Below, in pieces: positions 1-41,882 of a stretch of 41,882 nucleotides of DNA. The DNA lies in the IMG/VR virus record IMGVR_UViG_3300008450_000098, positions 1 through 41,882 of that record; one strand, 5' to 3'. A program made the translations under genes and the position numbers. The notes under the pieces were generated by a model. The model was not told the DNA's origin and did not search any database. It saw nothing but the letters and a program-made list of their open reading frames with translations. This DNA is from a virus. Position 1 is the stretch's first letter; each line of letters starts with the position of its first letter.

Positions 1-1
1 T

Positions 2-904
2 CTCAAAAAGTCTTCAAAGACTAGTCTCGAGAAAATCACCCAGCAAGTAAACAAACTCGCAGCACCGGAAGGTGGAGCACGCGAGAATGATACACGCTTC
101 TGGCAACCAGAAGTCGATAAGTCCGGTAACGGCTTTGCTGTGATTCGATTCCTACCAGCACCTGACGGCGAAGATGTTCCGTTTGTTCGTATCTTTGAGC
201 ACGGCTTCAAAGGCCCTACTGGCAAATGGTATATCGAAAAGTCTCTCACCACTTTAGGTAAGCAAGACCCGGTTTCTGAATACAATAGCCAACTATGGGG
301 AACAGGTATTCAGGCAAACCAAGATCAGGTACGTCAACAAAAGCGTAAGCTGAACTTCATTAGTAACATTATGGTTATTAGTGATAAGGCACATCCAGAG
401 AACGAAGGTAAAGTATTCTTGTTCAAGTACGGCAAGAAGATCTTCGATAAGCTGAATGCTGCAATGAACCCAGAATTCGAGGATGAGAATCCTGTAAACC
501 CTTTTGATCTTTGGGCTGGTGCAAACTTTAAGCTGAAGATCCGTAAGGTTGAGGGATATCGCAACTATGATAAGTCTGAGTTTGATAAGCCAGAGCCACT
601 GAGCGAGGATGATGCTGAGTTGGAGAAGATCTGGAAATCAGAACACTCACTGAGTGAGTTCTTGAAAGAAGAACACTTCAAGCCTTATGATGAGTTGAAG
701 GTTAAACTCTACCGCGTACTTGCATTGGACGGAAGTTCGTCTTCTGTACAGAATGCATCATTCGCTAATTTAGATGAGGACGAAGTGGAAGCACCGAAAC
801 CTCAGAAGACTGCGAAGGCAGCTTCATCAGCAAAGGAATCAGCACCGTGGGATTCTGATGAGGATGAGGATCTTGATCAGTTCAAAGCACTATTGAACGA
901 TTAA
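2..904 (+). CDS. 32: gp32 single-stranded DNA-binding protein (5' end cut by window)
   Basis: T4 gp32 family: cooperative ssDNA-binding protein for replication, recombination and repair. The frame is open from base 2, giving 300 visible residues against 301 in T4, so only a few N-terminal residues lie outside the window. The GTG at 140 is internal, because clear homology continues upstream: a basic KKSSKTS stretch resembling the T4 LAST cooperativity motif, then NGFAVIRFLP like T4 NGQAVIRFLP. Further matches are HGFKGPTGKWYIE and HPENEGKVFLFKYGKKI. The C-terminus is the usual acidic tail (DSDEDEDLDQFKALLND) that recruits replication proteins. The T4 zinc-binding His/Cys cluster is replaced by TTLGKQDPVSEYN, and no cysteine is visible anywhere in the 300 residues. 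The gene converges on the minus-strand tail operon. Confidence 0.95.
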   Translation, partial: LKKSSKTSLEKITQQVNKLAAPEGGARENDTRFWQPEVDKSGNGFAVIRFLPAPDGEDVPFVRIFEHGFKGPTGKWYIEKSLTTLGKQDPVSEYNSQLWGTGIQANQDQVRQQKRKLNFISNIMVISDKAHPENEGKVFLFKYGKKIFDKLNAAMNPEFEDENPVNPFDLWAGANFKLKIRKVEGYRNYDKSEFDKPEPLSEDDAELEKIWKSEHSLSEFLKEEHFKPYDELKVKLYRVLALDGSSSSVQNASFANLDEDEVEAPKPQKTAKAASSAKESAPWDSDEDEDLDQFKALLND

Positions 905-934
905 AAAGGAAAGGGCCAATAGGCCCTTTTTTTA
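905..934. terminator. Bidirectional rho-independent terminator between convergent genes
   Basis: An 8-bp perfect stem, AAAGGGCC (910-917) with GGCCCTTT (922-929) and loop AATA, is followed on the plus strand by a T-run to 933. On the minus strand the same stem is followed by CC and then TTTTT. It starts just after the gp32 stop (902-904). The TAA stop of the minus-strand gene (932-934) lies at the edge of the plus-strand T-run. One compact element can therefore stop transcription of both converging units. Confidence 0.85.
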
Positions 935-3598
935 TGCCCTTACGCCACCTGACATTGAATTGAATTGCCAATTCATATTAGCCATGTGGGTTGACACAAC
1001 CTGGTTAATAGACGGTCCACCACCTCCACCAGATGAGTTATTGGTCACATTTGTTACACTGGAGTTATCGGCCATTATAGTTGGTGCTTGTTGAGTTTGC
1101 GCAGCAAACATTGAATCAACGACATCGGTCAGTTCTTTTGTTTTCTTAGCAAAGTCTGATGTGAATGATTCAATACTGAATTGACTTGCAAAAGCGCTTA
1201 GTACCGAAGGTTTGGATGTTTCACTCTTGGCAAGCATCGGACCAACAAACGAATCACTGCCCTCTTCATACTTTTCAGCTTCCTTAGCCTCTTTACTTCT
1301 ACGTGCATAGTTCTCAGCATAAGAAGTACTTGTTGTTGCAGTACCTGGATCAGCAGATGCAAAAGATGGAGCACTTGCAGATGCAAAAGATGAAGAACCG
1401 CCTGATGTACCGCCTTTATATTTACCGGTTATACTTGCAATATATTCACCTGTTGTCATCTCAAGTTGTTTATTTGTTTTTCTTACATCGCCTCCTTTTT
1501 CATATCCAAGTACATCAGCAGCGATTGCGTTTGGGTCAGCTTTCAATAGTTTAACAACACCACCAACTCCGACAGCATGAGCAAGGTGAAGATTTTCTGC
1601 AGTAGGCTCTATCCCCATCTTCTTCAACTCTAGTGCATTGCGTTGGGTATATACTCTATAGAGAAGGTCTTGATTTTCAGGGCTGAATGGGTCATTTTTA
1701 GTTAGTCCAGCAATAGATAATAATCCTTCAAGAACTGTTGGCATGAATTGATACTTACCCAAAGCTCCTCTATTTCCTCCTCTAGATTTACCAATTGCTA
1801 TAACTTCACCAATAGTGAGTTGAGATAGATTTTTACCTCCATGTTTTTCTGGTATAGAAGGATCTCCTCCTGGACCACTGAATCCATAGATAGCATCATA
1901 ACCTGCAGCACCACCCTCACTTGAACCGACAATATCCATTGCAGATGTAGATACACTAGCTGATGAAGGTGACATGGCCCCCTGAGGCTTCACATTAGAA
2001 CGGCGGCCGCGTGAAACATTTGCTTCTAAATTCTTAAGTTTATTACCTTCAGTATTTTGTTGTTGATTGTAGTATTGTTGTTTGAGTATATTTTCAGTTT
2101 TTCTCTCAAAGTCAGTAGTCTTGAGAGTTTCGGGCATTGGGCTGAAACTCTCATAACCAAATCTAGCAACATCAGCAGCAACTGCGCCACCAGATATACT
2201 ACCGGACGCGCCTAATCCTACTGCTCCTACAGGTCCAGCAACTAATCCTCCACCAATAAACCCAGCGGTGCCAAATATAATAGAACCTGCTAGACTAGAA
2301 ACTTCTTCAGTTGTCAGATATCCTCTGAGCCATTCTCCATCACTAGAGCTGATAACTCCTGTACTCACCATTATATCAATTTGTTCATATATCAACTGCA
2401 TATTGAAATATGAAATTGCAGCAGCAACACCACTGAGAGCTGCAGTAGCAACACTACCAGCTTTGTATTCTTTTAAAACTTTTAGAAACTTCATGCCTCC
2501 AGAAATCATTCCTAATTCTGATAATGCAGCTAATCTTCCAACAAGAAGCGATATAACACTATTACCTAATTTGAACTTTTTCATAGACTCAAGAGATTTT
2601 TGCATAATCTTGATCTCTTTGTCTGATAAATTTCTCGGAGATGTTGCTGCTGGTATTCTACTAGCAGCTGCAGCGGATGCCGCTGTTTGAGCTACAGGCT
2701 GAGCTTGCTTAGCTGTTTTAGCCATCTGACTAGACTTATATGCACCGTATGCAACTCCACCACCACCAACTGCTGCTGAAACAGTAGCAGACGTAACACC
2801 AGGCACTGGCACCGACACATCATTCATTACATTATATGCAGCTTTTCCCTTGTCAATATAGTACTTTAACTCAGGATTATTAACTATTCCAAGCACAGTA
2901 TCGGAAACGTTTTGGAGTGACTTTGTGATGGTTCCAAAATCTATTTCTTCTAGTTTCTTAACAATTTTTGTTATTTGTTTGGTGACACCATCTAAGGTAT
3001 CCCCCAAAGCACCAAATACTATTCCAAATTCTTTTGTGATTGGCTCAATTACTTTCTTAACACCTGAAGTATCAATACTGCCAAACATACTTTCAACCAA
3101 GTTACCAAATGAATCAGTCAGTTCTTTTTTAACCGAATCATCCATTTTGTCCCATAGTGCCATTTTACCAACTACACCAGCGATTGCAAACGGTAGTACT
3201 TTGGCCAATGAGGAAGCAACACCTGAAGCCACAGAAGAAGCTGCACCTACAACACTCCCTCCAGCTGAGCCAATAGCACCAGCTGTTCCTCTACCAACAG
3301 CACTTACCATACTACCCATTGATCTTGTAATAGACGAAGCAAGATTATTGATGCTCTTAGACATCTGTTCGTTTTGTCTGGAAATATTACTTTGCTTGTT
3401 GTTTATATCTCTGAGAGCAGCAGTGGAGGACGTTTGAGCACGAAGGACAGCCTCCATTGTCTTATTAAGAGTTGTCATAGCAGTAATTTGTCTATTCAAC
3501 AAAGTAGCTTGCTGACCACCTTGACGAAGCTGCTGCATGCGCGTATTGCGCATCTCGCGTAGCTGATCTAGGAATCCTTGGTTTTGACTAGTTGCCAT
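932..3598 (-). CDS. Tape-measure/baseplate hub protein with embedded muramidase-like domain
   Basis: This 888-residue protein immediately follows gp26 and its putative -1 frame, the place where tape-measure genes sit after tail-chaperone genes in many tailed phages. The N-terminus (about residues 1-95) is Gln/Arg/Asn-rich and probably helical. Gly/Ala-rich hydrophobic stretches lie at about 100-150, 375-400 and 433-475, typical of tape-measure proteins that insert in membranes. Residues about 554-728 form a lysozyme-like domain, with SSEGGAAGYDAIYG supplying a candidate catalytic Glu561 and then GGNRGALGKYQFMPTVL, a motif seen in phage muramidases and transglycosylases. The C-terminus is Ser/Gly-rich. 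T4 gp29, the T4 tape measure, is only about 590 residues and lacks such a domain. The start at 3598 has AGGA upstream and overlaps the -1 frame by 11 bases. Tape-measure assignment is inference; the lysozyme-like domain is clear. Confidence 0.7.
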   Translation of the reverse strand: MATSQNQGFLDQLREMRNTRMQQLRQGGQQATLLNRQITAMTTLNKTMEAVLRAQTSSTAALRDINNKQSNISRQNEQMSKSINNLASSITRSMGSMVSAVGRGTAGAIGSAGGSVVGAASSVASGVASSLAKVLPFAIAGVVGKMALWDKMDDSVKKELTDSFGNLVESMFGSIDTSGVKKVIEPITKEFGIVFGALGDTLDGVTKQITKIVKKLEEIDFGTITKSLQNVSDTVLGIVNNPELKYYIDKGKAAYNVMNDVSVPVPGVTSATVSAAVGGGGVAYGAYKSSQMAKTAKQAQPVAQTAASAAAASRIPAATSPRNLSDKEIKIMQKSLESMKKFKLGNSVISLLVGRLAALSELGMISGGMKFLKVLKEYKAGSVATAALSGVAAAISYFNMQLIYEQIDIMVSTGVISSSDGEWLRGYLTTEEVSSLAGSIIFGTAGFIGGGLVAGPVGAVGLGASGSISGGAVAADVARFGYESFSPMPETLKTTDFERKTENILKQQYYNQQQNTEGNKLKNLEANVSRGRRSNVKPQGAMSPSSASVSTSAMDIVGSSEGGAAGYDAIYGFSGPGGDPSIPEKHGGKNLSQLTIGEVIAIGKSRGGNRGALGKYQFMPTVLEGLLSIAGLTKNDPFSPENQDLLYRVYTQRNALELKKMGIEPTAENLHLAHAVGVGGVVKLLKADPNAIAADVLGYEKGGDVRKTNKQLEMTTGEYIASITGKYKGGTSGGSSSFASASAPSFASADPGTATTSTSYAENYARRSKEAKEAEKYEEGSDSFVGPMLAKSETSKPSVLSAFASQFSIESFTSDFAKKTKELTDVVDSMFAAQTQQAPTIMADNSSVTNVTNNSSGGGGGPSINQVVSTHMANMNWQFNSMSGGVRA

Positions 3599-4468
3599 TC
3601 TTCATCATTTCCTGTTGTTTCTTTATGTGGTCTGATAGTAACTGTAAATATAAATCCCTCTCAAAAACAATCATGTTTTCAACATCAGATATTGAGTAGT
3701 TGTGATGCTGAGCCAAAATAAAAATAACTTGGTAGTAATTTTCAAGAGAGTTGTGGCTCAGCGCAATGTAAAAAAATCTTCGAGTGTTCTTAACTCTATT
3801 ACTCTTTCTGTACCTTTTTTATTGGTGTATTCTATTTTGTGATATAGTTTTGGCATTGTATCGAAGAAGGTTTCAAACTGCTTGATTACTGTTGTTGGTA
3901 AACTATCAACAAACTCATCTACCTCTTCAGGTTTATTATCTTTGAATAATACGATCTTATCATCTTCAAAATACTGATCCATGCATCCTTTGATCATGAA
4001 GAACAACCATCCACCAACGTCATTGTTTTCAATAACCTTACTCATCAAATCCATGGAAGGATACTTCATTACGATGCCAGAATTCTCAGATAACTTTACA
4101 ATGTTACTATGATCCGGATCATATGATATTTCAACTTCCTCTGCATCAAGTGTGAACTTGTATGTCTCATCATCTTCAAAGTCTGTGTATGCAAGATCAA
4201 TGACGTTATTGATAGACTTCGCTCTTAATTTCAAGAACAGATACTCAATATCAAATGATGCTAGTTGGTCTACTTTTACTACCGATTCAACATCGCAGTT
4301 GTTTATTACTTGTTTAAGTACATTTACAATATCTGTTTGTTCGCCACTTTGTTTAGCCATCAACAACAGCTTCTCTTCCTTAACTAAGAAAGGTCTGAAT
4401 TTGACTGCTTGTTTTGTTGACGGAATCTTCAACTCAAACACTGGGTGCATTAATTTTGGTAAAGCCAT
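3588..4468 (-). CDS. gp26-T fusion made by putative -1 ribosomal frameshift (tail assembly chaperone)
   Basis: Predicted long product of gp26: 233 residues of gp26 in frame 0, then 60 residues in frame -1 (3770 down to 3591, stop TAG 3588-3590), 293 in total. The -1 frame has a stop three codons upstream of the slip site and no ATG near its beginning, so it is most simply reached by slippage. Its sequence contains HNYSISDVENMIVFERDLY and a Lys/Gln-rich end. Position (between the gp26 homologue and the tape measure) and overlap with the downstream start mirror lambda gpG/gpGT, where the fusion binds and chaperones the tape measure. T4 has gp51 directly after gp26, and this extension may be its functional counterpart (inference). 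Confidence 0.65.
3707..3776 (-). promoter_or_regulatory. Programmed -1 frameshift element: slippery heptamer plus stimulatory stem
   Basis: On the minus strand, frame 0 reads GAT TTT TTT ACA, giving the heptamer T TTT TTT (3776-3770). After a 7-nt spacer, a perfect 9-bp stem can form between GCTGAGCCA (3762-3754) and TGGCTCAGC (3715-3707), enclosing a 38-nt loop that contains a smaller CTTG/CAAG pairing. Spacer length and stem position match known -1 frameshift stimulators. The gp26 stop TGA (3760-3758) lies within the 5' arm. Confidence 0.7.
3758..4468 (-). CDS. 26: gp26 baseplate hub / tail assembly protein
   Basis: The 236-residue protein resembles the T4 baseplate hub gp26 family (PF12322-type; T4 gp26 is 208 residues). 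It begins MALPKLMHPVFELKIPST and continues with KFRPFLVKEEKLLLMA, a pattern typical of these proteins, followed by a mixed alpha/beta acidic region. The family is thought to act in central hub and tail assembly rather than being an abundant virion component. The start at 4468 has a strong ribosome binding site (TAGGAGATATA, reading the minus strand). The 35-base AT-rich gap to the preceding gp54 gene is the only real gap in this operon. Its 3' end carries the frameshift element described separately. Confidence 0.8.
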   Translation of the reverse strand: MALPKLMHPVFELKIPSTKQAVKFRPFLVKEEKLLLMAKQSGEQTDIVNVLKQVINNCDVESVVKVDQLASFDIEYLFLKLRAKSINNVIDLAYTDFEDDETYKFTLDAEEVEISYDPDHSNIVKLSENSGIVMKYPSMDLMSKVIENNDVGGWLFFMIKGCMDQYFEDDKIVLFKDNKPEEVDEFVDSLPTTVIKQFETFFDTMPKLYHKIEYTNKKGTERVIELRTLEDFFTLR

Positions 4469-4503
4469 TATATCTCCTAATAATTAAAATTTAAATCATT
4501 CAA

Positions 4504-5226
4504 CTAAACTTGTCCTGCAATCTGTATATCAAATGTCTGGTAAGTAAAATTTACAGTGAATTCTGAAAAGGTATCTGTAGAGCTAGTCGACAATGCTATA
4601 TCGCTTATGTTTGTTGGATACAACTTATATATTAAGTACCTTTTAACTGGTACAAGTGGTATATCTGGTGCTCCTCTTGAACCAAGTAAAGACCCTATAA
4701 AAGGAACACCTGCAGCAGATGAAGCAATTGATGCAAATGTCTGTAACAAACCTGCTCCCTTGAACTGTCCGGGTTTACCATGATAAACAGTTATATTCAT
4801 ATCCGTTTCATAGCTTTTTTTGTAAAGATGGGTGTATGATCTATCAGATCCCGGAACCTTGTTAGCGAGCTGTGCTTGAGGATAAATCATTCGCATCCAT
4901 GAAAAAAAGAATCCATACACATAGCTGTTTGAATCATTCATGAAAGTCAAACTTATATCATTCAACGATCCTCTAATAGGCATTTTAATTGAAGGTCCAA
5001 TACCGTACCTAATAGTATCGGCTGTAGCTATGTTTACACCGGGTAAGTTTGCACTTCTACAGAACAAAGTAAGCAATTTACCATTTTCTGTTTTGTTAAT
5101 GTAAAGAGGTCCACCCACATACTCTCTGAGAAATGGAGGGATAGTAATGACAGTCTCAAAAAGATTCGGTCTTTCCAAATCATATTTGTGAACTGCTGAC
5201 TTAAACTCGTTTATATTTAATGGCAT
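4504..5226 (-). CDS. 54: gp54-like baseplate tail-tube initiator
   Basis: The 240-residue protein has a tail-tube fold pattern and aligns by eye with T4 gp54. The start INEFKSAVHKYDLERPNLF parallels T4 LEEFNNQAINADFQRNNMF. A central segment (IKMPIRGSLNDISLTFMND, then FFFSWMRMI) parallels T4 ITGRELDPLVISFRMDSE and the following WVNSV. The C-terminal FSEFTVNFTYQTFDI parallels TTFDVTFAYRVMQAG. In T4, gp54 binds the completed hub and nucleates polymerisation of the gp19 tube. At 240 residues it is shorter than T4 gp54 (320), ending soon after the tube-like strand. The start at 5226 overlaps the preceding stop as TAATG. A gp19-type tube paralogue is the main alternative. Confidence 0.72.
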   Translation of the reverse strand: MPLNINEFKSAVHKYDLERPNLFETVITIPPFLREYVGGPLYINKTENGKLLTLFCRSANLPGVNIATADTIRYGIGPSIKMPIRGSLNDISLTFMNDSNSYVYGFFFSWMRMIYPQAQLANKVPGSDRSYTHLYKKSYETDMNITVYHGKPGQFKGAGLLQTFASIASSAAGVPFIGSLLGSRGAPDIPLVPVKRYLIYKLYPTNISDIALSTSSTDTFSEFTVNFTYQTFDIQIAGQV

Positions 5227-5771
5227 TACTTTTTCTTTTTGTATACAAAGTCATCTAGAGGCAACATCAGTGCCTTTGACCATTCATCGGGCTTAATGTA
5301 GAAAAATCTAGATCTTACATGGCTATTTAGGTACTTCTTGACACATTCCTTGAATGATACAGTTCTTGCTGCAGCACTGAGTAACCTGTAGCTCATGTTG
5401 AGACGCATCTTATCGGTGAATGTTTTATTGTTGGCAAGTACCATTAGATTATCTAAAAGTGCAGCGCGCTGGCCGTATGGTAGGTAGTGAAAGTTAATTC
5501 CCATGAAACCACCCTCGACATTCTGGAATGGGAATATGAGGGGGAATCTATCATACAGTGGAAGAGTTTCTTTGTATTTTGGATCATAGTGAAACAAATA
5601 CATCTTACCGATCGAAAGAGCCTTTGTCAGTCTTTCGTCACCTTTATTAATAACACTGATTGTATTTTTAGAGGACAGATCCTGATAAGTTGTATCGAAC
5701 CAAGTCTGAGCATCGGCTACTTTACCTTTGGTTATTGCTTGACTAAGCATTTGCTGATATGTCTGAGCCAT
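5226..5771 (-). CDS. Probable gp2-like DNA end protector
   Basis: A 181-residue protein between gp4 and gp54. It contains GKMYLFHYDPKYKETLPLYD, then FPLIFPF and GFMGINFHYLPYGQRAALLD, a pattern I associate with proteins annotated as the T4-like gp2 DNA end protector, which caps packaged DNA ends against RecBCD. In T4, gene 2 also neighbours gene 4. T4 gp2 is longer (about 274 residues), so the call rests on the motif and the neighbour and is tentative. The C-terminus is a lysine tail. The start codon overlaps the gp4 stop as TAATG, and the stop overlaps the gp54 start in the same way, indicating translational coupling. Confidence 0.5.
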   Translation of the reverse strand: MAQTYQQMLSQAITKGKVADAQTWFDTTYQDLSSKNTISVINKGDERLTKALSIGKMYLFHYDPKYKETLPLYDRFPLIFPFQNVEGGFMGINFHYLPYGQRAALLDNLMVLANNKTFTDKMRLNMSYRLLSAAARTVSFKECVKKYLNSHVRSRFFYIKPDEWSKALMLPLDDFVYKKKK

Positions 5772-6208
5772 TATTTGATACCTAGATCATCCTCTGTTAG
5801 TATTTGAAATTTCCATTTGCGTTCTTGGCAAAACTTAGCTGCGTATTTCCACTTTGAACTATTTATCCCCCAGGTTTTAACCTCATTGACATATCCCTTT
5901 GTTACTTTGGTTCTGACTTTAGGTGGTTTGGTTTGTGCTTTTGGTTTTATTTCTACTACAACAGTCTCTACTAATCCATCTCTTCCTCTCTTCTTTATCC
6001 AAAAGTCTGGGAAGTATCTATGAACTCTGTTGTCAATTGGTGATAAATATGGAATCGAGAACTCTTCGCTTGCCCATTCTATCACGTCTTGGTGGGCATC
6101 GAGATAGCTCATGAATCTACATTCCCAAAGCGAGCGATAAATAATATTAGTAGGATCCCCCTTGTATTTGGAAGGATTCTTTGGTTTAAAAACTCCGGTA
6201 TAACTCAT
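5771..6208 (-). CDS. 4: gp4 head completion protein (nuclease-fold)
   Basis: A 145-residue protein matching T4 gp4 (150 residues) throughout: MSYTGVFKPKNPSKYKGDP against T4 MAYSGKWVPKNISKYRGDP, then YRSLWECRFMSYLD, VIEWASEEFSIPYLSP, YFPDFWIK, a VEIKPKAQTKPPK core and a final FQILTEDDLG. The E-(V/I)-E-I-K-P-K arrangement resembles TnsA/restriction-endonuclease-like folds. The protein joins filled heads to tails. The frame is open for 80 codons further upstream, but that part would encode unrelated basic and Cys-rich sequence lying under gp48, so ATG 6208 is the start. No clear Shine-Dalgarno is visible on the minus strand. The divergent gp48 start is only 9 bp away. Confidence 0.92.
   Translation of the reverse strand: MSYTGVFKPKNPSKYKGDPTNIIYRSLWECRFMSYLDAHQDVIEWASEEFSIPYLSPIDNRVHRYFPDFWIKKRGRDGLVETVVVEIKPKAQTKPPKVRTKVTKGYVNEVKTWGINSSKWKYAAKFCQERKWKFQILTEDDLGIK
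6136..6143 (+). promoter_or_regulatory. Candidate T4-type late promoter for the gp48 operon
   Basis: GATAAATA differs from the T4 late -10 consensus TATAAATA at one base. It lies about 75 bases upstream of the gp48 start, inside the divergent gp4 gene, where a plus-strand promoter is required because the intergenic gap is 9 bp. The match is short and AT-rich DNA gives such words by chance. Confidence 0.35.
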
Positions 6209-6217
6209 AGGAAATAA

Positions 6218-7231
6218 ATGCCATACGGTTCTTTTTATAAATCTGGTAGCGGTCTTGGTGCAGAGCAGCCTGTCACCCCAGTACGCCAGTCTTCTAGTTA
6301 CACAAGTAGCGCACAGGTTTCCCCAACACTCCCAGATAAAACAATTGAGGAAAATAGATCTACAACCTTGAATTCGGAGAATGCTCCGATTCAGTTTCCT
6401 TCTGATCTTGGTACAGATTATTATATATCTTTCAATGCGTTCAAACACGAAATAGAAAAACCTGAAGATACACGAAGATCTTTTTCATTCAAAAAATCAA
6501 TTAACCTTCCACTTCCTACTAACCTATCAGATAATTACTCAGCAGATTACAATAGTGAGAATCTGTATTTTGTAGGTAATGCACTTAAACAAGGACTGAC
6601 AGAGTTTTCAAGCGGTCCTGGTGGCATTATAGGTGGGTTCGAAAATCTTAACATGAACAGTGCTGGAAAAAAAGGAGCTGAAGCTCTTAATTATCTTGCT
6701 AATAATAAAGGCAACATAGCGGCCGCTGCTGGTGTCATGGCACTCGGAGGAATGGGTGGTCCAATGGGAGCAGCAGCCAAAGCAGCTTTTCAAGTGACGG
6801 CTAATCCTTTTCCTGTTATGATTTTTCAAGGAACAAGATTCAAGCCACCTTTCACATTTGATTGGACACTGTACCCAGAATCACGTGAAGAGGCAGTCAT
6901 TATTAGAAATATAGTTGGATTTTTTAGAAGAGAAATGTTACCTGAAACATATCCTGGTAATCCAGCTATTCTCAAAACTCCATCAGTGTTTGAAATTAAA
7001 ATGACTCCGGAACTTTCACTAAGAAAATTTAAGAGATGTGTGTTGACTAATATGAATGTAAACTACGCACCATCAGGTGTATCTTTTTTGAACGACGTTA
7101 CAAAAGTTTCAGACGGGTTAGGATCAGACCCAACAGCTACTTCAATATCTTTGACCTTCCAAGAAATCGAAATATGGTTAGCAGATGATTACGGCACTTC
7201 TGAAGAAACTCAATTTAGACCAATCGAATAA
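6218..7231 (+). CDS. 48: gp48 baseplate tail-tube cap
   Basis: A 337-residue protein (T4 gp48 is 364). In T4-like phages gp48 sits on top of the hub and, with gp54, forms the platform on which the tail tube polymerises. The diagnostic C-terminal half reads NPFPVMIFQGTRFKPPFTFD, then PESREEAVIIRNIVGFFRR and FKRCVLTNMNVNYAPSG, a tube-like beta pattern. The N-terminal region is Ser/Pro-rich, and an Ala/Gly-rich stretch lies around residues 165-200. The start has AGGAAATAA directly before the ATG, an unusually clear ribosome binding site. The stop overlaps gp53 as TAATG. Confidence 0.85.
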   Translation: MPYGSFYKSGSGLGAEQPVTPVRQSSSYTSSAQVSPTLPDKTIEENRSTTLNSENAPIQFPSDLGTDYYISFNAFKHEIEKPEDTRRSFSFKKSINLPLPTNLSDNYSADYNSENLYFVGNALKQGLTEFSSGPGGIIGGFENLNMNSAGKKGAEALNYLANNKGNIAAAAGVMALGGMGGPMGAAAKAAFQVTANPFPVMIFQGTRFKPPFTFDWTLYPESREEAVIIRNIVGFFRREMLPETYPGNPAILKTPSVFEIKMTPELSLRKFKRCVLTNMNVNYAPSGVSFLNDVTKVSDGLGSDPTATSISLTFQEIEIWLADDYGTSEETQFRPIE

Positions 7232-8103
7232 TGGATAACTTTTTCAAACATTACCCTCTTGTACAGTATGGCAACACTGTATCAAATACGGTCGCAGTTA
7301 ATATACTTGCAAAGATATCATTTCAGAAATCCATTCAACAAAACTTTGAAGTGTTCCATCCCTATACAATTGTAGAAGGTGATAGAGCAGATACTATTGC
7401 TCTATTGTATTATGGAGATTCTGGTTATGATTGGCTTGTGTATTATAGTAACAACATTGTTGATCCTTACTATGATTGGTACATGGACGGAGACTCTCTC
7501 AATAGATTCATATCCGACAAGTATCAATCCTTGACCAGTGCAAGAAGAAAGATAAAGTTCTTTAGATCTAACTATGTTTCTGATGATTCAATGATATCGC
7601 CAGCTGCATATGCTGCACTATCATCAAACCAAAAAAGATTCTGGGCACCGACTGTGGGTATTAATAACAATGTTATAAGATACGAGAGAAAGAAAGAAGA
7701 TGTTATCTTTCAAACCAATAAGACACAGCAGCTCAGCATATCGCTTGTAGGAAACACTTCCTTTCAAGTTGATGAGTATGTGTTCCAGCAAAATGCTGGA
7801 GTTACAGTTGGTTCTGCTACTGTTGAATTTGCAAATAGTACGGTATGCATTGTATCTAATGTAATTGGTACACTGTCAGTATCTTATAATTTGAAAGGTG
7901 GAGAAAGTACTGCAAACGCTACTGTATCTACTGTTAATACTTTATCAACTAGTATATCATCTGACATTCAATCATACTTTGAAGGTGTTTCTTTTTATGA
8001 TTATGAGACCGAAGAAAATGAAAAAAGAAAGAATATAAGACTAATAGATTTATCGTATGTACAAGCTATTGAAGATGAATTTAAGAGTCTGCTATCATCA
8101 TGA
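7231..8103 (+). CDS. 53: gp53 baseplate wedge protein
   Basis: A 290-residue protein (T4 gp53 is 196). The N-terminal half carries the family pattern: FFKHYPLVQYGNTVSNTVAV, then YTIVEGDRADTIALLYYGDS and YDWLVYYSNNIVDPYYDW, comparable to T4 ELANAIYGNPQLYWVLLMCN followed by DNYDPYYGW. This is a LysM-like fold that clamps wedges around the hub. A Val/Asn/Ser-rich beta insertion (about residues 165-235) makes it longer than T4 gp53. The C-terminus returns to a conserved helical ending (IRLIDLSYVQAIEDEFKSLL). It overlaps the next gene as ATGA. Confidence 0.85.
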   Translation: MDNFFKHYPLVQYGNTVSNTVAVNILAKISFQKSIQQNFEVFHPYTIVEGDRADTIALLYYGDSGYDWLVYYSNNIVDPYYDWYMDGDSLNRFISDKYQSLTSARRKIKFFRSNYVSDDSMISPAAYAALSSNQKRFWAPTVGINNNVIRYERKKEDVIFQTNKTQQLSISLVGNTSFQVDEYVFQQNAGVTVGSATVEFANSTVCIVSNVIGTLSVSYNLKGGESTANATVSTVNTLSTSISSDIQSYFEGVSFYDYETEENEKRKNIRLIDLSYVQAIEDEFKSLLSS

Positions 8104-9389
8104 GTTATTTGAAGCCAAGTCAGTGTGATATTAAAAAAATATCCATAACTAATCACACTAAAACTACTGTTATTGATAAGCAATCAAGCTTTCTAGAGTT
8201 TTTTCATTCTCTGGATATTTTTGAGAATATATTTAATCCTTTTATAACAGCTGATCTGGTTTTGATAGATGGTGCTAGCTTTATTGAAAAACATAATATA
8301 ACAGGTGACGAGGATTTTGAAATAGAATTTCAGGGGTACGGTAGCGATGAGGTTCTTACCTACAAACTAAAAGTAGCTGAGTTGGTATACAATGTTCCTA
8401 CTCCAAATTTAAGATCAAAGAATGTATCATTGAGACTTACAAGCAATGAATTTTTAACAGATAGTTCAATTGCTATTTCAAAGAGTTACAAAGCAAGTAC
8501 AAAAGACATTATTACCGATATAATTAAGAAACAGCTAGGTAGTAATAAGAACATTTTTACAGAAGATACCAAAGATTTGCCTTGTACTTTGATTCCTTTC
8601 CTGACTCCTTTTCAGTCTATTGATTTTGTAAGACAAAGGTTAGTTTCACAAAAATACAAATCATCTACTTTTTTATTTTTTGAAACTAGTGATGGTTATT
8701 TTTTAACCACAGTTGAAGGGCTATACGAGAGAGACAAATCCAAAGCTCAAAAGTTCTTCCAAAGGGAGGCAACAACAGAAAACGTTAAAGGTGCCGAATC
8801 TGTAATAACTGATTTTGATTCCTTTCGTTTGTTTAGTAACTATACTGTTAAGTCTTCATTCAATCTTAATCACTCTCTCAAAAATGGAGGGTTAACATCT
8901 GTTATCTCCCAATATGACTTTACAACCAAAAAGTTTGAGACAAGAGTTTTTCAAAATAGTCCATCAAACAGTATATTTGTTGATTCTACCAATGGCAAAA
9001 ATCCATTGATCACATCTACAATATACAATAAATTTTCACAAAATAAAAACAAGCCATATCTGTTACCATTTTCAAAATATAAAGATACAAATAACAATAC
9101 AACTAACTTCTTATTTGATACATTAGCAGAGAGACTATGCTTCTCAAATTTATTCACAATGGAAAAGACATATATTGATATACCGGGCAATACAAGAGTA
9201 AGTGCTGGTTCTATAATACTTCTTGAAGTTCCAAGATATGATGCTAAAGAGAGTAAGGAATTTACTAATCAAATGAGTACTGGTTATTATATGGTTACTG
9301 CATGCAAACATTCGGTAACAAACGCAGATACAGCAAAGTATGATACGCATCTTGAATTAATGAGATTTGGAAGAGGAATATTGGAATGA
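8100..9389 (+). CDS. 27: gp27-like baseplate hub protein
   Basis: A 429-residue protein directly before gp5, comparable in size to T4 gp27 (391), the trimeric torus at the end of the tail tube that carries the gp5 spike. Visible features: an N-terminal beta region (FENIFNPFITADLVLIDGAS), a segment LPCTLIPFLTPFQSIDFVRQ like T4 IPWTSTFENYLSYVREVA, and a C-terminal barrel region (IPGNTRVSAGSIILLEVPRY, then YYMVTACKHSV) like T4 NLTPGVKIIFNDS followed by FYVDEVIHELS. It overlaps gp53 and gp5 as ATGA, so the three are probably translationally coupled. Confidence 0.8.
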   Translation: MSYLKPSQCDIKKISITNHTKTTVIDKQSSFLEFFHSLDIFENIFNPFITADLVLIDGASFIEKHNITGDEDFEIEFQGYGSDEVLTYKLKVAELVYNVPTPNLRSKNVSLRLTSNEFLTDSSIAISKSYKASTKDIITDIIKKQLGSNKNIFTEDTKDLPCTLIPFLTPFQSIDFVRQRLVSQKYKSSTFLFFETSDGYFLTTVEGLYERDKSKAQKFFQREATTENVKGAESVITDFDSFRLFSNYTVKSSFNLNHSLKNGGLTSVISQYDFTTKKFETRVFQNSPSNSIFVDSTNGKNPLITSTIYNKFSQNKNKPYLLPFSKYKDTNNNTTNFLFDTLAERLCFSNLFTMEKTYIDIPGNTRVSAGSIILLEVPRYDAKESKEFTNQMSTGYYMVTACKHSVTNADTAKYDTHLELMRFGRGILE

Positions 9390-10171
9390 CAACACATACT
9401 ATGGGTGAAGAAGGATTCAGGTGGTTTTTCGGTGTTGTTGAAGACAGAGAAGATCCCAAGAAAATAGGGCGAGTTCGTGTGAGAATTTACAACGTCCATC
9501 CATTCACAGCTGGAGGGGCGCCTGATATAGTTAATGTTCCAACCGACCACTTACCATGGGCAACCGTCATTAACTCAATAATCAGCGCAGGTATTTTGGG
9601 AGTTAATAATGACGGTGTGGGAGTTAGTCCAACAGGAATGATGGTAGGTACTACTGTATTTGGTTTCTTTGCAGATGGTAGAGAAAGTCAAATCCCTGTC
9701 ATACTTGGCACGCTTGCTGGTATTGTTGGAACCAAAGAAGATAATGAACTTCCTAGATCCGCTATCGGTATCAATTCAGCAGCACAAATTAAAGATTCTA
9801 CTAAATTAGGATCAGCTTCTCCGTTTCCAGGAGAACCACCATCACCATACAATGCTAAATATCCTTATAACAAGGTGATGAGAACAGAATCGGGTCATTT
9901 GATTGAAATAGATGATACTGTTTCCAAAGAACGAATCCACATAATGCACAAAAGCGGGACTTATGTAGAGATTGATCAGTCGGGCCAAGTTGTAATAAAG
10001 TCTGTAGATAATAGGTTCGATGTTACTACTAAGGACAATAATGTATATGTTGGCGGGAATGTAAATGTTCGCGTCAAAGGAAATGTTAATATGTTGGTTG
10101 ATGGTACCTACACTTTGGAGTCCAAAGGAAACATGCTAATAAAAGCACCTAAGATAGATTTCAACCCATAA
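9386..10171 (+). CDS. 5: gp5 baseplate spike/hub protein without lysozyme domain
   Basis: A 261-residue protein, less than half of T4 gp5 (575). The N-terminal OB-fold (about residues 10-115) is clear: WFFGVVEDREDPKKIGRVRV, then PTDHLPWATVI and GTTVFGFFADG. After a short Pro/Ser linker (FPGEPPSPYNAKYPYN) it goes directly to the spike region (about 165-261), with GHLIEIDDT, RIHIMHKSGTYVEIDQSGQV and repeated VNVRVKGNVNMLVDG strands of the triple beta-helix. The T4 lysozyme insertion between these two parts is absent. It trimerises on gp27 and pierces the outer membrane. Its stop overlaps the PAAR gene as TAATG. Confidence 0.92.
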   Translation: MTTHTMGEEGFRWFFGVVEDREDPKKIGRVRVRIYNVHPFTAGGAPDIVNVPTDHLPWATVINSIISAGILGVNNDGVGVSPTGMMVGTTVFGFFADGRESQIPVILGTLAGIVGTKEDNELPRSAIGINSAAQIKDSTKLGSASPFPGEPPSPYNAKYPYNKVMRTESGHLIEIDDTVSKERIHIMHKSGTYVEIDQSGQVVIKSVDNRFDVTTKDNNVYVGGNVNVRVKGNVNMLVDGTYTLESKGNMLIKAPKIDFNP

Positions 10172-10461
10172 TGCCAGCAGTTCACAGAGACACGGATTCC
10201 AGAGCATGTGGTGCTTCTACAGTTTCTGCTCAAAGTAGGAATGTATATGTTAATAGTTTGCTGTGGTCGATAAATGGTGACCCCAACTCACATGGTGGTG
10301 GATCTCTATCAGCAGCAACAAATAATGTATTCATTGGCGGTATAGCTGTTTGTAATAATAATGATTCTGCAGCTCCTGATGCCCTGTGTCCTCCACTTGG
10401 AGGGGCTCATTGTGCACCCAGTGCGGTTGGTGGATCCAGTAACGTATTCGTAGGAGATTAA
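10171..10461 (+). CDS. PAAR-domain spike tip protein (gp5.4-like)
   Basis: A 96-residue protein, the size of T4 gp5.4 (97) and of single PAAR domains. PAAR proteins cap the blunt end of the gp5/VgrG spike with a sharp, metal-bound cone. Visible features: the start MPAVHRDTDSRACG, repeats of the pattern NVYVN or NVFIGG or NVFVG at about residues 24, 52 and 91, and conserved His/Cys candidates for the metal site (His5, Cys13, His41, His80, Cys81). It starts on the gp5 stop and ends exactly against gp25, consistent with co-production of spike and tip. Confidence 0.9.
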   Translation: MPAVHRDTDSRACGASTVSAQSRNVYVNSLLWSINGDPNSHGGGSLSAATNNVFIGGIAVCNNNDSAAPDALCPPLGGAHCAPSAVGGSSNVFVGD

Positions 10462-10890
10462 ATGGCTATAACGTCATATGCAGATAAATTCACAACTACC
10501 CCTCTAAGATCAGAGAGGTATAGTGATTTTTACAATAACTTTAGTAAGAATTTTGGAACTAAGGATTTAGCTCGTCTAACCAACGAAGACTCCATTATCA
10601 ACTCTTTAAAAAATATTATACTGACTAGAAAGGGAGAGCGTCCTTTCTTTCCAGAATTTGGATGTAACATATCCGGACTATTGTTTGAAAACTTCTCCAA
10701 ATTTACAACTGATGCTATAGAGACAGAGATCAAGACTGCTGTTGAAAACTTTGAGCCAAGAGTCAAAACTATCAAGGTGAAAGCAATTGAAGCGCAAGAT
10801 AATCACTCGATCGAACTGCAATTGTTTTTTACCACTATAAATAATCCTGAGAATATTTCAATCAGCTTCTTTCTTTCAAGAATAAGGTAA
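10462..10890 (+). CDS. 25: gp25 baseplate wedge protein
   Basis: A 142-residue protein (T4 gp25 is 132). Family hallmarks are present: LKNIILTRKGERPFFPEFGC, GLLFENF, and the EPR motif in VENFEPRVKTIKV near residue 95. This motif is conserved in gp25 and type VI secretion TssE and joins the sheath to the gp6 ring. It begins on the base after the PAAR stop and is separated by one base from gp6. Confidence 0.92.
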   Translation: MAITSYADKFTTTPLRSERYSDFYNNFSKNFGTKDLARLTNEDSIINSLKNIILTRKGERPFFPEFGCNISGLLFENFSKFTTDAIETEIKTAVENFEPRVKTIKVKAIEAQDNHSIELQLFFTTINNPENISISFFLSRIR

Positions 10891-10891
10891 A

Positions 10892-12679
10892 ATGGCAAAT
10901 TCATCTATCAACCTAGTCGACTTAGACTTCAACTCTCTAAAGTCGTCTTTAAAGTCCTACCTATCATCACAAGCCAAGTTTCAAGACTATGACTTTGATG
11001 GCTCTAATATGAGCGTGTTGTTGGATGTGCTTGCCTACAACACATACCTTAATACGTTTTATATGAACATGGTAGCAAGTGAAATGTTTCTTGATACTGC
11101 ACAGTTGAGAGATAGTATCGTATCGCACGCAAAGGAACTTAACTATGTTCCTAGATCTTTCAGATCAGCCCAGGCTAATGTTAACATATCAATAACACCT
11201 TCTACAAACGTATCTTCTGTCGTTATCCCTGCTAAAACTGGATTTACTTCAAGAGTAGGCTCTAATACTTTCAACTTCGTGACAAGTGAGGCAATTGCAA
11301 TAACAACAAGCAGCAATGGTGTTTACTATGCCAATAATACATTAGTGTACGAGGGATCATATGTTACTGATACGTTTGTTAAGAATAGTGCAATCGAAAA
11401 TCAAAGATTCATATTAAACAATCCAACGATTGATACAACAAGTATTGAGATAACGGTATCTGAGAACAGCGGTGCAAATGTATTCACATATACACAAGGA
11501 TATTCTTTGTTTGGGGTTGTTGCTAATACAAATGTGTTTTTTATACAGCCAGCTGAAAACGAACAATATGAGGTTGTATTTGGTGATGATATTTCAGGCA
11601 GGGCACCTCGCAACGGAGCAATAATTGATATAACATACAGACTGAGTAACGGCGAACTACCTAACGGTGCGGATACGTTTGTTAATAACTCAAGTATTGA
11701 TGGTCACTCTAATGTCTCTGTTGTTGTGAATGCTGAAGCAAGAAACGGATCCGTTTCAGAATCAAATACGTCAATTAAATTCAATGCTCCGCGAAGTTTC
11801 CAAACTCAAGAAAGAGCAATCACTGAAAGTGATTACGAAATCTTGCTTCTTAGAGAGTTTCCTGAGATACAAGCAATATCAGTATTTGGTGGTGAAAAAG
11901 AAGACCCTCCTCAATACGGTAAGGTGTTTATTTCTATTGATATCACAAACTCGGATGGTATTCCTGAACTTAATAAAACAATCTATAACAACTATTTGAG
12001 AGATAAAGTTCCATTGGCAATAACAACTGAAATTGTTAATCCTCAATTCATATATCTTAAAGTTGTTTCTAGTGTTAACTATAATTATAATATAACAACA
12101 CTTTCAGAGAATCAACTATCAACAAAGGTTCTTAATGCAATAACAGACTACAACAACACATATCTGAATGACTTCAATGCTGATTTCAGATATAGTAATT
12201 TCGTTGCTAGTATAGATAACACTGATCAATCAATACTCAATAACGACACGTTTGTAAATCCTTATTATCTGCTGGAGTTAGATACTGGGGTTAATACAAA
12301 TTTTGCGTTCTCATTCAATACTGAAGTTTTAATAACAACCCCATCAGATACTGTTCACTCAATTACTGCTGATAGAGGAGTGTTTTCATCTTCTTTCATT
12401 GTTGATGGACTGACAAGTCAGATTGAAGATGATGGTATAGGTAATCTTAGAGTTGTTAGAGTAACATCTGATTCACACTCAGAGAAGTTCAAAATTGGTA
12501 CAATCGATTACACAACTGGATCGATTGTTATCAGCAATTTGAATGTTGAAAGTTACACAGGATCTGGAATAAAGCTATACATTAAGCCTGTTAGTTTGGA
12601 TTATAGTACTAGTCTGAAGAATATTTTAAAAATTAATCCAGAAGATATATCAGTTACAATGATACCTAAAAAATCATGA
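10892..12679 (+). CDS. 6: gp6 baseplate wedge protein
   Basis: A 595-residue protein (T4 gp6 is 660), gpJ-like. The N-terminus carries the family signature NMSVLLDVLAYNTYLNTFYM followed by MVASEMFLDTAQLRDSIVSH, and then AKELNYVPRS. The central region has beta repeats and TESDYEILLLREFPEIQAIS, typical of baseplate J-like proteins. The ring of gp6 dimers surrounds the hub and changes conformation on sheath contraction. The C-terminus ends in an Ig-like beta region. It overlaps gp7 as ATGA. Confidence 0.92.
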   Translation: MANSSINLVDLDFNSLKSSLKSYLSSQAKFQDYDFDGSNMSVLLDVLAYNTYLNTFYMNMVASEMFLDTAQLRDSIVSHAKELNYVPRSFRSAQANVNISITPSTNVSSVVIPAKTGFTSRVGSNTFNFVTSEAIAITTSSNGVYYANNTLVYEGSYVTDTFVKNSAIENQRFILNNPTIDTTSIEITVSENSGANVFTYTQGYSLFGVVANTNVFFIQPAENEQYEVVFGDDISGRAPRNGAIIDITYRLSNGELPNGADTFVNNSSIDGHSNVSVVVNAEARNGSVSESNTSIKFNAPRSFQTQERAITESDYEILLLREFPEIQAISVFGGEKEDPPQYGKVFISIDITNSDGIPELNKTIYNNYLRDKVPLAITTEIVNPQFIYLKVVSSVNYNYNITTLSENQLSTKVLNAITDYNNTYLNDFNADFRYSNFVASIDNTDQSILNNDTFVNPYYLLELDTGVNTNFAFSFNTEVLITTPSDTVHSITADRGVFSSSFIVDGLTSQIEDDGIGNLRVVRVTSDSHSEKFKIGTIDYTTGSIVISNLNVESYTGSGIKLYIKPVSLDYSTSLKNILKINPEDISVTMIPKKS

Positions 12680-15600
12680 AATTAATAGAAGACAATATAA
12701 GTCTACTTGTTGAAAATCATTTCCCTGAATTCTATAAGGAACAGGGAAATACGTTTATTGACTTTGTGAAAGAGTACTATAACTGGACTCTGCAAACTAA
12801 TAATAACCTATACTTTTCTAGAAACTTGCTAGAGAATAGAGATATTGATACAACAATAGATGAGTTTCTGTATCACTACAAAGAAAAATATTTGAATGGA
12901 GCTCCTGTTAATTTTGACAGATCAAGATTCAATATTAAACACGTTAAAGACTTCTATAACTCCAAAGGAACCGAGAGAGGTTCTAAGTTATTTTTAAACA
13001 GGGTTTACGGAGTATCAGAAGCGGATGTATATTTTCCCGGTACAGATGTAATCAAAGCATCTGATGGTGAGTGGGTAATTCCCGTATATCTTGAAGTTAG
13101 TATTTCACAAAAGACAAATCTTTTTGTGGGGAAGACTGTTGTTGGTTCAACATCAGGTGCTACTGCATTCGTCGAGGGTGTTGGTAGAAAAGTAATAAGT
13201 GGTCAGTATGTGGATATTGTCTTTCTGTCCAATGTGAAGGGAAACTTTACATTTGATGAGATATTAACTGTTGATGGCAATCTTACTGACTGTCCAAGAG
13301 TTGTTGGATCTCTTACGCGAATCACAATCAATGATGCTGGTAGAGAATTTGCTGTTGGTGATGTAGTTAACGTTGTATCCAGTGTAAGAGGAAAACAAGG
13401 CAAAGCAAGAATCGATTCTGTTGAGCAGTCTACTGGTAAGGTAACATTTACATTGCTCGATGGTGGTACTGGTTACAGGTTAACAACAAATCCTGTTGTT
13501 GCTGAGAAGATGGTAGTATTTGAAAACAAAGTATCTTCGAATGCTTTTATCACAAACTTTCTTACTGATGAGGTAGTATATCAGCCTCTTGCAAATATAG
13601 TATTCAGCTCATCTAATACCACTTTTACTTTTGGTCAATTAGTTACCGGTGCAAACTCTACAGCAAACGTAGCTACGGGTCGGGTTGTCGGTAAAAATCA
13701 AGCAGCGATCACAGGAACCGCAACAGCTAACTCCAGTTCCAATACAGTAATAGGAAGCAATACTTTGTTTTCTTCGCAGTTAGCCAATAACGATTATATT
13801 AAGTTTCAATCAAACAATTCAACATTCCAAATTTATTCTGTAAACAGTAATACATCGTTGACATTGACGACAACAGGACCAGATGTTACTGCTAATACAA
13901 TTACAGTAGCCAATGGTAGTCTATTAGTTACTGCTATCACTGGTAATTGGTCTTTAGCTGATAGAGTATTCGGATCTGCAGCACTTATAGATTCTTATCA
14001 GGATAGAACCGCTTCTGGTATTGTGATGGGTACCAATACAAACACAATTGGGATTACAAACGTAGTAAACACATTTACAGCAAATCAATATAATTTCTTT
14101 TACGGATCTACATCAAACGTATATGCCAATGCCTCTCTTATCGGTACTGGAACAGGAGCTAATTTTGATATTGGAAGTCTGACTGATGAAGAGACTGTCT
14201 TTCTCAATACTGATTTGATTGGTGGAAATAATGGAATAGCTACGGTATTAATAACTGGGACAGTGTCTTGTAATGCAACTAGCTCTCAAGTTAACGGTAT
14301 TAGTTCTTCTACTTTGTTTACTACAGAATTATATGATGGTGCCTACATAAAAATAGGAAGTAACAATACTGTATTCCAAGTTAATACTATAAGCAACAAT
14401 ACTATTCTCAATTTAAAAACGAACGCTATTGATGCAGTATCAAATACCATAAGCATTACAAGTGGTCCTTATCTATCGACTCCTCTTAGTGCGTTCAAGT
14501 ATGGGTTTCCTAAACTACCAACTGGTAATGTAAGCATTCTTTTAAATCTTGCTTTGAATAGAGCAAGTTATGAGTTAGGAACAATAGCATCGCTTACAAA
14601 CATCAACCCTGGATCTGGGTATAATATTTCACCTTTTGTTCTTGTAAGAGACAGAGACATTGCCAGCTTCAACAGAAGAGACTTGCATTTGACAATAGAT
14701 ACAAAAGTTGGCACATTTACAGATGGTGAGGAGTTAGTTCAAAACTTTTCAAGACCTGCGTTCACATTACAAACAAGTGGATCAAATACTAACTTTGTTG
14801 TTGGTGAGAGTGTAACACAAATAATTAATTCAACTGCAAATGGATACGGATCGTCTTCATCATCTAACGCAACAATATCTGTTGTTGAGGTTTCAGCATC
14901 TTCTAACTCAACATATGGAAACTCATTTGTAAATTCTGCATTATCATCATCAATTACTGGATCAGTTACATCAAATGCAACAAGTCCGCAGGTAAATGGA
15001 ACCGGTACTTCTTTTACTACAGACCTATCTGCAGGAGACTTTGTCAAGTTTTCAGGTAATAATCTAATATTCCAAATCAATACAATTAGCAATAATACAA
15101 TATTGAATCTGACATCAAATAGTGCTGTTATTGTTTCTACTAACACACTATCCAAAGCTACCAATGTTGCAATAGGTATGACGTCAGGGGTTAAATTCTT
15201 TGTTAATACTGCAATTGTCAACTCTCAGATATCCCTCTCTAGAGGTTCAGTTATTAGTTCTGGTGATTCTTTTATCAACCTAACCAGAAAGACGTTCAAT
15301 CAATCGTTTACTGCCAACGTATCAATAACAGGAAGTGTGTCTGGTGCAACAGCTAATGTAGTTGGGGTTACACAGATTGGTGACTCATCATTGATGGGAA
15401 ATAATGCAGTTGTAAACTCTTTTGCTGGTATTGTTAACGGTGCGATAACTTCTCTTTCAGTTATTGACTCCGGATTTGCTTATCAAGATGGTGAATTGAT
15501 TACACTTCAAATTGACTCAAACCAATATGTTGCTACTGGATATGCTAATCTAATAAACCAAGGGGTTGGTGAAGGTTACTTTAAATCTACTAGAGGGTTC

Positions 15601-15804
15601 TTGAACAGTGATAAATACATTCACGATGGCGACTTTTATCAATTCTTCTCATATCAAATATCAACAGATATTCCTCTTGAGACATATAGTGATACACTTA
15701 AAAAACTGATGCATGTCGCCGGTACCAAGTTATTTGGTAATGTTATAAAGGTATCCAATGTCGATGTCACAATCAAATCTTCTGGTATAGAGATAGACAC
15801 ATGA
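12676..15804 (+). CDS. 7: gp7-like baseplate wedge protein with repeat insertion
   Basis: A 1042-residue protein between gp6 and gp8, the position of T4 gp7 (1032). Homology is to the C-terminal part of T4 gp7: FPEFYKEQGNTFIDFVKEYY near the start resembles T4 NFEAFCEAYIQYL, and DFYNSKGTERGSKLFLNRVY resembles T4 DFYSTKGTEASYKFLFKVLY. The end, LETYSDTLKKLMHVAGTKLF, has the same place as the T4 IRFVHPVGFGFIAI region. The large N-terminal part of T4 gp7 is missing. About 700 residues of Ser/Thr/Asn-rich beta modules are inserted in the middle, including three copies of a 70-residue module (about 13710-13925, 14245-14460, 14955-15165). gp7 connects wedge to fibres in T4. It overlaps gp8 as ATGA. 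Confidence 0.75.
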   Translation: MKLIEDNISLLVENHFPEFYKEQGNTFIDFVKEYYNWTLQTNNNLYFSRNLLENRDIDTTIDEFLYHYKEKYLNGAPVNFDRSRFNIKHVKDFYNSKGTERGSKLFLNRVYGVSEADVYFPGTDVIKASDGEWVIPVYLEVSISQKTNLFVGKTVVGSTSGATAFVEGVGRKVISGQYVDIVFLSNVKGNFTFDEILTVDGNLTDCPRVVGSLTRITINDAGREFAVGDVVNVVSSVRGKQGKARIDSVEQSTGKVTFTLLDGGTGYRLTTNPVVAEKMVVFENKVSSNAFITNFLTDEVVYQPLANIVFSSSNTTFTFGQLVTGANSTANVATGRVVGKNQAAITGTATANSSSNTVIGSNTLFSSQLANNDYIKFQSNNSTFQIYSVNSNTSLTLTTTGPDVTANTITVANGSLLVTAITGNWSLADRVFGSAALIDSYQDRTASGIVMGTNTNTIGITNVVNTFTANQYNFFYGSTSNVYANASLIGTGTGANFDIGSLTDEETVFLNTDLIGGNNGIATVLITGTVSCNATSSQVNGISSSTLFTTELYDGAYIKIGSNNTVFQVNTISNNTILNLKTNAIDAVSNTISITSGPYLSTPLSAFKYGFPKLPTGNVSILLNLALNRASYELGTIASLTNINPGSGYNISPFVLVRDRDIASFNRRDLHLTIDTKVGTFTDGEELVQNFSRPAFTLQTSGSNTNFVVGESVTQIINSTANGYGSSSSSNATISVVEVSASSNSTYGNSFVNSALSSSITGSVTSNATSPQVNGTGTSFTTDLSAGDFVKFSGNNLIFQINTISNNTILNLTSNSAVIVSTNTLSKATNVAIGMTSGVKFFVNTAIVNSQISLSRGSVISSGDSFINLTRKTFNQSFTANVSITGSVSGATANVVGVTQIGDSSLMGNNAVVNSFAGIVNGAITSLSVIDSGFAYQDGELITLQIDSNQYVATGYANLINQGVGEGYFKSTRGFLNSDKYIHDGDFYQFFSYQISTDIPLETYSDTLKKLMHVAGTKLFGNVIKVSNVDVTIKSSGIEIDT

Positions 15805-17606
15805 GCAAACTAGTCACTAACAACATTAAACTTTTTAATGTTGATCAATTTATTGAATCATTTTCGGAACCAAATTTTAATATCTACTATTATTTTATTG
15901 GTAACCCTCTTCCTTTCACTAATGATAACTCACCTCCTACCTTATACGACAATGTTCAAACAACATTGGTAGATCCCTATGAAAACATGATCTACGGTAA
16001 GAGAATCACATCATCAGACATTGTTCAGATGGCTCCAAGACACAATTGGGAGACTGGTACAGTATATTCAAAGTATTCAAGTGATGATGATGATCTACTT
16101 GATTCAAACTTTTACGTATTATCTAATGAAGGATCATCTTACAGTGTATTCAAATGCTTAGATAACAATAACGGAGCAGCTTCAACATATCGTCCTAGAC
16201 TCTCAGAGACTGCTGCTGATGATGATTTTTATTTTACTCCTGCTGATGGATATCAGTGGAAGTATATGTATTCAATAACAACCACACAGTATAATAAATT
16301 TGCGACAGCATCACATATTCCAGTTTTTGTTAATGCAAACGTCGTCGCCAATTCTATTAGCGGATCGATAGACAATATTACATTGACAGCTAGTGGAAAT
16401 GGATATTCTTCTTACACTAATGGTTATTTCCAAGAAGTCAGGGTTGGTGGTAATCCATTAATATTTGCTATTGATTCAACCACAGCATCATCCAATGCTA
16501 ACTTCTATATTAACAGTGCGTTGAAAATAACTAGTGGTACTGGTAGTGGCCAACAAAAGGTTATTACTGGTTATACTGTAGCCGGTTCAACAAGAAGGGT
16601 TGTAATTGATTCGGCGTTTTCTGTAACACCAACTACATCTTCGTTTTACGAAATTACACCTCTAGTTCAAATTACAGGAGACGGGTCTGGTGCGCAGGCA
16701 CGTGCAATAGTTAATAGTTCTAGTAATTCAATTAGTAGTATTGAAGTTGTTGAAAGAGGAAGTGGGTATACATTTGCTTCAGTTGTAATAACAGGTAACA
16801 CCGGAATTATCAACGTTGCAACAAGTACAGCAATTACCGCCAACAATGCAACAGCAAAAGTAATTATTAGTCCAAAGAATGGCCACGGCAGTAATGCAGC
16901 TGCAGAACTTGGTGCTCGATTTGTTGGTATCAGTACAACGTTTGATAGTTCTCTTTCCGGATCAAAAGTAGTTGATGAGAATGATTTTAGAGTGGTTGGA
17001 ATACTGAAGGATCCGTTGTTTTCCAATGTTGTTTTAACAATCAGCTCATCTACTGGTACTTTTACGGATGGTGAGTATGTTTATCAGAATCCTTCAAATA
17101 CAGCAAATGCATATGGTATAGTATACTCGGCAAACGATTCTGTGGTCAAGCTGACTAACGCATATGGTTTCTTTGTTACAGGAAACTCAACCGTTGGATT
17201 GTTGACAGGTAATACTAGCGGATTCACAGCTGTTTGTGATTCTTCTACCCAACCAACAACTTACTTTGATCAGACGTACAAGGTTGTGGGCAGTCTCCAA
17301 TCTGCACAAGACTTTACGGAAGACGAAGTAGTAGTTCAGAGCGGCAACGCAAATGGGTTTTACTACTCTTCAAACAGCACGGTTGTAAGATTGATTAATA
17401 AAAAAGGAACAATCAATCAGAGCGAGGCTGGTGGCGCACAGTATTATATTACTGGAGCCAATTCAGATGCTCAGTTTTTAGTTTCAGGTATTGTTCCTGC
17501 TGATCTCGTAAAGGGTACAGGAGACGTTATATATATTGAGAACTTCACACCAATAACAAAGGCAAATGGCCAAACAGAATCAATCAAATTGGTTTTGGAA
17601 TTTTAA
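15801..17606 (+). CDS. 8: gp8 baseplate wedge protein, enlarged
   Basis: A 601-residue protein, against 334 in T4 gp8. Both ends match the family. N-terminal: QMAPRHNWETGTVYSKYSSD (T4 AVIPRRDWGDTRYPDPY), YSVFKCLDNNNGA, and FTPADGYQWKYMYSI (T4 EPGDGYVWEYLFEI). C-terminal: DLVKGTGDVIYIENFTPITK (T4 DLMRHSGEMIYMENRPPII) ending SIKLVLEF (T4 INILFTF). The middle (about residues 190-560) is expanded by Gly/Thr/Ser-rich beta repeats with SGTGSGQQKVITGYT, GDGSGAQARA and VVERGSGYTFASVVI motifs. A gp8 dimer joins the wedge in T4. An 11-base gap with GAGG separates it from the next gene. Confidence 0.88.
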   Translation: MSKLVTNNIKLFNVDQFIESFSEPNFNIYYYFIGNPLPFTNDNSPPTLYDNVQTTLVDPYENMIYGKRITSSDIVQMAPRHNWETGTVYSKYSSDDDDLLDSNFYVLSNEGSSYSVFKCLDNNNGAASTYRPRLSETAADDDFYFTPADGYQWKYMYSITTTQYNKFATASHIPVFVNANVVANSISGSIDNITLTASGNGYSSYTNGYFQEVRVGGNPLIFAIDSTTASSNANFYINSALKITSGTGSGQQKVITGYTVAGSTRRVVIDSAFSVTPTTSSFYEITPLVQITGDGSGAQARAIVNSSSNSISSIEVVERGSGYTFASVVITGNTGIINVATSTAITANNATAKVIISPKNGHGSNAAAELGARFVGISTTFDSSLSGSKVVDENDFRVVGILKDPLFSNVVLTISSSTGTFTDGEYVYQNPSNTANAYGIVYSANDSVVKLTNAYGFFVTGNSTVGLLTGNTSGFTAVCDSSTQPTTYFDQTYKVVGSLQSAQDFTEDEVVVQSGNANGFYYSSNSTVVRLINKKGTINQSEAGGAQYYITGANSDAQFLVSGIVPADLVKGTGDVIYIENFTPITKANGQTESIKLVLEF

Positions 17607-17617
17607 TAGAGGAATAA

Positions 17618-20600
17618 ATGGCACTTAACACCGATTTCAACGTATCGCCTTATTTTGATGATTACAACGAAGAAAAGAACTTTCACCGGGTTCTTTTTAG
17701 ACCAGCTGTTCCTGTTCAAGCAAGGGAACTCACACAGCTTCAGACTATTCTTCAAAATCAAGTTGAGAGATTCGGGGACAACATTTATAGACAAGGTACA
17801 ATCATCAAAGGTTGTAGTCTTAATTTTGATTTCAACTATACCTATATTAAAATCAACGACTTACAGGTTGATGGCCAGACAACTCTTGTCTCGGATTATG
17901 CTAATGGATATATCCAAGACTCGGCAAACCTTAAAGCTGAAATCGTAAATTATGTACAAGGATTGGAGTCGCAAGATCCAGACTTGTCTACTTTGTTTAT
18001 TAAGTACATAAACACGGGTACTGGCGGTAAGAAAACATATGCAAATAGTGATGTATTGACTGTCTATGCAAGAGACTACTCTATACAATCTATTACTATA
18101 AGTTCAGCTGGTACGTTGTATAATAATACAGATGTTATTGTTTTCACTAGCAACACCGGTACCGGTGCTTCTGCTAACCTAGTTACTTATGCAAACGGAT
18201 CTATTAGAGATGTTGTTATTTCTGATGGTGGGTCTGGATATTTGACTGCACCTACTCTTACAATTACAACTTCAACTGGATCATCTGGAGCTCTAACAGC
18301 TCTCAACTATATTGCAGAGATAAGAGTTGCTAACTCTTCTTTCACAGCTCCAGTAGGTACTGGTGCAGCAGTAAGCGTTGGTGATGGTATCATATATCAA
18401 AGAGGTCATTTTGTAAGAGTGCAAGAGCAAACAGCTATTGCTGCCAAGTATACTAATGAGCCTGATGGTGTTGCTCTTGGATTTGTTACCACAGAGTCGA
18501 TTGTAAACAACAGTGTCGACTCGACTTTGCTTGATAATGCTCAGGGGTATAGTAACTATACAGCACCTGGTGCTCATAGATTAAAACTTACTCCGTCACT
18601 AGTTGCTATATCGACAGCAAATGCTGCAAGCAATGCTGAATTCTTGAGTATATTAGAATTCCAGAACGGACAAATCACAAAGAGAAAAACTGGCACAGAA
18701 TTCAATTCTGTTGCATCTGAGCTTGCAAAAAGAACAAGAGAAGAAAGTGGAAACTACGTTGTTAAGCCTTTCTCAATTTACACAGAAGAAAAGACTAGTA
18801 ATACAACTCATTTAAATTTAGCTGTTAGTTCTGGTGTTGGATATGTTGATGGTTTTAGAGCTGAGTTAACCGGAACCGTTCGTGTTCCTGTTAGAAAGGG
18901 AACAGATACCACCACAAGTAATAATCAAACAATTAGCACTAATTTTGGTAACTACGTGGTTGTCAATGAAGTACTTGGTAATTTTGATTTCTCTACTGGA
19001 TCTACAGTAAATCTAAGAGACGTAGCAGCGACAGATAGTACAGATAATTTTGGTGGAGATCCTAATTCACCCGGTTCTATTATTGGTTCAGCAAAAGTTA
19101 AATCATTTATGTACGAATCGGGTACGCCTGGCACTCCAAGTTGCAGATATAGATTGTATCTGTTCAACATTACTATGACACCAGGAAAAGTATTCTCTGA
19201 TGTTAGATCTATACAGGTGACTGGTGGTGTAGCTGATGTTGTACTTGTTGATGGTAGTGCAGAACTAAAAGAAACAAGTTATGATTCACTAATATTTACC
19301 TCTGGTGCAAGTGCTGTTAGTTTCTTTTCAAACGAACAGTTTATCTATAGAAAAGTAGGATCTACATCAATTCTGGGATCTGGAATCGCCTCTGTTCCAT
19401 TAACAGGATCAGAAGAATTTCCATACACTGCATCGAGCACCTTAAATGATACACAAGAGCTCGACTTCATCGTAATTCCAACTGCTAATGCACACTCTAC
19501 AACTAACCTAACTGGTAATGTATCGACGTCTGGTAACGTTGTAACCGGAACCGCAGGGTTCAGTGACTTCATTACAGATCTTGATATTGGTGACTATATT
19601 AAGTTCTCTGGAAACAATTCTTACTACAGAGTGAGTACTATATCTTCTGCAACCTCTCTAACAATAGAGGGTAGTACAGGTCCAGCTGTATCATCTAACA
19701 CAATTTCATACGCATTTCCTAAAAACATTCCCATAAGATTGGATAGAGGAACTGCAAACGTTTCCATTGATAGTAATGGTAATACCGCATCAGTATTCGT
19801 TGGTGGTACAATCAGTGGCACTACATCTGCCACTGTATATCATAACTCAAAAGTTGACGGAGCAAGTCCTAAAGCCAAGACTGTTGTAAAGAGCGTATAT
19901 GTTAAGTTATCTACAGATAAATTATCTGCAAACACCAAAGGACCTTGGAGCATAGGTGTTCCTGATGCTTACAAACTTGTCGGTGTCTATGTTGGGTCAA
20001 GCAACACATATTCTAACTCAACTACCAACTACGCATCTAGTTTTGAGCTAATTACAGGACAGACAGATAACATATACGGTCTTGCTAGTATCCGAAAGAA
20101 ACCTGGAAGTTCTCTTTCGCTTTCAGCAACAAACAACTTGTTGGTTAGAGTAGATTTGTTTACACATGGTACTGGATACTATTTGTCAACAGAGTCATAC
20201 CCAGTTGACGACGCAACAACTCCGCTACCTGCTAATAAGATTAGAACAGAGGATATTCCGTACTATCGTTCTCCTAGAGATAACAAGTACTTTAACTTGA
20301 GAGACTCGATAGATTTTAGACCAATTGTTGCTAACACTGCTAATGCAGCTGCTACCTCTGTGGCTGGTGCTTCTGTTGACCCGTTGAGTACAGAAACCCT
20401 GTCAGGTACTTTGTATTTCCCAACACCTAACGAGTCTTTTGAAGCAGACATCACTCACTATCTACGCAGAGTGGATACTATTGTAATTGATGGATACGGA
20501 AGCGTATCGGTAGTTGAAGGTAAGCCTGAATTGAATCCAGTAGCACCGAGAGCTACAGATGGTACGATGAAACTAGGAACTGTTATTGTTCCTCCATATC

Positions 20601-23600
20601 CATCACTATCTCCAAAAGCTGCTACAGCGGCTCAGAGATTTGAGTATAGCACACTTGTCAAACAAGATCAGGTGAAGGGCTATACTATGCAGGATATTAA
20701 ACAAATTGAAGATAGAATAAACAGACTTGAGTATTATTCGTTGTTAAATACTTTGGAAAAGAATACTACTGATCTTGTCATCCCTAGTGAAGCAAATAAT
20801 CAAGTATCAAGATTCAAGAATGGGTTCTTTGCTGAATCATTCTCTTCTTACGATATATCGAATGTGAATGATCCTGAGTATAGCATTTATATTGATACAA
20901 CAACCTCTACAGCTAGACCTCAGATTGAAAAAACACATATTCAACTTATAGCAAATACAACTGCATCATCTAATGTAACTATCAAAGGCGAGTATGCTTT
21001 GATTGATTACACAGAATCTACATTCCTAGACCAACCTATAGCTAACAAGACTAGAAATCCAGCGCAGTTGTTCTGGACTTTTTTTGGTAGAGTTCAGTTG
21101 TTTCCAAAATATGATGATTACTATGATATTAACAAGGGAAGTGTTAACGTTACAATTGATCTTGCTACTCCTATCAACAACTTGACCAAGTCAATTAATG
21201 ATAATGTTGCGTTTAAAAAAGATGCCAAGCAGATAACAACAGTACCTATAACTGGCTTTTCAACAGTTAGAGCTGCAACTACTACACAGGAAGGTATTGA
21301 TCAAAGAACATTAAGAACAACCACAAATACAACGGTAAACTCTCTGCAACCAGGAGATACTACACTCAACATGCAGCAAGTTGGTGAGTTTGTTACTGAT
21401 TTTGGAATGAAGCCATATATTAGAGCGCAGGATTTGACATTTGTTGCTGTTGGTTTGAGACCTAATGCTATCCACTATGTGTTCTTTGACAAGGTCAATG
21501 TGTCACAGTATTGCCAACAAGCAACTATAAGCAATATTGAAACAATGGATCCTCGTGGTATTCCGTATGAGCCAAATGCAAAACTTGTAGGTTCAAGAGG
21601 CGATGTAATGACTACTGATGCAAATGGAACCTTACTGGGAGTTTTTTCTATACCAGAAGACACATTCTTTGTTGGTGAGAGATCTTTGTTGATATCTGAT
21701 AATAGTAACATTGATTCTCAAGAAACTGCCATATCTTCTGCAGTTATATCGTATAACGCGTACAACTTCTATAAAGATTCCACATCTCTAACAGTAACAA
21801 CAAAAAACCCAGGTACTCTTACTCTTAAGACAGATACAGAATCAAGTTTTTTAGATACCACGGAGACAAGATTAACTCCAAGATTACCACCTCCTCGTCC
21901 ACCTTGTTGCTGTTTTGTTAAAGGAACAAAGATTCTAATGGTAGATGGTTCTTATAAAAACATTGAAGATGTGGAGTTAGAAGATATTGTTATTGGTAAG
22001 AATGGATCACAAAACCGTGTCTTGAAATTCTTGAGACCTAAACTTGGAGATACTGGTGCCACAATGATTGCTTTCAACGGTGGTAAACCTTTCATGACAA
22101 GTGACCATCCAGTATATGTTAGAGGATATGGTTGGAAGTCGTTTGATCCAGTGATGACGGAAAGCAAATATTCAATGGCTGTTGGTATGTATCAGGTTGG
22201 AGATGTAATAGAAACAGATAATGGTTCAGGTTTTGAAATAAAATCAATTGAAGAACATACCGATCAAGATCAAGATCAGACAATTTACAACTTTAGTCTT
22301 AGTGGCAATCATACTTACATTGCTGATGGACTCGTGGTTCATAATAAAGATCCACTAGCCCAGACATTTAATATTAACAATAACGATGGATCTGATGGTG
22401 TGTACTTAACTAAGTTAGACTTATTCTTCAGTGCAAAAGATCCCTCTTTAGGAATTACCGTTCAAATTCGACAAACAGAAAATGGATATCCTGCTCCTTT
22501 TGTACTTGGTGAGAAGTTTATTAATAACTCTTCTATCAACACAAGTACTAACGGATCAACTGCTACTACAGTTACATTTGATACACCAATATATCTCAAA
22601 GCTGGAAGCGATTATACAGTGGTGGTTGTACCAGAACAATATAGTCCTGGATTCTTACTATGGGTTGGTGAGACTGGTGTTCCAGATATAGCAAACACTG
22701 CTTTGGTTTCTAACCAAAACTGGGGTTCCGGTGTTATGTTCCTATCATCCAATGATACAGCGTGGACTCCTTATCAGGGCGAGGATATCAAATTTAAGAT
22801 ATATGTTGCTAACTTTGCAAAGACATCAGCAACTCTGGTGTTGGAAAACGCTCCATACGAATTCTTGAGCTTATCAAATGCATCTGGTACATTTACTCCG
22901 GCCGAAGGAGTAGCTCAAAAATCAAACACATACCTATCCGGAACATTTACTTGTAACACTACTAGTGCTGTAGTTAACACCACATCGTCACAAACAAGTG
23001 CGTTGTCTGTTGGTGACTATGTGTTAGTTGCTGCTGCGAATACCCTTGTACCAAAAACCGGAACTGTTACAGTTGGAAGTACATCAATTACCAATGTTAC
23101 TGGCTCGGGTACTGACTTTGCTAATCAATATTCAGTAGGTGATTATTTATTGATTAGCAACGATATTCGTGAGGTGGTATCGATTGCTGCTAATGGTACT
23201 CTACTAGCAATCGATGCTCCTTTGAGTGCTTCAGTTTCTGGGGTCGCTCATTTTGGAGTTACAGAGAAGCTTCAGATTTCAAGAGTTAATTCTGTCAACA
23301 CAACAGCTGTTACACTTAAAGATACACCACGATATCTAATAGATGGAAGTAATACAAACTTCTACGGTGCAGTTCAAAAAGTTGTTAGAGCAACAATAGA
23401 TGTAATTGATGACAACAAACTTATTTTGAAAGATTCTAATGCTGCAAATTCAATATTTAAATTTGAAGCTGGAAAGAGAATTGTTGGAGAAACATCACAA
23501 GCAACCGCTACGATTGTTTCTGTTGATGATAAGACTGTCAACTTCTTAGAATCTCATATGAGATACATTTCTCCTCCGACTACATCTGTTACTCAGATAC

Positions 23601-24535
23601 AGAATATTGACTCCTTAGCTGGATCTGGATCTAATACTGTAATCATGGAAGGGGTTTCTAATAGTATTAAGTATGAAGGTGAAATTAAATCTAGAAGTAA
23701 TGAAATTACAAGTGGATCTAAATCATTAAAAGTTTATGCAAATCTTAACCGTGCAAATACTTTTAATAATGTTTCACCAGTTGTTGATACTGTTCCAGTT
23801 AGTGCTGTACTACTTAAAAATATTATTAATAATGATTATACAGACGAGACAACAAGATATGGTAATTCACAAGTAAGATATATTTCCAAGAACGTCATAT
23901 TATCTGATGGACTTGAAGCAGAGGATATGAAAGTATTCATCACTGCTTACAAACCAACATCATCAGATATTCTAGTATATGGAAAATTGCTTTCTAGTGA
24001 TGATAATGAATCTTTTGATAGTAAAGATTGGACCTTACTTGAACAAGTAACAGAAGCTAGTCTTTACAGTGATTCTTTGAATGAGAGTAACTTCATTGAA
24101 TATGAATACGGATTCAAATTAACACCTCCTTCTTCTTCATTGGTGGGTGTAATTACATCTTCAAGCAATACTACACTAACAGGATCTGGATCAACATTCA
24201 GTTCTTCATTAGTAGCTAATGATGTTATTAAGGTTGTTCAATCTAACACACTGACTGGCTATGATATTGCGGTTGTTGATGCTGTTGCTAATAACACAAG
24301 CCTAACATTAAAAGCTAACACCTCTTTCAGCGGTTCAGCATCTCTAGAAAAGGTTACACAGCCAGGTGCTGCGTTCAAATACAACAGAGAAAGCAACGTT
24401 ATCACATATCTAGATAGCAACCGTGGTCGTCACTCAATGTACAAGACGTTTGCTATAAAGGTTGTACTAGTTTCAAGCTCATCAAAGTACGTTCCTATTC
24501 TTAAAGATGTGAGAGCATTAGCAGTTTCTATTTGA
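17618..24535 (+). CDS. Giant baseplate/fibre virion protein: DUF4815-like N-terminus and internal Hint domain
   Basis: A 2305-residue protein directly after gp8, where T4 has gp9 and gp10. I do not recognise a single T4 equivalent. The N-terminus (NVSPYFDDYNEEKNFHRVLF, then RPAVPVQARELTQLQTILQN) matches the DUF4815 pattern of marine phage virion proteins. Repeated GSGYLTAPTLTI-type and GTGTxF-type beta modules follow. A Hint domain occupies about residues 1432-1576. It is followed immediately by DPLAQTFNI and VYLTKLDLFFSAKD, a conserved block of large marine phage virion proteins. A helical segment at about 1025-1050 (MQDIKQIEDRINRLEYYSLL) probably trimerises. The C-terminus has VITYLDSNRGRHSMYKTFAI. 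It probably forms part of the outer baseplate or a fibre base. The ribosome binding site is GAGG before the ATG. Confidence 0.8.
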   Translation: MALNTDFNVSPYFDDYNEEKNFHRVLFRPAVPVQARELTQLQTILQNQVERFGDNIYRQGTIIKGCSLNFDFNYTYIKINDLQVDGQTTLVSDYANGYIQDSANLKAEIVNYVQGLESQDPDLSTLFIKYINTGTGGKKTYANSDVLTVYARDYSIQSITISSAGTLYNNTDVIVFTSNTGTGASANLVTYANGSIRDVVISDGGSGYLTAPTLTITTSTGSSGALTALNYIAEIRVANSSFTAPVGTGAAVSVGDGIIYQRGHFVRVQEQTAIAAKYTNEPDGVALGFVTTESIVNNSVDSTLLDNAQGYSNYTAPGAHRLKLTPSLVAISTANAASNAEFLSILEFQNGQITKRKTGTEFNSVASELAKRTREESGNYVVKPFSIYTEEKTSNTTHLNLAVSSGVGYVDGFRAELTGTVRVPVRKGTDTTTSNNQTISTNFGNYVVVNEVLGNFDFSTGSTVNLRDVAATDSTDNFGGDPNSPGSIIGSAKVKSFMYESGTPGTPSCRYRLYLFNITMTPGKVFSDVRSIQVTGGVADVVLVDGSAELKETSYDSLIFTSGASAVSFFSNEQFIYRKVGSTSILGSGIASVPLTGSEEFPYTASSTLNDTQELDFIVIPTANAHSTTNLTGNVSTSGNVVTGTAGFSDFITDLDIGDYIKFSGNNSYYRVSTISSATSLTIEGSTGPAVSSNTISYAFPKNIPIRLDRGTANVSIDSNGNTASVFVGGTISGTTSATVYHNSKVDGASPKAKTVVKSVYVKLSTDKLSANTKGPWSIGVPDAYKLVGVYVGSSNTYSNSTTNYASSFELITGQTDNIYGLASIRKKPGSSLSLSATNNLLVRVDLFTHGTGYYLSTESYPVDDATTPLPANKIRTEDIPYYRSPRDNKYFNLRDSIDFRPIVANTANAAATSVAGASVDPLSTETLSGTLYFPTPNESFEADITHYLRRVDTIVIDGYGSVSVVEGKPELNPVAPRATDGTMKLGTVIVPPYPSLSPKAATAAQRFEYSTLVKQDQVKGYTMQDIKQIEDRINRLEYYSLLNTLEKNTTDLVIPSEANNQVSRFKNGFFAESFSSYDISNVNDPEYSIYIDTTTSTARPQIEKTHIQLIANTTASSNVTIKGEYALIDYTESTFLDQPIANKTRNPAQLFWTFFGRVQLFPKYDDYYDINKGSVNVTIDLATPINNLTKSINDNVAFKKDAKQITTVPITGFSTVRAATTTQEGIDQRTLRTTTNTTVNSLQPGDTTLNMQQVGEFVTDFGMKPYIRAQDLTFVAVGLRPNAIHYVFFDKVNVSQYCQQATISNIETMDPRGIPYEPNAKLVGSRGDVMTTDANGTLLGVFSIPEDTFFVGERSLLISDNSNIDSQETAISSAVISYNAYNFYKDSTSLTVTTKNPGTLTLKTDTESSFLDTTETRLTPRLPPPRPPCCCFVKGTKILMVDGSYKNIEDVELEDIVIGKNGSQNRVLKFLRPKLGDTGATMIAFNGGKPFMTSDHPVYVRGYGWKSFDPVMTESKYSMAVGMYQVGDVIETDNGSGFEIKSIEEHTDQDQDQTIYNFSLSGNHTYIADGLVVHNKDPLAQTFNINNNDGSDGVYLTKLDLFFSAKDPSLGITVQIRQTENGYPAPFVLGEKFINNSSINTSTNGSTATTVTFDTPIYLKAGSDYTVVVVPEQYSPGFLLWVGETGVPDIANTALVSNQNWGSGVMFLSSNDTAWTPYQGEDIKFKIYVANFAKTSATLVLENAPYEFLSLSNASGTFTPAEGVAQKSNTYLSGTFTCNTTSAVVNTTSSQTSALSVGDYVLVAAANTLVPKTGTVTVGSTSITNVTGSGTDFANQYSVGDYLLISNDIREVVSIAANGTLLAIDAPLSASVSGVAHFGVTEKLQISRVNSVNTTAVTLKDTPRYLIDGSNTNFYGAVQKVVRATIDVIDDNKLILKDSNAANSIFKFEAGKRIVGETSQATATIVSVDDKTVNFLESHMRYISPPTTSVTQIQNIDSLAGSGSNTVIMEGVSNSIKYEGEIKSRSNEITSGSKSLKVYANLNRANTFNNVSPVVDTVPVSAVLLKNIINNDYTDETTRYGNSQVRYISKNVILSDGLEAEDMKVFITAYKPTSSDILVYGKLLSSDDNESFDSKDWTLLEQVTEASLYSDSLNESNFIEYEYGFKLTPPSSSLVGVITSSSNTTLTGSGSTFSSSLVANDVIKVVQSNTLTGYDIAVVDAVANNTSLTLKANTSFSGSASLEKVTQPGAAFKYNRESNVITYLDSNRGRHSMYKTFAIKVVLVSSSSKYVPILKDVRALAVSI
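21905..22348 (+). other. Hint (intein / bacterial intein-like) autoprocessing domain coding segment
   Basis: Residues about 1430-1577 of the 2305-residue protein. Block A: three cysteines after a PPPRPP linker, then CFVKGTKILMVDGSYKNIED, with Cys1432 the likely first residue. Block B: MTSDHPVYVRGYGWKSF with the TxxH residues (T, S, D, H). Blocks F/G: YNFSLSGNHTYIADGLVVHN, ending in the catalytic His1575-Asn1576. The +1 residue is Lys1577, not Cys, Ser or Thr, as in type A bacterial intein-like domains. At about 145 residues it is mini-intein sized and has no room for a homing endonuclease. Confidence 0.88.
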
Positions 24536-24539
24536 TAAT

Positions 24540-24764
24540 ATGAATCCGGTAGCAAAAACAGAAAAGGAAGACTTTTTGAGGGATACTACGAATCATGCGT
24601 TAATAAATACCAATGTTAGCGCATACAAACAATATGTTCAGCAGCGTGAATCTCAGAAAAAAGTTATGGATATTGAGAGCGAGGTGACTTCATTGAAAAA
24701 AGATGTTACTGATATAAAAGAGATGCTAATGATTTTAATTAAACAAAACAGTAAAGAGAACTAA
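24540..24764 (+). CDS. Small coiled-coil protein
   Basis: A 74-residue protein of unknown function. The C-terminal half (MDIESEVTSLKKDVTDIKEM followed by LMILIKQN) has regular hydrophobic spacing and should form a coiled coil. The N-terminus is polar. It lies between the giant Hint protein (4-base gap) and the first fibre gene (3-base gap), clearly in the same transcript. It could be a fibre trimerisation or assembly helper; that is inference from position and size. No strong Shine-Dalgarno is seen. Confidence 0.7.
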   Translation: MNPVAKTEKEDFLRDTTNHALINTNVSAYKQYVQQRESQKKVMDIESEVTSLKKDVTDIKEMLMILIKQNSKEN

Positions 24765-24767
24765 CAA

Positions 24768-25877
24768 ATGGCTCTGGCTACCTCAAATGTAAACACAGTA
24801 ACTGACTCGTTTCAAAATTGGATTGATAAAACCAATGAGTTACTTGCTGCATATTCTACTACAATCGTTACAACAGCTGCTAACAGTGAAGGTGGGTCTA
24901 CGACCGGTAACGGTACTGTAAACGGTATATTCACAGCAAACTCAGTAACAGTTAATGGTAATACTACTTTTGGTCTCAGAGGTGGTAATACAACAACGGC
25001 AAATGTTCTCTATATTACCAGTAACGTATCGATTGGTAACACCACAGTAAATACTGTTATATCAACAACTACAATTGATACTGACTTACAGTTGACCGTA
25101 GCTGGTAACACTACTCTAAGTGGTGCACTACAAACAATATCAGGTAATGCAAATTTTGACTCTGGTGTTCTTTTTGTTGATGCGACCAGCAATAGAGTTG
25201 GTATCAATAATACTGCACCCGGTGTTGCATTTGTTGTAACAGGAGCAGCTAATGTATCTGTTTCAGTAAACTCTGCATTACTAACGGTTGGTACATCATT
25301 TATTGCAAATACTACAGGTGCTTTTCATACTGGTGTAGTAAATGCTGGAAGCTTTACAACTACTGGCTTAGTTGCAAATGCAACTGTAATTGTACCAACA
25401 TCCAATACAGTACTACTTGGTAATTCAACTGGCAGATTCATTATTTCAGCAAATACTGGTAACTTCAGTGGTAATGTTGTTATCACAGGAACAGCAAATG
25501 TATCAAGTACGTTGAATGTTACAGACAGCGTTGTTGTTAATACGTTTGCAACATTTTTGACTTTTGCAAATACCGACATGGGGTCCAATACAACGGCAAG
25601 TTGTACTGCTATAAGTTTTCCAAAGGCAAGTTATCAATCTGGTGAACTTTTAGTTTACACAAATAAGGGTTCTGAATATCAGATCACAAAGATTTTATTT
25701 GCCCACAACGGTACCGATGTTAACCAAACCATATACGGTACTCTTGTGTCACCTTCGAGTTCCTCTGAACTGGCAAATAATATAACCTTAACTGTAAATG
25801 GAGCTAATGTAGACGTCAATTTAAGGCAGAGGGTTAGTAACTCTTCTGTTAAGATTCTTGCAAATATGCTTATTTAA
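24768..25877 (+). CDS. Fibre protein with NST-rich repeats, no S74 domain
   Basis: A 369-residue Asn/Thr/Ser/Val-rich protein. It contains repeats found in the larger fibres downstream: VNSALLTVGTSFIANTTGAF, FHTGVVNAGSFTT, and TNRVGINNTAPGVAFVV. The N-terminus (about 1-45) is a helical segment with FQNWIDKTNELLAAYST, probably the virion attachment part. The C-terminal 100 residues (about 270-369) are different: a compact beta domain with CTAISFPKASYQSGELLVYT and ITKILFAHNGTDVNQTIYGT. It lacks the C-terminal chaperone domain of its neighbours, so it may need the neighbouring proteins or fold alone. Confidence 0.75.
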   Translation: MALATSNVNTVTDSFQNWIDKTNELLAAYSTTIVTTAANSEGGSTTGNGTVNGIFTANSVTVNGNTTFGLRGGNTTTANVLYITSNVSIGNTTVNTVISTTTIDTDLQLTVAGNTTLSGALQTISGNANFDSGVLFVDATSNRVGINNTAPGVAFVVTGAANVSVSVNSALLTVGTSFIANTTGAFHTGVVNAGSFTTTGLVANATVIVPTSNTVLLGNSTGRFIISANTGNFSGNVVITGTANVSSTLNVTDSVVVNTFATFLTFANTDMGSNTTASCTAISFPKASYQSGELLVYTNKGSEYQITKILFAHNGTDVNQTIYGTLVSPSSSSELANNITLTVNGANVDVNLRQRVSNSSVKILANMLI

Positions 25878-25886
25878 GAATAGCTA

Positions 25887-28256
25887 ATGTCTACAGCAAA
25901 TAGTAAATTAAAAATAGATTTTGGGTACGACTCATACGGTACCAGTAACGTCCAAGGAAGCTTGGGGATAACTGGTGATCTTTCAGTTGGTGGAAATTTA
26001 GCATTTTCAGGTACAACAGTTGGTAACTTTATTCCTGACGCAGACCAACGTAGTCTTGGTAATACTGTTAATAGATGGAACTTACTCGGATACTCTGCCA
26101 ACCTAGCAAGTACTCTAACAGTCACAGGTGCAGCATCTCTTCAAGATACACTATCCGTGACAAAAACTATTAGTGGTGGCAATACAACAATAACTGGTTT
26201 TGCTAATGTAACCACAAGTGTTAATTCAGCACTGCTAACAGTTGGTACTTCTTTCATTGCAAACACATCCGGTGTTTATCATACTGGAACAATTAATTCC
26301 TCATCATTCACAACTTCTGGTTTAGTTGGTAATACAACTGCATTTGTTGCAACATCAAATACAATACTACTTGGTAATAGTACTGGTAGATTTATAATCT
26401 CAGGGAATACAGGTGACTTTAGTGGTCAACTATCAGTATCAGGTAATGCAAGTATTTCAGGGAATACAACACTCAGTGGTGGATTACAAACAATATCAGG
26501 CAACGTTAATTTTGATTCTGGTACAATGTTTGTTGATTCAATTAACAACAGAATCGGTATAGGTATATCAACACCAGCTGTTAGTCTTGATATATCTGGA
26601 TCAGCAAATGTATCTTTAGGAGTTAACTCCTCTTCATTCACTATTGGATCTAGTTTAGTAGCTAATACAACTGGCGTATACCATACTGGTACAGTAAATG
26701 CAGATAGCTTAAGTGTTGGATCGAACTTTGTAGCAAATAGCACAACGTTATCTTCTACTGGAATTGCTAATCTCACTGCTGCCACTTCGTCTATCCGAGT
26801 TGGTAACTCTTCTGTAAACTCTTTTGTTAATTCGTCATCATTTTTAACAAGTGTTGGTATTTTTAGCACAAGTGCAAATGTCGGATCAAATGTTGGCGTA
26901 TCAACATCCGGTATTCAGATAGGAAATAGTACAGCTAATTTAAACGCTAATTCTATTTTAATATCAGTAGCCAATAGTTCATCAACTGCAAACATATCCC
27001 CAACAGGATTCGTTGTTGGTTCGTTTAACGCCAACAACTCTACAATGACAGTCAACGTTGGTAGTTTTGTGATTGGAGCAAATGTTGGTTCCAATGTTAA
27101 TCTAACGACATCTGATCTACAAATTGGTAACAGCACTTCAAATATATTTGCAAATTCAGTTTTAATCAAGATATCTGATAGCTCATCAACAGCAAATCTA
27201 TCTTCTTCGAGTTTAACAATAGGATCCGCCATTGTTAATAGTACAGTTCTAACAATGACTACCGGTAACTTCAGTACCGGTGCTAATGTTGGGGCAAACG
27301 TTAATCTAACAACTTCCACGTTTCAGATTGGCAACAGCACTGTCAACACTCAAGTAAACTCAACAGCTATATCGACCAACACTGGAAACTTTAGTTTAGC
27401 AGCAAACGTTGGTGCAAACGTTAAGTTAACTACGGTAATTTTGTCAATTGGTAATAGTACAGTTAATTCAACTGTCAATAGCACTACTTTCTTTACGACC
27501 GGTATCGCTAACGTTGGCACATCGGTGAATAGTGCATTGTTTAAAGTAGGTACTGATTTTATTGCTAATACGTCTGGTGTATATCATACCGGTACAGTAA
27601 ACGCAGGCAGTTTTACCGTTACAAACTTTGTTGCTAATACAGCGGGGGTTTATCATACTGGTGTTGTAAATACAGCATATATCACAGTTGGAACCAGTTT
27701 TATTGCTAATACAACAGGTGCGTATGTCAATGCTACCAGCATTAATTCTACCAGCGTTAATGCAGCAAGTTTGACTGTTGGTTCTAACTTCATTGCTAAC
27801 ACAACAGGAATGTACCATACTGGTGTTGCAAATGCTTCAAGTGCTAGAGTATCTTCTTTAGGGGTAGGTGTGGCTGCAACAGGTGCGGCAGGTGAGATAA
27901 TTGCAACGAATGCAATCACAGCATACTATTCAGATGAAAGATTAAAGACAAGAATAGGCCCTATTGAAAATCCACTACACAAAGTTACTAAGCTGTCTGG
28001 TTTTTATTATCATGCAAACGAGATTGCTCAGTCAATGGGTTATAAAGTTAAAAAAGAAGTTGGTGTATCAGCTCAAGAAGTAATGGAGGTTCAACCAGAA
28101 GTTGTTGCGCCTGCACCTATAGATAATAATTATTTAACTGTTAGATATGAGAGACTAGTGCCATTACTGATAGAGGCAATTAAAGAATTAAAAACAGAGC
28201 TAGATACATTAAAAGTACAAATTAACGAGCTAACAAATGGCAACAGCAAACAGTAA
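25887..28256 (+). CDS. Tail fibre with C-terminal intramolecular chaperone (S74), subtype A
   Basis: A 789-residue fibre. The N-terminal block (about residues 1-110; KLKIDFGYDSYGTSNVQG, then SVGGNLAFSGTTVGNFIPD) is shared with the next gene. The shaft consists of ANVGANVxLTTSxxxIGNST repeats and five copies of the ANTxGxYHTG motif. The C-terminal Peptidase_S74 domain begins at AITAYYSDERLK, with the candidate Ser682/Lys687 dyad of endosialidase-type chaperones, and ends in a helical region (LVPLLIEAIKELKTELDTLK). Such domains direct trimer folding and then release themselves by autocleavage before the catalytic Ser. It overlaps the next gene by 20 bases. Confidence 0.88.
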   Translation: MSTANSKLKIDFGYDSYGTSNVQGSLGITGDLSVGGNLAFSGTTVGNFIPDADQRSLGNTVNRWNLLGYSANLASTLTVTGAASLQDTLSVTKTISGGNTTITGFANVTTSVNSALLTVGTSFIANTSGVYHTGTINSSSFTTSGLVGNTTAFVATSNTILLGNSTGRFIISGNTGDFSGQLSVSGNASISGNTTLSGGLQTISGNVNFDSGTMFVDSINNRIGIGISTPAVSLDISGSANVSLGVNSSSFTIGSSLVANTTGVYHTGTVNADSLSVGSNFVANSTTLSSTGIANLTAATSSIRVGNSSVNSFVNSSSFLTSVGIFSTSANVGSNVGVSTSGIQIGNSTANLNANSILISVANSSSTANISPTGFVVGSFNANNSTMTVNVGSFVIGANVGSNVNLTTSDLQIGNSTSNIFANSVLIKISDSSSTANLSSSSLTIGSAIVNSTVLTMTTGNFSTGANVGANVNLTTSTFQIGNSTVNTQVNSTAISTNTGNFSLAANVGANVKLTTVILSIGNSTVNSTVNSTTFFTTGIANVGTSVNSALFKVGTDFIANTSGVYHTGTVNAGSFTVTNFVANTAGVYHTGVVNTAYITVGTSFIANTTGAYVNATSINSTSVNAASLTVGSNFIANTTGMYHTGVANASSARVSSLGVGVAATGAAGEIIATNAITAYYSDERLKTRIGPIENPLHKVTKLSGFYYHANEIAQSMGYKVKKEVGVSAQEVMEVQPEVVAPAPIDNNYLTVRYERLVPLLIEAIKELKTELDTLKVQINELTNGNSKQ

Positions 28257-30450
28257 ACTAAAAATAGACTTCGGGTACGATTCATACGGTACCAGTAATG
28301 TCCATGGAGATATGGATATAACTGGTTCTTTGTCTGTTGGAGGTAATCTTGCTTTCAGTGGTACTACGGTTGGTAACTTTATTCCTGATCAAGATCAACG
28401 TAGCTTGGGAAACACAGTCAATAGATGGAATTTGATTGGATACACAGCCAATTTAGCAAGCACATTAACAGTTTCTGGATCTGCTTCCCTTCAGGATACA
28501 TTATCTGTCACAAGTACAATAAGTGGTGGTAATACAACAATAGCTGGTTTCGCTAATGTAACTACTAGCGTCAATTCAGCATTACTAACAGTTGGTACTT
28601 CGTTTATTGCAAACACAACTGGTGCTTATCATACTGGAACGATTAATGCATCATCGATCACGTTAAGTAACTCAAGTGTTATTGGTATTGTAACTGCTAA
28701 CATATCTGGGGTATATCCTTCATCCAACACTGCTGGATCTGAACTAGGAACATCATCAAGACGTTGGGTTATTAATGGAAATACTGGTAACTTTAGTGGT
28801 CAACTTACTGTATCAGGCAATACAACCTTAACAGGCAATGCTACACTTGATGGTACTTTGCTCACTATAACAGGTAACGTCAATATTGATTCCGGTACTT
28901 TGTTTGTTGATTCTAGTAACAACAGAGTAGGTATCAACAATTCAGCTCCTACTGTTGCTTTTTATGTTGTAGGAGATGCAAATGTCACATCTTCTGTTAA
29001 TTCTGCATTATTAACTGTTGGTAGTGATTTCATTGCAAACACAACTGGTGCATATCATACTGGATTAGTTAATGCAGCGAGCCATAGAGTTGGATCTAAT
29101 TTTATTGCAAACAGCTCTGCTGTAACCTCTGATGGAATTGCCAATCTTACATCCTCTACATCAACAATAAGAGTCGGTAATTCTTCCGTAAATACCTTTG
29201 TTAATTCTTCAGTAGTTTTAACAGGAGTAGGAAATTTCTCAGTAGGAGCAAACGTTGGTGCCAACGTAGCCCTGTCTAATACATCACTTTCGATAGGTAA
29301 TAGTACATCTAATTCTATTGTTACTAATTCTTTGTTGAGCATATCAAACTCAACATCCACAGCAAACGTATCGCCATTAAATGTAGTGATTGGACCTTCA
29401 GTTGTAAATAGCACTGGTGTATTTGTTGGTGTGGGTAATTTTACAAGTACGGCTAATGTAGGGTCGAATGTTAGCATCAACACTTCTACTATATTTGTAG
29501 GTAATAGTACATCTAACTTGAGCGCTAGTTTCTTTTCAATTAGACTTAGTGATCCTACCTCAACAGCTAACCTAACTGCAAATAGTCTAAACATAGGATC
29601 AACACTAGTTAATAGTAGTGTAATAACAATCGCTACTGGTAATTTCAGCACTGCAGCCAATGTTGGATCCAACGTTAACATAACAACATCATCGTTGCAA
29701 ATTGGTAATAGCTCAACTAATACACAAGTCAACTCATCGGTACTGTCTACAGGAACAGGTAACTTTAGTGTAGCAGCAAATGTTGGTGCTAATGTTAAAT
29801 TGACTACGGTTCTTTTGTCGATAGGTAACAGCACTGTTAATGCTACGATAAACAGCACCTCAGTTGGTATTGGGGCCAACACATTTATTGCTAACTCGTC
29901 ATCGGTTCTTATTAGTAACCCACTAACAGCAAATGGAAGTACGGGTACATCGGGCCAATTGCTTGCATCTAATGGATCATCTGGTTCTCCTTATTGGGTA
30001 ACCGGAGTTAACGTTAATATTGCAGATGATACAACAACCAACGGCAGTAGATATTTGTTGTTTGCTAACCAAACATCGAGTGTATTATCTTCTGCATATG
30101 TGTCTAGCACAAAGCTATCTTTCAATCCATCTACAGGGGTACTATCATCAACTGTGATGACTGGTTCTTCTGATGAGAGATTAAAAACCAACGTAGAAAC
30201 AATAACTGACCCAACTGAAGTATTGTCGCAACTGCGTGGTGTATCTTTCAACAGGATAGACAATGGTCAAAAAGACTACGGTGTAATTGCACAGGAGATT
30301 GAGAAGGTTATTCCAGATGTTGTTCACACTGATGCAGATGGATTCAAAACTGTCTCTTACACAAGTATTATTGGATTTTTAATCGAAGCAGTCAAAAAAC
30401 AACAAGAACAAATTGATGTTTTAATGCAAGATAAATATAAAAAACAATAA
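28237..30450 (+). CDS. Tail fibre with S74 chaperone, subtype B; paralogue of preceding gene
   Basis: A 737-residue fibre whose first 110 residues are nearly the same as those of the preceding fibre (KLKIDFGYDSYGTSNVHG, SVGGNLAFSGTTVGNFIPDQ). The shaft has similar ANVGSNVxxxTSxxxxGNST repeats and two YHTG motifs. The C-terminus differs: a collar ANGSTGTSGQLLASNG then SPYWV, then SSDERLKTNVETI with candidate Ser645/Lys650, and SLRGVSFNRID-type sequence (here QLRGVSFNRIDNGQKDYGVI). This S74 subtype recurs in the 208-residue protein at 37242. The start ATG lies inside the previous gene. Confidence 0.88.
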   Translation: MATANSKLKIDFGYDSYGTSNVHGDMDITGSLSVGGNLAFSGTTVGNFIPDQDQRSLGNTVNRWNLIGYTANLASTLTVSGSASLQDTLSVTSTISGGNTTIAGFANVTTSVNSALLTVGTSFIANTTGAYHTGTINASSITLSNSSVIGIVTANISGVYPSSNTAGSELGTSSRRWVINGNTGNFSGQLTVSGNTTLTGNATLDGTLLTITGNVNIDSGTLFVDSSNNRVGINNSAPTVAFYVVGDANVTSSVNSALLTVGSDFIANTTGAYHTGLVNAASHRVGSNFIANSSAVTSDGIANLTSSTSTIRVGNSSVNTFVNSSVVLTGVGNFSVGANVGANVALSNTSLSIGNSTSNSIVTNSLLSISNSTSTANVSPLNVVIGPSVVNSTGVFVGVGNFTSTANVGSNVSINTSTIFVGNSTSNLSASFFSIRLSDPTSTANLTANSLNIGSTLVNSSVITIATGNFSTAANVGSNVNITTSSLQIGNSSTNTQVNSSVLSTGTGNFSVAANVGANVKLTTVLLSIGNSTVNATINSTSVGIGANTFIANSSSVLISNPLTANGSTGTSGQLLASNGSSGSPYWVTGVNVNIADDTTTNGSRYLLFANQTSSVLSSAYVSSTKLSFNPSTGVLSSTVMTGSSDERLKTNVETITDPTEVLSQLRGVSFNRIDNGQKDYGVIAQEIEKVIPDVVHTDADGFKTVSYTSIIGFLIEAVKKQQEQIDVLMQDKYKKQ
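30430..30437 (+). promoter_or_regulatory. Candidate T4-type late promoter before short beta-domain genes
   Basis: GATAAATA lies 26-33 bases upstream of the ATG at 30463, the expected place for a late promoter giving a short leader. One mismatch to TATAAATA. It overlaps the lysine-rich 3' end of the preceding fibre gene, so a chance match is possible. Confidence 0.3.
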
Positions 30451-30462
30451 ACTGGATGACAC

Positions 30463-30792
30463 ATGGCAACTAAAGCTAACATCATTATAGATCAAGGAAC
30501 AACATTCTCAACTATCATTAATTTGACAGATGATAATGGTGATCCTATTGATTTAACTGGATATACCGGTGACTCTGAGATGCGTAAACATTACACATCA
30601 TCTAATTCTCAAAGTTTCTCAATCAGTCTTGGTGGTGTCAACGGAACTGTTACTCTTAGTCTTACATCTACACAAACTGCTAATCTTACGCCCGGTAGAT
30701 ATGTTTATGATGTTGAGGTAACAAGTGGAGCAAACGTTGTTTCTAGAATTGTTGAAGGTATTGTTACTGTAACACCAGAAGTTACGAGGTAA
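30463..30792 (+). CDS. Short Ig-like/BppU-type fibre-associated protein
   Basis: A 109-residue all-beta protein: ATKANIIIDQGTTFSTIINL, DDNGDPIDLTGYTGDSEMRK, LTPGRYVYDVEVTSG and a final VEGIVTVTPEVTR. This pattern (an I-DQG-TTF strand, D-x-x-G-x-P-x-DLTG turn, and G-x-Y-x-YDVE strand) occurs in small domains attached to phage tail fibres and receptor-binding complexes. The role is inferred from that pattern and the surrounding fibre genes. A 2-base gap follows and GAGG at its own 3' end serves the next gene. Confidence 0.7.
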   Translation: MATKANIIIDQGTTFSTIINLTDDNGDPIDLTGYTGDSEMRKHYTSSNSQSFSISLGGVNGTVTLSLTSTQTANLTPGRYVYDVEVTSGANVVSRIVEGIVTVTPEVTR

Positions 30793-30794
30793 GT

Positions 30795-31058
30795 ATGTCG
30801 CTGAATTCTGCAACAGTCAAACTTGCAACATCATCTACAATAAGAGCAACTGTCAATACTGGTGGCGGTCAGATTCAATCTACTGCTCCAGTTACTCTTT
30901 CAAGTAGAGGTAATAGATTAGACCAACTTGTGGATGTTGTTGAATCTTCACCTGCTAATAACTCAACACTAGTGTACAGATCCTCGGATGATAAATATAT
31001 CGTAAGACAATTAACTTTGGAAGATTTAGGGGGCGCAGTTGATGGTGGGGATTTTTAG
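30795..31058 (+). CDS. Short fibre-associated protein ending in DGGxF
   Basis: An 87-residue protein of unknown function. It starts MSLNSATVKLATSSTIRATV and contains RGNRLDQLVDVVESSPANNS and LVYRSSDDKYIVRQLTLEDL. It ends VDGGDF, similar to the end LDGGTF of the 560-residue fibre that follows. The middle resembles the linker segment of marine phage fibres where a display of the form 'LDGLSDVxxxxxxxGQVLxxx' recurs. GAGG precedes the ATG. It probably belongs to the same structure as its neighbours. Confidence 0.65.
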   Translation: MSLNSATVKLATSSTIRATVNTGGGQIQSTAPVTLSSRGNRLDQLVDVVESSPANNSTLVYRSSDDKYIVRQLTLEDLGGAVDGGDF

Positions 31059-31088
31059 TATGATTGCCTAAAAAAAGGAAAATAATAA

Positions 31089-32771
31089 ATGGCTAGTCTA
31101 ATTCAGATCAAAAGATCACTCAACTCAAGCGCGCCTGGATCACTTGCCAATGGTGAACTAGCGTTTACCGCCAATGGTGATGTATTATACATTGGTAGTA
31201 ACTCTACGGTAGTTCCTATTGGTGGCAAAAGAAACCCTGGTGTTTTAACAGCAAACGCTGTACTTGTTGCCAACGGTACCAGCTATCTTGATGCTATTAA
31301 AGTTGCAAATGCAACAATAGACAAGGTATATGCTAACGGTACATTTGGAACTACAGGACAGGTACTTACATCAAATTCAACGGGTGGTGTTTTCTTTGCT
31401 GCACCTGTAACAAATCTTGATGGGTTATCAGACGTTGAAGTTACTTCAGCATCTGCCGGTCAAGTATTAATTTCCAACTCAACTGGATTTTTCAGAAACA
31501 AATCACTTTCAGGTGATATAACAATTGATTCTGATGGTGTTGTTTCTATTGCTGCTGATTCTGTTGTTCTTGGCACAGATACTACTGGAAACTATGTTGC
31601 AACAATTACAGCCGGTAACGGTTTATCAGGCAATGCAACAACTGAAGGATCTGCTCCTACAATAGCAGTCGTTGCTGGTGGTGGTATTGTATCTAATTCC
31701 ACAGGTGTATTTGCTAATACTGATAACTCTACACTAGAAGTATCTGGTGGTGCTATTCAAGTAAAAGATAACGGCATTGCACTTGGAACAAAAACAACTG
31801 GTAACTATGTTGCTGATATTACAGCTGGTAACGGTATTTCCGGTTCTTCTTCTTCAGAAGGCGGATCCGCAACAATAGCTGTTGTTGCAGGTAACGGTAT
31901 TGCTTCTAACTCGACTGGTGTACACGTTGTAGCTGGAACAGGTGTTGTTTCAAACTCAACTGGTGTACACGTTGGCCAAGCTATTGGCACAACAGACAAC
32001 GTTACGTTTAATGACCTTACAGTCAACGGTAATACCACAATTGGAAGCAGCTCGGCAGATGTATTAGTTGTTAATGGACAGCTATCTTCAAACATCATCC
32101 CGTCTGCAAACATAACATACAGTCTTGGTAATAATACTTTAAGATTCTTAGAGATACATTCTCAAAATGCTCACTCTGAATTCTTGTATGTTGATAAAGA
32201 TGTTAACATATCTGGTAACTTGACAGTCTCTGGTTCCCTAGTTACAATTAATGTTGCTACACTTGCTGTCACAGACTCATTGATTCAGTTAGCATCTAAC
32301 AACACATCAAGTGATACTCTAGACATTGGTTTCTTTGGTAATTATCAAGTAGATGGTGGAAACCACGAACATACTGGTCTATTCAGAGATGCAACTACCG
32401 ACACATTTAAGTTGTTCAAAGGGCTAACAGTTGCTCCAACAACAACTATTGATGTATCTGGTACTGGGTATACACAAGCAACTCTTGAAGCATATTTGTC
32501 TTCTGGTGGATTAGTATCCAACTCATCAGCAGTAACATTAACAGCTAATTCAACTGTTGCTGTTAGTATGACAGCAAACTCACTGACATTGTCGACTGCT
32601 CTTGTTGGAACAAGTGGTGGTACAGGACTTGCTTCATATACAGCTGAAGATATTCTTGTTGCTAATTCATCAAATGGATTCAGAAAACTTGGGGTTGGAA
32701 CAGAAGGACACATTCTTCAAATATCGAGTGGTGTTGTTGCATACGGAACATTAGACGGGGGAACATTCTAA
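31089..32771 (+). CDS. Fibre protein with Mtd_N-like N-terminus
   Basis: A 560-residue protein. The N-terminus LIQIKRSLNSSAPGSLANGE then LAFTANGDVLYIGSNSTVVP resembles the major-tropism-determinant N-terminal (Mtd_N-like) attachment domain: strand, P-G-S-L-x-x-GELA, and a V-x-YIG turn. It continues with GTTGQVLTSNS, NLDGLSDVEVTSASAGQVLI, then repeated AGNGLSGNATTEGSAPTIAV units (two to three copies) and a second half with NAHSEFLYVDKDVNISGNLT and VATLAVTDSLIQLASNNTS. It ends GTLDGGTF. No S74 domain is present. The ribosome binding site is AAAAGGAAAA, 10 bases before the ATG. A receptor-contacting or connector fibre is likely. Confidence 0.78.
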   Translation: MASLIQIKRSLNSSAPGSLANGELAFTANGDVLYIGSNSTVVPIGGKRNPGVLTANAVLVANGTSYLDAIKVANATIDKVYANGTFGTTGQVLTSNSTGGVFFAAPVTNLDGLSDVEVTSASAGQVLISNSTGFFRNKSLSGDITIDSDGVVSIAADSVVLGTDTTGNYVATITAGNGLSGNATTEGSAPTIAVVAGGGIVSNSTGVFANTDNSTLEVSGGAIQVKDNGIALGTKTTGNYVADITAGNGISGSSSSEGGSATIAVVAGNGIASNSTGVHVVAGTGVVSNSTGVHVGQAIGTTDNVTFNDLTVNGNTTIGSSSADVLVVNGQLSSNIIPSANITYSLGNNTLRFLEIHSQNAHSEFLYVDKDVNISGNLTVSGSLVTINVATLAVTDSLIQLASNNTSSDTLDIGFFGNYQVDGGNHEHTGLFRDATTDTFKLFKGLTVAPTTTIDVSGTGYTQATLEAYLSSGGLVSNSSAVTLTANSTVAVSMTANSLTLSTALVGTSGGTGLASYTAEDILVANSSNGFRKLGVGTEGHILQISSGVVAYGTLDGGTF

Positions 32772-32978
32772 TTGGAAACTGAATTTGTTAATGCATATAT
32801 TATTAAACAGAAGAATTGGATTGAAGATCTGCTTGCAAAGCACATTATATTAGAGGTCCGAGTACAAATGGCAGAGGCGAAAGCAGCACAACTTGCTGAT
32901 GAAGTAGCCTTGCTAAATAATAAGTTAGAAAAACAAACACCAAGAAAAAAGTCAGAAAATTCTGACTCTAACTTTTAA
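32772..32978 (+). CDS. Small coiled-coil protein with TTG start
   Basis: A 68-residue protein of unknown function. The TTG start directly follows the TAA of the preceding gene (TAATTG), with GGGGG about 11 bases upstream in the end of that gene. Residues about 10-55 (IIKQKNWIEDLLAKHIILEV followed by RVQMAEAKAAQLADEVALLN) form a long amphipathic helix, probably a coiled coil; the C-terminus is Lys/Ser/Asp-rich. Like the 74-residue protein at 24540 it precedes a large fibre gene. Similar short coiled-coil genes next to fibre genes may be assembly helpers (inference). Confidence 0.6.
   Translation: METEFVNAYIIKQKNWIEDLLAKHIILEVRVQMAEAKAAQLADEVALLNNKLEKQTPRKKSENSDSNF
32951..32972 (+). terminator. 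Weak hairpin near the end of the small coiled-coil gene
   Basis: GTCAGA (32951-32956) pairs with TCTGAC (32961-32966), loop AAAT, followed after a few bases by CTTTT. The stem is short and the U-run poor, so it may only slow transcription or protect the 3' end, and could be chance. Confidence 0.25.
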
Positions 32979-33008
32979 CAGCTCTAGATAGAGTTATTGA
33001 GGGGCCAT

Positions 33009-36000
33009 ATGGCTAATAAATTACAAATCAAGCGTACGACAGTCTCCGGTCGTACTCCTAATACTACCAATTCTGGTAATACTCATTTTATTGACACAGG
33101 CGAGCTGGCGCTCAATCTTACTGATGGTAAGATGTTCTCGTCTAATGGATCGGTGTATTTTGAGGTTGGTGCTAATCTACAAAACCTCTCTATCACATCC
33201 AATGCTACGTTTGGTAGCTCTGGCAAGATTGTTGCTAATGGATCATTTGGAACGAGTGGACAAGTACTTACATCAAACGGTACAACAATGTACTGGTCTA
33301 CTGCTAGTGGTGGCGGTGGAACCGGAACTGTTACACAAGTAGATACTGGTAATGGATTATCAGGTGGTCCAATCACGACAACTGGTACAATATCAGTTGT
33401 AGCAAATGACGGTATCGTTGCTAACTCTACTGGTTTGTTTGCTAATGCTGGAACTGGTGTTGTTGTTAATGCAACCGGTATTCATGTAAATTCATCATAT
33501 ATTGGAACACTGGCTGCCAATAGCTCTACTTACGTTGGTGGTAATACAGCACTAGATCTAAGAAACTATTCAGATACACAAGCCGGTACTGCATACTCAA
33601 ACGCTACTGCTTTTGCAGCTAACGCTACTAATATATCTTCTGGTACTCTCGATGCTTCAAGACTACCTGCCTCTGCTGTACAAAATACTGATTCCAGAAC
33701 CCTATCTGGTAACCTTGTAATATCAGGAACAAGTTTTACACCATCATCAAATACGGTTCTATTAGGAAACGCAACTCAACGTTGGGTTCTGTCAGCGAAT
33801 ACTGGTGATTTCACTGGCACGATTTCTCATACATTAACCGGTACAGCAACAACTGGTGGTGCACAGATATATCTTAACGGTGCTACACTAAACCGTATCG
33901 ATTTCAACACAAATGGTGTGGCTGCACCATCATATACCACACGCAGCTCAGGTACCAAAATAGCACTGTATCCAGCTCTTGGCGCCAGTTCAGTTGACTA
34001 TGCACTCGGTATCGATGCTGGTGCCTTGTGGACCAGTATTCCTGGTAATGACGCTGGACAATTTTTTAAATGGTATGGTGGTGATACACAAGTAGGATCT
34101 TTGAGTGGCACAGGTATGATGAACATAACTGGTTCATCTAACGCTGTCAGCCATACTGTTGGATCTAATTTTATTGCCAATTCTACTGCTATTGTTGGAA
34201 CTGGTTATGCTAACATATCAACGTCTGTTAATAGTGCATTATTGACAGTCGGTACATCATTTATTGCAAACACAACTGGTGCATATCATACAGGCACTGT
34301 AAACGCTGCTAGCCATTCTGTTGGATCCAATTTCATTGCTAATTCAACTGCTATAATTGGAACTGGTTACGCTAATATATCAACATCTGTTAATAGTGCT
34401 CTTTTAACTGTTGGTACATCATTTATTGCCAATACAATTGGTGCATATCATACCGGTCTTGTTAACGCTGCCAGTCATACAGTTGGTTCTAACTTTATTG
34501 CTAATAGTACGGCTATTGTTGGAACTGGCTATGCTAATATATCAACATCTGTCAATTCAGCGTTGTTGACCGTAGGTACTGACTTTGTTGCTAATACTAC
34601 TGGTGTATACCATACTGGTACGGTCAATGCAGCTAGTTTTACAACTACCAATTTCATAGCAAATACGTCTGGTTCATATCCGTTATCTAACACGGCCGGT
34701 ACTGATCTTGGTGCAGCTACCCAACGTTGGGTAGTAATAGCAAACACCATAAATGCATCAGGATTAATTACAGGATCCGCAGGGGCCAATATTACAGGTA
34801 CTGCAAATCTAGTTGATGTTAACATATCTGGAAATCTTACTGTCTCTGGTACCACAACATATATTAACACGACAACTTTAAACGTTGGTGATAATATTGT
34901 TAGTCTTAATGCTGATCTTGATGCACTTGTAGCCCCAACAGAAAATGCTGGGTTGGAAGTTAATAGAGGAAGTGCCGCAAACGTTAGTTTTTTGTGGAAC
35001 GAGACCTCTGATTCCTGGACAGCTGGCAATACTGACATTACTGGATATGCAAACGCTACTGTTAGTGTTAATAGTGCTCTACTAACAGTTGGCACATCAT
35101 TCATTGCAAATACAACAGGTGCATATCACACCGGTACTGTTAATGCTGCTAGCTTCACAACAACAAACTTCATAGCAAATACCACAGGATCATACCCGTT
35201 ATCCAACACTGCAGGAACTGCGCTTGGGTCGTCAACACAGCGTTGGGTAGTATCTGCAAATACAGGTGACTTCACCGGTACTGTAACCGGCACAGTTGCC
35301 AATATGTCAACTAGTGTTAATAGTGCCTTACTGACTGTTGGTACAGCATTTATTGCAAATGCAACAGCTCTTGTTATTACAACCCCATTGACTGCTAATG
35401 GGTCAACAGGAACAGCTGGCCAAGTTCTTACATCAAACGGATCAACAGGAGCTCCGTACTGGGCAGCTGGTGGCGGTGGAGGTGCTGTTGGAAGAACAGT
35501 AACCTCTTATACAGGAAACGGATCAACAACATCATATGCAGTTAGTTATGTTGCTGGTTATTTGGATGTATATCTGAACGGTATCAGACTAATTCTCGGA
35601 ACAGATTTTACAGCAATAACTGGTACTAATATTGTATTTACTACAGCACCTTCCAATGGTGATAACATAGATTTAGTTGCATATGATCAGGTAGACATTG
35701 CACCTGTAAATGCGAGAACTGTTACAAATTATACTGCAGATGGATCAACAAGCACATATAGTGTCACATACGAAGTTGGTTATCTTGATGTGTATGTCAA
35801 CGGTATTAGACTGAGTAGTGGAGTAGATTTTACTGCAACTAACGGAGTCAGTGTTGTTTTTTCAACAAACCCATTAAGTGGCGATTATATTGAACTTGTA
35901 TCACTGACTGTAGCTCCTCTATCGACTAACGGCACAATAAGAACAGTTACATATTACACTGGAGATGGTAGTACAACAGATTACGGTATTAACTATAATA

Positions 36001-37241
36001 ATGGATACCTAGATGTTTATGTTAACGGTATTAAATACAAGTATGGTGAAGACTACACAGCATCTAATGGTTCAGGTATATCAATACTCTCTGCTCCTTT
36101 TGCTGGTGATAATATTGAATTAGTGTCTTATCGTAACAGCGCTAACTTATCATCATATGTGTCTATATCCGGTGACACAATGACAGGAGCTTTGGTTGTC
36201 CCTGTTATAACATCGTCTGGTAATGTTAGTGGTGTGAATGGATACTTCACGATAGTAAACGCAGCAAGCCATACAATTGGATCTACTTTAATTGCTAATA
36301 CAACCGGTGTATATCATACCGGTACGGTTAACGCAGCAAGTTACACAATTGGATCTACTTTAATTGCCAATGCAGATGGTGTATATCATACCGGTACGGT
36401 CAATGCAGCTAGTTTAACATTAGGATCAAGTTTAATTGCTAATACCTCTGGTATATACCATACCGGTCTAGTAAATGCAGCTAGTATGACAATAGCATCA
36501 GGTTCATTCTCTGCACATTCAACAGGTGTTGTTATTACTAACCCATTGACTGCAAACGGATCAACCGGAACAACTGGACAAGTTCTTGCTTCAAACGGAA
36601 TTAACGGATCTCCATATTGGGTCAACGCAGGAACCCAAGTGCCAAATGCAAATACAGAGGTAAGTTCGCTTGGGGTTGGTACTCCTGCATCCGGTAACAC
36701 GGGTGAGATAAGATCAACTTTAATACAAACAAGCTCGCTTGGGGTTGGTACTGCTCCATCCGGGAACACAGGTGAGATAAGATCGACTTTATTACAAACA
36801 AGTTCACTTGGTGTTGGTACTGCTCCATCCGGTACAGCAGGAGAGATAAGAGCAACTGATGCAATAACAGCATATTATTCTGATAGAAGACTCAAAGAGA
36901 ATATCAAGCCAATTGAGAATGCTGTAGAAAAAGTTAAGCAGATATCTGGGGTAACTTTTAATTCTAATGAAGTAGCAGAACAGTACGGATATAAAAATAA
37001 AAACACCCAAGTAGGGGTGATTGCTCAGGAACTTGAACTTGTGTTGCCTCAGGTTGTTACAGCTGCTCCGTTTGATATTGGACAAAAAGAAGACGGTACT
37101 GAATATTCATTGAGTGGTGAGAATTATAAGACAGTGTACTATGAAAAGATTGTTCCGTTACTTATTGAAGCAATAAAAGAACAGCAGGTAAAAATAGAAC
37201 AATTAGAATCACTTGTTGGTCAACTATCAAAGAGAACATAA
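33009..37241 (+). CDS. Largest tail fibre, with tandem repeats, YLDVYVNGI domains and S74 chaperone (subtype A)
   Basis: A 1410-residue fibre. I chose ATG 33009 (MANKLQIKRTTVSGRTPNTT), because GAGGGGC lies before it and the N-terminus then matches the Mtd_N-like form LQIKRT...FIDTGELALN. The longer frame from TTG 32997 would translate this ribosome binding site. Order: attachment domain; GTSGQVLTSNG collar; three exact 162-base tandem repeats (34149-34634; residues about 381-542); three 74-75-residue domains with YLDVYVNGI (35493-36160; residues about 829-1050); four YHTG units; 23-residue SSLGVGT repeats (36663-36857); and S74 with YYSDRRLKEN (candidate Ser1291/Lys1296) and a C-terminal helix. 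Confidence 0.88.
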   Translation: MANKLQIKRTTVSGRTPNTTNSGNTHFIDTGELALNLTDGKMFSSNGSVYFEVGANLQNLSITSNATFGSSGKIVANGSFGTSGQVLTSNGTTMYWSTASGGGGTGTVTQVDTGNGLSGGPITTTGTISVVANDGIVANSTGLFANAGTGVVVNATGIHVNSSYIGTLAANSSTYVGGNTALDLRNYSDTQAGTAYSNATAFAANATNISSGTLDASRLPASAVQNTDSRTLSGNLVISGTSFTPSSNTVLLGNATQRWVLSANTGDFTGTISHTLTGTATTGGAQIYLNGATLNRIDFNTNGVAAPSYTTRSSGTKIALYPALGASSVDYALGIDAGALWTSIPGNDAGQFFKWYGGDTQVGSLSGTGMMNITGSSNAVSHTVGSNFIANSTAIVGTGYANISTSVNSALLTVGTSFIANTTGAYHTGTVNAASHSVGSNFIANSTAIIGTGYANISTSVNSALLTVGTSFIANTIGAYHTGLVNAASHTVGSNFIANSTAIVGTGYANISTSVNSALLTVGTDFVANTTGVYHTGTVNAASFTTTNFIANTSGSYPLSNTAGTDLGAATQRWVVIANTINASGLITGSAGANITGTANLVDVNISGNLTVSGTTTYINTTTLNVGDNIVSLNADLDALVAPTENAGLEVNRGSAANVSFLWNETSDSWTAGNTDITGYANATVSVNSALLTVGTSFIANTTGAYHTGTVNAASFTTTNFIANTTGSYPLSNTAGTALGSSTQRWVVSANTGDFTGTVTGTVANMSTSVNSALLTVGTAFIANATALVITTPLTANGSTGTAGQVLTSNGSTGAPYWAAGGGGGAVGRTVTSYTGNGSTTSYAVSYVAGYLDVYLNGIRLILGTDFTAITGTNIVFTTAPSNGDNIDLVAYDQVDIAPVNARTVTNYTADGSTSTYSVTYEVGYLDVYVNGIRLSSGVDFTATNGVSVVFSTNPLSGDYIELVSLTVAPLSTNGTIRTVTYYTGDGSTTDYGINYNNGYLDVYVNGIKYKYGEDYTASNGSGISILSAPFAGDNIELVSYRNSANLSSYVSISGDTMTGALVVPVITSSGNVSGVNGYFTIVNAASHTIGSTLIANTTGVYHTGTVNAASYTIGSTLIANADGVYHTGTVNAASLTLGSSLIANTSGIYHTGLVNAASMTIASGSFSAHSTGVVITNPLTANGSTGTTGQVLASNGINGSPYWVNAGTQVPNANTEVSSLGVGTPASGNTGEIRSTLIQTSSLGVGTAPSGNTGEIRSTLLQTSSLGVGTAPSGTAGEIRATDAITAYYSDRRLKENIKPIENAVEKVKQISGVTFNSNEVAEQYGYKNKNTQVGVIAQELELVLPQVVTAAPFDIGQKEDGTEYSLSGENYKTVYYEKIVPLLIEAIKEQQVKIEQLESLVGQLSKRT
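34149..34634 (+). repeat. Three tandem 162-bp (54-residue) fibre repeats
   Basis: Units begin at 34149, 34311 and 34473, each exactly 162 bases. The unit reads SHTVGSNFIANSTAIVGTGY, then ANISTSVNSALLTVGTSFIA and NTTGAYHTGTVNAA, with one to five residue changes per copy. DNA copies differ more, mainly at third codon positions, so the repeats are old or kept by selection on protein. A shaft extension role is likely. Confidence 0.9.
35493..36160 (+). repeat. Three tandem YLDVYVNGI beta domains
   Basis: Copies begin at 35493, 35715 and 35940 (222 and 225 base spacing). Each has RTVTxYTxxGSTxxYxV, GYLDVYxNGIxL, a G-x-D-(F/Y)-T-A turn and a closing GDxIELVS. This repeat is common in marine phage fibres as a stacking knob or shaft domain (family knowledge). 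Confidence 0.88.
36663..36857 (+). repeat. 69-bp tandem repeats before the S74 domain
   Basis: Two full copies (36663-36731, 36732-36800) and a partial third (from 36801) encode SSLGVGTxxSGxTGEIRSTL plus (I/L)QT. The last copy runs into ATDAITAYYSD, the S74 cleavage region. A single related copy precedes S74 in the 789-residue fibre. The DNA here is more alike than in other repeats, suggesting a recent duplication. Confidence 0.85.
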
Positions 37242-37868
37242 ATGGGAAAAGCTCTAGAATTAACACAACTACCATCGTTTCTTGCTGTAAACACAACTAC
37301 GATTGCTGTTACTAGTCCGTTGATTGCTAACGGAACATCCGGAACTACTGGCCAGGTATTATCATCCAATGGAACTACTGGGTCACCATACTGGGTTACG
37401 TTTACTGGTGGTGCGTCTGCTGAAGATGACACAACAACAAACGGAACAAGATATCTATTATTTGCAAATCAAACCTCAGGGTCAGTAAATACGGCATATG
37501 TTTCCACTACAAAGCTGACATATAACCCATCATCAGGAACACTAACATCAACAGTAGTTACTGCTTCGTCAGATCAGAATTTGAAAACTAACATTGAAAC
37601 AATACAAAATCCTAATTTTATTTTAAATAGTTTACGTGGTGTGTCTTTTAATAGGATTGATAGTGGGTTGAAGGATTACGGGGTGATTGCGCAAGAAATT
37701 GAACAGGTACTTCCTGACATTGTTCACAAAGACACTGAGGGATATAAGTCAGTCTCTTACAATAGTTTAATTGGATTTTTGATTGAAAATGCTAAGCAAC
37801 AGCAAGTAAAAATTGATCAATTAGAAAAAACCATAAATAAAATATTAAAAGACAGTAATAACGAATGA
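37242..37868 (+). CDS. Short S74-chaperone protein, subtype B
   Basis: A 208-residue protein, mostly a chaperone domain with a short fibre tip. N-terminus MGKALELTQLPSFLAVNTTT, then the collar GTTGQVLSSNGTTGSPYWV, then a segment (DDTTTNGTRYLLFANQTSG) closely matching the 737-residue fibre. The S74 region reads SSDQNLKTNIETI (candidate Ser110/Lys115; Arg of SDxRLK replaced by Asn) and SLRGVSFNRIDSGLKDYGVI. It may be a very short fibre tip or a tip cassette moved here from a longer fibre. It begins on the base after the preceding stop. Confidence 0.82.
   Translation: MGKALELTQLPSFLAVNTTTIAVTSPLIANGTSGTTGQVLSSNGTTGSPYWVTFTGGASAEDDTTTNGTRYLLFANQTSGSVNTAYVSTTKLTYNPSSGTLTSTVVTASSDQNLKTNIETIQNPNFILNSLRGVSFNRIDSGLKDYGVIAQEIEQVLPDIVHKDTEGYKSVSYNSLIGFLIENAKQQQVKIDQLEKTINKILKDSNNE
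37832..37839 (+). promoter_or_regulatory. Candidate T4-type late promoter
   Basis: CATAAATA, one mismatch to TATAAATA, lies 26-33 bases before the ATG at 37865, the same spacing as the candidate at 30430. It overlaps the lysine-rich end of the previous gene, so chance is possible. Confidence 0.3.
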
Positions 37869-38545
37869 CAACAAGATCATCAGAAATATCAAAGTTTCCA
37901 TCATTTGTTGATGTGAGTGCTAAAGGCGCCCCTGTCGAATATGATTCTTTGGTTTCAAAGTTTAACGGAATCACAAAAGATTTCGTTCTAAAAGCTAACG
38001 GAGTTGCTTCTGGCGTATATTCAGATCAACAGTTGGTAGTTACTTCTGGTGGATCAATTTTAGACAATGTTGATTATACAAAGACAGATTACTTTAACTC
38101 TCCTGTCTTTTTCAATGATTTTACTTTTGGATATAGATTAGATAGATCTGCTTTGGTAGTAAATGTTGTAAGCACATCAATATCAAGAGATTCTGAAGTG
38201 TATCAGTTAGATTCTAATAACTGTGTGGTATTCACAGCGACATTAGTTGAGAGTAGTGCAACATCGATAACATTAACAAACGTGAGAACTGATGGTAGTG
38301 TGATAGCAACTAACACATCACCAGTAATAGCTGGTAGTATCATTAGTAGAAAAAGTGGATCAGCACTAGTTGCTGATCTCTCAGTATCCTATGTGTCTGT
38401 AATTAACTTTGCTAACCCGCCAACTAAATACAACACAAACCTTAAGATTAAACGGATAAGCACATCAGACGTAAGCCCTACTACAGAAAGAGTGTTTAGT
38501 AGCGTAATCCCATTTAGCCCGACAAACATTATGTTATCAGAATAA
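37865..38545 (+). CDS. Unknown fibre-associated virion protein
   Basis: A 226-residue protein with no recognised domain. The N-terminus (TTRSSEISKFPSFVDVSAKG, APVEYDSLVSKFNGITKDFV) is partly helical; the rest is mostly beta. Motifs seen are GVYSDQQLVVTSGGSILDNV, DYTKTDYFNSPVFFNDF and VINFANPPTKYNTNLKIKRI. The N-terminal SKFPSF echoes LTQLPSF of the preceding protein. It overlaps the preceding stop by 4 bases (ATGA). Position suggests a connector or adhesin between the fibres and the large protein that follows. Confidence 0.65.
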   Translation: MTTRSSEISKFPSFVDVSAKGAPVEYDSLVSKFNGITKDFVLKANGVASGVYSDQQLVVTSGGSILDNVDYTKTDYFNSPVFFNDFTFGYRLDRSALVVNVVSTSISRDSEVYQLDSNNCVVFTATLVESSATSITLTNVRTDGSVIATNTSPVIAGSIISRKSGSALVADLSVSYVSVINFANPPTKYNTNLKIKRISTSDVSPTTERVFSSVIPFSPTNIMLSE

Positions 38546-38560
38546 CGGAGAAATAAAAAC

Positions 38561-41500
38561 ATGGCAAGAAGAGTAATTCCAGACTTTGTATACACTTTCA
38601 ACACAGTAGCTCAGACAATTGCTGTTCGTGGTTATTATCCTCTAGAAAAACTAGCACTGATAACTAACGTAACAGACAACTTGGTAATGTATAATTTTGC
38701 AGATTCTACATTTGCCGGCACGACTGCTGTATTCAATAGTAATACTAATACAACAACTATTACATTGAACTACAACACATCTTCAATGAGTAACACCGAT
38801 GTAATTCAGGTACTTGTTGATGAAATAGATACATCATTCACACCATCTGAAGAGTTGACTGATCCGGTTAACAAAATGCGTGTTAGTTTACCACAGGCAT
38901 TGATTGATACTGACTTTGAATACAGTACTCAATCGACAAAGTGGGAAACAGTTCCTATGATTAACTATCAACCATTTGGTTATGTTAATAACGCGCAGAC
39001 ACTAACACTGACAACGTTGACTGCTGCTGCAAACTGCAGTAGAACCATAATTCTTACACCAAATAACAGTCTGGTACAGGGTCAGCCTGTTTTCCTATAT
39101 GATACTGCATGGCACGGTTCTGATGGTACATTCCATGTAGTTGTTGCCAACTCAACAGCTGTTACTTTGAATGCTAAGTATCCATTTCCAAATACAACAT
39201 CAAATAACCTGTTAAGTACATCAACAGTTGGATACGGTGGCCAACAATATATTGGTGCTAACGTTGCTCACTCAATGGCTGTGTTTAGTTCAAAAATGGT
39301 TAACGTCTCAACAACACAAGCTCACGGACTTTCTATTGGTAATGAAGTTGCTGTTATTAACTCCGTTGCTTCAGCTTCTTTTAGTAACACACACGTTGTG
39401 GTATCTGTTGCCAATAGTACAATGTTTAGTATTATCCCTACAACTGCTCCGGGTACAATTTCATCACAACAACTTACATACCTGCCTTCTGGTGGTGTTG
39501 CACATAGAGCGTTTGACGGTGGTGTCAAGTTCAGTACCTTCAGCCAGAGTCACGGACAACAGCTAATAAGACAAACAAGAAGATATTTCAGATACCAGTC
39601 TGGTAAGGGTATTCAAATTAGTACCGGTACTATTTTAGAACCAGAATTATCAATAGATAGTTTGACTTCGTCAGGTACAACAGTTACAGTTATAACCAAA
39701 GAACTTCATAACATTAATCCTGGGGCAGAAATAATAATAGGTGGTGCAAATGAAACATCTTACAACGGAACATTCACAGTTGTTGATGTTATAACTCCCT
39801 ATAGATTTACTTACACTGCTTTGTCAACACCTTCAGACGCATCAGCATCTGGTGATTATAGACTGACTGTTTCTTCGTGGCACGGTGCAGGATCTCGTAT
39901 TGGTTTATTTGATGATCAGAACGGGATCTTTTTTGAATATGACGGTCAGCAGCTGTATGCAGTTGTTAGACAGAGTATCTTCCAGTTATCTGGAGCGGTC
40001 ACACTCACCAATAACTCGGCAACTGTTTCAAGTGCTACTCTTATAAACGGAGCAACAACAAGGTTTGCCCGTCAGCTAGTACCTGGAGATACAGTCATTA
40101 TTAGAGGTCAGCCTTATAAAGTGAATACAATTGCTTCTGACACATCAATGACAATCAACCCACCATATAAAGGACCTACAATATCAGCTCCTTCATATGC
40201 AACAGTAACTAAAACCATAGACACTAGAATTCCTCAATCTCAGTGGAATCTCGATCCATGTGACGGTAGTGGAAAAAGTGGATATAACCTCGATCTAGGT
40301 AAGATGCAAATGTTTTACATGGATTACTCTTGGTACGGTGCTGGTTTCATTAGATGGGGATTCAGAGGACCTGATGGTAATGTTATCTATTGTCACAAGA
40401 CTGTCAATAACAATAGGAACTACGAAGCATACATGCGTTCTGGTAACTTACCAGCAAGATATGAAACACATACTCATGCAAAGTATACAGAATTGACTGC
40501 TACACTTGATTCAAGTAACACTGTGTCTATGGCTGTAGCAAATGCAACTTACTGGCCAAATTCAGGTATTGCGTGGGTTCGTAATGATACACAAAGTGAG
40601 TTTATTAAGTATGCATCAAGATCTAATACATCATTGATCGGTTTAACAAGAGCTGGACAGGGTAATCTTGTAGCTACAATCACAACAACTGCTGGTTCTT
40701 CTACACTAACAATGACTGATACGACTGGTATTCGTGAGGGGATGTACATTCAATCTAATAATGCATCTGGGCTTTGGATTGTACCGCCAGACTCATATGT
40801 CGTTAGTGTTACAACTAACGCGTCTATCAAGTCTAGCAAGGCAGCATTGATATCAACAGCAGCAAACGTTGCTGCTATAGTTTCTCCTGGTGCTACTGCA
40901 GCGCAGACTTTCTCATTCTCTACAACAACACCAGTTCAGGTCCAACTCCATGCACCTGCATTTGCACCTACAATCAGTCACTGGGGTAGTAGTGTGATTA
41001 TGGATGGTAGATATGATGATGATAAGTCATTCATATTCACACAGGGTATGACATCTGCTCTATCTGTTGCAGGTGCAGCAACCAATGTGTTGCAAAGCTT
41101 TAGAGTATCTCCAAGTGTACATAACGGTATTCCTGGTGCTCAGGGTACAAGAGAACTTATTAATAGAATGCAAATGGTATTAAGACAGTTGGATTTGTTA
41201 TCAGCTGGCCAGTTCCTTGTAACATTGGTTCTCAATGGAAGTATTAACGCTGGTGCATCAACAGCTGCTCAAGCATGGCTCAACGTTGGTGGTTCAAGCT
41301 TAAGTCAATACATCAATCACACCGCTGCGACAACAATTACTGGTGGAGAGGTTATCTACGGCTTCTTTACAAACAGCTCGGGTGGTACAACCAACCTTAC
41401 AACAACAAGTCAGGAATTGCCTTTGGTTAGAGATCTAGCTAATGCTGTTCTTGGTGGATATTCTGGCCAGAATTCCATTTACGGAAGTTCAAACTCTACA

Positions 41501-41635
41501 ATTACACCTATCACCGGTGCAGCTGCAGTTTATCCAGATGGACCAGACGTTGTAAGTGTTGTTGTTAGAAACTTGACCCCGTCAACAGCTTTCAACATTT
41601 TTAGCCGTATGTCTTGGACAGAAGCTCAAGCGTAA
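38561..41635 (+). CDS. Large virion structural protein, marine T4-like type
   Basis: A 1024-residue protein. I recognise the pattern from marine T4-like phages but know no function. It starts RRVIPDFVYTFNTVAQTIAV then RGYYPLEKLALITNVTDNLV, with RVSLPQALIDTDFEYSTQST following. A conserved block at about residues 555-640 reads DLGKMQMFYMDYSWYGAGFI then RWGFRGPDGNVIYCHK and EAYMRSGNLPARYE. Beta modules such as HGLSIGNEVAV and HNINPGAEIIIGG occur between, and one GTxxF-type module at about 39995-40190. The C-terminus ends NIFSRMSWTEAQA. CGGAGA lies before the ATG. It is probably a baseplate-attached or collar protein. Confidence 0.72.
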   Translation: MARRVIPDFVYTFNTVAQTIAVRGYYPLEKLALITNVTDNLVMYNFADSTFAGTTAVFNSNTNTTTITLNYNTSSMSNTDVIQVLVDEIDTSFTPSEELTDPVNKMRVSLPQALIDTDFEYSTQSTKWETVPMINYQPFGYVNNAQTLTLTTLTAAANCSRTIILTPNNSLVQGQPVFLYDTAWHGSDGTFHVVVANSTAVTLNAKYPFPNTTSNNLLSTSTVGYGGQQYIGANVAHSMAVFSSKMVNVSTTQAHGLSIGNEVAVINSVASASFSNTHVVVSVANSTMFSIIPTTAPGTISSQQLTYLPSGGVAHRAFDGGVKFSTFSQSHGQQLIRQTRRYFRYQSGKGIQISTGTILEPELSIDSLTSSGTTVTVITKELHNINPGAEIIIGGANETSYNGTFTVVDVITPYRFTYTALSTPSDASASGDYRLTVSSWHGAGSRIGLFDDQNGIFFEYDGQQLYAVVRQSIFQLSGAVTLTNNSATVSSATLINGATTRFARQLVPGDTVIIRGQPYKVNTIASDTSMTINPPYKGPTISAPSYATVTKTIDTRIPQSQWNLDPCDGSGKSGYNLDLGKMQMFYMDYSWYGAGFIRWGFRGPDGNVIYCHKTVNNNRNYEAYMRSGNLPARYETHTHAKYTELTATLDSSNTVSMAVANATYWPNSGIAWVRNDTQSEFIKYASRSNTSLIGLTRAGQGNLVATITTTAGSSTLTMTDTTGIREGMYIQSNNASGLWIVPPDSYVVSVTTNASIKSSKAALISTAANVAAIVSPGATAAQTFSFSTTTPVQVQLHAPAFAPTISHWGSSVIMDGRYDDDKSFIFTQGMTSALSVAGAATNVLQSFRVSPSVHNGIPGAQGTRELINRMQMVLRQLDLLSAGQFLVTLVLNGSINAGASTAAQAWLNVGGSSLSQYINHTAATTITGGEVIYGFFTNSSGGTTNLTTTSQELPLVRDLANAVLGGYSGQNSIYGSSNSTITPITGAAAVYPDGPDVVSVVVRNLTPSTAFNIFSRMSWTEAQA

Positions 41636-41636
41636 T

Positions 41637-41882
41637 ATGGGTGTTTTTAATAAGCTAGTTCTTGATCAGGATGGTCTACTTGTCGGTAAACGGCAAATAG
41701 ACACATCCCAAGATGGTGTTTACTTTTCCGGAAACGGAATGTTTGGATCTGATCTTGTAGTGACTGGTAATGTTGTTGTTGGGGGTACTATATCTTCAAC
41801 AGCCAATAATATTACACATACACCGGGTATGGTAATTCAAACTAAGTATACCAGAACTGATGAACGCACTACATATTCTTCA
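41637..41882 (+). CDS. Start of a further fibre/structural gene (3' end cut by window)
   Basis: The frame is open from ATG 41637 to the window end (82 residues seen). It starts one base after the stop of the preceding gene: MGVFNKLVLDQDGLLVGKRQ, then FSGNGMFGSDLVVTGNVVVG and GTISSTANNITHTPGMVIQT with RTDERTTYSS at the edge. The NVVVGGTISSTA part is a fibre-type beta pattern. The MVIQTKYTRTDERTTY part resembles the start of a C-terminal domain seen in marine phage structural proteins, so the full protein may be short. Confidence 0.7.
   Translation, partial: MGVFNKLVLDQDGLLVGKRQIDTSQDGVYFSGNGMFGSDLVVTGNVVVGGTISSTANNITHTPGMVIQTKYTRTDERTTYSS

Follow-up and report, generated by a model that had tools for sequence, protein, structure and literature searches.

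A putative −1 frameshift site at the end of gp26 in an apparently marine T4-like phage

The slippery heptamer of phage lambda is G GGA AAG. In lambda, a single gene that precedes the tape measure gene yields a short and a long chaperone, gpG and gpGT, by a −1 slip close to its 3′ end (Levin 1993; Xu 2004). The locus described here has the same layout, but its heptamer is T TTT TTT, it has no detectable sequence relation to the lambda genes, and the function of its products is proposed by inference.

Among T4-like phages, the abstract of the 2022 study by Vladimirov and co-workers is said to name T4 genes 26 and 51, frameshifting reportedly being retained in several groups. Poly-T −1 signals in the TAC-N genes of T4-like phages are credited to that study (Vladimirov, Gautam, Davidson, Virology 2022; 566:9-15) by the phage Adele paper (PMC12846349), and the PRFect paper (PMC10885494) credits it with the finding that some T4-like phages have separate short and long chaperone genes. 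As far as the work is represented in those papers, the present locus is alike in its short and long forms and its poly-T −1 slip; since frameshifted and split T4-like chaperones are thus already published, it is a further case and not a new kind of system. It differs as a marine metagenome member that combines T TTT TTT with a strong downstream hairpin, and the contrast in stimulators described below may be novel. The TAC frameshift of the Vandenendeviridae and Andersonviridae also has a conserved −1 frame and a poly-T slip motif, but the motif is GTTTTT and the phage families are different; there, the −1 frame is routinely listed by mistake as a hypothetical gene of its own (PMC12846349). Genes 26 and 51 of T4 encode proteins homologous to those described here, T4 gp51 consisting of a gp26-like domain and the same C-terminal helices. 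In contrast to the present locus, the two T4 genes are separate and point in divergent directions, and the end of gene 26 reads GAG TTC TTT GAG, without a slippery heptamer.

The whole stretch of DNA analysed, referred to as the window, is the 41,882-base IMG/VR virus record IMGVR_UViG_3300008450_000098 and covers a T4-like tail and baseplate region. Profile matches identified tail tube cap, wedge and hub proteins, as well as a DNA end protector, a tail tube and a gp32-like protein. At the DNA level, the nearest phage records belong for the most part to marine cyanophages, with approximately 66-71% identity over short stretches. The source appears to be a marine T4-like phage that makes two chaperone versions from one gene. 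The gp26 gene and the −1 frame sit between a tail tube-like ORF and a long ORF that we call tape-measure-like because of its position; the position and length of the latter agree with those of the ORF following gp51 in S-PM2 and ValKK3, and family profile searches gave no tape-measure family at significance. The features of the region are as follows.

4504-5226: tail tube-like ORF, upstream of gp26 (phrog_45, 1.1e-37)
3758..4468 (-): gp26, predicted short chaperone, TAC-N-like, 236 aa; stop TGA 3760-3758; PF12322, phrog_150
3770..3776 (-): slippery heptamer T TTT TTT in X_XXY_YYZ phase; in-phase T_TTT_TT(T/C) kept in relatives
3763..3769 (-): 7-nt spacer from slip site to stem
3754..3762 (-): 5′ arm of the 9-bp stem, GCTGAGCCA
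3707..3715 (-): 3′ arm of the 9-bp stem, TGGCTCAGC
3591..3769 (-): −1 extension past the slip, 60 codons, gp51 C-terminal domain; stop TAG 3590-3588; phrog_634
3591..3818 (-): full −1 open frame, 76 codons, from TAA 3821-3819 to TAG 3590-3588; no start codon ahead of the slip
932..3598 (-): tape-measure-like ORF, 888 aa; ATG 3598-3596; overlaps the −1 ORF by 11 nt

The 3′ end of gp26 reads GAT TTT TTT ACA TTG CGC TGA, and the slippery T TTT TTT that an earlier note on this DNA had placed in the right phase was found at 3776-3770 (-). Most of the anatomy claimed there was likewise borne out, namely the 7-nt spacer, the perfect 9-bp stem and the 38-nt loop with inner pairing at 3769-3707 (-), and the 60-codon −1 extension with its 11-base overlap with the tape-measure-like gene (stop 3590-3588, ATG 3598-3596). 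The hairpin, with an inner helix in its loop, has an MFE of −19.6 kcal/mol. The −1 frame indeed lacks a start, with no ATG, GTG or TTG before the slip; the first is a TTG 18 codons past it, within the conserved domain, and has no good ribosome binding site. The claim that a stop three codons upstream opens the −1 frame proved wrong, the true opener being TAA 3821-3819, 14 sense codons upstream. A TGA near the three-codon position is present in relatives (e.g. locus L003) and absent from the window sequence. An in-phase T_TTT_TTY within the last 12 codons appeared in 0.64% of gp26 codon shuffles, and across the main ORFs of the window (13,619 codon positions) the in-phase heptamer has only 1 other copy, which sits inside ORF 17618-24535, where the frame is kept.

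The best reading of this arrangement, to which we assign a probability of about 0.93, is a programmed −1 frameshift that makes a chaperone pair of the G/GT kind. Most ribosomes would stop at TGA 3760-3758 and yield gp26 of 236 aa, a TAC-N form corresponding to lambda gpG. On T TTT TTT, a smaller share would slip back by one base and pair again, aided by the hairpin that begins 7 nt further on, and would yield a 293-aa gp26-gp51 fusion, a TAC-NC form corresponding to gpGT. If the lambda system is a guide, both forms would cover the tape measure protein, and tail tube subunits would be brought in through the C-terminal domain. We infer the occurrence and the efficiency of slippage, and the chaperone role is proposed by homology as well as analogy.

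To place the locus among its relatives, we assembled 123 loci with 81 distinct slip regions, including the window; the loci are related, so the counts are not independent, and the shuffle tests described below treat them as independent. All 81 distinct slip regions (T_TTT_TTC in 54, T_TTT_TTT in 27) have the in-phase heptamer near the gp26 end and an open −1 frame coding for a homologous domain. A T_TTT_TT(T/C) heptamer was demanded for selection, and the informative count is therefore that of the 20 left-out loci: 14 are T4-type, one belongs to an ackermannvirus (Vibrio phage 207E48.1), four break off short of the gp26 end, and the last is a fragment of the window. The 14 T4-type loci carry a full-length gp51 gene, and gene 26, examined in four of them, had no heptamer in any. 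The frameshift type is found in the Kyanoviridae, KVP40-like vibriophages, Sinorhizobium phiM12, Pseudomonas pf16 and Aeromonas P19, and also in Stenotrophomonas Moby, Citrobacter Ci1, EniLVp02 and D479. In the window clade, diversity in the −1 frame by codon position is 0.30/0.14/0.50, and the frame therefore behaves as a protein under selection. The earlier note had named relatives with a missing heptamer or a broken −1 frame as evidence against its reading; the comparison favours frameshifting, and retention of the heptamer and −1 frame supports its proposal that gp26 becomes a tail assembly chaperone pair of the lambda G/GT design.

Three variants of the slip region were observed. In Pelagibacter phage Mosig (L085 3501-3698), T_TTT_TTC lies 8 codons ahead of the gp26 stop, compared with 0-3 in all other loci. 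Vibrio phage 207E48.1 (L094 3060-3306) has gp26 and a gp51-like downstream frame without a T6 heptamer; its gp26 ends ACG CTT TTT CGG TAA and overlaps an ATG (TAATG), and it may use coupling or a different slip. In T4-type gene 26 (L088 1304-1858 (-) and L082 5803-6429 (-)) the slip region is degenerate, reading GAG TTC TTT GAG in T4 and GAT ATT TTT TCT in Thanatos, and may be the relic of a lost frameshift site.

The gp26 protein matches PF12322 (T4_baseplate) at 2.7e-51 and phrog_150 (baseplate hub) at 3.5e-57, and its AF2 model has a pLDDT of 87.7. The −1 peptide matches phrog_634, the baseplate hub assembly catalyst gp51, at 1.1e-20, and 572 phage records contain a tblastn match to it at E<=1. 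T4 gp51 has 249 aa, of which residues 1-201 match the gp26 family PF12322 at 3.9e-52, and T4 gp26 and gp51 are related by BLASTP at 2e-6. The gp26 profile and the T4-type gp51 profile also align at 2e-6, with the DFF of the slip site beside a DIF/DVF stretch of gp51. In AlphaFold models, strands and helices follow one another in largely the same order in gp26 and T4-type gp51, and gp51 continues with three extra C-terminal helices. T4 gp51 is thus a gp26 paralogue joined to the same C-terminal domain as the −1 peptide, and from this likeness in sequence and model it looks like a standalone copy of the window's frameshift product. The suggestion that the extension possibly replaces a separate T4 gp51 is better put as homology with the gp51 C-terminal domain. 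In cyanophages and marine vibriophages, gp51 has been described as short by approximately 200 N-terminal residues (Sullivan 2010, PMC3037559); frameshifting would explain this apparent truncation, with gp26 supplying the missing N-terminal part. T4 gp51 is needed for assembly and is not in the particle (PMC3004832). In the fold comparison of gp26, the HK97 chaperone 2ob9 was the 7th match (E 1.5, probability 0.35), and it was not among the matches listed for gp51; against solved structures, gp26 gave no match by profile and none significant by fold.

Most GenBank records, among them those of S-PM2, D479, Mosig, ValKK3, phiM12 and P-SSM7, annotate a separate gp51 CDS, and the gp51 annotated in ValKK3, Moby, EniLVp02 and S-CRM01 starts on the final base of the codon that stops gp26, as would be expected if gp51 were a short gene with its own start or one coupled to the gp26 stop. 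We consider this very unlikely, since homology continues through the slip site into start-less codons, the annotated starts vary from one phage to another and truncate the domain (P-SSM7, D479, Mosig), the domain in T4 is joined in frame to a paralogue of gp26, and the first −1 start of the window is the internal TTG noted above. An independent gp51 start in the window was rejected, as no start lies ahead of the domain. In all 15 annotated records of the frameshift type that we examined, gp51 is either separate or omitted and never part of a joined CDS; databases therefore widely misdescribe the protein.

If translation shifts frame at this site, the hairpin 7 nt downstream is a putative stimulatory element. 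We folded the 65 nt past the slip and compared them with synonymous-codon shuffles, which gave z −4.3 (p 0.003) for the window. In the window clade, the fold exceeded shuffles at p<0.05 in 16 of 17 members (mean z −3.6); it was better than shuffles in 8/10 of the other T7 loci (z −2.8) and in 12/54 of those with T_TTT_TTC (T6C loci; z −0.7). In the window-clade alignment, 84% of cells pair, compared with 38-47% when slid, and the structure has 10 two-sided changes against 4.2 in shuffles (0/500). These changes are all inside the loop (columns 19/52, 32/45 and 35/42); the 9-bp stem proper has no two-sided changes in this alignment and varies on one side only. The hairpin is under selection in the window clade. 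When it was compared with the known RNA families of Rfam, all matches were below threshold and on the opposite strand.

The mainstream cyanophages have GAGGG 9 nt upstream of the slip and a stop 0-1 codons after it, and the stem is mostly missing. GAGG, GGAG or AGGA lies shortly upstream of the slip in 47 of the 54 T6C loci, where the Glu of a Glu-Gly motif is GAG in 40/44 cases, compared with a share of 0.35 for GAG at the ends of gp26. In anti-Shine-Dalgarno pairing, none of the T6C loci individually exceeded synonymous shuffles at p<0.05, and a Shine-Dalgarno-like role for the upstream motif is therefore suggestive only. A motif of this type occurs in 2/17 members of the window clade, which has no strong Shine-Dalgarno-like pairing.

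RNA polymerase slips on poly-T in bacteria, and the window has a run of seven T; a fusion made from shifted mRNA rather than by a shifting ribosome is nevertheless very improbable, since many relatives have six T only (T_TTT_TTC) in strict frameshift phase, the window-clade hairpin and the upstream GAGGG of others fit known ribosomal stimulators, and the frame is kept at the other in-phase T7, in ORF 17618-24535. Within the frameshifting reading, we see an even chance that T4-like phages have swapped stimulators on one deeply conserved slip site, with a hairpin in the window clade and GAGGG in mainstream cyanophages. If so, different means would serve to set slippage at a similar ratio. The comparison also provides a natural set for studying the action of different stimulators on one slip site.

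Two further ORFs of the window deserve comment. ORF 17618-24535 (+) encodes a 2305-aa DUF4815 protein with a Hint/intein-like domain at residues ~1432-1576 (DNA ~21911-22345; PF05203 7.4e-10, TIGR01443 intein C-terminal 0.0054). The domain begins with Cys-Phe and ends with VVHN, followed by Lys; the insert is therefore possibly a bacterial-intein-like element without a Cys, Ser or Thr after it. In the gp4-like ORF at 5771-6448 (-), the family match starts only at residue 81, and the GTG start of this mechanically called ORF is therefore probably too far upstream.
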